64,000 nucleotides of DNA from Linyphia triangularis (lineage: Eukaryota > Arthropoda > Arachnida > Araneae > Linyphiidae), in contig CAXBTE010000018.1 in assembly GCA_963978545.1 (NCBI GenBank), positions 176,001 through 240,000 on the forward strand. Direction: 5' to 3'. This document shows positions 1 to 64,000 of the stretch, piece by piece. Made by a program: the position numbers and the translations under genes. Every line of letters begins with the position of its first letter. The stretch's first letter is position 1. The notes below the pieces were generated by a model. That model did no database searches. It worked only from the letters and a program-made list of their open reading frames with translations, and had not been told where the DNA came from.

Positions 1-434
1 ACCCAGATCAGCCCACCTCCAACAGGACCTTCATAAATACTTCATTGGCAAACCAGCTTACACCAAATGGGACAAATTTTGTTCAAACGTTGTCGAACAC
101 TAGTCCAACCATGATACCAAGTGAAGTCATTCTACCTATCTCACAAGAACGCGCCACCCCAAGTTGGAGCTCTATTGTTGCAACTCCTTGTCCGACCAAC
201 TCCATTCCACCGGATGTGCAGACTCCCACTCTCCCCCCTGCTTCCCTTTCTCAGGTGAATGAGCAACCCACCCCCTCTCTCACTAATCTCCAGAAGGCAA
301 TTGAAGAGGCCAACAAAACTGCCAACAGACTAGCTGATCTGATTCATTGGGTGCAAAACTCAAAAATAATGGAGACCTTCGAGGAAATGAAGACATCCTT
401 AATTACTCAATCTAACTTTACTGATAATGAATAA
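1..434 (+). CDS. Retrotransposon ORF1 (Gag-like), C-terminal fragment of copy 1
   Basis: The reading frame is already open at base 1 (first full codon at base 3) and ends at the TAA at 432-434. It equals the last 144 or so residues of the 703-residue ORF1 of copy 2, the Pro/Thr/Ser-rich tail after the zinc knuckles. An ATG at 45 lies inside the frame and is not a real start. The stop overlaps the ORF2 start by 8 bases (ATGAATAA). Truncation is due only to the window edge. I see no known fold in this tail. Confidence 0.9.
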   Translation, partial: PDQPTSNRTFINTSLANQLTPNGTNFVQTLSNTSPTMIPSEVILPISQERATPSWSSIVATPCPTNSIPPDVQTPTLPPASLSQVNEQPTPSLTNLQKAIEEANKTANRLADLIHWVQNSKIMETFEEMKTSLITQSNFTDNE

Positions 435-3225
435 AGTCATCAATTCCTTTTCTACTCTCATCATAACTGTATGGAACGCCAACAACGTTACAAACAAAAT
501 GGAAGAACTTAAAAACTTTCTATTTGAAAATTCTATCGACATATGCTTGGTCACTGAGACCCATGCCAAACCATGCAATTCACTTGTGATCCCTAACTAC
601 CACACATACAGATGTGACAGGATGCACCATAGAGGCGGTGGGTCTGCAATATTCGCTAAAAGATCTCTTTCCACTTCTCTATACAGATCATGTAACCAGT
701 ATGGGATGGAAGAGACAAATATTATCCTTGAGAGTTTTGGAAGATCCATATACATTTCATGCGTCTACAGCCCTCCAAGTAACAATATCACACAGCAACA
801 CCTTGATCACCTCATTCCATCCTCACATCCAACCATCCTTGGAGGAGATCTAAACGCCAAAAATTCAATTTGGGGATGTAGAACAACTAATAAAAACGGC
901 AAAACCATTGGAAATTTACTTGGCAGGGCTAGCCTGAAAGTCGTTGCGCCACTTCAACCAACATATTATCCAGTATTCAGAAACCGCTATCCGGATATCT
1001 TGGATATTATTATCACAAACACAAACATTCCCATTAGTGCTGAAGTTTTAAATGAACTCTCATCAGACCACATGCCTGTCCTTGCTACCTTAGGTAGGGA
1101 AGCACAACGTGCTGAACGCCAAGTTGCTAACACCGATTGGCAACTTTTCAATAATATTCTTACCACCTACCACTGCAGAACGTCTACTACCAGGAGTGAA
1201 AGTTGTACCTCAATGGCACGGGGAGTAACTACCTGGAGGCAGGACGCTATGGTAGAGGGTTCGAACAATCAAATTCTCACTGTAACAGACCTAGATGAAC
1301 GCATCGACTCGCTGTCTATAAAACTGAAGGAAGCTCATGAAGCTGCAACCACTTACAAACCCTTCAAACAGAACTATTTGCTCCTTCCAACTAACACCCG
1401 AAATATCATTAAATATAGGAACTATATAAGAAAGAAATGGCAGCGTACCTGGGACCCAAAATTCAAAACGCTAGTTAATGCACTGAACAAAGAAATTAAA
1501 GAGCTGACAAGGGAAAGCAGAGAATCCAGATGGAATGAAAAAGTAGTCTCCTTAGCTGCGGAGGATAACAGCCTCTGGCAGATGTCCAAAGCACTAAGAA
1601 AAGACAAGAACATTCACAGACCCCTCCAAATTGAAACTGGACTAGTCTTCACTGAATCGGATAAAGCCTCTGCATTTGCGGACTCCTTGGAACTGCAATT
1701 CCAAGAAAATGTAGAACCTACAAACGATACCTTCGAAGAGATCATCCGTAGGAGAGTCAACAACTGGACCGCATCAACACCAGTCCAGGGCTCTATCACC
1801 AAGACAGACCCTGAAGAAATTAAAATCATTATAAGAAAACTTAAAATTCACAAGGCTCCAGGAGGCGATAACATCACAAATCGAATGATTCGGAACGTAC
1901 CTGAATGCATTATCAACAATATCGTTAGTATATGCAACTCGGCTCTCCACCACGCGTACTTTCCACAAAAATGGAAAGAAGCAGTAGTCATACTCGTCCT
2001 AAAGCCAAACAAAAACCCGACCATGCCTTCAAGTTACAGACCGATCAGTCTCCTACCCTGCTTAGCCAAGGTATTCGAGAGGGTTATTCTCAACAGACTG
2101 AAACGGTATCTTTATCATATCCCTGTTGAACAGCACGGCTTCATGCCTGGCCGCTCAACGACCCACCAACTTGTCAGAATCCTGGAATTCACAGGAGAAG
2201 CATTACACAACAAACAATCAACTGCACTCCTTATGTTGGATGTTGCGAAAGCATTTGACCGGGTCTTCCACAAGGGTCTGCTTTTCAAACTAATAAATTT
2301 GGGATTCCCACACGATATTATCCATATAATCAAATCCTACCTTAAGGACAGAACATTCGAAGTCAGAGTTGGCCGCACTTTGTCAGATCCAAGACATATA
2401 AGGGCGGGCGTTCCACAGGGAAGTATTTTAGGCCCTATCCTCTACATATTTTACAACTCCGACTTCCCTGCTTTCAGAGATGATCACAACTCATTGATTG
2501 CATATTACGCTGATGACACAGCAATTGCAGTTAAGTCCATTAATCCAGAACATGCTCTTGAGAAACTGAATGACAAAATACCAGAAATTGAGGAATGGTG
2601 CGCCAAGTGGAAGGTGGCAATCAACGCTTCCAAATCTCAAATTCTTGTAATTAAGGCCAGACGTAAAAGAACTGTAACTAATACAAATGTCTACCTCTTT
2701 GGGGAGAAGATTCCTAAAGTAAAATCGGCCAAATACCTTGGACTTACAATCTCAGATAACCTAACATGGAAGAAACATATTCAAAATGTAGCAGGTAAAG
2801 CTGCGGGTGCTATGAATAAACTCAGACCACTTCTTGGGCGCCGTTCGAAACTTGGACTACACCTTAAGAAAAGACTTTACGAAACAACTATAAGACCTGT
2901 CTTCTCGTATGCATCACCAGCTTGGGTAACAGCCAACAAAACAGATATTAAACGTCTACAAACAGCTCAGAATAAGATCCTTAGAGAAATGGTTGGGGCC
3001 ACCCGCTACATTAGAAATGTCTTGATACATAAAGACCTAAAAATCGACACTGTTGAGCAATTCCTTGCAAAACAGAACATTAACTTCTATAAGAAGGCTC
3101 AAGGCGAGTCCTCCATAATTAAAGACAATATCTCTTACGAAATTCTATTGGAAGATAGGATGCATCGTCCCTTTGCTGCCTTTGCTCTCTCGGATGCTAT
3201 GCTGACAAAAGCTTTTCAATCCTAG
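427..3225 (+). CDS. Retrotransposon ORF2: AP endonuclease and reverse transcriptase, copy 1
   Basis: The 932-residue frame is intact. It encodes the enzyme that nicks the target and copies the element RNA at the nick (target-primed reverse transcription). The endonuclease spans roughly residues 12-225, with Asn17 and Asn19, Glu44 in an ETH motif, Asp141 and Asn143 in GGDLNAK, and Asp214-His215 in SDH. The reverse transcriptase spans roughly 465-760, with Asp605, a GVPQGS motif at about 661-666, and YADD at 694-697. No RNase H domain follows, as is usual for Jockey. It differs from copy 2 at four residues: Asp for Glu in the linker before the RT, Arg for Gln, Val for Glu and Thr for Ser. The catalytic residues are unchanged, so the protein is probably functional. 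It starts inside the ORF1 stop region. Confidence 0.96.
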   Translation: MNKVINSFSTLIITVWNANNVTNKMEELKNFLFENSIDICLVTETHAKPCNSLVIPNYHTYRCDRMHHRGGGSAIFAKRSLSTSLYRSCNQYGMEETNIILESFGRSIYISCVYSPPSNNITQQHLDHLIPSSHPTILGGDLNAKNSIWGCRTTNKNGKTIGNLLGRASLKVVAPLQPTYYPVFRNRYPDILDIIITNTNIPISAEVLNELSSDHMPVLATLGREAQRAERQVANTDWQLFNNILTTYHCRTSTTRSESCTSMARGVTTWRQDAMVEGSNNQILTVTDLDERIDSLSIKLKEAHEAATTYKPFKQNYLLLPTNTRNIIKYRNYIRKKWQRTWDPKFKTLVNALNKEIKELTRESRESRWNEKVVSLAAEDNSLWQMSKALRKDKNIHRPLQIETGLVFTESDKASAFADSLELQFQENVEPTNDTFEEIIRRRVNNWTASTPVQGSITKTDPEEIKIIIRKLKIHKAPGGDNITNRMIRNVPECIINNIVSICNSALHHAYFPQKWKEAVVILVLKPNKNPTMPSSYRPISLLPCLAKVFERVILNRLKRYLYHIPVEQHGFMPGRSTTHQLVRILEFTGEALHNKQSTALLMLDVAKAFDRVFHKGLLFKLINLGFPHDIIHIIKSYLKDRTFEVRVGRTLSDPRHIRAGVPQGSILGPILYIFYNSDFPAFRDDHNSLIAYYADDTAIAVKSINPEHALEKLNDKIPEIEEWCAKWKVAINASKSQILVIKARRKRTVTNTNVYLFGEKIPKVKSAKYLGLTISDNLTWKKHIQNVAGKAAGAMNKLRPLLGRRSKLGLHLKKRLYETTIRPVFSYASPAWVTANKTDIKRLQTAQNKILREMVGATRYIRNVLIHKDLKIDTVEQFLAKQNINFYKKAQGESSIIKDNISYEILLEDRMHRPFAAFALSDAMLTKAFQS

Positions 3226-3615
3226 GTGCACGCACACCTCAGGTTCTTATTATACAAACTTACTACAAACCGTCTAGTACCTTCTGTGAAAGTTGTATCG
3301 TTCTGGTACGAGTAGTAGCCTGGAGACGGAATGTAGTGAGGGAGTGTATGTACTTATTTTAGGGATTCATATCCCTATTTTTGATTTCCATATTTAATCA
3401 AGTATTAGACTTTTTTCTAGATTGTCACTCTGACAAAGTTGATGTCCTGTTCTGTCCCCGTTCTGTCCTGTTTTATGTTTTTTCTCACTTATTTTCTATG
3501 TTAACCCCGATTATACAAATTAGATAATGCCACTCGGCAACCATCAGATGTAGAGGTATACAGTCGCTTCGCGACGAACACCTTGCCAAACCTAATATTC
3601 AAGTTCAAGTTCAAG
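3226..3615 (+). other. 3' UTR and hexamer tail of retrotransposon copy 1
   Basis: This is non-coding sequence after the ORF2 stop. It contains a segment (3271-3349) that resembles a stretch inside ORF2 (1181-1259): both share CGTCTA-TACC, then GTGAAAGTTGTA, then CCTGGAG in the same order. It ends with (TTCAAG)3 rather than poly(A). The outer bases CCGTCT and AGACGG, at about 3270 and 3325, could pair, so this may be the structured RNA that the reverse transcriptase recognises. That role is inferred. Confidence 0.75.
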
Positions 3616-3622
3616 TAAAGTT

Positions 3623-3830
3623 AAGATCATACTTCATAGGATCATTTCTATAGTATGATTAGCGTGTTCACTCACCGAACATCGCAGAAAACCCAACCAC
3701 GATGATGTGAGATGGGGCTTCTGCCTGAGCGTGAAAGCGGCGAATCAACTGCTTGTCGGTTGCTTTGCCATTGATGATCGCACCTTTCTTTATTGTAAAG
3801 AGAGGATGGCAGGAACTCGATCTGAGTGGT
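3623..3830 (+). ncRNA. U3: U3 box C/D small nucleolar RNA, unit A
   Basis: U3 works in the nucleolus: in the small-subunit processome it base-pairs with pre-rRNA and is needed for early 18S-side cleavages. The 208-base gene shows all the family landmarks. The 5' end AAGATCATACT pairs with AGTATGAT (5' stem-loop). Box A is GGATCATTTCTATAGT at 3639-3654, box C' CCACGATGATG at 3697-3707, box B TGAGCGTGAAAG at 3726-3737, box C TTGATGATCG at 3771-3780 and box D TCTGAGTGGT at 3821-3830. A 10-bp stem with a TTG loop lies at 3783-3805. The exact ends are set by homology to known U3 (AAG start, GTGGT end). In this unit the promoter is replaced by retrotransposon copy 1, only 7 bp of native flank remaining, so this copy is probably not transcribed normally although its sequence is intact. 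Confidence 0.97.
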
Positions 3831-3838
3831 CTAATTAA

Positions 3839-3848
3839 TAAAAGATAA
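3839..3848 (+). terminator. Candidate snRNA-type 3' box after U3
   Basis: TAAAAGATAA lies 9 bp after the U3 end. A related motif, TAAAATAGAA (5586-5595), lies 8 bp after the U4 end. The shared position and 7/10 identity suggest a 3'-end formation signal of the kind read by Integrator at Pol II snRNA genes. There is no T-run directly after either RNA, which argues against Pol III. The motif repeats at U3 start +216 and U4 start +151 in each unit. It is weak on its own because the DNA is AT-rich. Confidence 0.45.
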
Positions 3849-5376
3849 ACATTCATTTGGGGCGAAGCTCTAGAAATTTGCTTTTCAACTTCGTCCCGTA
3901 GTGTTGACAAAGATTGCGTTGTTAGTCAAGAATTTTAAAATTCCCGGTGCCATTTTAGTAAAAGTAGTCGTTTTCACACTCACTGATTGAAATAATAAGT
4001 CGCAGATAGATATGACATTTGCTGCAATGACGGCTCAACTAGAAAGACGCAAATGGCTTGAACAAAGCTTATAAGGGATCAGACGATTTCGTTGACTTTT
4101 TATTTTGGTGTGGCAACAATTGAACACTAGAGGACGCTGCATACGGAAAGATCTCTTGAGTTTGCTTTGCCATGATTTACAGGCATATGCGAGCCAATTG
4201 AAATGAAAATATTCAACTGGACTTGATATCAGTTTTAGAACATGGAATTTTTGACATTCGCTCTTTCTTTGTCCCTAACTGATGGTGCTTGACAACTTTT
4301 TCCAGGCTTCCGGTATTATTTGCCATATTGAAAAAGTGATAAAATAGGGTATATTTGAAAAACATTGGACTTTAGGAGAAGTTACATTTTAGGATTCTCT
4401 TACTACCTGTTTAAATTTTGAACGGACCTTCTTTTCTTTTTTTAGAGTCTGATCGAAATGAGAGAATTGTTGTTTGGAGCTCTTTGGATGGAAATTTAAC
4501 AGGCGCATCTTGACCGAAATTTCAGAAATAGGGGAAACATCTTAGATGGAAAATTACTTCATTTATTTGTTATTAAGTCTGAATTTAAAACTGCTATTCT
4601 CGTACTATGTATCTAAATTAACTTGGCAAGTATTGGCTCATAAACGATTTAAATATTCAATAACTTTTGTAATGAATGACGAGGTGAATATTACATTACT
4701 TCTGAAATTTTGCATGCCCACCACCTTCCCGGCCTTCAAATTGCATTCGTCTCTCTCAAAAGCAAAACGTATCCTATTGGAGTTGATTTGCAGTACATGT
4801 TGGAAAATGCATATCAGCAATTTGAGAACTTTCGCTGGAACAACAGCGCCAAATTCGCCTGTGGTGGCTGAAAGTTGAATTCTTTATCTCTTCCAAACTT
4901 CGAGTTCTCTTCGTTTGAGAAGGTATGTGAACCAATATTGGTCGTGATTTGCCAGTTTTTATGCAGAGAGGGCGAAAGACTGCCCGTTCAATTTGAATCA
5001 CGTTATTGACATTGCAACAGAAACTGCAATAAAAAAGTTACGTATACTTTACTTCATTTATTAAAGAAATAATACTTATCCGAAGGTTTTAAATTATCCA
5101 TTTCAATTTAAATGACTTTTTTTGAAGATGTAGTTTTGTATTACATGGCTGTAAGGTGAGAACTTGGCGTAAACTTTTGCTTAACCACATGATTGCAAAG
5201 TAGTACATGGCTTGTCCAAAGTAAAGACAGAAAAAGAAAGAAAAAAAAAATGAATGCCAAAATGTGATGATTGTATTTCTACCAAAGAGAAATGAAGTGT
5301 TTTGTAGCTAGAGAGTAATAATATCACAAGTCGTACTTAGAAAAGCTGCACAAGTGTAAAAAGGCACTATCCATCA
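3849..5376. other. Spacer between U3 and U4 (unit A; same in all units)
   Basis: About 1.5 kb of AT-rich spacer, nearly identical in every unit. I recognise no RNA gene or protein. A slightly GC-richer island at about 4680-5000 is open in several frames. One frame (4680-4871, no ATG at its start) reads plausibly but matches no family I know, and a donor-like GTATGT follows at 4922. An A-rich tract lies near 5230-5250. Short open frames recur in each unit only because the units are copies of each other. Confidence 0.6.
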
Positions 5377-5385
5377 ACCACCACT
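5377..5385 (+). promoter_or_regulatory. Candidate PSE of U4 (ACCACCACT)
   Basis: This 9-mer lies at -58 to -50 from the U4 start. The identical 9-mer lies at -60 to -52 from each U3 start that keeps its flank. That is the position of the proximal sequence element bound by SNAPc at snRNA genes. A TATA-like ATATTTAAA follows at 5405-5413 (-30 to -22). Other U4 copies of the 9-mer start at 10151, 20666, 25442, 30218, 34994, 39769, 44542, 49316, 54093, 58868 and 63643. Function is inferred from position and sharing between two different genes. Confidence 0.65.
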
Positions 5386-5434
5386 TTTAAAGTAACTCCA
5401 TTTAATATTTAAACACGACTTTCCATGTCTCGTT

Positions 5435-5578
5435 AGCTTTGCGCAGAGGCAGTGTCATAGCCAATGAGGTTCTACCGAGGCGTGACTATTGCTAGTTGAA
5501 AACTTTTCCCAATACCCCGCCATGTGGACGTGAAATACCGTCCGCAAAGGCAATTTTTGGAAACCTCTTCGGAGGTTT
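5435..5578 (+). ncRNA. U4: U4 spliceosomal snRNA, unit A
   Basis: U4 pairs with U6 in the U4/U6.U5 tri-snRNP and keeps U6 inactive until the spliceosome is activated. The 144-base gene starts AGCTTTGCGCAG (stem II with U6). The 5' stem-loop follows, with the kink-turn halves AATGAGG (5463-5469) and CCGAGGCG (5475-5482) that bind the 15.5K protein. Stem I bases ATTGCTAGTTG start at 5488, and the conserved AAAACTTTTCCCAATACCCC comes next. A central hairpin uses GGACG and CGTCC, the Sm site is AATTTTTGG (5552-5560), and a 3' hairpin has a 7-bp AAACCTC/GAGGTTT stem with a TTCG loop (5561-5578). It has T at U4 base 19, the common form here. It is on the same strand as U3, 1.6 kb downstream, with its own promoter motif. 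Confidence 0.97.
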
Positions 5579-6106
5579 ATGACTCTAAAATAGAATTTCA
5601 ATATTTCCTTGCATGCTGCACTTGGGTGTCCCCTGGAGAAATTTACCTAAGTCGCAAATATCTCTAGATTGATTTCTAACATCTTCATATATACAGGGTC
5701 GTCATAATTAAAGTGATGGTTCTCAGCGTGATCTATTTGCGAAATTAGCGCCACATTTTGTTTGAAGATTAAACAAGAAGAGGGACCGCAGGATTACGAG
5801 AAAAAAGACTTCTGTTCCCAAAGTAACTGTGTAGTAAAAAATGAGAGTTTTAAGAAATACAGAATCAATACTGAAATGAAATAACCTTTTTACTTAGCTC
5901 GCTTAACGACTTTATGCAAGCTCGAAATAGCAACAAATTTAAAAAGCGAAAAATTAACATAAATAGTGATAAAGTCTCTTCATCTGCAAATTCACTGTGT
6001 CCCAGAGTAAGCAGCAGCAGCAGAAGTTAAATCGAATTTCCCATTGCATCCTTTGACACAGTGCGAGTTTCTTGTTCTTGTGTCGCTTTAGCATACACTC
6101 CAACTG

Positions 6107-6183
6107 CTACGGAATTTCCGTAGTTGCTACGGAAATTAGTTGTAAACTACGGAATTACGGACGTATAGCAAAAAAACTACGGA
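6107..6183. repeat. CTACGGA motif cluster
   Basis: CTACGGA occurs four times on the + strand (6107, 6128, 6148 and 6177), once inverted (TCCGTAG, 6117-6123), and once as the variant TTACGGA. The first copy and the inverted one make a 17-base palindrome, CTACGGAA-T-TTCCGTAG (6107-6123). It is at +2484 in each unit. It may be a remnant of a transposon end or a protein-binding array; I do not recognise the family. Confidence 0.6.
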
Positions 6184-6647
6184 TCGGAATGAAATCGCTG
6201 TAAATATCATTTTGCTCGATTTCCCGCTCAATATTTTCCGCACTTTTAAGAAGACGCAAAAAAATAATAATAATTTCCTCTCCTCTCCTTGAAAAGGAGG
6301 ACGATCGTTTTGTCGAAGTGACGTCACGTCACATTTCGTATATTTTTTTGTGCGAAGCGAAGTGAGTTAAATAAAATAGTTTGAAGAAGAAAAACTTGAA
6401 CCGTGATCGTGATCCAAATTTTCAAAGCGCATCAGATCAGATTTCGAATTGTTTTTAATACATGAACGTGATTATAATGGATTGTTATTTAAAATGACCT
6501 AATCCGGCTTCCGATGTGGAAAAGCCATGCAAGAAGAGGACAAATAATCAAAGATTTCGAGATTTTTAAGCATTTAAAAAAGATTTGACGAGCATTTAAA
6601 AAGGATATTTCCGTTCGGACATGCGAAATCGCGATGTCTTATTAAAT

Positions 6648-6842
6648 TAAAGCTTGGCGTCCACTAGAGTTAAACAGTGCAGAGCAGAGCGGAGTGGATT
6701 CGAGCCAAATTACAAGTCTGTCAACGTCCATTGTAGCACGAGCCTCCTGCTACAGTAGACGTTGGCAGCCTTGTAATTGGCTCTTGTCCACTCCGCTCTG
6801 CAATGCTCTGCACTGTTCAACTATAGTGGACGCCAAGCTTTA
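6648..6842. mobile_element. 195-bp foldback (MITE-like) element
   Basis: The two halves are near-perfect inverted repeats. The left arm starts TAAAGCTTGGCGTCCACTA and the right arm ends with its complement TAGTGGACGCCAAGCTTTA. Arms of roughly 90 bases with a few mismatches and small indels meet near 6745. It has no coding capacity. It looks like a non-autonomous DNA transposon that was in the unit before the array spread. Copies start at +3025 in each unit: 11422, 21937, 26713, 31489, 36265, 41040, 45813, 50587, 55364 and 60139. I cannot fix a target duplication or superfamily. Confidence 0.75.
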
Positions 6843-7032
6843 GAGTAATGTTTTTTGTAATTTACCTGTTGCCAATTCGTTTTTAAAAGACAGATTTATA
6901 TTTAAAATTAAATATCACAGGAATTCATTAAAAATCCCGGATTATATCCGATTTAAAAAAAAAATAAAAACTTAGGTAGGTTGTGAAAAGTTCTTAACAT
7001 TCATTATATCAATTTTACAGTATTATAAATTT

Positions 7033-7122
7033 CAGTGGTTTTGGAAGTGGGGAGACGCGTGGGTATGTTCTTGAAAAGTGAGGGGACGCGTCACCCCGCG
7101 TCTACCCACACTTCTACCACTG
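7033..7122. mobile_element. 90-bp CAGTGG/CCACTG inverted-repeat element
   Basis: It begins CAGTGGTTTTGGAAGTG and ends CACTTCTACCACTG. The termini are inverted and imperfect, and the inside is rich in GACGCG, including ACGCGT palindromes. This resembles a deleted non-autonomous DNA transposon; CAGTGG-type ends occur in hAT-like families, but that assignment is a guess. Base 7114 is C here and A in units C, D, F, H, J and K. Other copies start at 11809, 22323, 27099, 31875, 36651, 41426, 46199, 50973, 55750 and 60525. Confidence 0.55.
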
Positions 7123-7409
7123 GCCACCCTGGGCATATAGCTATTCATGGCTTGTCTTAAGGAAGGTTTCATTGGATTAGAAGAGGCTACATTGTGGGTA
7201 GATTTCATTGGAAATTTTTTAAACACGGGATAAAACATGCTAGAAGCGCAAAATTTCGCCACTTTGTTTTCTTAAAAGGCAGAATGTAAGACATTTCAGA
7301 ACCAACCCATGATTCTCTTAATTTTCAAAGTTCATTATTAGTAAGGATCCACATCCGGGAGATTCCATTTCGTATTCCAGTGAACCTGAATACATGTAAG
7401 AGGCAATTT

Positions 7410-7423
7410 CCCCCCCCCCCCCC
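7410..7423 (+). repeat. Poly(C) tract, length-variable between units
   Basis: There are 14 C in unit A, 11 in unit B (12186-12196) and 16 in unit C (22699-22714). Units E and I have TTAACC in place of TTTCC just before the tract. With the poly(A) tract near 6955, it accounts for most of the 4773-4777 bp spread in unit length. Part of the variation could be sequencing error. Confidence 0.85.
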
Positions 7424-8336
7424 ATAAACAGGATTACATTATAATGAAGTAAAATAACGAACCTCTTTTTGTCTGTGAAAAGAATAATTTATAAGCGCGT
7501 TATTATTATATATTTTAACTGCAATTTTTAATATTCAAATTGGATTCCTCGAAAAGTATTTATTACGAGTTAAAATAGGCAATTTATTTTCAAACATCTG
7601 AACAACGTGTATAGAAATCAACAATTTTAAATTTGCAAAAGCGGTTTTTAACATCTTGTTTTTTTAATCGATTAATAAAATGTTGTTTCGCTCCATATTA
7701 AAGAGATAACCATAGTATCATTGATTTGTGTACGATTCGATTTCAAGTTGCTGCGATTAGTTTCCAAGTTTGAATTAAAACTGAACATTTTATCATCCTT
7801 TTTTAAATCTTTCAAATTTGTTTTGTTTGTCCACAATCACTTACTAGTTTATAGGATTGTTTCAATCCTACTTAAATCCCTTTATCCTAAGAGACGTGGC
7901 AAACTACTTATGCTTCGATAAAAATGGGCACTTTATCCTGATTATATTCAGATTATTTTGAGATAATGTTTGATAATTTTTTTTTAAATAAATAAAATAG
8001 TTATTTCGATCAGGAAACAGTTTTTCTATAACTAAATTTCTCAAGCCTTGAATGGAAAAGTGAGGTTTAATAATTATGCGAAAATATGTCCTTTGTCTTT
8101 TATGTGGCGGCATCATCCCTCATTGAGCTTATTGTTACACCTCTCTCTTTTTTATATACTACGCGTGCTCTAATAGTACCATGGTAAATGTCAAGGTTTT
8201 AAGAGTTATCAATTACCCCGCGTAATCATTGTTTTTGCTTTTTAATGTAATCAAAACTTAACAAGATGTGTATTGCATTTGAAATAAGGTTGGTTTTCTT
8301 AAGTACCCAAGTTTTTTTTAAATTATAAATGCTACT

Positions 8337-8345
8337 ACCACCACT
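8337..8345 (+). promoter_or_regulatory. Candidate PSE of U3 (ACCACCACT)
   Basis: It lies at -60 to -52 from the U3 of unit B and is identical to the 9-mer at -58 of U4. ATAAAAG (8368-8374, about -29 to -23) is a TATA-like stretch at the same place as the ATATTTAAA of U4. Other intact U3 copies of the 9-mer start at 23628, 28404, 33180, 37955, 42728, 47502, 52279, 57054 and 61829. One more, at 13113, now stands in front of retrotransposon copy 2. Units A and C have no such motif in front of their U3. Confidence 0.65.
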
Positions 8346-8396
8346 ACATTATTTTTAGTACAAATACATAAAAGCACGGGAAATGCTGCTAAAGTT

Positions 8397-8604
8397 AAGA
8401 TCATACTTCATAGGATCATTTCTATAGTATGATTAGCGTGTTCACTCACCGAACATCGCAGAAAACCCAACCACGATGATGTGAGATGGGGCTTCTGCTT
8501 GAGCGTGAAAGCGGCGAATCAACTGCTTGTCGGTTGCTTTGCCATTGATGATCGCACCTATCTTTATTGTAAAGAGAGGATGGCAGGAACTCGATCTGAG
8601 TGGT
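8397..8604 (+). ncRNA. U3: U3 snoRNA, unit B (two substitutions)
   Basis: Full length with all boxes present and an intact upstream promoter. It differs from the other eleven copies at 8499 (C to T, the base just before box B TGAGCG) and 8560 (T to A). The second change turns a T-G wobble in the 10-bp apical stem into an A-G mismatch, so the stem is weakened. Box B itself is unchanged. Confidence 0.96.
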
Positions 8605-10208
8605 CTAATTAATAAAAGATAAACATTCATTTGGGGCGAAGCTCTAGAAATTTGCTTTTCAACTTCGTCCCGTAGTGTTGACAAAGATTGCGTTGTTAGT
8701 CAAGAATTTTAAAATTCCCGGTGCCATTTTAGTAAAAGTAGTCGTTTTCACACTCACTGATTGAAATAATAAGTCGCAGATAGATATGACATTTGCTGCA
8801 ATGACGGTTCAACTAGAAAGACGCAAATGGCTTGAACAAAGCTTATAAGGGATCAGACGATTTCGTTGACTTTTTATTTTGGTGTGGCAACAATTGAACA
8901 CTAGAGGACGCTGCATACGGAAAGATCTCTTGAGTTTGCTTTGCCATGATTTACAGGCATATGCGAGCCAATTGAAATGAAAATATTCAACTGGACTTGA
9001 TATCAGTTTTAGAACATGGAATTTTTGACATTCGCTCTTTCTTTGTCCCTAACTGATGGTGCTTGACAACTTTTTCCAGGCTTCCGGTATTATTTGCCAT
9101 ATTGAAAAAGTGATAAAATAGGGTATATTTGAAAAACATTGGACTTTAGGAGAAGTTACATTTTAGGATTCTCTTACTACCTGTTTAAATTTTGAACGGA
9201 CCTTCTTTTCTTTTTTTAGAGTCTGATCGAAATGAGAGAATTGTTGTTTGGAGCTCTTTGGATGGAAATTTAACAGGCGCATCTTGACCGAAATTTCAGA
9301 AATAGGGGAAACATCTTAGATGGAAAATTACTTCATTTATTTGTTATTAAGTCTGAATTTAAAACTGCTATTCTCGTACTATGTATCTAAATTAACTTGG
9401 CAAGTATTGGCTCATAAACGATTTAAATATTCAATAACTTTTGTAATGAATGACGAGGTGAATATTACATTACTTCTGAAATTTTGCATGCCCACCACCT
9501 TCCCGGCCTTCAAATTGCATTCGTCTCTCTCAAAAGCAAAACGTATCCTATTGGAGTTGATTTGCAGTACATGTTGGAAAATGCATATCAGCAATTTGAG
9601 AACTTTCGCTGGAACAACAGCGCCAAATTCGCCTGTGGTGGCTGAAAGTTGAATTCTTTATCTCTTCCAAACTTCGAGTTCTCTTCGTTTGAGAAGGTAT
9701 GTGAACCAATATTGGTCGTGATTTGCCAGTTTTTATGCAGAGAGGGCGAAAGACTGCCCGTTCAATTTGAATCACGTTATTGACATTGCAACAGAAACTG
9801 CAATAAAAAAGTTACGTATACTTTACTTCATTTATTAAAGAAATAATACTTATCCGAAGGTTTTAAATTATCCATTTCAATTTAAATGACTTTTTTTGAA
9901 GATGTAGTTTTGTATTACATGGCTGTAAGGTGAGAACTTGGCGTAAACTTTTGCTTAACCACATGATTGCAAAGTAGTACATGGCTTGTCCAAAGTAAAG
10001 ACAGAAAAAGAAAGAAAAAAAAAATGAATGCCAAAATGTGATGATTGTATTTCTACCAAAGAGAAATGAAGTGTTTTGTAGCTAGAGAGTAATAATATCA
10101 CAAGTCGTACTTAGAAAAGCTGCACAAGTGTAAAAAGGCACTATCCATCAACCACCACTTTTAAAGTAACTCCATTTAATATTTAAACACGACTTTCCAT
10201 GTCTCGTT

Positions 10209-10352
10209 AGCTTTGCGCAGAGGCAGTGTCATAGCCAATGAGGTTCTACCGAGGCGTGACTATTGCTAGTTGAAAACTTTTCCCAATACCCCGCCATGTG
10301 GACGTGAAATACCGTCCGCAAAGGCAATTTTTGGAAACCTCTTCGGAGGTTT
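10209..10352 (+). ncRNA. U4: U4 snRNA, unit B
   Basis: Same sequence as in unit A, with T at U4 base 19. The candidate PSE is at 10151-10159. The Sm site and TTCG hairpin are intact. Confidence 0.97.
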
Positions 10353-13112
10353 ATGACTCTAAAATAGAATTTCAATATTTCCTTGCATGCTGCACTTGGG
10401 TGTCCCCTGGAGAAATTTACCTAAGTCGCAAATATCTCTAGATTGATTTCTAACATCTTCATATATACAGGGTCGTCATAATTAAAGTGATGGTTCTCAG
10501 CGTGATCTATTTGCGAAATTAGCGCCACATTTTGTTTGAAGATTAAACAAGAAGAGGGACCGCAGGATTACGAGAAAAAAGACTTCTGTTCCCAAAGTAA
10601 CTGTGTAGTAAAAAATGAGAGTTTTAAGAAATACAGAATCAATACTGAAATGAAATAACCTTTTTACTTAGCTCGCTTAACGACTTTATGCAAGCTCGAA
10701 ATAGCAACAAATTTAAAAAGCGAAAAATTAACATAAATAGTGATAAAGTCTCTTCATCTGCAAATTCACTGTGTCCCAGAGAAAGCAGCAGCAGCAGAAG
10801 TTAAATCGAATTTCCCATTGCATCCTTTGACACAGTGCGAGTTTCTTGTTCTTGTGTCGCTTTAGCATACACTCCAACTGCTACGGAATTTCCGTAGTTG
10901 CTACGGAAATTAGTTGTAAACTACGGAATTACGGACGTATAGCAAAAAAACTACGGATCGGAATGAAATCGCTGTAAATATCATTTTGCTCGATTTCCCG
11001 CTCAATATTTTCCGCACTTTTAAGAAGACGCAAAAAAATAATAATAATTTCCTCTCCTCTCCTTGAAAAGGAGGACGATCGTTTTGTCGAAGTGACGTCA
11101 CGTCACATTTCGTATATTTTTTTGTGCGAAGCGAAGTGAGTTAAATAAAATAGTTTGAAGAAGAAAAACTTGAACCGTGATCGTGATCCAAATTTTCAAA
11201 GCGCATCAGATCAGATTTCGAATTGTTTTTAATACATGAACGTGATTATAATGGATTGTTATTTAAAATGACCTAATCCGGCTTCCGATGTGGAAAAGCC
11301 ATGCAAGAAGAGGACAAATAATCAAAGATTTCGAGATTTTTAAGCATTTAAAAAAGATTTGACGAGCATTTAAAAAGGATATTTCCGTTCGGACATGCGA
11401 AATCGCGATGTCTTATTAAATTAAAGCTTGGCGTCCACTAGAGTTAAACAGTGCAGAGCAGAGCGGAGTGGATTCGAGCCAAATTACAAGTCTGTCAACG
11501 TCCATTGTAGCACGAGCCTCCTGCTACAGTAGACGTTGGCAGCCTTGTAATTGGCTCTTGTCCACTCCGCTCTGCACTGCTCTGCACTGTTCAACTATAG
11601 TGGACGCCAAGCTTTAGGGTAATGTTTTTTGTAATTTACCTGTTGCCAATTCGTTTTTAAAAGACAGATTTATATTTAAAATTAAATATCACAGGAATTC
11701 ATTAAAAATCCCGGATTATATCCGATTTAAAAAAAAAAAAAAAAAACTTAGGTAGGTTGTGAAAAGTTCTTAACATTCATTATATCAATTTTACACTATT
11801 ATAAATTTCAGTGGTTTTGGAAGTGGGGAGACGCGTGGGTATGTTCTTGAAAAGTGAGGGGACGCGTCACCCCGCGTCTACCCACACTTCTACCACTGGC
11901 CACCCTGGGCATATAGCTATTCATGGCTTGTCTTAAGGAAGGTTTCATTGGATTAGAAGAGGCTACATTGTGGGTAGATTTCATTGGAAATTTTTTAAAC
12001 ACGGGATAAAACATGCTAGAAGCGCAAAATTTCGCCACTTTGTTTTCTTAAAAGGCAGAATGTAAGACATTTCAGAACCAACCCATGATTCTCTTAATTT
12101 TCAAAGTTCATTATTAGTAAGGATCCACATCCGGGAGATTCCATTTCGTATTCCAGTGAACCTGAATACATGTAAGAGGCAATTTCCCCCCCCCCCATAA
12201 ACAGGATTACATTATAATGAAGTAAAATAACGAACCTCTTTTTGTCTGTGAAAAGAATAATTTATAAGCGCGTTATTATTATATATTTTAACTGCAATTT
12301 TTAATATTCAAATTGGATTCCTCGAAAAGTATTTATTACGAGTTAAAATAGGCAATTTATTTTCAAACATCTGAACAACGTGTATAGAAATCAACAATTT
12401 TAAATTTGCAAAAGCGGTTTTTAACATCTTGTTTTTTTAATCGATTAATAAAATGTTGTTTCGCTCCATATTAAAGAGATAACCATAGTATCATTGATTT
12501 GTGTACGATTCGATTTCAAGTTGCTGCGATTAGTTTCCAAGTTTGAATTAAAACTGAACATTTTATCATCCTTTTTTAAATCTTTCAAATTTGTTTTGTT
12601 TGTCCACAATCACTTACTAGTTTATAGGATTGTTTCAATCCTACTTAAATCCCTTTATCCTAAGAGACGTGGCAAACTACTTATGCTTCGATAAAAATGG
12701 GCACTTTATCCTGATTATATTCAGATTATTTTGAGATAATGTTTGATAATTTTTTTTTAAATAAATAAAATAGTTATTTCGATCAGGAAACAGTTTTTCT
12801 ATAACTAAATTTCTCAAGCCTTGAATGGAAAAGTGAGGTTTAATAATTATGCGAAAATATGTCCTTTGTCTTTTATGTGGCGGCATCATCCCTCATTGAG
12901 CTTATTGTTACACCTCTCTCTTTTTTATATACTACGCGTGCTCTAATAGTACCATGGTAAATGTCAAGGTTTTAAGAGTTATCAATTACCCCGCGTAATC
13001 ATTGTTTTTGCTTTTTAATGTAATCAAAACTTAACAAGATGTGTATTGCATTTGAAATAAGGTTGGTTTTCTTAAGTACCCAAGTTTTTTTTTTTAAATT
13101 ATAAATGCTACT

Positions 13113-13121
13113 ACCACCACT
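13113..13121 (+). promoter_or_regulatory. Displaced U3 PSE, now upstream of retrotransposon copy 2
   Basis: ACCACCACT stands 60 bases before the former U3 start (13173). The TATA-like stretch and start site are also kept up to 13175, and the element begins at 13176. Transcription from the U3 start would therefore enter the element after only three U3 bases. Use of this promoter by the element is an inference. Confidence 0.6.
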
Positions 13122-13159
13122 ACATTATTTTTAGTACAAATACATAAAAGCACGGGAAA

Positions 13160-13175
13160 TGCTGCTAAAGTTAAG
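13160..13175 (+). repeat. Target-site duplication, 5' copy
   Basis: TGCTGCTAAAGTTAAG, 16 bp, is repeated exactly at 18899-18914. The empty site in other units reads GGGAAA, this 16-mer, then ATCATA. The duplication covers U3 positions -13 to +3. Confidence 0.95.
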
Positions 13176-13611
13176 GAAGAGGAGCTTCATGCGAAAATTT
13201 AATATGATGATTAGAAGTCGGGTAGAAATCTGATTGAAAGATTCAAGGGGAACTATCGACAAGTTTTTCAAGTTAAGCCTAGTTTTAGGCTTAATTATTC
13301 CAACCACTTGGAATATTGGAGTTAACCCTACTTCTGCCACGTGCCTGAATTCCTGATTGGACTGTACGGACAATTCTTACGTAAGATAATTCTCCTCTCT
13401 ATCTTTGCAGGGTTTTGTTTTTATTGAGATTCCGGTATTGCATCCCGGCCAAAGGGCGGCATTGTTTGTCCCTAGTTGGAACAATACCAGTTACTCAAAT
13501 TCCTGGAGCGGGCGGCACTTTTCAGTGTTGGTCAGCGTAAGGGTTTTGAGTGGCTTCTTTCTCTCAATTTGATTCTCATTTTTGTAGATTTTATTTCTAA
13601 CTTTTGCTATC
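13176..13611 (+). other. 5' UTR of retrotransposon copy 2
   Basis: 436 bp lie before ORF1. They contain two adjacent perfect hairpins: TTAAGCCTA / TAGGCTTAA with loop GTTT (13273-13294) and ATTCCAA / TTGGAAT with loop CCAC (13297-13314). A pyrimidine-rich stretch ending TTTGCAG follows (13391-13410). Jockey elements normally carry an internal promoter here, but I cannot point to one with confidence. Confidence 0.7.
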
Positions 13612-15723
13612 ATGGCGTCTGAGCAGAACAAACTCCACCTCATCGAGAATTTAGTCGGACAATTACTTAAGCTTTTGACTGATATTGCTCCAAGCATTAG
13701 TGATCCTAATATTAAATCTGAGTTATTGTTTGGAACTAAAACACTTTCCGATATGACGACTGACATTTTTGGTCCAAACCAAGGCGATGTATTAGGCACA
13801 AAACCCTGCCTAATCACGACGACACTTTTAAATTTATCTGGTAATGACAACGTCAAATCATATGATATTGTCTCTAGCAACCCGCTTATTATATGTGAGG
13901 ATAGCGATGCTAGCTTGGATTTGGAGACTACATCTCTTACCAATTGCACTCCATTGGTATCCAACAAGACAATTGAAACAATTTCAACTGTTGAGACGGC
14001 GTCTACTTCGAAGGAAGTTCTAACACAGAGGAAACATCCCAACCAGATTTTTAACAATAGAAATGTTGTTACCCCTTCTAGAGAGATTGTTAGCAAGCTC
14101 TCTGTTCTCCCAAATTCATCAGCAGAAACAGTCAATACCTGTTTGACTAATACTGATATTGACACCTCAGATGACTCAGTACAAGACAACTTGAATTGCA
14201 GTCACCGTTTTCTTAGAAACAAAAAACGTTTGTTTACTCCAGACGAGTTTAAATCAAAAATAAAAAGTAATAAACAGAAAAAGGCATCTGTGGCGGCATT
14301 ACGTACAGCCGAAGTAAACGATTGCACCTTCCCAAATCTTTCAATCATGGGTCCTACTATCCAAACCAAATCTACAGGTCCCGACCAACCAGCATTAAAT
14401 GAAGCTAGTTACACACTCCATTCTCAAGAACATGACTGCAATGTAGCTCAGTCAATAAACACTACTCCGTTGCCTGTTTCAAACACTGACACAACTACCA
14501 CTGGAGAAATTAACCAAACAGAAGAAGTTGAAGACAATGAGGGCTTTGTCCTGGTCACCAACCGCACTAAAACTACTCCCATTATTGTCAATGACGCTAA
14601 CACAAACTGGAAGAGCATCAATTCCATGCTAAGAGAAAATGGATTCGTCGGATACGTTGGTAAAACCACTGGCAAAAATTCCTTTAACATCAAATCTAGG
14701 GATGAGGCTCAACAGAGAGCTATTACCAAACTACTGGATGAACTTAAAATTGAGTACCATTCCTTCACTCTCCCATCTGACAAAGTTCTTAAAGCAGTTA
14801 TCAAATCCCTCCCTGCCGACACTGAAGTCGCAGACATCATTGAAGATCTTATCTGCCAAGGTTTTACACCCATCAGGGTAGATCAACTTTCAAAAAGATC
14901 CGAGGGTGATAAAATCCTACTTCCACTCTTCTTAGTTACCCTTGCAAGAGGGGAACATAACAGAAAAATACATAACCTAACTCACCTTCTTAACTTGAAG
15001 ATCTCCGTAGAGGGATACAAGGGCAGGAAGGGTATTTCTCAATGTCATAATTGTCAAGCCTTCCTTCACGCTGCATCATCTTGCAGACGCTCACCCAAAT
15101 GCGTTAAATGTGCTGGTCCTCATCTAAGCTCTGTTTGCACAAAAACCAGAGATGTCACCCCCACTTGCGCTAACTGCTTAGGTCCTCACACGGCAAACTA
15201 TTCAGGTTGCCCTAAAAGACCCCCTTTCAATCCCCCTGCAATCAGGCAAAGGCCGGAGGAACACCAAAACACCCAGCCACCTACACGTAACCCAGATCAG
15301 CCCACCTCCAACAGGACCTTCATAAATACTTCATTGGCAAACCAGCTTACACCAAATGGGACAAATTTTGTTCAAACGTTGTCGAACACTAGTCCAACCA
15401 TGATACCAAGTGAAGTCATTCTACCTATCTCACAAGAACGCGCCACCCCAAGTTGGAGCTCTATTGTTGCAACTCCTTGTCCGACCAACTCCATTCCACC
15501 GGATGTGCAGACTCCCACTCTCCCCCCTGCTTCCCTTTCTCAGGTGAATGAGCAACCCACCCCCTCTCTCACTAATCTCCAGAAGGCAATTGAAGAGGCC
15601 AACAAAACTGCCAACAGACTAGCTGATCTGATTCATTGGGTGCAAAACTCAAAAATAATGGAGACCTTCGAGGAAATGAAGACATCCTTAATTACTCAAT
15701 CTAACTTTACTGATAATGAATAA
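13612..15723 (+). CDS. Retrotransposon ORF1, Gag-like nucleic-acid-binding protein, copy 2
   Basis: This 703-residue protein should bind the element RNA and form the ribonucleoprotein particle. The first ~320 residues are Ser/Thr/Asn-rich and look disordered, with a short basic stretch near 200-225 (RNKKRLF, KQKK). Residues ~330-398 could be an RRM-like fold. Residues ~395-455, starting at the LPADTEV segment, match the PRE_C2HC region that precedes knuckles in Jockey Gags. Three CCHC knuckles follow: C478-x2-C-x4-H-x4-C491, C497-x2-C-x3-H-x4-C509 and C519-x2-C-x3-H-x6-C533. The tail is Pro/Thr-rich. The start at 13612 has a good context (A at -3, G at +4). The stop overlaps the ORF2 start by 8 bases, suggesting reinitiation. 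It is intact, with no frameshift. Confidence 0.95.
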   Translation: MASEQNKLHLIENLVGQLLKLLTDIAPSISDPNIKSELLFGTKTLSDMTTDIFGPNQGDVLGTKPCLITTTLLNLSGNDNVKSYDIVSSNPLIICEDSDASLDLETTSLTNCTPLVSNKTIETISTVETASTSKEVLTQRKHPNQIFNNRNVVTPSREIVSKLSVLPNSSAETVNTCLTNTDIDTSDDSVQDNLNCSHRFLRNKKRLFTPDEFKSKIKSNKQKKASVAALRTAEVNDCTFPNLSIMGPTIQTKSTGPDQPALNEASYTLHSQEHDCNVAQSINTTPLPVSNTDTTTTGEINQTEEVEDNEGFVLVTNRTKTTPIIVNDANTNWKSINSMLRENGFVGYVGKTTGKNSFNIKSRDEAQQRAITKLLDELKIEYHSFTLPSDKVLKAVIKSLPADTEVADIIEDLICQGFTPIRVDQLSKRSEGDKILLPLFLVTLARGEHNRKIHNLTHLLNLKISVEGYKGRKGISQCHNCQAFLHAASSCRRSPKCVKCAGPHLSSVCTKTRDVTPTCANCLGPHTANYSGCPKRPPFNPPAIRQRPEEHQNTQPPTRNPDQPTSNRTFINTSLANQLTPNGTNFVQTLSNTSPTMIPSEVILPISQERATPSWSSIVATPCPTNSIPPDVQTPTLPPASLSQVNEQPTPSLTNLQKAIEEANKTANRLADLIHWVQNSKIMETFEEMKTSLITQSNFTDNE

Positions 15724-18514
15724 AGTCATCAATTCCTTTTCTACTCTCATCATAACTGTATGGAACGCCAACAACGTTACAAACAAAATGGAAGAACTTA
15801 AAAACTTTCTATTTGAAAATTCTATCGACATATGCTTGGTCACTGAGACCCATGCCAAACCATGCAATTCACTTGTGATCCCTAACTACCACACATACAG
15901 ATGTGACAGGATGCACCATAGAGGCGGTGGGTCTGCAATATTCGCTAAAAGATCTCTTTCCACTTCTCTATACAGATCATGTAACCAGTATGGGATGGAA
16001 GAGACAAATATTATCCTTGAGAGTTTTGGAAGATCCATATACATTTCATGCGTCTACAGCCCTCCAAGTAACAATATCACACAGCAACACCTTGATCACC
16101 TCATTCCATCCTCACATCCAACCATCCTTGGAGGAGATCTAAACGCCAAAAATTCAATTTGGGGATGTAGAACAACTAATAAAAACGGCAAAACCATTGG
16201 AAATTTACTTGGCAGGGCTAGCCTGAAAGTCGTTGCGCCACTTCAACCAACATATTATCCAGTATTCAGAAACCGCTATCCGGATATCTTGGATATTATT
16301 ATCACAAACACAAACATTCCCATTAGTGCTGAAGTTTTAAATGAACTCTCATCAGACCACATGCCTGTCCTTGCTACCTTAGGTAGGGAAGCACAACGTG
16401 CTGAACGCCAAGTTGCTAACACCGATTGGCAACTTTTCAATAATATTCTTACCACCTACCACTGCAGAACGTCTACTACCAGGAGTGAAAGTTGTACCTC
16501 AATGGCACGGGGAGTAACTACCTGGAGGCAGGACGCTATGGTAGAGGGTTCGAACAATCAAATTCTCACTGTAACAGACCTAGATGAACGCATCGACTCG
16601 CTGTCTATAAAACTGAAGGAAGCTCATGAAGCTGCAACAACTTACAAACCCTTCAAACAGAACTATTTGCTCCTTCCAACTAACACCCGAAATATCATTA
16701 AATATAGGAACTATATAAGAAAGAAATGGCAGCGTACCTGGGACCCAAAATTCAAAACGCTAGTTAATGCACTGAACAAAGAAATTAAAGAGCTGACAAG
16801 GGAAAGCAGAGAATCCAGATGGAATGAAAAAGTAGTCTCCTTAGCTGCGGAGGATAACAGCCTCTGGCAGATGTCCAAAGCACTAAGAAAAGACAAGAAC
16901 ATTCACAGACCCCTCCAAATTGAAACTGGACTAGTCTTCACTGAATCCGATAAAGCCTCTGCATTTGCGGAATCCTTGGAACTGCAATTCCAAGAAAATG
17001 TAGAACCTACAAACGATACCTTCGAAGAGATCATCCGTAGGAGAGTCAACAACTGGACCGCATCAACACCAGTCCAGGGCTCTATCACCAAGACAGACCC
17101 TGAAGAAATTAAAATCATTATAAGAAAACTTAAAATTCACAAGGCTCCAGGAGGCGATAACATCACAAATCGAATGATTCGGAACGTACCTGAATGCATT
17201 ATCAACAATATCGTTAGTATATGCAACTCGGCTCTCCACCACGCGTACTTTCCACAAAAATGGAAAGAAGCAGTAGTCATACTCGTCCTAAAGCCAAACA
17301 AAAACCCGACCATGCCTTCAAGTTACAGACCGATCAGTCTCCTACCCTGCTTAGCCAAGGTATTCGAGAGGGTTATTCTCAACAGACTGAAACAGTATCT
17401 TTATCATATCCCTGTTGAACAGCACGGCTTCATGCCTGGCCGCTCAACGACCCACCAACTTGTCAGAATCCTGGAATTCACAGGAGAAGCATTACACAAC
17501 AAACAATCAACTGCACTCCTTATGTTGGATGTTGCGAAAGCATTTGACCGGGTCTTCCACAAGGGTCTGCTTTTCAAACTAATAAATTTGGGATTCCCAC
17601 ACGATATTATCCATATAATCAAATCCTACCTTAAGGACAGAACATTCGAAGTCAGAGTTGGCCGCACTTTGTCAGATCCAAGACATATAAGGGCGGGCGT
17701 TCCACAGGGAAGTATTTTAGGCCCTATCCTCTACATATTTTACAACTCCGACTTCCCTGCTTTCAGAGATGATCACAACTCATTGATTGCATATTACGCT
17801 GATGACACAGCAATTGCAGTTAAGTCCATTAATCCAGAACATGCTCTTGAGAAACTGAATGACAAAATACCAGAAATTGAGGAATGGTGCGCCAAGTGGA
17901 AGGTGGCAATCAACGCTTCCAAATCTCAAATTCTTGAAATTAAGGCCAGACGTAAAAGAACTGTAACTAATACAAATGTCTACCTCTTTGGGGAGAAGAT
18001 TCCTAAAGTAAAATCGGCCAAATACCTTGGACTTACAATCTCAGATAACCTAACATGGAAGAAACATATTCAAAATGTAGCAGGTAAAGCTGCGGGTGCT
18101 ATGAATAAACTCAGACCACTTCTTGGGCGCCGTTCGAAACTTGGACTACACCTTAAGAAAAGACTTTACGAAACAACTATAAGACCTGTCTTCTCGTATG
18201 CATCACCAGCTTGGGTAACAGCCAACAAATCAGATATTAAACGTCTACAAACAGCTCAGAATAAGATCCTTAGAGAAATGGTTGGGGCCACCCGCTACAT
18301 TAGAAATGTCTTGATCCATAAAGACCTAAAAATCGACACTGTTGAGCAATTCCTTGCAAAACAGAACATTAACTTCTATAAGAAGGCTCAAGGCGAGTCC
18401 TCCATAATTAAAGACAATATCTCTTACGAAATTCTATTGGAAGATAGGATGCATCGTCCCTTTGCTGCCTTTGCTCTCTCGGATGCTATGCTGACAAAAG
18501 CTTTTCAATCCTAG
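15716..18514 (+). CDS. Retrotransposon ORF2: AP endonuclease and reverse transcriptase, copy 2
   Basis: 932 residues, intact. The N-terminal endonuclease (about 12-225) keeps Asn17, Asn19, Glu44, Asp141, Asn143, Asp214 and His215, so it should nick DNA. Residues ~225-460 are a linker. Bases 16470-16548, coding for part of it, resemble the 3' UTR. The reverse transcriptase (about 465-760) shows KAPGGDNI at about 475, SYRPISLLP, HGFMPGRST, LDVAKAFD with Asp605, GVPQGSILGP at about 661, and YADD at 694-697. Most Jockey relatives have FADD there. The C-terminal part has the YETTIRPVFSYASPAW and LQTAQNKILREM segments typical of the clade, and there is no RNase H. It starts inside the ORF1 stop (ATGAATAA), in a different frame. 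The endonuclease is the likely source of the choice of U3 site. Confidence 0.97.
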   Translation: MNKVINSFSTLIITVWNANNVTNKMEELKNFLFENSIDICLVTETHAKPCNSLVIPNYHTYRCDRMHHRGGGSAIFAKRSLSTSLYRSCNQYGMEETNIILESFGRSIYISCVYSPPSNNITQQHLDHLIPSSHPTILGGDLNAKNSIWGCRTTNKNGKTIGNLLGRASLKVVAPLQPTYYPVFRNRYPDILDIIITNTNIPISAEVLNELSSDHMPVLATLGREAQRAERQVANTDWQLFNNILTTYHCRTSTTRSESCTSMARGVTTWRQDAMVEGSNNQILTVTDLDERIDSLSIKLKEAHEAATTYKPFKQNYLLLPTNTRNIIKYRNYIRKKWQRTWDPKFKTLVNALNKEIKELTRESRESRWNEKVVSLAAEDNSLWQMSKALRKDKNIHRPLQIETGLVFTESDKASAFAESLELQFQENVEPTNDTFEEIIRRRVNNWTASTPVQGSITKTDPEEIKIIIRKLKIHKAPGGDNITNRMIRNVPECIINNIVSICNSALHHAYFPQKWKEAVVILVLKPNKNPTMPSSYRPISLLPCLAKVFERVILNRLKQYLYHIPVEQHGFMPGRSTTHQLVRILEFTGEALHNKQSTALLMLDVAKAFDRVFHKGLLFKLINLGFPHDIIHIIKSYLKDRTFEVRVGRTLSDPRHIRAGVPQGSILGPILYIFYNSDFPAFRDDHNSLIAYYADDTAIAVKSINPEHALEKLNDKIPEIEEWCAKWKVAINASKSQILEIKARRKRTVTNTNVYLFGEKIPKVKSAKYLGLTISDNLTWKKHIQNVAGKAAGAMNKLRPLLGRRSKLGLHLKKRLYETTIRPVFSYASPAWVTANKSDIKRLQTAQNKILREMVGATRYIRNVLIHKDLKIDTVEQFLAKQNINFYKKAQGESSIIKDNISYEILLEDRMHRPFAAFALSDAMLTKAFQS

Positions 18515-18898
18515 GTGCACGCACACCTCAGGTTCTTATTATACAAACTTACTACAAACCGTCTAGTACCTTCTGTGAAAGTTGTATCGTTCTGGTACGA
18601 GTAGTAGCCTGGAGACGGAATGTAGTGAGGGAGTGTATGTACTTATTTTAGGGATTCATATCCCTATTTTTGCTTTCCATATTTAATCAAGTATTAGACT
18701 TTTTTCTAGATTGTCACTCTGACAAAGTTGATGTCCTGTTCTGTCCCCGTTCTGTCCTGTTTTATGTTTTTTCTCACTTCTTTTCTATGTTAACCCCGAT
18801 TATACAAATTAGATAATGCCACTCGGCAACCATCAGATGTAGAGGTATACAGTCGCTTCGCGACGAACACCTTGCCAAACCTAATATTCAAGTTCAAG
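18515..18898 (+). other. 3' UTR and hexamer tail of retrotransposon copy 2
   Basis: It contains the ORF2-like segment at 18560-18638 (CGTCTAGTACC, GTGAAAGTTGTA, CCTGGAG). It ends in (TTCAAG)2 at 18887-18898, directly against the target duplication. Two substitutions separate it from copy 1 (TTGC for TTGA near 18672; CTTC for CTTA near 18780). Confidence 0.8.
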
Positions 18899-18914
18899 TG
18901 CTGCTAAAGTTAAG
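18899..18914 (+). repeat. Target-site duplication, 3' copy
   Basis: Exact match to 13160-13175. Its last three bases are the first three of the U3 in unit C, so this U3 is complete. Confidence 0.95.
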
Positions 18915-19119
18915 ATCATACTTCATAGGATCATTTCTATAGTATGATTAGCGTGTTCACTCACCGAACATCGCAGAAAACCCAACCACGATGATGTGAG
19001 ATGGGGCTTCTGCCTGAGCGTGAAAGCGGCGAATCAACTGCTTGTCGGTTGCTTTGCCATTGATGATCGCACCTTTCTTTATTGTAAAGAGAGGATGGCA
19101 GGAACTCGATCTGAGTGGT
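18912..19119 (+). ncRNA. U3: U3 snoRNA, unit C (promoter displaced)
   Basis: The gene body is complete and of the common sequence. Only the 13 bp of target duplication separate it from the retrotransposon, so the PSE and TATA-like motifs are 5.7 kb away. It is probably silent, or made only as read-through RNA. Confidence 0.96.
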
Positions 19120-20723
19120 CTAATTAATAAAAGATAAACATTCATTTGGGGCGAAGCTCTAGAAATTTGCTTTTCAACTTCGTCCCGTAGTGTTGACAAA
19201 GATTGCGTTGTTAGTCAAGAATTTTAAAATTCCCGGTGCCATTTTAGTAAAAGTAGTCGTTTTCACACTCACTGATTGAAATAATAAGTCGCAGATAGAT
19301 ATGACATTTGCTGCAATGACGGTTCAACTAGAAAGACGCAAATGGCTTGAACAAAGCTTATAAGGGATCAGACGATTTCGTTGACTTTTTATTTTGGTGT
19401 GGCAACAATTGAACACTAGAGGACGCTGCATACGGAAAGATCTCTTGAGTTTGCTTTGCCATGATTTACAGGCATATGCGAGCCAATTGAAATGAAAATA
19501 TTCAACTGGACTTGATATCAGTTTTAGAACATGGAATTTTTGACATTCGCTCTTTCTTTGTCCCTAACTGATGGTGCTTGACAACTTTTTCCAGGCTTCC
19601 GGTATTATTTGCCATATTGAAAAAGTGATAAAATAGGGTATATTTGAAAAACATTGGACTTTAGGAGAAGTTACATTTTAGGATTCTCTTACTACCTGTT
19701 TAAATTTTGAACGGACCTTCTTTTCTTTTTTTAGAGTCTGATCGAAATGAGAGAATTGTTGTTTGGAGCTCTTTGGATGGAAATTTAACAGGCGCATCTT
19801 GACCGAAATTTCAGAAATAGGGGAAACATCTTAGATGGAAAATTACTTCATTTATTTGTTATTAAGTCTGAATTTAAAACTGCTATTCTCGTACTATGTA
19901 TCTAAATTAACTTGGCAAGTATTGGCTCATAAACGATTTAAATATTCAATAACTTTTGTAATGAATGACGAGGTGAATATTACATTACTTCTGAAATTTT
20001 GCATGCCCACCACCTTCCCGGCCTTCAAATTGCATTCGTCTCTCTCAAAAGCAAAACGTATCCTATTGGAGTTGATTTGCAGTACATGTTGGAAAATGCA
20101 TATCAGCAATTTGAGAACTTTCGCTGGAACAACAGCGCCAAATTCGCCTGTGGTGGCTGAAAGTTGAATTCTTTATCTCTTCCAAACTTCGAGTTCTCTT
20201 CGTTTGAGAAGGTATGTGAACCAATATTGGTCGTGATTTGCCAGTTTTTATGCAGAGAGGGCGAAAGACTGCCCGTTCAATTTGAATCACGTTATTGACA
20301 TTGCAACAGAAACTGCAATAAAAAAGTTACGTATACTTTACTTCATTTATTAAAGAAATAATACTTATCCGAAGGTTTTAAATTATCCATTTCAATTTAA
20401 ATGACTTTTTTTGAAGATGTAGTTTTGTATTACATGGCTGTAAGGTGAGAACTTGGCGTAAACTTTTGCTTAACCACATGATTGCAAAGTAGTACATGGC
20501 TTGTCCAAAGTAAAGACAGAAAAAGAAAGAAAAAAAAAATGAATGCCAAAATGTGATGATTGTATTTCTACCAAAGAGAAATGAAGTGTTTTGTAGCTAG
20601 AGAGTAATAATATCACAAGTCGTACTTAGAAAAGCTGCACAAGTGTAAAAAGGCACTATCCATCAACCACCACTTTTAAAGTAACTCCATTTAATATTTA
20701 AACACGACTTTCCATGTCTCGTT

Positions 20724-20867
20724 AGCTTTGCGCAGAGGCAGTGTCATAGCCAATGAGGTTCTACCGAGGCGTGACTATTGCTAGTTGAAAACTTTTCCCA
20801 ATACCCCGCCATGTGGACGTGAAATACCGTCCGCAAAGGCAATTTTTGGAAACCTCTTCGGAGGTTT
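20724..20867 (+). ncRNA. U4: U4 snRNA, unit C
   Basis: Common form, T at U4 base 19, with its own promoter motif at 20666-20674. The retrotransposon upstream should not affect it directly. Confidence 0.97.
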
Positions 20868-23687
20868 ATGACTCTAAAATAGAATTTCAATATTTCCTTG
20901 CATGCTGCACTTGGGTGTCCCCTGGAGAAATTTACCTAAGTCGCAAATATCTCTAGATTGATTTCTAACATCTTCATATATACAGGGTCGTCATAATTAA
21001 AGTGATGGTTCTCAGCGTGATCTATTTGCGAAATTAGCGCCACATTTTGTTTGAAGATTAAACAAGAAGAGGGACCGCAGGATTACGAGAAAAAAGACTT
21101 CTGTTCCCAAAGTAACTGTGTAGTAAAAAATGAGAGTTTTAAGAAATACAGAATCAATACTGAAATGAAATAACCTTTTTACTTAGCTCGCTTAACGACT
21201 TTATGCAAGCTCGAAATAGCAACAAATTTAAAAAGCGAAAAATTAACATAAATAGTGATAAAGTCTCTTCATCTGCAAATTCACTGTGTCCCAGAGAAAG
21301 CAGCAGCAGCAGAAGTTAAATCGAATTTCCCATTGCATCCTTTGACACAGTGCGAGTTTCTTGTTCTTGTGTCGCTTTAGCATACACTCCAACTGCTACG
21401 GAATTTCCGTAGTTGCTACGGAAATTAGTTGTAAACTACGGAATTACGGACGTATAGCAAAAAAACTACGGATCGGAATGAAATCGCTGTAAATATCATT
21501 TTGCTCGATTTCCCGCTCAATATTTTCCGCACTTTTAAGAAGACGCAAAAAAATAATAATAATTTCCTCTCCTCTCCTTGAAAAGGAGGACGATCGTTTT
21601 GTCGAAGTGACGTCACGTCACATTTCGTATATTTTTTTGTGCGAAGCGAAGTGAGTTAAATAAAATAGTTTGAAGAAGAAAAACTTGAACCGTGATCGTG
21701 ATCCAAATTTTCAAAGCGCATCAGATCAGATTTCGAATTGTTTTTAATACATGAACGTGATTATAATGGATTGTTATTTAAAATGACCTAATCCGGCTTC
21801 CGATGTGGAAAAGCCATGCAAGAAGAGGACAAATAATCAAAGATTTCGAGATTTTTAAGCATTTAAAAAAGATTTGACGAGCATTTAAAAAGGATATTTC
21901 CGTTCGGACATGCGAAATCGCGATGTCTTATTAAATTAAAGCTTGGCGTCCACTAGAGTTAAACAGTGCAGAGCAGAGCGGAGTGGATTCGAGCCAAATT
22001 ACAAGTCTGTCAACGTCCATTGTAGCACGAGCCTCCTGCTACAGTAGACGTTGGCAGCCTTGTAATTGGCTCTTGTCCACTCCGCTCTGCACTGCTCTGC
22101 ACTGTTCAACTATAGTGGACGCCAAGCTTTAGGGTAATGTTTTTTGTAATTTACCTGTTGCCAATTCGTTTTTAAAAGACAGATTTATATTTAAAATTAA
22201 ATATCACAGGAATTCATTAAAAATCCCGGATTATATCCGATTTAAAAAAAAAAAAAAAAACTTAGGTAGGTTGTGAAAAGTTCTTAACATTCATTATATC
22301 AATTTTACACTATTATAAATTTCAGTGGTTTTGGAAGTGGGGAGACGCGTGGGTATGTTCTTGAAAAGTGAGGGGACGCGTCACCCCGCGTCTACCCACA
22401 CTTATACCACTGGCCACCCTGGGCATATAGCTATTCATGGCTTGTCTTAAGGAAGGTTTCATTGGATTAGAAGAGGCTACATTGTGGGTAGATTTCATTG
22501 GAAATTTTTTAAACACGGGATAAAACATGCTAGAAGCGCAAAATTTCGCCACTTTGTTTTCTTAAAAGGCAGAATGTAAGACATTTCAGAACCAACCCAT
22601 GATTCTCTTAATTTTCAAAGTTCATTATTAGTAAGGATCCACATCCGGGAGATTCCATTTCGTATTCCAGTGAACCTGAATACATGTAAGAGGCAATTCC
22701 CCCCCCCCCCCCCCATAAACAGGATTACATTATAATGAAGTAAAATAACGAACCTCTTTTTGTCTGTGAAAAGAATAATTTATAAGCGCGTTATTATTAT
22801 ATATTTTAACTGCAATTTTTAATATTCAAATTGGATTCCTCGAAAAGTATTTATTACGAGTTAAAATAGGCAATTTATTTTCAAACATCTGAACAACGTG
22901 TATAGAAATCAACAATTTTAAATTTGCAAAAGCGGTTTTTAACATCTTGTTTTTTTAATCGATTAATAAAATGTTGTTTCGCTCCATATTAAAGAGATAA
23001 CCATAGTATCATTGATTTGTGTACGATTCGATTTCAAGTTGCTGCGATTAGTTTCCAAGTTTGAATTAAAACTGAACATTTTATCATCCTTTTTTAAATC
23101 TTTCAAATTTGTTTTGTTTGTCCACAATCACTTACTAGTTTATAGGATTGTTTCAATCCTACTTAAATCCCTTTATCCTAAGAGACGTGGCAAACTACTT
23201 ATGCTTCGATAAAAATGGGCACTTTATCCTGATTATATTCAGATTATTTTGAGATAATGTTTGATAATTTTTTTTTAAATAAATAAAATAGTTATTTCGA
23301 TCAGGAAACAGTTTTTCTATAACTAAATTTCTCAAGCCTTGAATGGAAAAGTGAGGTTTAATAATTATGCGAAAATATGTCCTTTGTCTTTTATGTGGCG
23401 GCATCATCCCTCATTGAGCTTATTGTTACACCTCTCTCTTTTTTATATACTACGCGTGCTCTAATAGTACCATGGTAAATGTCAAGGTTTTAAGAGTTAT
23501 CAATTACCCCGCGTAATCATTGTTTTTGCTTTTTAATGTAATCAAAACTTAACAAGATGTGTATTGCATTTGAAATAAGGTTGGTTTTCTTAAGTACCCA
23601 AGTTTTTTTTAAATTATAAATGCTACTACCACCACTACATTATTTTTAGTACAAATACATAAAAGCACGGGAAATGCTGCTAAAGTT

Positions 23688-23895
23688 AAGATCATACTTC
23701 ATAGGATCATTTCTATAGTATGATTAGCGTGTTCACTCACCGAACATCGCAGAAAACCCAACCACGATGATGTGAGATGGGGCTTCTGCCTGAGCGTGAA
23801 AGCGGCGAATCAACTGCTTGTCGGTTGCTTTGCCATTGATGATCGCACCTTTCTTTATTGTAAAGAGAGGATGGCAGGAACTCGATCTGAGTGGT
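23688..23895 (+). ncRNA. U3: U3 snoRNA, unit D
   Basis: Common U3 sequence with intact PSE at 23628-23636. The first undisturbed U3 to the right of copy 2. Confidence 0.97.
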
Positions 23896-25499
23896 CTAAT
23901 TAATAAAAGATAAACATTCATTTGGGGCGAAGCTCTAGAAATTTGCTTTTCAACTTCGTCCCGTAGTGTTGACAAAGATTGCGTTGTTAGTCAAGAATTT
24001 TAAAATTCCCGGTGCCATTTTAGTAAAAGTAGTCGTTTTCACACTCACTGATTGAAATAATAAGTCGCAGATAGATATGACATTTGCTGCAATGACGGTT
24101 CAACTAGAAAGACGCAAATGGCTTGAACAAAGCTTATAAGGGATCAGACGATTTCGTTGACTTTTTATTTTGGTGTGGCAACAATTGAACACTAGAGGAC
24201 GCTGCATACGGAAAGATCTCTTGAGTTTGCTTTGCCATGATTTACAGGCATATGCGAGCCAATTGAAATGAAAATATTCAACTGGACTTGATATCAGTTT
24301 TAGAACATGGAATTTTTGACATTCGCTCTTTCTTTGTCCCTAACTGATGGTGCTTGACAACTTTTTCCAGGCTTCCGGTATTATTTGCCATATTGAAAAA
24401 GTGATAAAATAGGGTATATTTGAAAAACATTGGACTTTAGGAGAAGTTACATTTTAGGATTCTCTTACTACCTGTTTAAATTTTGAACGGACCTTCTTTT
24501 CTTTTTTTAGAGTCTGATCGAAATGAGAGAATTGTTGTTTGGAGCTCTTTGGATGGAAATTTAACAGGCGCATCTTGACCGAAATTTCAGAAATAGGGGA
24601 AACATCTTAGATGGAAAATTACTTCATTTATTTGTTATTAAGTCTGAATTTAAAACTGCTATTCTCGTACTATGTATCTAAATTAACTTGGCAAGTATTG
24701 GCTCATAAACGATTTAAATATTCAATAACTTTTGTAATGAATGACGAGGTGAATATTACATTACTTCTGAAATTTTGCATGCCCACCACCTTCCCGGCCT
24801 TCAAATTGCATTCGTCTCTCTCAAAAGCAAAACGTATCCTATTGGAGTTGATTTGCAGTACATGTTGGAAAATGCATATCAGCAATTTGAGAACTTTCGC
24901 TGGAACAACAGCGCCAAATTCGCCTGTGGTGGCTGAAAGTTGAATTCTTTATCTCTTCCAAACTTCGAGTTCTCTTCGTTTGAGAAGGTATGTGAACCAA
25001 TATTGGTCGTGATTTGCCAGTTTTTATGCAGAGAGGGCGAAAGACTGCCCGTTCAATTTGAATCACGTTATTGACATTGCAACAGAAACTGCAATAAAAA
25101 AGTTACGTATACTTTACTTCATTTATTAAAGAAATAATACTTATCCGAAGGTTTTAAATTATCCATTTCAATTTAAATGACTTTTTTTGAAGATGTAGTT
25201 TTGTATTACATGGCTGTAAGGTGAGAACTTGGCGTAAACTTTTGCTTAACCACATGATTGCAAAGTAGTACATGGCTTGTCCAAAGTAAAGACAGAAAAA
25301 GAAAGAAAAAAAAAATGAATGCCAAAATGTGATGATTGTATTTCTACCAAAGAGAAATGAAGTGTTTTGTAGCTAGAGAGTAATAATATCACAAGTCGTA
25401 CTTAGAAAAGCTGCACAAGTGTAAAAAGGCACTATCCATCAACCACCACTTTTAAAGTAACTCCATTTAATATTTAAACACGACTTTCCATGTCTCGTT

Positions 25500-25643
25500 A
25501 GCTTTGCGCAGAGGCAGGGTCATAGCCAATGAGGTTCTACCGAGGCGTGACTATTGCTAGTTGAAAACTTTTCCCAATACCCCGCCATGTGGACGTGAAA
25601 TACCGTCCGCAAAGGCAATTTTTGGAAACCTCTTCGGAGGTTT
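25500..25643 (+). ncRNA. U4: U4 snRNA, unit D (G19 variant)
   Basis: T to G at U4 base 19 (25518), just before the 5' stem-loop. G19 lies opposite a T and could add a G-U pair to the base of that stem. All other landmarks are unchanged. Confidence 0.97.
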
Positions 25644-28463
25644 ATGACTCTAAAATAGAATTTCAATATTTCCTTGCATGCTGCACTTGGGTGTCCCCTG
25701 GAGAAATTTACCTAAGTCGCAAATATCTCTAGATTGATTTCTAACATCTTCATATATACAGGGTCGTCATAATTAAAGTGATGGTTCTCAGCGTGATCTA
25801 TTTGCGAAATTAGCGCCACATTTTGTTTGAAGATTAAACAAGAAGAGGGACCGCAGGATTACGAGAAAAAAGACTTCTGTTCCCAAAGTAACTGTGTAGT
25901 AAAAAATGAGAGTTTTAAGAAATACAGAATCAATACTGAAATGAAATAACCTTTTTACTTAGCTCGCTTAACGACTTTATGCAAGCTCGAAATAGCAACA
26001 AATTTAAAAAGCGAAAAATTAACATAAATAGTGATAAAGTCTCTTCATCTGCAAATTCACTGTGTCCCAGAGAAAGCAGCAGCAGCAGAAGTTAAATCGA
26101 ATTTCCCATTGCATCCTTTGACACAGTGCGAGTTTCTTGTTCTTGTGTCGCTTTAGCATACACTCCAACTGCTACGGAATTTCCGTAGTTGCTACGGAAA
26201 TTAGTTGTAAACTACGGAATTACGGACGTATAGCAAAAAAACTACGGATCGGAATGAAATCGCTGTAAATATCATTTTGCTCGATTTCCCGCTCAATATT
26301 TTCCGCACTTTTAAGAAGACGCAAAAAAATAATAATAATTTCCTCTCCTCTCCTTGAAAAGGAGGACGATCGTTTTGTCGAAGTGACGTCACGTCACATT
26401 TCGTATATTTTTTTGTGCGAAGCGAAGTGAGTTAAATAAAATAGTTTGAAGAAGAAAAACTTGAACCGTGATCGTGATCCAAATTTTCAAAGCGCATCAG
26501 ATCAGATTTCGAATTGTTTTTAATACATGAACGTGATTATAATGGATTGTTATTTAAAATGACCTAATCCGGCTTCCGATGTGGAAAAGCCATGCAAGAA
26601 GAGGACAAATAATCAAAGATTTCGAGATTTTTAAGCATTTAAAAAAGATTTGACGAGCATTTAAAAAGGATATTTCCGTTCGGACATGCGAAATCGCGAT
26701 GTCTTATTAAATTAAAGCTTGGCGTCCACTAGAGTTAAACAGTGCAGAGCAGAGCGGAGTGGATTCGAGCCAAATTACAAGTCTGTCAACGTCCATTGTA
26801 GCACGAGCCTCCTGCTACAGTAGACGTTGGCAGCCTTGTAATTGGCTCTTGTCCACTCCGCTCTGCACTGCTCTGCACTGTTCAACTATAGTGGACGCCA
26901 AGCTTTAGGGTAATGTTTTTTGTAATTTACCTGTTGCCAATTCGTTTTTAAAAGACAGATTTATATTTAAAATTAAATATCACAGGAATTCATTAAAAAT
27001 CCCGGATTATATCCGATTTAAAAAAAAAAATAAAAACTTAGGTAGGTTGTGAAAAGTTCTTAACATTCATTATATCAATTTTACACTATTATAAATTTCA
27101 GTGGTTTTGGAAGTGGGGAGACGCGTGGGTATGTTCTTGAAAAGTGAGGGGACGCGTCACCCCGCGTCTACCCACACTTATACCACTGGCCACCCTGGGC
27201 ATATAGCTATTCATGGCTTGTCTTAAGGAAGGTTTCATTGGATTAGAAGAGGCTACATTGTGGGTAGATTTCATTGGAAATTTTTTAAACACGGGATAAA
27301 ACATGCTAGAAGCGCAAAATTTCGCCACTTTGTTTTCTTAAAAGGCAGAATGTAAGACATTTCAGAACCAACCCATGATTCTCTTAATTTTCAAAGTTCA
27401 TTATTAGTAAGGATCCACATCCGGGAGATTCCATTTCGTATTCCAGTGAACCTGAATACATGTAAGAGGCAATTTCCCCCCCCCCCCCCCATAAACAGGA
27501 TTACATTATAATGAAGTAAAATAACGAACCTCTTTTTGTCTGTGAAAAGAATAATTTATAAGCGCGTTATTATTATATATTTTAACTGCAATTTTTAATA
27601 TTCAAATTGGATTCCTCGAAAAGTATTTATTACGAGTTAAAATAGGCAATTTATTTTCAAACATCTGAACAACGTGTATAGAAATCAACAATTTTAAATT
27701 TGCAAAAGCGGTTTTTAACATCTTGTTTTTTTAATCGATTAATAAAATGTTGTTTCGCTCCATATTAAAGAGATAACCATAGTATCATTGATTTGTGTAC
27801 GATTCGATTTCAAGTTGCTGCGATTAGTTTCCAAGTTTGAATTAAAACTGAACATTTTATCATCCTTTTTTAAATCTTTCAAATTTGTTTTGTTTGTCCA
27901 CAATCACTTACTAGTTTATAGGATTGTTTCAATCCTACTTAAATCCCTTTATCCTAAGAGACGTGGCAAACTACTTATGCTTCGATAAAAATGGGCACTT
28001 TATCCTGATTATATTCAGATTATTTTGAGATAATGTTTGATATTTTTTTTTTAAATAAATAAAATAGTTATTTCGATCAGGAAACAGTTTTTCTATAACT
28101 AAATTTCTCAAGCCTTGAATGGAAAAGTGAGGTTTAATAATTATGCGAAAATATGTCCTTTGTCTTTTATGTGGCGGCATCATCCCTCATTGAGCTTATT
28201 GTTACACCTCTCTCTTTTTTATATACTACGCGTGCTCTAATAGTACCATGGTAAATGTCAAGGTTTTAAGAGTTATCAATTACCCCGCGTAATCATTGTT
28301 TTTGCTTTTTAATGTAATCAAAACTTAACAAGATGTGTATTGCATTTGAAATAAGGTTGGTTTTCTTAAGTACCCAAGTTTTTTTTAAATTATAAATGCT
28401 ACTACCACCACTACATTATTTTTAGTACAAATACATAAAAGCACGGGAAATGCTGCTAAAGTT

Positions 28464-28671
28464 AAGATCATACTTCATAGGATCATTTCTATAGTATGAT
28501 TAGCGTGTTCACTCACCGAACATCGCAGAAAACCCAACCACGATGATGTGAGATGGGGCTTCTGCCTGAGCGTGAAAGCGGCGAATCAACTGCTTGTCGG
28601 TTGCTTTGCCATTGATGATCGCACCTTTCTTTATTGTAAAGAGAGGATGGCAGGAACTCGATCTGAGTGGT
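28464..28671 (+). ncRNA. U3: U3 snoRNA, unit E
   Basis: Common sequence; intact PSE at 28404-28412. Confidence 0.97.
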
Positions 28672-30275
28672 CTAATTAATAAAAGATAAACATTCATTTG
28701 GGGCGAAGCTCTAGAAATTTGCTTTTCAACTTCGTCCCGTAGTGTTGACAAAGATTGCGTTGTTAGTCAAGAATTTTAAAATTCCCGGTGCCATTTTAGT
28801 AAAAGTAGTCGTTTTCACACTCACTGATTGAAATAATAAGTCGCAGATAGATATGACATTTGCTGCAATGACGGTTCAACTAGAAAGACGCAAATGGCTT
28901 GAACAAAGCTTATAAGGGATCAGACGATTTCGTTGACTTTTTATTTTGGTGTGGCAACAATTGAACACTAGAGGACGCTGCATACGGAAAGATCTCTTGA
29001 GTTTGCTTTGCCATGATTTACAGGCATATGCGAGCCAATTGAAATGAAAATATTCAACTGGACTTGATATCAGTTTTAGAACATGGAATTTTTGACATTC
29101 GCTCTTTCTTTGTCCCTAACTGATGGTGCTTGACAACTTTTTCCAGGCTTCCGGTATTATTTGCCATATTGAAAAAGTGATAAAATAGGGTATATTTGAA
29201 AAACATTGGACTTTAGGAGAAGTTACATTTTAGGATTCTCTTACTACCTGTTTAAATTTTGAACGGACCTTCTTTTCTTTTTTTAGAGTCTGATCGAAAT
29301 GAGAGAATTGTTGTTTGGAGCTCTTTGGATGGAAATTTAACAGGCGCATCTTGACCGAAATTTCAGAAATAGGGGAAACATCTTAGATGGAAAATTACTT
29401 CATTTATTTGTTATTAAGTCTGAATTTAAAACTGCTATTCTCGTACTATGTATCTAAATTAACTTGGCAAGTATTGGCTCATAAACGATTTAAATATTCA
29501 ATAACTTTTGTAATGAATGACGAGGTGAATATTACATTACTTCTGAAATTTTGCATGCCCACCACCTTCCCGGCCTTCAAATTGCATTCGTCTCTCTCAA
29601 AAGCAAAACGTATCCTATTGGAGTTGATTTGCAGTACATGTTGGAAAATGCATATCAGCAATTTGAGAACTTTCGCTGGAACAACAGCGCCAAATTCGCC
29701 TGTGGTGGCTGAAAGTTGAATTCTTTATCTCTTCCAAACTTCGAGTTCTCTTCGTTTGAGAAGGTATGTGAACCAATATTGGTCGTGATTTGCCAGTTTT
29801 TATGCAGAGAGGGCGAAAGACTGCCCGTTCAATTTGAATCACGTTATTGACATTGCAACAGAAACTGCAATAAAAAAGTTACGTATACTTTACTTCATTT
29901 ATTAAAGAAATAATACTTATCCGAAGGTTTTAAATTATCCATTTCAATTTAAATGACTTTTTTTGAAGATGTAGTTTTGTATTACATGGCTGTAAGGTGA
30001 GAACTTGGCGTAAACTTTTGCTTAACCACATGATTGCAAAGTAGTACATGGCTTGTCCAAAGTAAAGACAGAAAAAGAAAGAAAAAAAAAATGAATGCCA
30101 AAATGTGATGATTGTATTTCTACCAAAGAGAAATGAAGTGTTTTGTAGCTAGAGAGTAATAATATCACAAGTCGTACTTAGAAAAGCTGCACAAGTGTAA
30201 AAAGGCACTATCCATCAACCACCACTTTTAAAGTAACTCCATTTAATATTTAAACACGACTTTCCATGTCTCGTT

Positions 30276-30419
30276 AGCTTTGCGCAGAGGCAGGGTCATA
30301 GCCAATGAGGTTCTACCGAGGCGTGACTATTGCTAGTTGAAAACTTTTCCCAATACCCCGCCATGTGGACGTGAAATACCGTCCGCAAAGGCAATTTTTG
30401 GAAACCTCTTCGGAGGTTT
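30276..30419 (+). ncRNA. U4: U4 snRNA, unit E (G19 variant)
   Basis: G at U4 base 19 (30294); otherwise the common sequence. Confidence 0.97.
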
Positions 30420-33239
30420 ATGACTCTAAAATAGAATTTCAATATTTCCTTGCATGCTGCACTTGGGTGTCCCCTGGAGAAATTTACCTAAGTCGCAAAT
30501 ATCTCTAGATTGATTTCTAACATCTTCATATATACAGGGTCGTCATAATTAAAGTGATGGTTCTCAGCGTGATCTATTTGCGAAATTAGCGCCACATTTT
30601 GTTTGAAGATTAAACAAGAAGAGGGACCGCAGGATTACGAGAAAAAAGACTTCTGTTCCCAAAGTAACTGTGTAGTAAAAAATGAGAGTTTTAAGAAATA
30701 CAGAATCAATACTGAAATGAAATAACCTTTTTACTTAGCTCGCTTAACGACTTTATGCAAGCTCGAAATAGCAACAAATTTAAAAAGCGAAAAATTAACA
30801 TAAATAGTGATAAAGTCTCTTCATCTGCAAATTCACTGTGTCCCAGAGAAAGCAGCAGCAGCAGAAGTTAAATCGAATTTCCCATTGCATCCTTTGACAC
30901 AGTGCGAGTTTCTTGTTCTTGTGTCGCTTTAGCATACACTCCAACTGCTACGGAATTTCCGTAGTTGCTACGGAAATTAGTTGTAAACTACGGAATTACG
31001 GACGTATAGCAAAAAAACTACGGATCGGAATGAAATCGCTGTAAATATCATTTTGCTCGATTTCCCGCTCAATATTTTCCGCACTTTTAAGAAGACGCAA
31101 AAAAATAATAATAATTTCCTCTCCTCTCCTTGAAAAGGAGGACGATCGTTTTGTCGAAGTGACGTCACGTCACATTTCGTATATTTTTTTGTGCGAAGCG
31201 AAGTGAGTTAAATAAAATAGTTTGAAGAAGAAAAACTTGAACCGTGATCGTGATCCAAATTTTCAAAGCGCATCAGATCAGATTTCGAATTGTTTTTAAT
31301 ACATGAACGTGATTATAATGGATTGTTATTTAAAATGACCTAATCTGGCTTCCGATGTGGAAAAGCCATGCAAGAAGAGGACAAATAATCAAAGATTTCG
31401 AGATTTTTAAGCATTTAAAAAAGATTTGACGAGCATTTAAAAAGGATATTTCCGTTCGGACATGCGAAATCGCGATGTCTTATTAAATTAAAGCTTGGCG
31501 TCCACTAGAGTTAAACAGTGCAGAGCAGAGCGGAGTGGATTCGAGCCAAATTACAAGTCTGTCAACGTCCATTGTAGCACGAGCCTCCTGCTACAGTAGA
31601 CGTTGGCAGCCTTGTAATTGGCTCTTGTCCACTCCGCTCTGCACTGCTCTGCACTGTTCAACTATAGTGGACGCCAAGCTTTAGGGTAATGTTTTTTGTA
31701 ATTTACCTGTTGCCAATTCGTTTTTAAAAGACAGATTTATATTTAAAATTAAATATCACAGGAATTCATTAAAAATCCCGGATTATATCCGATTTAAAAA
31801 AAAAAATAAAAACTTAGGTAGGTTGTGAAAAGTTCTTAACATTCATTATATCAATTTTACACTATTATAAATTTCAGTGGTTTTGGAAGTGGGGAGACGC
31901 GTGGGTATGTTCTTGAAAAGTGAGGGGACGCGTCACCCCGCGTCTACCCACACTTCTACCACTGGCCACCCTGGGCATATAGCTATTCATGGCTTGTCTT
32001 AAGGAAGGTTTCATTGGATTAGAAGAGGCTACATTGTGGGTAGATTTCATTGGAAATTTTTTAAACACGGGATAAAACATGCTAGAAGCGCAAAATTTCG
32101 CCACTTTGTTTTCTTAAAAGGCAGAATGTAAGACATTTCAGAACCAACCCATGATTCTCTTAATTTTCAAAGTTCATTATTAGTAAGGATCCACATCCGG
32201 GAGATTCCATTTCGTATTCCAGTGAACCTGAATACATGTAAGAGGCAATTTAACCCCCCCCCCCCCATAAACAGGATTACATTATAATGAAGTAAAATAA
32301 CGAACCTCTTTTTGTCTGTGAAAAGAATAATTTATAAGCGCGTTATTATTATATATTTTAACTGCAATTTTTAATATTCAAATTGGATTCCTCGAAAAGT
32401 ATTTATTACGAGTTAAAATAGGCAATTTATTTTCAAACATCTGAACAACGTGTATAGAAATCAACAATTTTAAATTTGCAAAAGCGGTTTTTAACATCTT
32501 GTTTTTTTAATCGATTAATAAAATGTTGTTTCGCTCCATATTAAAGAGATAACCATAGTATCATTGATTTGTGTACGATTCGATTTCAAGTTGCTGCGAT
32601 TAGTTTCCAAGTTTGAATTAAAACTGAACATTTTATCATCCTTTTTTAAATCTTTCAAATTTGTTTTGTTTGTCCACAATCACTTACTAGTTTATAGGAT
32701 TGTTTCAATCCTACTTAAATCCCTTTATCCTAAGAGACGTGGCAAACTACTTATGCTTCGATAAAAATGGGCACTTTATCCTGATTATATTCAGATTATT
32801 TTGAGATAATGTTTGATATTTTTTTTTTAAATAAATAAAATAGTTATTTCGATCAGGAAACAGTTTTTCTATAACTAAATTTCTCAAGCCTTGAATGGAA
32901 AAGTGAGGTTTAATAATTATGCGAAAATATGTCCTTTGTCTTTTATGTGGCGGCATCATCCCTCATTGAGCTTATTGTTACACCTCTCTCTTTTTTATAT
33001 ACTACGCGTGCTCTAATAGTACCATGGTAAATGTCAAGGTTTTAAGAGTTATCAATTACCCCGCGTAATCATTGTTTTTGCTTTTTAATGTAATCAAAAC
33101 TTAACAAGATGTGTATTGCATTTGAAATAAGGTTGGTTTTCTTAAGTACCCAAGTTTTTTTTAAATTATAAATGCTACTACCACCACTACATTATTTTTA
33201 GTACAAATACATAAAAGCACGGGAAATGCTGCTAAAGTT

Positions 33240-33447
33240 AAGATCATACTTCATAGGATCATTTCTATAGTATGATTAGCGTGTTCACTCACCGAACATC
33301 GCAGAAAACCCAACCACGATGATGTGAGATGGGGCTTCTGCCTGAGCGTGAAAGCGGCGAATCAACTGCTTGTCGGTTGCTTTGCCATTGATGATCGCAC
33401 CTTTCTTTATTGTAAAGAGAGGATGGCAGGAACTCGATCTGAGTGGT
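33240..33447 (+). ncRNA. U3: U3 snoRNA, unit F
   Basis: Common sequence; intact PSE at 33180-33188. Confidence 0.97.
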
Positions 33448-35051
33448 CTAATTAATAAAAGATAAACATTCATTTGGGGCGAAGCTCTAGAAATTTGCTT
33501 TTCAACTTCGTCCCGTAGTGTTGACAAAGATTGCGTTGTTAGTCAAGAATTTTAAAATTCCCGGTGCCATTTTAGTAAAAGTAGTCGTTTTCACACTCAC
33601 TGATTGAAATAATAAGTCGCAGATAGATATGACATTTGCTGCAATGACGGTTCAACTAGAAAGACGCAAATGGCTTGAACAAAGCTTATAAGGGATCAGA
33701 CGATTTCGTTGACTTTTTATTTTGGTGTGGCAACAATTGAACACTAGAGGACGCTGCATACGGAAAGATCTCTTGAGTTTGCTTTGCCATGATTTACAGG
33801 CATATGCGAGCCAATTGAAATGAAAATATTCAACTGGACTTGATATCAGTTTTAGAACATGGAATTTTTGACATTCGCTCTTTCTTTGTCCCTAACTGAT
33901 GGTGCTTGACAACTTTTTCCAGGCTTCCGGTATTATTTGCCATATTGAAAAAGTGATAAAATAGGGTATATTTGAAAAACATTGGACTTTAGGAGAAGTT
34001 ACATTTTAGGATTCTCTTACTACCTGTTTAAATTTTGAACGGACCTTCTTTTCTTTTTTTAGAGTCTGATCGAAATGAGAGAATTGTTGTTTGGAGCTCT
34101 TTGGATGGAAATTTAACAGGCGCATCTTGACCGAAATTTCAGAAATAGGGGAAACATCTTAGATGGAAAATTACTTCATTTATTTGTTATTAAGTCTGAA
34201 TTTAAAACTGCTATTCTCGTACTATGTATCTAAATTAACTTGGCAAGTATTGGCTCATAAACGATTTAAATATTCAATAACTTTTGTAATGAATGACGAG
34301 GTGAATATTACATTACTTCTGAAATTTTGCATGCCCACCACCTTCCCGGCCTTCAAATTGCATTCGTCTCTCTCAAAAGCAAAACGTATCCTATTGGAGT
34401 TGATTTGCAGTACATGTTGGAAAATGCATATCAGCAATTTGAGAACTTTCGCTGGAACAACAGCGCCAAATTCGCCTGTGGTGGCTGAAAGTTGAATTCT
34501 TTATCTCTTCCAAACTTCGAGTTCTCTTCGTTTGAGAAGGTATGTGAACCAATATTGGTCGTGATTTGCCAGTTTTTATGCAGAGAGGGCGAAAGACTGC
34601 CCGTTCAATTTGAATCACGTTATTGACATTGCAACAGAAACTGCAATAAAAAAGTTACGTATACTTTACTTCATTTATTAAAGAAATAATACTTATCCGA
34701 AGGTTTTAAATTATCCATTTCAATTTAAATGACTTTTTTTGAAGATGTAGTTTTGTATTACATGGCTGTAAGGTGAGAACTTGGCGTAAACTTTTGCTTA
34801 ACCACATGATTGCAAAGTAGTACATGGCTTGTCCAAAGTAAAGACAGAAAAAGAAAGAAAAAAAAAATGAATGCCAAAATGTGATGATTGTATTTCTACC
34901 AAAGAGAAATGAAGTGTTTTGTAGCTAGAGAGTAATAATATCACAAGTCGTACTTAGAAAAGCTGCACAAGTGTAAAAAGGCACTATCCATCAACCACCA
35001 CTTTTAAAGTAACTCCATTTAATATTTAAACACGACTTTCCATGTCTCGTT

Positions 35052-35195
35052 AGCTTTGCGCAGAGGCAGTGTCATAGCCAATGAGGTTCTACCGAGGCGT
35101 GACTATTGCTAGTTGAAAACTTTTCCCAATACCCCGCCATGTGGACGTGAAATACCGTCCGCAAAGGCAATTTTTGGAAACCTCTTCGGAGGTTT
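35052..35195 (+). ncRNA. U4: U4 snRNA, unit F
   Basis: Common form with T at base 19; PSE at 34994-35002. Confidence 0.97.
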
Positions 35196-38014
35196 ATGAC
35201 TCTAAAATAGAATTTCAATATTTCCTTGCATGCTGCACTTGGGTGTCCCCTGGAGAAATTTACCTAAGTCGCAAATATCTCTAGATTGATTTCTAACATC
35301 TTCATATATACAGGGTCGTCATAATTAAAGTGATGGTTCTCAGCGTGATCTATTTGCGAAATTAGCGCCACATTTTGTTTGAAGATTAAACAAGAAGAGG
35401 GACCGCAGGATTACGAGAAAAAAGACTTCTGTTCCCAAAGTAACTGTGTAGTAAAAAATGAGAGTTTTAAGAAATACAGAATCAATACTGAAATGAAATA
35501 ACCTTTTTACTTAGCTCGCTTAACGACTTTATGCAAGCTCGAAATAGCAACAAATTTAAAAAGCGAAAAATTAACATAAATAGTGATAAAGTCTCTTCAT
35601 CTGCAAATTCACTGTGTCCCAGAGAAAGCAGCAGCAGCAGAAGTTAAATCGAATTTCCCATTGCATCCTTTGACACAGTGCGAGTTTCTTGTTCTTGTGT
35701 CGCTTTAGCATACACTCCAACTGCTACGGAATTTCCGTAGTTGCTACGGAAATTAGTTGTAAACTACGGAATTACGGACGTATAGCAAAAAAACTACGGA
35801 TCGGAATGAAATCGCTGTAAATATCATTTTGCTCGATTTCCCGCTCAATATTTTCCGCACTTTTAAGAAGACGCAAAAAAATAATAATAATTTCCTCTCC
35901 TCTCCTTGAAAAGGAGGACGATCGTTTTGTCGAAGTGACGTCACGTCACATTTCGTATATTTTTTTGTGCGAAGCGAAGTGAGTTAAATAAAATAGTTTG
36001 AAGAAGAAAAACTTGAACCGTGATCGTGATCCAAATTTTCAAAGCGCATCAGATCAGATTTCGAATTGTTTTTAATACATGAACGTGATTATAATGGATT
36101 GTTATTTAAAATGACCTAATCCGGCTTCCGATGTGGAAAAGCCATGCAAGAAGAGGACAAATAATCAAAGATTTCGAGATTTTTAAGCATTTAAAAAAGA
36201 TTTGACGAGCATTTAAAAAGGATATTTCCGTTCGGACATGCGAAATCGCGATGTCTTATTAAATTAAAGCTTGGCGTCCACTAGAGTTAAACAGTGCAGA
36301 GCAGAGCGGAGTGGATTCGAGCCAAATTACAAGTCTGTCAACGTCCATTGTAGCACGAGCCTCCTGCTACAGTAGACGTTGGCAGCCTTGTAATTGGCTC
36401 TTGTCCACTCCGCTCTGCACTGCTCTGCACTGTTCAACTATAGTGGACGCCAAGCTTTAGGGTAATGTTTTTTGTAATTTACCTGTTGCCAATTCGTTTT
36501 TAAAAGACAGATTTATATTTAAAATTAAATATCACAGGAATTCATTAAAAATCCCGGATTATATCCGATTTAAAAAAAAAAAAAAAAACTTAGGTAGGTT
36601 GTGAAAAGTTCTTAACATTCATTATATCAATTTTACACTATTATAAATTTCAGTGGTTTTGGAAGTGGGGAGACGCGTGGGTATGTTCTTGAAAAGTGAG
36701 GGGACGCGTCACCCCGCGTCTACCCACACTTATACCACTGGCCACCCTGGGCATATAGCTATTCATGGCTTGTCTTAAGGAAGGTTTCATTGGATTAGAA
36801 GAGGCTACATTGTGGGTAGATTTCATTGGAAATTTTTTAAACACGGGATAAAACATGCTAGAAGCGCAAAATTTCGCCACTTTGTTTTCTTAAAAGGCAG
36901 AATGTAAGACATTTCAGAACCAACCCATGATTCTCTTAATTTTCAAAGTTCATTATTAGTAAGGATCCACATCCGGGAGATTCCATTTCGTATTCCAGTG
37001 AACCTGAATACATGTAAGAGGCAATTTCCCCCCCCCCCCCCATAAACAGGATTACATTATAATGAAGTAAAATAACGAACCTCTTTTTGTCTGTGAAAAG
37101 AATAATTTATAAGCGCGTTATTATTATATATTTTAACTGCAATTTTTAATATTCAAATTGGATTCCTCGAAAAGTATTTATTACGAGTTAAAATAGGCAA
37201 TTTATTTTCAAACATCTGAACAACGTGTATAGAAATCAACAATTTTAAATTTGCAAAAGCGGTTTTTAACATCTTGTTTTTTTAATCGATTAATAAAATG
37301 TTGTTTCGCTCCATATTAAAGAGATAACCATAGTATCATTGATTTGTGTACGATTCGATTTCAAGTTGCTGCGATTAGTTTCCAAGTTTGAATTAAAACT
37401 GAACATTTTATCATCCTTTTTTAAATCTTTCAAATTTGTTTTGTTTGTCCACAATCACTTACTAGTTTATAGGATTGTTTCAATCCTACTTAAATCCCTT
37501 TATCCTAAGAGACGTGGAAAACTACTTATGCTTCGATAAAAATGGGCACTTTATCCTGATTATATTCAGATTATTTTGAGATAATGTTTGATAATTTTTT
37601 TTTAAATAAATAAAATAATTATTTCGATCAGGAAACAGTTTTTCTATAACTAAATTTCTCAAGCCTTGAATGGAAAAGTGAGGTTTAATAATTATGCGAA
37701 AATATGTCCTTTGTCTTTTATGTGGCGGCATCATCCCTCATTGAGCTTATTGTTACACCTCTCTCTTTTTTATATACTACGCGTGCTCTAATAGTACCAT
37801 GGTAAATGTCAAGGTTTTAAGAGTTATCAATTACCCCGCGTAATCATTGTTTTTGCTTTTTAATGTAATCAAAACTTAACAAGATGTGTATTGCATTTGA
37901 AATAAGGTTGGTTTTCTTAAGTACCCAAGTTTTTTTTAAATTATAAATGCTACTACCACCACTACATTATTTTTAGTACAAATACATAAAAGCACGGGAA
38001 ATGCTGCTAAAGTT

Positions 38015-38222
38015 AAGATCATACTTCATAGGATCATTTCTATAGTATGATTAGCGTGTTCACTCACCGAACATCGCAGAAAACCCAACCACGATGATGT
38101 GAGATGGGGCTTCTGCCTGAGCGTGAAAGCGGCGAATCAACTGCTTGTCGGTTGCTTTGCCATTGATGATCGCACCTTTCTTTATTGTAAAGAGAGGATG
38201 GCAGGAACTCGATCTGAGTGGT
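38015..38222 (+). ncRNA. U3: U3 snoRNA, unit G
   Basis: Common sequence; intact PSE at 37955-37963. Confidence 0.97.
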
Positions 38223-39826
38223 CTAATTAATAAAAGATAAACATTCATTTGGGGCGAAGCTCTAGAAATTTGCTTTTCAACTTCGTCCCGTAGTGTTGAC
38301 AAAGATTGCGTTGTTAGTCAAGAATTTTAAAATTCCCGGTGCCATTTTAGTAAAAGTAGTCGTTTTCACACTCACTGATTGAAATAATAAGTCGCAGATA
38401 GATATGACATTTGCTGCAATGACGGTTCAACTAGAAAGACGCAAATGGCTTGAACAAAGCTTATAAGGGATCAGACGATTTCGTTGACTTTTTATTTTGG
38501 TGTGGCAACAATTGAACACTAGAGGACGCTGCATACGGAAAGATCTCTTGAGTTTGCTTTGCCATGATTTACAGGCATATGCGAGCCAATTGAAATGAAA
38601 ATATTCAACTGGACTTGATATCAGTTTTAGAACATGGAATTTTTGACATTCGCTCTTTCTTTGTCCCTAACTGATGGTGCTTGACAACTTTTTCCAGGCT
38701 TCCGGTATTATTTGCCATATTGAAAAAGTGATAAAATAGGGTATATTTGAAAAACATTGGACTTTAGGAGAAGTTACATTTTAGGATTCTCTTACTACCT
38801 GTTTAAATTTTGAACGGACCTTCTTTTCTTTTTTTAGAGTCTGATCGAAATGAGAGAATTGTTGTTTGGAGCTCTTTGGATGGAAATTTAACAGGCGCAT
38901 CTTGACCGAAATTTCAGAAATAGGGGAAACATCTTAGATGGAAAATTACTTCATTTATTTGTTATTAAGTCTGAATTTAAAACTGCTATTCTCGTACTAT
39001 GTATCTAAATTAACTTGGCAAGTATTGGCTCATAAACGATTTAAATATTCAATAACTTTTGTAATGAATGACGAGGTGAATATTACATTACTTCTGAAAT
39101 TTTGCATGCCCACCACCTTCCCGGCCTTCAAATTGCATTCGTCTCTCTCAAAAGCAAAACGTATCCTATTGGAGTTGATTTGCAGTACATGTTGGAAAAT
39201 GCATATCAGCAATTTGAGAACTTTCGCTGGAACAACAGCGCCAAATTCGCCTGTGGTGGCTGAAAGTTGAATTCTTTATCTCTTCCAAACTTCGAGTTCT
39301 CTTCGTTTGAGAAGGTATGTGAACCAATATTGGTCGTGATTTGCCAGTTTTTATGCAGAGAGGGCGAAAGACTGCCCGTTCAATTTGAATCACGTTATTG
39401 ACATTGCAACAGAAACTGCAATAAAAAAGTTACGTATACTTTACTTCATTTATTAAAGAAATAATACTTATCCGAAGGTTTTAAATTATCCATTTCAATT
39501 TAAATGACTTTTTTTGAAGATGTAGTTTTGTATTACATGGCTGTAAGGTGAGAACTTGGCGTAAACTTTTGCTTAACCACATGATTGCAAAGTAGTACAT
39601 GGCTTGTCCAAAGTAAAGACAGAAAAAGAAAGAAAAAAAAAATGAATGCCAAAATGTGATGATTGTATTTCTACCAAAGAGAAATGAAGTGTTTTGTAGC
39701 TAGAGAGTAATAATATCACAAGTCGTACTTAGAAAAGCTGCACAAGTGTAAAAAGGCACTATCCATCAACCACCACTTTTAAAGTAACTCCATTTAATAT
39801 TTAAACACGACTTTCCATGTCTCGTT

Positions 39827-39970
39827 AGCTTTGCGCAGAGGCAGTGTCATAGCCAATGAGGTTCTACCGAGGCGTGACTATTGCTAGTTGAAAACTTTTC
39901 CCAATACCCCGCCATGTGGACGTGAAATACCGTCCGCAAAGGCAATTTTTGGAAACCTCTTCGGAGGTTT
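39827..39970 (+). ncRNA. U4: U4 snRNA, unit G
   Basis: Common form with T at base 19; PSE at 39769-39777. Confidence 0.97.
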
Positions 39971-42787
39971 ATGACTCTAAAATAGAATTTCAATATTTCC
40001 TTGCATGCTGCACTTGGGTGTCCCCTGGAGAAATTTACCTAAGTCGCAAATATCTCTAGATTGATTTCTAACATCTTCATATATACAGGGTCGTCATAAT
40101 TAAAGTGATGGTTCTCAGCGTGATCTATTTGCGAAATTAGCGCCACATTTTGTTTGAAGATTAAACAAGAAGAGGGACCGCAGGATTACGAGAAAAAAGA
40201 CTTCTGTTCCCAAAGTAACTGTGTAGTAAAAAATGAGAGTTTTAAGAAATACAGAATCAATACTGAAATGAAATAACCTTTTTACTTAGCTCGCTTAACG
40301 ACTTTATGCAAGCTCGAAATAGCAACAAATTTAAAAAGCGAAAAATTAACATAAATAGTGATAAAGTCTCTTCATCTGCAAATTCACTGTGTCCCAGAGA
40401 AAGCAGCAGCAGCAGAAGTTAAATCGAATTTCCCATTGCATCCTTTGACACAGTGCGAGTTTCTTGTTCTTGTGTCGCTTTAGCATACACTCCAACTGCT
40501 ACGGAATTTCCGTAGTTGCTACGGAAATTAGTTGTAAACTACGGAATTACGGACGTATAGCAAAAAAACTACGGATCGGAATGAAATCGCTGTAAATATC
40601 ATTTTGCTCGATTTCCCGCTCAATATTTTCCGCACTTTTAAGAAGACGCAAAAAAATAATAATAATTTCCTCTCCTCTCCTTGAAAAGGAGGACGATCGT
40701 TTTGTCGAAGTGACGTCACGTCACATTTCGTATATTTTTTTGTGCGAAGCGAAGTGAGTTAAATAAAATAGTTTGAAGAAGAAAAACTTGAACCGTGATC
40801 GTGATCCAAATTTTCAAAGCGCATCAGATCAGATTTCGAATTGTTTTTAATACATGAACGTGATTATAATGGATTGTTATTTAAAATGACCTAATCCGGC
40901 TTCCGATGTGGAAAAGCCATGCAAGAAGAGGACAAATAATCAAAGATTTCGAGATTTTTAAGCATTTAAAAAAGATTTGACGAGCATTTAAAAAGGATAT
41001 TTCCGTTCGGACATGCGAAATCGCGATGTCTTATTAAATTAAAGCTTGGCGTCCACTAGAGTTAAACAGTGCAGAGCAGAGCGGAGTGGATTCGAGCCAA
41101 ATTACAAGTCTGTCAACGTCCATTGTAGCACGAGCCTCCTGCTACAGTAGACGTTGGCAGCCTTGTAATTGGCTCTTGTCCACTCCGCTCTGCACTGCTC
41201 TGCACTGTTCAACTATAGTGGACGCCAAGCTTTAGGGTAATGTTTTTTGTAATTTACCTGTTGCCAATTCGTTTTTAAAAGACAGATTTATATTTAAAAT
41301 TAAATATCACAGGAATTCATTAAAAATCCCGGATTATATCCGATTTAAAAAAAAAAATAAAAACTTAGGTAGGTTGTGAAAAGTTCTTAACATTCATTAT
41401 ATCAATTTTACACTATTATAAATTTCAGTGGTTTTGGAAGTGGGGAGACGCGTGGGTATGTTCTTGAAAAGTGAGGGGACGCGTCACCCCGCGTCTACCC
41501 ACACTTCTACCACTGGCCACCCTGGGCATATAGCTATTCATGGCTTGTCTTAAGGAAGGTTTCATTGGATTAGAAGAGGCTACATTGTGGGTAGATTTCA
41601 TTGGAAATTTTTTAAACACGGGATAAAACATGCTAGAAGCGCAAAATTTCGCCACTTTGTTTTCTTAAAAGGCAGAATGTAAGACATTTCAGAACCAACC
41701 CATGATTCTCTTAATTTTCAAAGTTCATTATTAGTAAGGATCCACATCCGGGAGATTCCATTTCGTATTCCAGTGAACCTGAATACATGTAAGAGGCAAT
41801 TCCCCCCCCCCCCCATAAACAGGATTACATTATAATGAAGTAAAATAACGAACCTCTTTTTGTCTGTGAAAAGAATAATTTATAAGCGCGTTATTATTAT
41901 ATATTTTAACTGCAATTTTTAATATTCAAATTGGATTCCTCGAAAAGTATTTATTACGAGTTAAAATAGGCAATTTATTTTCAAACATCTGAACAACGTG
42001 TATAGAAATCAACAATTTTAAATTTGCAAAAGCGGTTTTTAACATCTTGTTTTTTTAATCGATTAATAAAATGTTGTTTCGCTCCATATTAAAGAGATAA
42101 CCATAGTATCATTGATTTGTGTACGATTCGATTTCAAGTTGCTGCGATTAGTTTCCAAGTTTGAATTAAAACTGAACATTTTATCATCCTTTTTTAAATC
42201 TTTCAAATTTGTTTTGTTTGTCCACAATCACTTACTAGTTTATAGGATTGTTTCAATCCTACTTAAATCCCTTTATCCTAAGAGACGTGGCAAACTACTT
42301 ATGCTTCGATAAAAATGGGCACTTTATCCTGATTATATTCAGATTATTTTGAGATAATGTTTGATATTTTTTTTTTAAATAAATAAAATAGTTATTTCGA
42401 TCAGGAAACAGTTTTTCTATAACTAAATTTCTCAAGCCTTGAATGGAAAAGTGAGGTTTAATAATTATGCGAAAATATGTCCTTTGTCTTTTATGTGGCG
42501 GCATCATCCCTCATTGAGCTTATTGTTACACCTCTCTCTTTTTTATATACTACGCGTGCTCTAATAGTACCATGGTAAATGTCAAGGTTTTAAGAGTTAT
42601 CAATTACCCCGCGTAATCATTGTTTTTGCTTTTTAATGTAATCAAAACTTAACAAGATGTGTATTGCATTTGAAATAAGGTTGGTTTTCTTAAGTACCCA
42701 AGTTTTTTTTAAATTATAAATGCTACTACCACCACTACATTATTTTTAGTACAAATACATAAAAGCACGGGAAATGCTGCTAAAGTT

Positions 42788-42995
42788 AAGATCATACTTC
42801 ATAGGATCATTTCTATAGTATGATTAGCGTGTTCACTCACCGAACATCGCAGAAAACCCAACCACGATGATGTGAGATGGGGCTTCTGCCTGAGCGTGAA
42901 AGCGGCGAATCAACTGCTTGTCGGTTGCTTTGCCATTGATGATCGCACCTTTCTTTATTGTAAAGAGAGGATGGCAGGAACTCGATCTGAGTGGT
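42788..42995 (+). ncRNA. U3: U3 snoRNA, unit H
   Basis: Common sequence; intact PSE at 42728-42736. Confidence 0.97.
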
Positions 42996-44599
42996 CTAAT
43001 TAATAAAAGATAAACATTCATTTGGGGCGAAGCTCTAGAAATTTGCTTTTCAACTTCGTCCCGTAGTGTTGACAAAGATTGCGTTGTTAGTCAAGAATTT
43101 TAAAATTCCCGGTGCCATTTTAGTAAAAGTAGTCGTTTTCACACTCACTGATTGAAATAATAAGTCGCAGATAGATATGACATTTGCTGCAATGACGGTT
43201 CAACTAGAAAGACGCAAATGGCTTGAACAAAGCTTATAAGGGATCAGACGATTTCGTTGACTTTTTATTTTGGTGTGGCAACAATTGAACACTAGAGGAC
43301 GCTGCATACGGAAAGATCTCTTGAGTTTGCTTTGCCATGATTTACAGGCATATGCGAGCCAATTGAAATGAAAATATTCAACTGGACTTGATATCAGTTT
43401 TAGAACATGGAATTTTTGACATTCGCTCTTTCTTTGTCCCTAACTGATGGTGCTTGACAACTTTTTCCAGGCTTCCGGTATTATTTGCCATATTGAAAAA
43501 GTGATAAAATAGGGTATATTTGAAAAACATTGGACTTTAGGAGAAGTTACATTTTAGGATTCTCTTACTACCTGTTTAAATTTTGAACGGACCTTCTTTT
43601 CTTTTTTTAGAGTCTGATCGAAATGAGAGAATTGTTGTTTGGAGCTCTTTGGATGGAAATTTAACAGGCGCATCTTGACCGAAATTTCAGAAATAGGGGA
43701 AACATCTTAGATGGAAAATTACTTCATTTATTTGTTATTAAGTCTGAATTTAAAACTGCTATTCTCGTACTATGTATCTAAATTAACTTGGCAAGTATTG
43801 GCTCATAAACGATTTAAATATTCAATAACTTTTGTAATGAATGACGAGGTGAATATTACATTACTTCTGAAATTTTGCATGCCCACCACCTTCCCGGCCT
43901 TTAAATTGCATTCGTCTCTCTCAAAAGCAAAACGTATCCTATTGGAGTTGATTTGCAGTACATGTTGGAAAATGCATATCAGCAATTTGAGAACTTTCGC
44001 TGGAACAACAGCGCCAAATTCGCCTGTGGTGGCTGAAAGTTGAATTCTTTATCTCTTCCAAACTTCGAGTTCTCTTCGTTTGAGAAGGTATGTGAACCAA
44101 TATTGGTCGTGATTTGCCAGTTTTTATGCAGAGAGGGCGAAAGACTGCCCGTTCAATTTGAATCACGTTATTGACATTGCAACAGAAACTGCAATAAAAA
44201 AGTTACGTATACTTTACTTCATTTATTAAAGAAATAATACTTATCCGAAGGTTTTAAATTATCCATTTCAATTTAAATGACTTTTTTTGAAGATGTAGTT
44301 TTGTATTACATGGCTGTAAGGTGAGAACTTGGCGTAAACTTTTGCTTAACCACATGATTGCAAAGTAGTACATGGCTTGTCCAAAGTAAAGACAGAAAAA
44401 GAAAGAAAAAAAAAATGAATGCCAAAATGTGATGATTGTATTTCTACCAAAGAGAAATGAAGTGTTTTGTAGCTAGAGAGTAATAATATCACAAGTCGTA
44501 CTTAGAAAAGCTGCACAAGTGTAAAAAGGCACTATCCATCAACCACCACTTTTAAAGTAACTCCATTTAATATTTAAACACGACTTTCCATGTCTCGTT

Positions 44600-44743
44600 A
44601 GCTTTGCGCAGAGGCAGGGTCATAGCCAATGAGGTTCTACCGAGGCGTGACTATTGCTAGTTGAAAACTTTTCCCAATACCCCGCCATGTGGACGTGAAA
44701 TACCGTCCGCAAAGGCAATTTTTGGAAACCTCTTCGGAGGTTT
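44600..44743 (+). ncRNA. U4: U4 snRNA, unit H (G19 variant)
   Basis: G at U4 base 19 (44618); otherwise the common sequence. Confidence 0.97.
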
Positions 44744-47561
44744 ATGACTCTAAAATAGAATTTCAATATTTCCTTGCATGCTGCACTTGGGTGTCCCCTG
44801 GAGAAATTTACCTAAGTCGCAAATATCTCTAGATTGATTTCTAACATCTTCATATATACAGGGTCGTCATAATTAAAGTGATGGTTCTCAGCGTGATCTA
44901 TTTGCGAAATTAGCGCCACATTTTGTTTGAAGATTAAACAAGAAGAGGGACCGCAGGATTACGAGAAAAAAGACTTCTGTTCCCAAAGTAACTGTGTAGT
45001 AAAAAATGAGAGTTTTAAGAAATACAGAATCAATACTGAAATGAAATAACCTTTTTACTTAGCTCGCTTAACGACTTTATGCAAGCTCGAAATAGCAACA
45101 AATTTAAAAAGCGAAAAATTAACATAAATAGTGATAAAGTCTCTTCATCTGCAAATTCACTGTGTCCCAGAGAAAGCAGCAGCAGCAGAAGTTAAATCGA
45201 ATTTCCCATTGCATCCTTTGACACAGTGCGAGTTTCTTGTTCTTGTGTCGCTTTAGCATACACTCCAACTGCTACGGAATTTCCGTAGTTGCTACGGAAA
45301 TTAGTTGTAAACTACGGAATTACGGACGTATAGCAAAAAAACTACGGATCGGAATGAAATCGCTGTAAATATCATTTTGCTCGATTTCCCGCTCAATATT
45401 TTCCGCACTTTTAAGAAGACGCAAAAAAATAATAATAATTTCCTCTCCTCTCCTTGAAAAGGAGGACGATCGTTTTGTCGAAGTGACGTCACGTCACATT
45501 TCGTATATTTTTTTGTGCGAAGCGAAGTGAGTTAAATAAAATAGTTTGAAGAAGAAAAACTTGAACCGTGATCGTGATCCAAATTTTCAAAGCGCATCAG
45601 ATCAGATTTCGAATTGTTTTTAATACATGAACGTGATTATAATGGATTGTTATTTAAAATGACCTAATCTGGCTTCCGATGTGGAAAAGCCATGCAAGAA
45701 GAGGACAAATAATCAAAGATTTCGAGATTTTTAAGCATTTAAAAAAGATTTGACGAGCATTTAAAAAGGATATTTCCGTTCGGACATGCGAAATCGCGAT
45801 GTCTTATTAAATTAAAGCTTGGCGTCCACTAGAGTTAAACAGTGCAGAGCAGAGCGGAGTGGATTCGAGCCAAATTACAAGTCTGTCAACGTCCATTGTA
45901 GCACGAGCCTCCTGCTACAGTAGACGTTGGCAGCCTTGTAATTGGCTCTTGTCCACTCCGCTCTGCACTGCTCTGCACTGTTCAACTATAGTGGACGCCA
46001 AGCTTTAGGGTAATGTTTTTTGTAATTTACCTGTTGCCAATTCGTTTTTAAAAGACAGATTTATATTTAAAATTAAATATCACAGGAATTCATTAAAAAT
46101 CCCGGATTATATCCGATTTAAAAAAAAAAATAAAAACTTAGGTAGGTTGTGAAAAGTTCTTAACATTCATTATATCAATTTTACACTATTATAAATTTCA
46201 GTGGTTTTGGAAGTGGGGAGACGCGTGGGTATGTTCTTGAAAAGTGAGGGGACGCGTCACCCCGCGTCTACCCACACTTATACCACTGGCCACCCTGGGC
46301 ATATAGCTATTCATGGCTTGTCTTAAGGAAGGTTTCATTGGATTAGAAGAGGCTACATTGTGGGTAGATTTCATTGGAAATTTTTTAAACACGGGATAAA
46401 ACATGCTAGAAGCGCAAAATTTCGCCACTTTGTTTTCTTAAAAGGCAGAATGTAAGACATTTCAGAACCAACCCATGATTCTCTTAATTTTCAAAGTTCA
46501 TTATTAGTAAGGATCCACATCCGGGAGATTCCATTTCGTATTCCAGTGAACCTGAATACATGTAAGAGTCAATTTCCCCCCCCCCCCCATAAACAGGATT
46601 ACATTATAATGAAGTAAAATAACGAACCTCTTTTTGTCTGTGAAAAGAATAATTTATAAGCGCGTTATTATTATATATTTTAACTGCAATTTTTAATATT
46701 CAAATTGGATTCCTCGAAAAGTATTTATTACGAGTTAAAATAGGCAATTTATTTTCAAACATCTGAACAACGTGTATAGAAATCAACAATTTTAAATTTG
46801 CAAAAGCGGTTTTTAACATCTTGTTTTTTTAATCGATTAATAAAATGTTGTTTCGCTCCATATTAAAGAGATAACCATAGTATCATTGATTTGTGTACGA
46901 TTCGATTTCAAGTTGCTGCGATTAGTTTCCAAGTTTGAATTAAAACTGAACATTTTATCATCCTTTTTTAAATCTTTCAAATTTGTTTTGTTTGTCCACA
47001 ATCACTTACTAGTTTATAGGATTGTTTCAATCCTACTTAAATCCCTTTATCCTAAGAGACGTGGCAAACTACTTATGCTTCGATAAAAATGGGCACTTTA
47101 TCCTGATTATATTCAGATTATTTTGAGATAATGTTTGATATTTTTTTTTTAAATAAATAAAATAGTTATTTCGATCAGGAAACAGTTTTTCTATAACTAA
47201 ATTTCTCAAGCCTTGAATGGAAAAGTGAGGTTTAATAATTATGCGAAAATATGTCCTTTGTCTTTTATGTGGCGGCATCATCCCTCATTGAGCTTATTGT
47301 TACACCTCTCTCTTTTTTATATACTACGCGTGCTCTAATAGTACCATGGTAAATGTCAAGGTTTTAAGAGTTATCAATTACCCCGCGTAATCATTGTTTT
47401 TGCTTTTTAATGTAATCAAAACTTAACAAGATGTGTATTGCATTTGAAATAAGGTTGGTTTTCTTAAGTACCCAAGTTTTTTTTAAATTATAAATGCTAC
47501 TACCACCACTACATTATTTTTAGTACAAATACATAAAAGCACGGGAAATGCTGCTAAAGTT

Positions 47562-47769
47562 AAGATCATACTTCATAGGATCATTTCTATAGTATGATTA
47601 GCGTGTTCACTCACCGAACATCGCAGAAAACCCAACCACGATGATGTGAGATGGGGCTTCTGCCTGAGCGTGAAAGCGGCGAATCAACTGCTTGTCGGTT
47701 GCTTTGCCATTGATGATCGCACCTTTCTTTATTGTAAAGAGAGGATGGCAGGAACTCGATCTGAGTGGT
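47562..47769 (+). ncRNA. U3: U3 snoRNA, unit I
   Basis: Common sequence; intact PSE at 47502-47510. Confidence 0.97.
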
Positions 47770-49373
47770 CTAATTAATAAAAGATAAACATTCATTTGGG
47801 GCGAAGCTCTAGAAATTTGCTTTTCAACTTCGTCCCGTAGTGTTGACAAAGATTGCGTTGTTAGTCAAGAATTTTAAAATTCCCGGTGCCATTTTAGTAA
47901 AAGTAGTCGTTTTCACACTCACTGATTGAAATAATAAGTCGCAGATAGATATGACATTTGCTGCAATGACGGTTCAACTAGAAAGACGCAAATGGCTTGA
48001 ACAAAGCTTATAAGGGATCAGACGATTTCGTTGACTTTTTATTTTGGTGTGGCAACAATTGAACACTAGAGGACGCTGCATACGGAAAGATCTCTTGAGT
48101 TTGCTTTGCCATGATTTACAGGCATATGCGAGCCAATTGAAATGAAAATATTCAACTGGACTTGATATCAGTTTTAGAACATGGAATTTTTGACATTCGC
48201 TCTTTCTTTGTCCCTAACTGATGGTGCTTGACAACTTTTTCCAGGCTTCCGGTATTATTTGCCATATTGAAAAAGTGATAAAATAGGGTATATTTGAAAA
48301 ACATTGGACTTTAGGAGAAGTTACATTTTAGGATTCTCTTACTACCTGTTTAAATTTTGAACGGACCTTCTTTTCTTTTTTTAGAGTCTGATCGAAATGA
48401 GAGAATTGTTGTTTGGAGCTCTTTGGATGGAAATTTAACAGGCGCATCTTGACCGAAATTTCAGAAATAGGGGAAACATCTTAGATGGAAAATTACTTCA
48501 TTTATTTGTTATTAAGTCTGAATTTAAAACTGCTATTCTCGTACTATGTATCTAAATTAACTTGGCAAGTATTGGCTCATAAACGATTTAAATATTCAAT
48601 AACTTTTGTAATGAATGACGAGGTGAATATTACATTACTTCTGAAATTTTGCATGCCCACCACCTTCCCGGCCTTCAAATTGCATTCGTCTCTCTCAAAA
48701 GCAAAACGTATCCTATTGGAGTTGATTTGCAGTACATGTTGGAAAATGCATATCAGCAATTTGAGAACTTTCGCTGGAACAACAGCGCCAAATTCGCCTG
48801 TGGTGGCTGAAAGTTGAATTCTTTATCTCTTCCAAACTTCGAGTTCTCTTCGTTTGAGAAGGTATGTGAACCAATATTGGTCGTGATTTGCCAGTTTTTA
48901 TGCAGAGAGGGCGAAAGACTGCCCGTTCAATTTGAATCACGTTATTGACATTGCAACAGAAACTGCAATAAAAAAGTTACGTATACTTTACTTCATTTAT
49001 TAAAGAAATAATACTTATCCGAAGGTTTTAAATTATCCATTTCAATTTAAATGACTTTTTTTGAAGATGTAGTTTTGTATTACATGGCTGTAAGGTGAGA
49101 ACTTGGCGTAAACTTTTGCTTAACCACATGATTGCAAAGTAGTACATGGCTTGTCCAAAGTAAAGACAGAAAAAGAAAGAAAAAAAAAATGAATGCCAAA
49201 ATGTGATGATTGTATTTCTACCAAAGAGAAATGAAGTGTTTTGTAGCTAGAGAGTAATAATATCACAAGTCGTACTTAGAAAAGCTGCACAAGTGTAAAA
49301 AGGCACTATCCATCAACCACCACTTTTAAAGTAACTCCATTTAATATTTAAACACGACTTTCCATGTCTCGTT

Positions 49374-49517
49374 AGCTTTGCGCAGAGGCAGGGTCATAGC
49401 CAATGAGGTTCTACCGAGGCGTGACTATTGCTAGTTGAAAACTTTTCCCAATACCCCGCCATGTGGACGTGAAATACCGTCCGCAAAGGCAATTTTTGGA
49501 AACCTCTTCGGAGGTTT
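49374..49517 (+). ncRNA. U4: U4 snRNA, unit I (G19 variant)
   Basis: G at U4 base 19 (49392); otherwise the common sequence. Confidence 0.97.
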
Positions 49518-52338
49518 ATGACTCTAAAATAGAATTTCAATATTTCCTTGCATGCTGCACTTGGGTGTCCCCTGGAGAAATTTACCTAAGTCGCAAATAT
49601 CTCTAGATTGATTTCTAACATCTTCATATATACAGGGTCGTCATAATTAAAGTGATGGTTCTCAGCGTGATCTATTTGCGAAATTAGCGCCACATTTTGT
49701 TTGAAGATTAAACAAGAAGAGGGACCGCAGGATTACGAGAAAAAAGACTTCTGTTCCCAAAGTAACTGTGTAGTAAAAAATGAGAGTTTTAAGAAATACA
49801 GAATCAATACTGAAATGAAATAACCTTTTTACTTAGCTCGCTTAACGACTTTATGCAAGCTCGAAATAGCAACAAATTTAAAAAGCGAAAAATTAACATA
49901 AATAGTGATAAAGTCTCTTCATCTGCAAATTCACTGTGTCCCAGAGAAAGCAGCAGCAGCAGAAGTTAAATCGAATTTCCCATTGCATCCTTTGACACAG
50001 TGCGAGTTTCTTGTTCTTGTGTCGCTTTAGCATACACTCCAACTGCTACGGAATTTCCGTAGTTGCTACGGAAATTAGTTGTAAACTACGGAATTACGGA
50101 CGTATAGCAAAAAAACTACGGATCGGAATGAAATCGCTGTAAATATCATTTTGCTCGATTTCCCGCTCAATATTTTCCGCACTTTTAAGAAGACGCAAAA
50201 AAATAATAATAATTTCCTCTCCTCTCCTTGAAAAGGAGGACGATCGTTTTGTCGAAGTGACGTCACGTCACATTTCGTATATTTTTTTGTGCGAAGCGAA
50301 GTGAGTTAAATAAAATAGTTTGAAGAAGAAAAACTTGAACCGTGATCGTGATCCAAATTTTCAAAGCGCATCAGATCAGATTTCGAATTGTTTTTAATAC
50401 ATGAACGTGATTATAATGGATTGTTATTTAAAATGACCTAATCTGGCTTCCGATGTGGAAAAGCCATGCAAGAAGAGGACAAATAATCAAAGATTTCGAG
50501 ATTTTTAAGCATTTAAAAAAGATTTGACGAGCATTTAAAAAGGATATTTCCGTTCGGACATGCGAAATCGCGATGTCTTATTAAATTAAAGCTTGGCGTC
50601 CACTAGAGTTAAACAGTGCAGAGCAGAGCGGAGTGGATTCGAGCCAAATTACAAGTCTGTCAACGTCCATTGTAGCACGAGCCTCCTGCTACAGTAGACG
50701 TTGGCAGCCTTGTAATTGGCTCTTGTCCACTCCGCTCTGCACTGCTCTGCACTGTTCAACTATAGTGGACGCCAAGCTTTAGGGTAATGTTTTTTGTAAT
50801 TTACCTGTTGCCAATTCGTTTTTAAAAGACAGATTTATATTTAAAATTAAATATCACAGGAATTCATTAAAAATCCCGGATTATATCCGATTTAAAAAAA
50901 AAAATAAAAACTTAGGTAGGTTGTGAAAAGTTCTTAACATTCATTATATCAATTTTACACTATTATAAATTTCAGTGGTTTTGGAAGTGGGGAGACGCGT
51001 GGGTATGTTCTTGAAAAGTGAGGGGACGCGTCACCCCGCGTCTACCCACACTTCTACCACTGGCCACCCTGGGCATATAGCTATTCATGGCTTGTCTTAA
51101 GGAAGGTTTCATTGGATTAGAAGAGGCTACATTGTGGGTAGATTTCATTGGAAATTTTTTAAACACGGGATAAAACATGCTAGAAGCGCAAAATTTCGCC
51201 ACTTTGTTTTCTTAAAAGGCAGAATGTAAGACATTTCAGAACCAACCCATGATTCTCTTAATTTTCAAAGTTCATTATTAGTAAGGATCCACATCCGGGA
51301 GATTCCATTTCGTATTCCAGTGAACCTGAATACATGTAAGAGGCAATTTAACCCCCCCCCCCCCCATAAACAGGATTACATTATAATGAAGTAAAATAAC
51401 GAACCTCTTTTTGTCTGTGAAAAGAATAATTTATAAGCGCGTTATTATTATATATTTTAACTGCAATTTTTAATATTCAAATTGGATTCCTCGAAAAGTA
51501 TTTATTACGAGTTAAAATAGGCAATTTATTTTCAAACATCTGAACAACGTGTATAGAAATCAACAATTTTAAATTTGCAAAAGCGGTTTTTAACATCTTG
51601 TTTTTTTAATCGATTAATAAAATGTTGTTTCGCTCCATATTAAAGAGATAACCATAGTATCATTGATTTGTGTACGATTCGATTTCAAGTTGCTGCGATT
51701 AGTTTCCAAGTTTGAATTAAAACTGAACATTTTATCATCCTTTTTTAAATCTTTCAAATTTGTTTTGTTTGTCCACAATCACTTACTAGTTTATAGGATT
51801 GTTTCAATCCTACTTAAATCCCTTTATCCTAAGAGACGTGGCAAACTACTTATGCTTCGATAAAAATGGGCACTTTATCCTGATTATATTCAGATTATTT
51901 TGAGATAATGTTTGATATTTTTTTTTTAAATAAATAAAATAGTTATTTCGATCAGGAAACAGTTTTTCTATAACTAAATTTCTCAAGCCTTGAATGGAAA
52001 AGTGAGGTTTAATAATTATGCGAAAATATGTCCTTTGTCTTTTATGTGGCGGCATCATCCCTCATTGAGCTTATTGTTACACCTCTCTCTTTTTTATATA
52101 CTACGCGTGCTCTAATAGTACCATGGTAAATGTCAAGGTTTTAAGAGTTATCAATTACCCCGCGTAATCATTGTTTTTGCTTTTTAATGTAATCAAAACT
52201 TAACAAGATGTGTATTGCATTTGAAATAAGGTTGGTTTTCTTAAGTACCCAAGTTTTTTTTAAATTATAAATGCTACTACCACCACTACATTATTTTTAG
52301 TACAAATACATAAAAGCACGGGAAATGCTGCTAAAGTT

Positions 52339-52546
52339 AAGATCATACTTCATAGGATCATTTCTATAGTATGATTAGCGTGTTCACTCACCGAACATCG
52401 CAGAAAACCCAACCACGATGATGTGAGATGGGGCTTCTGCCTGAGCGTGAAAGCGGCGAATCAACTGCTTGTCGGTTGCTTTGCCATTGATGATCGCACC
52501 TTTCTTTATTGTAAAGAGAGGATGGCAGGAACTCGATCTGAGTGGT
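52339..52546 (+). ncRNA. U3: U3 snoRNA, unit J
   Basis: Common sequence; intact PSE at 52279-52287. Confidence 0.97.
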
Positions 52547-54150
52547 CTAATTAATAAAAGATAAACATTCATTTGGGGCGAAGCTCTAGAAATTTGCTTT
52601 TCAACTTCGTCCCGTAGTGTTGACAAAGATTGCGTTGTTAGTCAAGAATTTTAAAATTCCCGGTGCCATTTTAGTAAAAGTAGTCGTTTTCACACTCACT
52701 GATTGAAATAATAAGTCGCAGATAGATATGACATTTGCTGCAATGACGGTTCAACTAGAAAGACGCAAATGGCTTGAACAAAGCTTATAAGGGATCAGAC
52801 GATTTCGTTGACTTTTTATTTTGGTGTGGCAACAATTGAACACTAGAGGACGCTGCATACGGAAAGATCTCTTGAGTTTGCTTTGCCATGATTTACAGGC
52901 ATATGCGAGCCAATTGAAATGAAAATATTCAACTGGACTTGATATCAGTTTTAGAACATGGAATTTTTGACATTCGCTCTTTCTTTGTCCCTAACTGATG
53001 GTGCTTGACAACTTTTTCCAGGCTTCCGGTATTATTTGCCATATTGAAAAAGTGATAAAATAGGGTATATTTGAAAAACATTGGACTTTAGGAGAAGTTA
53101 CATTTTAGGATTCTCTTACTACCTGTTTAAATTTTGAACGGACCTTCTTTTCTTTTTTTAGAGTCTGATCGAAATGAGAGAATTGTTGTTTGGAGCTCTT
53201 TGGATGGAAATTTAACAGGCGCATCTTGACCGAAATTTCAGAAATAGGGGAAACATCTTAGATGGAAAATTACTTCATTTATTTGTTATTAAGTCTGAAT
53301 TTAAAACTGCTATTCTCGTACTATGTATCTAAATTAACTTGGCAAGTATTGGCTCATAAACGATTTAAATATTCAATAACTTTTGTAATGAATGACGAGG
53401 TGAATATTACATTACTTCTGAAATTTTGCATGCCCACCACCTTCCCGGCCTTCAAATTGCATTCGTCTCTCTCAAAAGCAAAACGTATCCTATTGGAGTT
53501 GATTTGCAGTACATGTTGGAAAATGCATATCAGCAATTTGAGAACTTTCGCTGGAACAACAGCGCCAAATTCGCCTGTGGTGGCTGAAAGTTGAATTCTT
53601 TATCTCTTCCAAACTTCGAGTTCTCTTCGTTTGAGAAGGTATGTGAACCAATATTGGTCGTGATTTGCCAGTTTTTATGCAGAGAGGGCGAAAGACTGCC
53701 CGTTCAATTTGAATCACGTTATTGACATTGCAACAGAAACTGCAATAAAAAAGTTACGTATACTTTACTTCATTTATTAAAGAAATAATACTTATCCGAA
53801 GGTTTTAAATTATCCATTTCAATTTAAATGACTTTTTTTGAAGATGTAGTTTTGTATTACATGGCTGTAAGGTGAGAACTTGGCGTAAACTTTTGCTTAA
53901 CCACATGATTGCAAAGTAGTACATGGCTTGTCCAAAGTAAAGACAGAAAAAGAAAGAAAAAAAAAATGAATGCCAAAATGTGATGATTGTATTTCTACCA
54001 AAGAGAAATGAAGTGTTTTGTAGCTAGAGAGTAATAATATCACAAGTCGTACTTAGAAAAGCTGCACAAGTGTAAAAAGGCACTATCCATCAACCACCAC
54101 TTTTAAAGTAACTCCATTTAATATTTAAACACGACTTTCCATGTCTCGTT

Positions 54151-54294
54151 AGCTTTGCGCAGAGGCAGTGTCATAGCCAATGAGGTTCTACCGAGGCGTG
54201 ACTATTGCTAGTTGAAAACTTTTCCCAATACCCCGCCATGTGGACGTGAAATACCGTCCGCAAAGGCAATTTTTGGAAACCTCTTCGGAGGTTT
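54151..54294 (+). ncRNA. U4: U4 snRNA, unit J
   Basis: Common form with T at base 19; PSE at 54093-54101. Confidence 0.97.
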
Positions 54295-57113
54295 ATGACT
54301 CTAAAATAGAATTTCAATATTTCCTTGCATGCTGCACTTGGGTGTCCCCTGGAGAAATTTACCTAAGTCGCAAATATCTCTAGATTGATTTCTAACATCT
54401 TCATATATACAGGGTCGTCATAATTAAAGTGATGGTTCTCAGCGTGATCTATTTGCGAAATTAGCGCCACATTTTGTTTGAAGATTAAACAAGAAGAGGG
54501 ACCGCAGGATTACGAGAAAAAAGACTTCTGTTCCCAAAGTAACTGTGTAGTAAAAAATGAGAGTTTTAAGAAATACAGAATCAATACTGAAATGAAATAA
54601 CCTTTTTACTTAGCTCGCTTAACGACTTTATGCAAGCTCGAAATAGCAACAAATTTAAAAAGCGAAAAATTAACATAAATAGTGATAAAGTCTCTTCATC
54701 TGCAAATTCACTGTGTCCCAGAGAAAGCAGCAGCAGCAGAAGTTAAATCGAATTTCCCATTGCATCCTTTGACACAGTGCGAGTTTCTTGTTCTTGTGTC
54801 GCTTTAGCATACACTCCAACTGCTACGGAATTTCCGTAGTTGCTACGGAAATTAGTTGTAAACTACGGAATTACGGACGTATAGCAAAAAAACTACGGAT
54901 CGGAATGAAATCGCTGTAAATATCATTTTGCTCGATTTCCCGCTCAATATTTTCCGCACTTTTAAGAAGACGCAAAAAAATAATAATAATTTCCTCTCCT
55001 CTCCTTGAAAAGGAGGACGATCGTTTTGTCGAAGTGACGTCACGTCACATTTCGTATATTTTTTTGTGCGAAGCGAAGTGAGTTAAATAAAATAGTTTGA
55101 AGAAGAAAAACTTGAACCGTGATCGTGATCCAAATTTTCAAAGCGCATCAGATCAGATTTCGAATTGTTTTTAATACATGAACGTGATTATAATGGATTG
55201 TTATTTAAAATGACCTAATCCGGCTTCCGATGTGGAAAAGCCATGCAAGAAGAGGACAAATAATCAAAGATTTCGAGATTTTTAAGCATTTAAAAAAGAT
55301 TTGACGAGCATTTAAAAAGGATATTTCCGTTCGGACATGCGAAATCGCGATGTCTTATTAAATTAAAGCTTGGCGTCCACTAGAGTTAAACAGTGCAGAG
55401 CAGAGCGGAGTGGATTCGAGCCAAATTACAAGTCTGTCAACGTCCATTGTAGCACGAGCCTCCTGCTACAGTAGACGTTGGCAGCCTTGTAATTGGCTCT
55501 TGTCCACTCCGCTCTGCACTGCTCTGCACTGTTCAACTATAGTGGACGCCAAGCTTTAGGGTAATGTTTTTTGTAATTTACCTGTTGCCAATTCGTTTTT
55601 AAAAGACAGATTTATATTTAAAATTAAATATCACAGGAATTCATTAAAAATCCCGGATTATATCCGATTTAAAAAAAAAAAAAAAAACTTAGGTAGGTTG
55701 TGAAAAGTTCTTAACATTCATTATATCAATTTTACACTATTATAAATTTCAGTGGTTTTGGAAGTGGGGAGACGCGTGGGTATGTTCTTGAAAAGTGAGG
55801 GGACGCGTCACCCCGCGTCTACCCACACTTATACCACTGGCCACCCTGGGCATATAGCTATTCATGGCTTGTCTTAAGGAAGGTTTCATTGGATTAGAAG
55901 AGGCTACATTGTGGGTAGATTTCATTGGAAATTTTTTAAACACGGGATAAAACATGCTAGAAGCGCAAAATTTCGCCACTTTGTTTTCTTAAAAGGCAGA
56001 ATGTAAGACATTTCAGAACCAACCCATGATTCTCTTAATTTTCAAAGTTCATTATTAGTAAGGATCCACATCCGGGAGATTCCATTTCGTATTCCAGTGA
56101 ACCTGAATACATGTAAGAGGCAATTTCCCCCCCCCCCCCCATAAACAGGATTACATTATAATGAAGTAAAATAACGAACCTCTTTTTGTCTGTGAAAAGA
56201 ATAATTTATAAGCGCGTTATTATTATATATTTTAACTGCAATTTTTAATATTCAAATTGGATTCCTCGAAAAGTATTTATTACGAGTTAAAATAGGCAAT
56301 TTATTTTCAAACATCTGAACAACGTGTATAGAAATCAACAATTTTAAATTTGCAAAAGCGGTTTTTAACATCTTGTTTTTTTAATCGATTAATAAAATGT
56401 TGTTTCGCTCCATATTAAAGAGATAACCATAGTATCATTGATTTGTGTACGATTCGATTTCAAGTTGCTGCGATTAGTTTCCAAGTTTGAATTAAAACTG
56501 AACATTTTATCATCCTTTTTTAAATCTTTCAAATTTGTTTTGTTTGTCCACAATCACTTACTAGTTTATAGGATTGTTTCAATCCTACTTAAATCCCTTT
56601 ATCCTAAGAGACGTGGCAAACTACTTATGCTTCGATAAAAATGGGCACTTTATCCTGATTATATTCAGATTATTTTGAGATAATGTTTGATAATTTTTTT
56701 TTAAATAAATAAAATAGTTATTTCGATCAGGAAACAGTTTTTCTATAACTAAATTTCTCAAGCCTTGAATGGAAAAGTGAGGTTTAATAATTATGCGAAA
56801 ATATGTCCTTTGTCTTTTATGTGGCGGCATCATCCCTCATTGAGCTTATTGTTACACCTCTCTCTTTTTTATATACTACGCGTGCTCTAATAGTACCATG
56901 GTAAATGTCAAGGTTTTAAGAGTTATCAATTACCCCGCGTAATCATTGTTTTTGCTTTTTAATGTAATCAAAACTTAACAAGATGTGTATTGCATTTGAA
57001 ATAAGGTTGGTTTTCTTAAGTACCCAAGTTTTTTTTAAATTATAAATGCTACTACCACCACTACATTATTTTTAGTACAAATACATAAAAGCACGGGAAA
57101 TGCTGCTAAAGTT

Positions 57114-57321
57114 AAGATCATACTTCATAGGATCATTTCTATAGTATGATTAGCGTGTTCACTCACCGAACATCGCAGAAAACCCAACCACGATGATGTG
57201 AGATGGGGCTTCTGCCTGAGCGTGAAAGCGGCGAATCAACTGCTTGTCGGTTGCTTTGCCATTGATGATCGCACCTTTCTTTATTGTAAAGAGAGGATGG
57301 CAGGAACTCGATCTGAGTGGT
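57114..57321 (+). ncRNA. U3: U3 snoRNA, unit K
   Basis: Common sequence; intact PSE at 57054-57062. Confidence 0.97.
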
Positions 57322-58925
57322 CTAATTAATAAAAGATAAACATTCATTTGGGGCGAAGCTCTAGAAATTTGCTTTTCAACTTCGTCCCGTAGTGTTGACA
57401 AAGATTGCGTTGTTAGTCAAGAATTTTAAAATTCCCGGTGCCATTTTAGTAAAAGTAGTCGTTTTCACACTCACTGATTGAAATAATAAGTCGCAGATAG
57501 ATATGACATTTGCTGCAATGACGGTTCAACTAGAAAGACGCAAATGGCTTGAACAAAGCTTATAAGGGATCAGACGATTTCGTTGACTTTTTATTTTGGT
57601 GTGGCAACAATTGAACACTAGAGGACGCTGCATACGGAAAGATCTCTTGAGTTTGCTTTGCCATGATTTACAGGCATATGCGAGCCAATTGAAATGAAAA
57701 TATTCAACTGGACTTGATATCAGTTTTAGAACATGGAATTTTTGACATTCGCTCTTTCTTTGTCCCTAACTGATGGTGCTTGACAACTTTTTCCAGGCTT
57801 CCGGTATTATTTGCCATATTGAAAAAGTGATAAAATAGGGTATATTTGAAAAACATTGGACTTTAGGAGAAGTTACATTTTAGGATTCTCTTACTACCTG
57901 TTTAAATTTTGAACGGACCTTCTTTTCTTTTTTTAGAGTCTGATCGAAATGAGAGAATTGTTGTTTGGAGCTCTTTGGATGGAAATTTAACAGGCGCATC
58001 TTGACCGAAATTTCAGAAATAGGGGAAACATCTTAGATGGAAAATTACTTCATTTATTTGTTATTAAGTCTGAATTTAAAACTGCTATTCTCGTACTATG
58101 TATCTAAATTAACTTGGCAAGTATTGGCTCATAAACGATTTAAATATTCAATAACTTTTGTAATGAATGACGAGGTGAATATTACATTACTTCTGAAATT
58201 TTGCATGCCCACCACCTTCCCGGCCTTCAAATTGCATTCGTCTCTCTCAAAAGCAAAACGTATCCTATTGGAGTTGATTTGCAGTACATGTTGGAAAATG
58301 CATATCAGCAATTTGAGAACTTTCGCTGGAACAACAGCGCCAAATTCGCCTGTGGTGGCTGAAAGTTGAATTCTTTATCTCTTCCAAACTTCGAGTTCTC
58401 TTCGTTTGAGAAGGTATGTGAACCAATATTGGTCGTGATTTGCCAGTTTTTATGCAGAGAGGGCGAAAGACTGCCCGTTCAATTTGAATCACGTTATTGA
58501 CATTGCAACAGAAACTGCAATAAAAAAGTTACGTATACTTTACTTCATTTATTAAAGAAATAATACTTATCCGAAGGTTTTAAATTATCCATTTCAATTT
58601 AAATGACTTTTTTTGAAGATGTAGTTTTGTATTACATGGCTGTAAGGTGAGAACTTGGCGTAAACTTTTGCTTAACCACATGATTGCAAAGTAGTACATG
58701 GCTTGTCCAAAGTAAAGACAGAAAAAGAAAGAAAAAAAAAATGAATGCCAAAATGTGATGATTGTATTTCTACCAAAGAGAAATGAAGTGTTTTGTAGCT
58801 AGAGAGTAATAATATCACAAGTCGTACTTAGAAAAGCTGCACAAGTGTAAAAAGGCACTATCCATCAACCACCACTTTTAAAGTAACTCCATTTAATATT
58901 TAAACACGACTTTCCATGTCTCGTT

Positions 58926-59069
58926 AGCTTTGCGCAGAGGCAGTGTCATAGCCAATGAGGTTCTACCGAGGCGTGACTATTGCTAGTTGAAAACTTTTCC
59001 CAATACCCCGCCATGTGGACGTGAAATACCGTCCGCAAAGGCAATTTTTGGAAACCTCTTCGGAGGTTT
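58926..59069 (+). ncRNA. U4: U4 snRNA, unit K
   Basis: Common form with T at base 19; PSE at 58868-58876. Confidence 0.97.
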
Positions 59070-61888
59070 ATGACTCTAAAATAGAATTTCAATATTTCCT
59101 TGCATGCTGCACTTGGGTGTCCCCTGGAGAAATTTACCTAAGTCGCAAATATCTCTAGATTGATTTCTAACATCTTCATATATACAGGGTCGTCATAATT
59201 AAAGTGATGGTTCTCAGCGTGATCTATTTGCGAAATTAGCGCCACATTTTGTTTGAAGATTAAACAAGAAGAGGGACCGCAGGATTACGAGAAAAAAGAC
59301 TTCTGTTCCCAAAGTAACTGTGTAGTAAAAAATGAGAGTTTTAAGAAATACAGAATCAATACTGAAATGAAATAACCTTTTTACTTAGCTCGCTTAACGA
59401 CTTTATGCAAGCTCGAAATAGCAACAAATTTAAAAAGCGAAAAATTAACATAAATAGTGATAAAGTCTCTTCATCTGCAAATTCACTGTGTCCCAGAGAA
59501 AGCAGCAGCAGCAGAAGTTAAATCGAATTTCCCATTGCATCCTTTGACACAGTGCGAGTTTCTTGTTCTTGTGTCGCTTTAGCATACACTCCAACTGCTA
59601 CGGAATTTCCGTAGTTGCTACGGAAATTAGTTGTAAACTACGGAATTACGGACGTATAGCAAAAAAACTACGGATCGGAATGAAATCGCTGTAAATATCA
59701 TTTTGCTCGATTTCCCGCTCAATATTTTCCGCACTTTTAAGAAGACGCAAAAAAATAATAATAATTTCCTCTCCTCTCCTTGAAAAGGAGGACGATCGTT
59801 TTGTCGAAGTGACGTCACGTCACATTTCGTATATTTTTTTGTGCGAAGCGAAGTGAGTTAAATAAAATAGTTTGAAGAAGAAAAACTTGAACCGTGATCG
59901 TGATCCAAATTTTCAAAGCGCATCAGATCAGATTTCGAATTGTTTTTAATACATGAACGTGATTATAATGGATTGTTATTTAAAATGACCTAATCCGGCT
60001 TCCGATGTGGAAAAGCCATGCAAGAAGAGGACAAATAATCAAAGATTTCGAGATTTTTAAGCATTTAAAAAAGATTTGACGAGCATTTAAAAAGGATATT
60101 TCCGTTCGGACATGCGAAATCGCGATGTCTTATTAAATTAAAGCTTGGCGTCCACTAGAGTTAAACAGTGCAGAGCAGAGCGGAGTGGATTCGAGCCAAA
60201 TTACAAGTCTGTCAACGTCCATTGTAGCACGAGCCTCCTGCTACAGTAGACGTTGGCAGCCTTGTAATTGGCTCTTGTCCACTCCGCTCTGCACTGCTCT
60301 GCACTGTTCAACTATAGTGGACGCCAAGCTTTAGGGTAATGTTTTTTGTAATTTACCTGTTGCCAATTCGTTTTTAAAAGACAGATTTATATTTAAAATT
60401 AAATATCACAGGAATTCATTAAAAATCCCGGATTATATCCGATTTAAAAAAAAAAAAAAAAACTTAGGTAGGTTGTGAAAAGTTCTTAACATTCATTATA
60501 TCAATTTTACACTATTATAAATTTCAGTGGTTTTGGAAGTGGGGAGACGCGTGGGTATGTTCTTGAAAAGTGAGGGGACGCGTCACCCCGCGTCTACCCA
60601 CACTTATACCACTGGCCACCCTGGGCATATAGCTATTCATGGCTTGTCTTAAGGAAGGTTTCATTGGATTAGAAGAGGCTACATTGTGGGTAGATTTCAT
60701 TGGAAATTTTTTAAACACGGGATAAAACATGCTAGAAGCGCAAAATTTCGCCACTTTGTTTTCTTAAAAGGCAGAATGTAAGACATTTCAGAACCAACCC
60801 ATGATTCTCTTAATTTTCAAAGTTCATTATTAGTAAGGATCCACATCCGGGAGATTCCATTTCGTATTCCAGTGAACCTGAATACATGTAAGAGGCAATT
60901 TCCCCCCCCCCCCCCATAAACAGGATTACATTATAATGAAGTAAAATAACGAACCTCTTTTTGTCTGTGAAAAGAATAATTTATAAGCGCGTTATTATTA
61001 TATATTTTAACTGCAATTTTTAATATTCAAATTGGATTCCTCGAAAAGTATTTATTACGAGTTAAAATAGGCAATTTATTTTCAAACATCTGAACAACGT
61101 GTATAGAAATCAACAATTTTAAATTTGCAAAAGCGGTTTTTAACATCTTGTTTTTTTAATCGATTAATAAAATGTTGTTTCGCTCCATATTAAAGAGATA
61201 ACCATAGTATCATTGATTTGTGTACGATTCGATTTCAAGTTGCTGCGATTAGTTTCCAAGTTTGAATTAAAACTGAACATTTTATCATCCTTTTTTAAAT
61301 CTTTCAAATTTGTTTTGTTTGTCCACAATCACTTACTAGTTTATAGGATTGTTTCAATCCTACTTAAATCCCTTTATCCTAAGAGACGTGGCAAACTACT
61401 TATGCTTCGATAAAAATGGGCACTTTATCCTGATTATATTCAGATTATTTTGAGATAATGTTTGATAATTTTTTTTTAAATAAATAAAATAGTTATTTCG
61501 ATCAGGAAACAGTTTTTCTATAACTAAATTTCTCAAGCCTTGAATGGAAAAGTGAGGTTTAATAATTATGCGAAAATATGTCCTTTGTCTTTTATGTGGC
61601 GGCATCATCCCTCATTGAGCTTATTGTTACACCTCTCTCTTTTTTATATACTACGCGTGCTCTAATAGTACCATGGTAAATGTCAAGGTTTTAAGAGTTA
61701 TCAATTACCCCGCGTAATCATTGTTTTTGCTTTTTAATGTAATCAAAACTTAACAAGATGTGTATTGCATTTGAAATAAGGTTGGTTTTCTTAAGTACCC
61801 AAGTTTTTTTTAAATTATAAATGCTACTACCACCACTACATTATTTTTAGTACAAATACATAAAAGCACGGGAAATGCTGCTAAAGTT

Positions 61889-62096
61889 AAGATCATACTT
61901 CATAGGATCATTTCTATAGTATGATTAGCGTGTTCACTCACCGAACATCGCAGAAAACCCAACCACGATGATGTGAGATGGGGCTTCTGCCTGAGCGTGA
62001 AAGCGGCGAATCAACTGCTTGTCGGTTGCTTTGCCATTGATGATCGCACCTTTCTTTATTGTAAAGAGAGGATGGCAGGAACTCGATCTGAGTGGT
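61889..62096 (+). ncRNA. U3: U3 snoRNA, unit L
   Basis: Common sequence; intact PSE at 61829-61837. Confidence 0.97.
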
Positions 62097-63700
62097 CTAA
62101 TTAATAAAAGATAAACATTCATTTGGGGCGAAGCTCTAGAAATTTGCTTTTCAACTTCGTCCCGTAGTGTTGACAAAGATTGCGTTGTTAGTCAAGAATT
62201 TTAAAATTCCCGGTGCCATTTTAGTAAAAGTAGTCGTTTTCACACTCACTGATTGAAATAATAAGTCGCAGATAGATATGACATTTGCTGCAATGACGGT
62301 TCAACTAGAAAGACGCAAATGGCTTGAACAAAGCTTATAAGGGATCAGACGATTTCGTTGACTTTTTATTTTGGTGTGGCAACAATTGAACACTAGAGGA
62401 CGCTGCATACGGAAAGATCTCTTGAGTTTGCTTTGCCATGATTTACAGGCATATGCGAGCCAATTGAAATGAAAATATTCAACTGGACTTGATATCAGTT
62501 TTAGAACATGGAATTTTTGACATTCGCTCTTTCTTTGTCCCTAACTGATGGTGCTTGACAACTTTTTCCAGGCTTCCGGTATTATTTGCCATATTGAAAA
62601 AGTGATAAAATAGGGTATATTTGAAAAACATTGGACTTTAGGAGAAGTTACATTTTAGGATTCTCTTACTACCTGTTTAAATTTTGAACGGACCTTCTTT
62701 TCTTTTTTTAGAGTCTGATCGAAATGAGAGAATTGTTGTTTGGAGCTCTTTGGATGGAAATTTAACAGGCGCATCTTGACCGAAATTTCAGAAATAGGGG
62801 AAACATCTTAGATGGAAAATTACTTCATTTATTTGTTATTAAGTCTGAATTTAAAACTGCTATTCTCGTACTATGTATCTAAATTAACTTGGCAAGTATT
62901 GGCTCATAAACGATTTAAATATTCAATAACTTTTGTAATGAATGACGAGGTGAATATTACATTACTTCTGAAATTTTGCATGCCCACCACCTTCCCGGCC
63001 TTCAAATTGCATTCGTCTCTCTCAAAAGCAAAACGTATCCTATTGGAGTTGATTTGCAGTACATGTTGGAAAATGCATATCAGCAATTTGAGAACTTTCG
63101 CTGGAACAACAGCGCCAAATTCGCCTGTGGTGGCTGAAAGTTGAATTCTTTATCTCTTCCAAACTTCGAGTTCTCTTCGTTTGAGAAGGTATGTGAACCA
63201 ATATTGGTCGTGATTTGCCAGTTTTTATGCAGAGAGGGCGAAAGACTGCCCGTTCAATTTGAATCACGTTATTGACATTGCAACAGAAACTGCAATAAAA
63301 AAGTTACGTATACTTTACTTCATTTATTAAAGAAATAATACTTATCCGAAGGTTTTAAATTATCCATTTCAATTTAAATGACTTTTTTTGAAGATGTAGT
63401 TTTGTATTACATGGCTGTAAGGTGAGAACTTGGCGTAAACTTTTGCTTAACCACATGATTGCAAAGTAGTACATGGCTTGTCCAAAGTAAAGACAGAAAA
63501 AGAAAGAAAAAAAAAATGAATGCCAAAATGTGATGATTGTATTTCTACCAAAGAGAAATGAAGTGTTTTGTAGCTAGAGAGTAATAATATCACAAGTCGT
63601 ACTTAGAAAAGCTGCACAAGTGTAAAAAGGCACTATCCATCAACCACCACTTTTAAAGTAACTCCATTTAATATTTAAACACGACTTTCCATGTCTCGTT

Positions 63701-63844
63701 AGCTTTGCGCAGAGGCAGTGTCATAGCCAATGAGGTTCTACCGAGGCGTGACTATTGCTAGTTGAAAACTTTTCCCAATACCCCGCCATGTGGACGTGAA
63801 ATACCGTCCGCAAAGGCAATTTTTGGAAACCTCTTCGGAGGTTT
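63701..63844 (+). ncRNA. U4: U4 snRNA, unit L
   Basis: Common form with T at base 19; PSE at 63643-63651. Confidence 0.97.
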
Positions 63845-64000
63845 ATGACTCTAAAATAGAATTTCAATATTTCCTTGCATGCTGCACTTGGGTGTCCCCT
63901 GGAGAAATTTACCTAAGTCGCAAATATCTCTAGATTGATTTCTAACATCTTCATATATACAGGGTCGTCATAATTAAAGTGATGGTTCTCAGCGTGATCT

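Follow-up and report, generated by a model that had tools for sequence, protein, structure and literature searches.

The non-LTR retrotransposons R1, TRAS and SART each use a single target sequence, either 28S rDNA or telomeric repeats, and the telomeric elements of Drosophila belong to the Jockey clade. To our knowledge, all target-specific LINEs enter one fixed sequence. Insertion at a set distance from the starts of small-RNA genes, brought about through transcription factors, is known from Ty3 and from Dictyostelium TRE5. Both use Pol III genes; of the two, Ty3 belongs to the LTR elements, and TRE5 enters sites upstream of tRNA genes. Passages of one paper assign target-specific elements with an AP-type endonuclease to the clades Tx1 and R1, and name Keno and Utopia (U2), Dada-U1 and Dada-U6 as the only elements reported from snRNA genes by 2015 (PMC4640811). 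One paper deals with the binding of SNAP50 to a promoter within trypanosomatid elements (PMC8190864). Among open-licence PMC papers, our searches turned up none on a retrotransposon that targets U3, U4 or U5, or on one guided by a proximal sequence element.

We consider it probable that the element described here, a non-LTR retrotransposon of Jockey-like make-up, has entered the starts of U3, U4 and U5 genes many times over, and that it likely recognizes the snRNA-type promoter (a motif near -60 and a TATA-like box near -30), or its start complex, rather than U3 sequence. Like Utopia and Keno, as parts of PMC4640811 describe them, it enters snRNA genes that are kept in arrays. Unlike them, it uses U3, U4 and U5 starts instead of one fixed site within U2, and a U2 insertion of the Utopia or Keno type was seen in none of 49 3' flanks. 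Its endonuclease is AP-type, as in Keno, whereas that of Utopia is restriction-like. The Dada DNA transposons also hit several multicopy small-RNA families (U1, U6, tRNA and 5S genes), according to passages of PMC8869645, but separate Dada lineages reach separate genes by sequence similarity, unlike the element here. With the Jockey-clade LINEs X, BS and Jockey it shares an ORF2 without RNase H and may share a PRE_C2HC-like stretch in ORF1, and its nearest named homologues are of this kind; unlike them, it ends in (TTCAAG)n instead of poly(A) and uses snRNA-gene starts as targets. An AP-type endonuclease with a site preference is likewise found in R1, TRAS and SART, and the modelled endonuclease resembles those of TRAS1 and R1; those elements each use one sequence, 28S rDNA or telomeric repeats. 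The set distance to small-RNA gene starts is shared with Ty3 and TRE5; in contrast to both, the genes are snRNA genes and the element is a Jockey-like LINE.

The window, the whole 64-kb stretch that was analysed, forms the last 64 kb of the 240-kb contig C31 (C31:176001-240000). It holds a U3/U4 tandem array of 12 U3 and 12 U4 genes (Rfam) in units of ~4.775 kb, 11 of them complete and a twelfth in part, with U3 and U4 on the same strand in every unit and 0 to 11 substitutions between any two complete units. The original prediction, made from this stretch, had placed two element copies in the same sense at U3 starts in a 4.78-kb array, with an exact 16-bp duplication around the complete copy and different 3' junctions, and all of this was borne out. 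Copy 1 (window positions 1-3615, + strand, as for all window features below) is the 3' part of an element that extends upstream to C31:173925 and is complete once read beyond the window edge; the U3 gene behind it lies at 3623-3830 (Rfam). Copy 2 (13176-18898) is a complete element of 5,723 bp with exact TGCTGCTAAAGTTAAG on both sides, at 13160-13175 and 18899-18914. As the U3 gene behind it (18912-19119, Rfam) starts at 18912, the right duplication consists of 13 nt upstream of U3 followed by U3 +1 to +3, and the left duplication ends at U3 +3. Left of copy 2 the U3 upstream region is retained, with ACCACT at -57 (13116-13121), a putative PSE-like motif, and CATAAAAG at -30 (13143-13150), a putative TATA-like box. 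Copy 2 separates this region from the downstream U3 body; the U3 gene behind it would be silent, and copy 2 would be transcribed from the occupied U3 promoter.

Copy 2 begins with a 5' leader (13176-13235) that varies among genomic copies, and carries ORF1 (13612-15723, 703 aa), ORF2 (15716-18514, 932 aa) and a (TTCAAG)2 tail (18887-18898). ORF1 has a weak PRE_C2HC match (20 bits, below the cut-off of 22.1) and CCHC knuckles identified by eye, and no homologues of it were found at E 0.001. ORF2 encodes an AP-type endonuclease and a reverse transcriptase and has no RNase H (Pfam), the make-up of the Jockey clade. Its stretch at 16444-16548 has an insert that is absent from 15 aligned relatives and is similar to the element's own 3' UTR. 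The closest relatives of ORF2 are unnamed proteins with 53-54% identity, and the nearest named homologues, X or BS, are 31-39% identical in the aligned parts (the 39% covering 28% of the query); named homologues come mostly from spiders and insects. In a quick tree built with no reference set of clades, the element falls in a supported group with unnamed relatives (P0001-P0013), among proteins named X or BS and separate from those that carry RNase H. Support for the predicted affiliation with the Jockey clade comes from the named homologues and the domain composition rather than from a reference-clade tree. The ORF2 structure predicted from an alignment of 16 sequences (mean pLDDT 82) is similar to human L1 ORF2p and to the endonucleases of L1, TRAS1 and R1. 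Among viral and genome contigs only distant relatives were found, with 22-34% identity in the best segments. The element has no poly(A) tail, and neither AATAAA nor ATTAAA occurs in its 3' UTR. Folding of the 3' end is not unusual (z 0.22), and that of the 5' end is somewhat stronger than expected (z -2.65); the 5' end gave no match to an HDV-like ribozyme, and a DPE match was obtained in copy 2 only if the start was moved to 13178.

The expectation that no other part of the array is occupied holds within the window, but not on the whole of C31, where a third copy (copy 0, about C31:163447-169138) lies upstream. Altogether 39 U3 starts were found on this contig, three occupied and 36 empty with the target intact, ten of the empty ones within the window. 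Between copies 0 and 1 there is a single difference in 5,670 bases; their junctions are identical, and both have an additional A in the flank upstream, so that they are duplicates of one insertion. Both have an ORF1 that is interrupted close to its beginning (first stop at codon 138), and ORF2 is open across 932 aa in copies 0, 1 and 2. Copy 2 differs from copies 0 and 1 at 17-18 of 5,662 bases, leader excluded (0.30-0.32%), compared with at most 0.23% among the 55 pairs of array units, a test that is weak when taken alone (p 0.16 vs. the most different unit pair, 0.0003 vs. the mean). Over the 3.6 kb in which copies 1 and 2 were compared there are nine substitutions, seven of them in ORF2, where four change an amino acid. 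The biggest differences sit exactly at the two ends of the element: the leader before the common body is 60 nt in copy 2 vs. 21 nt in copies 0 and 1, and the 3' junction reads (TTCAAG)2-TGCTGCTAAAGTT in copy 2 vs. (TTCAAG)3-TAAAGTT in copy 1. Because leaders and 3' junctions differ, we read copy 2 and copies 0 and 1 as two insertion events at one U3 site. Spread of a single insertion by unequal exchange, which the original prediction had allowed for, accounts for copies 0 and 1 and is rejected for copy 2, with its own leader and 3' junction.

Counting an exact 33-mer of the element's 3' end over 1.349 Gb of the assembly gave 49 copies (18 on C10, 14 on C12, six on C344, four on C245, three each on C31 and C4, and one on C8). 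A DNA search with the 3' end returned 227 candidates, 40 of which were scored, so that the genome may contain more copies than these 49, some of them perhaps diverged. For each of the 49 copies the 3' flank was read (39 as stretches of 190-191 bases, tested against Rfam). The start of a small-RNA gene lies behind 17 copies on five contigs, short of nearly all copies, and always in sense orientation (17/17); the chance expectation is 0.0003 of 49 if 500 genes with a 30-base window each are assumed. Seven of these genes are U3 (three on C31, three on C245, one on C12), nine are U5 (three on C4, six on C344) and one is U4 (C245). U1, U2 and U6 were found in 0 of 49 flanks (Rfam; a count over flanks, not scaled to the genomic numbers of these genes). 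Copies on C245 are spaced 10,477 bases apart vs. 10,478 on C31, and the two contigs may represent alleles or sister arrays. The remaining 32 copies (18 on C10, 13 on C12, one on C8) have no Rfam RNA in the 3' flank, apart from one mir-184 match below the gathering score. Further full-length copies were located at C10:39073662, C10:73806413 and C12:23058542.

These counts bear on the proposal that the element is specific for U3. The use of a target site is real, with four different U3 insertions, and one of them is the independent junction outside the array that had been named as a check, at 9.3 Mb of the 92-Mb contig C12. A strictly U3-specific retrotransposon is nevertheless barely tenable: U5 copies (nine) outnumber U3 copies (seven), one 3' junction is at U4, and 32 of 49 copies lie elsewhere, the majority that the original prediction had itself set as evidence against such specificity. 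Targeting of U3 only was rejected, as U5 and U4 junctions exist.

At U3, the bases between element and RNA are TAAAGTT, TTAAAGTT or TGCTGCTAAAGTT; at U4 they are TTCTCGTT, and at U5 TTAAAGGC, TTCACTTAAAGGC or TTAACTTAAATGC, the last two of which may represent a single event with later base changes. The 3' junctions fall into two classes, 7-8 nt and 13 nt upstream of the RNA start, and both classes occur in U3 and in U5. The TTCAAG units at the 3' end vary from one to three, often followed by T or TT, which could be a partial unit. The 5' flanks were fetched at 20 places, 14 snRNA copies and six others. A 5' junction is visible in ten of the 14 snRNA copies (three on C4, one on C12, three on C245, three on C344); the other four (L282, L286, L287, L288) show none, owing to a shorter copy or to a stretch that did not include the junction. 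At U3 the element follows AAG (+1 to +3), and at U5 it follows AT, ATG or ATGC, depending on whether the bases common to target and leader are counted with the one or the other, which puts the readable 5' junctions of U3 and U5 copies at about +3. The C245 copy with the U4 junction is preceded by U3 and followed by U4 and is a recombinant or a deletion; the U4 target rests on one 3' junction, because the 5' side of that copy is U3.

When events are counted by 3' junction and 5' leader jointly, four are distinguished at U3 (copies 0 and 1 together with the corresponding copies on C245; copy 2; C12:9.32 Mb; C245:155.6 kb) and at least four at U5 (C4; C344:353k with 385k; C344:370k; C344:247k with 255k). 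Since junctions and leaders are distinct, there were at least eight events, the U4 3' junction not included. Independent insertions at one site, as expected of a target-specific non-LTR retrotransposon, were found at both U3 and U5. Could insertion be near-random, with the copies in snRNA arrays stemming from a few events that were tolerated there and multiplied by unequal exchange? Some U5 copies are indeed duplicates, as the C4 copies have both junctions in common; copies 0 and 1 are duplicates too, and 32 of 49 copies lie elsewhere. We regard this explanation as very improbable, as unlike leaders and 3' junctions occur at one site, three gene families are involved, the C12 copy is outside the C31 and C245 arrays, and the distinct events at gene starts number at least eight.

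We then considered the sites without an Rfam RNA. The six whose 5' flanks were fetched, out of 32, had been picked after the 3' flanks were seen and before any 5' flank outside C31. Five showed a 5' junction (L292, L293, L295, L296, L297) and one did not (L294); the motif sample is correspondingly small, five of 32 copies. The duplications at the five sites, read by eye, are 8, 9, 11, 12 and 19 bp. If +3 is assigned to the target base that directly precedes the element, ACCACT is present in three of the five sites (at -57, -58 and -62), with one mismatch in a fourth (-59), and a TATA-like box at -33 to -25 in four; three sites have both. The site at C12:16760k is without the -60 motif, and that at C12:3795k fails the TATA pattern. 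For comparison, ACCACT lies at -57 in U3, at -57 or -58 in U5 (-58 by the Rfam start) and at -55 in U4, and a TATA-like box is present near -30 in U3 and U5. In 55,559 windows from both strands of 200 kb of this genome, sampled as 20 stretches, ACCACT was found in 0.41%, CACCACT with at most one mismatch in 2.0%, the box in 5.4% and both motifs in 36 windows. The corresponding binomial values (7e-7 for ACCACT, 8e-7 for CACCACT with one mismatch, 4e-5 for the box, 3e-9 for both) are too small by an unknown factor, as the flanks were already known when the patterns were drawn up. A set distance to the start, together with shared motifs in genes of different sequence, is what promoter-guided integration of the Ty3 kind would give; here it was found for U3, U5 and the U4 junction, with each motif in four of the five other sites of this small sample. 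Because most of the few readable sites without an Rfam RNA share the upstream motifs of U3 and U5, specificity for snRNA-type gene starts fits better than specificity for U3, and the target is probably the start of snRNA-type promoters rather than U3 sequence.

Two other readings of the flanks were weighed. The endonuclease might read a short cut-site sequence shared by U3 and U5 (of the kind GGAAAT..C..C.TAAAG), with the promoter irrelevant; both genes have GGAAA and TAAAG upstream of the start, with TAAAG at the cut. This is unlikely, though worth keeping in mind, as TAAAG is missing from the cut both at U4 (junction TCTCGTT) and at the other five sites that were read, while the upstream motifs recur, and the -13 cuts of U3 and U5 fall on different bases. 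Alternatively, the starts of TATA-type promoters might be targeted in general, with the -60 motif incidental, as the box near -30 in U3, U5 and four of the five other read sites would allow. We find this decidedly unlikely: the background of the box is 5.4% vs. 0.41% for ACCACT, which is nonetheless in three of those five sites, and U4 has ACCACT at -55 and no box by the same pattern. Ungapped similarity between the U3 and U4 upstream regions is no better than in shuffles (13/18, with 30 of 300 shuffles reaching 13 or more); the exact 9-mer ACCACCACT that they have in common fared better (27 of 2,000 resamples).

Animal snRNA promoters contain a proximal sequence element that is bound by SNAPc, and the initiation bubble covers roughly -11 to +3. 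LINE endonucleases nick the bottom strand, and reverse transcription is primed there. The mode of promoter recognition that we infer combines these features. With the template strand cut at -7/-8 or -13 and the other strand at about +3, the element would act on promoter DNA at initiation or around it. Its endonuclease would nick the template strand within the stretch opened at initiation or next to it, this nick would prime reverse transcription of the RNA with its (TTCAAG)n tail, and cutting of the other strand at about +3 would give the 10- or 16-bp duplications at U3. For SART1, a passage of PMC7265360 proposes priming through short matches between RNA 3' end and target. The new copy would come to lie under the captured promoter, and its next transcript would start about three bases upstream of the element; as a guess, the variable 5' leaders could derive from transcripts begun at different captured promoters. 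Many of the insertion sites without an Rfam RNA would then be promoters of the same type.

In nematodes, SNAPc-driven piRNA loci are clustered. By analogy, a tentative and rather doubtful extension is that the LINE is drawn to the initiation complex on snRNA-type (SNAPc/TBP-like) promoters and enters the melted start, so that the seemingly unrelated insertions might mark a set of unrecognized snRNA-type transcription units, concentrated on two chromosomes (C10 and C12 have 31 of the 32). Apart from this extension, a LINE that uses the starts of several snRNA gene families would be guided by promoters, much as Ty3 is, but at snRNA-type genes, and would be a testable system for the steering of a LINE endonuclease by the transcription machinery. 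Every insertion would mark a transcription start, and a LINE would have a way to own a promoter without carrying one.

The C31 array contains three other long insertions, none at the U3-start site. One of them lies beside ACCACCACT, about -60 of a U3 gene, and has inverted ends, and the other two are inside array units; of these two insertions, one has a match to a transposase domain. Separately, 83 stretches in viral contigs matched a U3 15-mer.

Of the 32 element copies lying outside U3, U4 and U5 genes, 31 fall on C10 and C12, which belong to the 13 large contigs of the assembly. These contigs might be sex chromosomes, or a class of promoter might be clustered there, but both ideas are guesses. 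At two loci on C10 (L266 and L268), the copies sit immediately upstream of a stretch that, by eye, is tRNA-like and resembles a SINE, and an Rfam search of the flanks returned no match for this stretch.

Within the array, a single tandem unit links the U3 and U4 genes, and 12 of each are present in the window. An imperfect inverted repeat at 6641-6849, with arms of 63 nt and 83% complementarity, is MITE-like. It can also be recognized by eye in other units of the array, and a related piece (80% over 121 bp) is found on another contig of the assembly, C1 (L127). The element copy on contig C245 (275.7-281.4 kb; L285, L233) is flanked by U3 on its 5' side and by U4 on its 3' side, and the intervening unit is therefore missing. 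On C31, the contig containing the window, a separate 5.9-kb insertion (about 131220-137173; L184, L186) adjoins the -60 motif, a CACCACT-like sequence upstream of the start of a U3 gene. This insertion has inverted ends, with termini CAAGCAAC and GTTGCTTGGG.

Copies 1 and 2 differ at nine positions (within 1350-3491 in copy 1 and 16639-18780 in copy 2), five of them A/C changes and one a transition. The ORF2 of copy 2 carries an in-frame insert within the region 16444-16548 that is absent in 15 aligned relatives, and the structure model of ORF2 has low confidence at residues 251-280. The insert-bearing region of ORF2 resembles the 3' UTR of the element itself (18537-18631), with a score of 65 vs. 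37 for the best of 200 shuffles.
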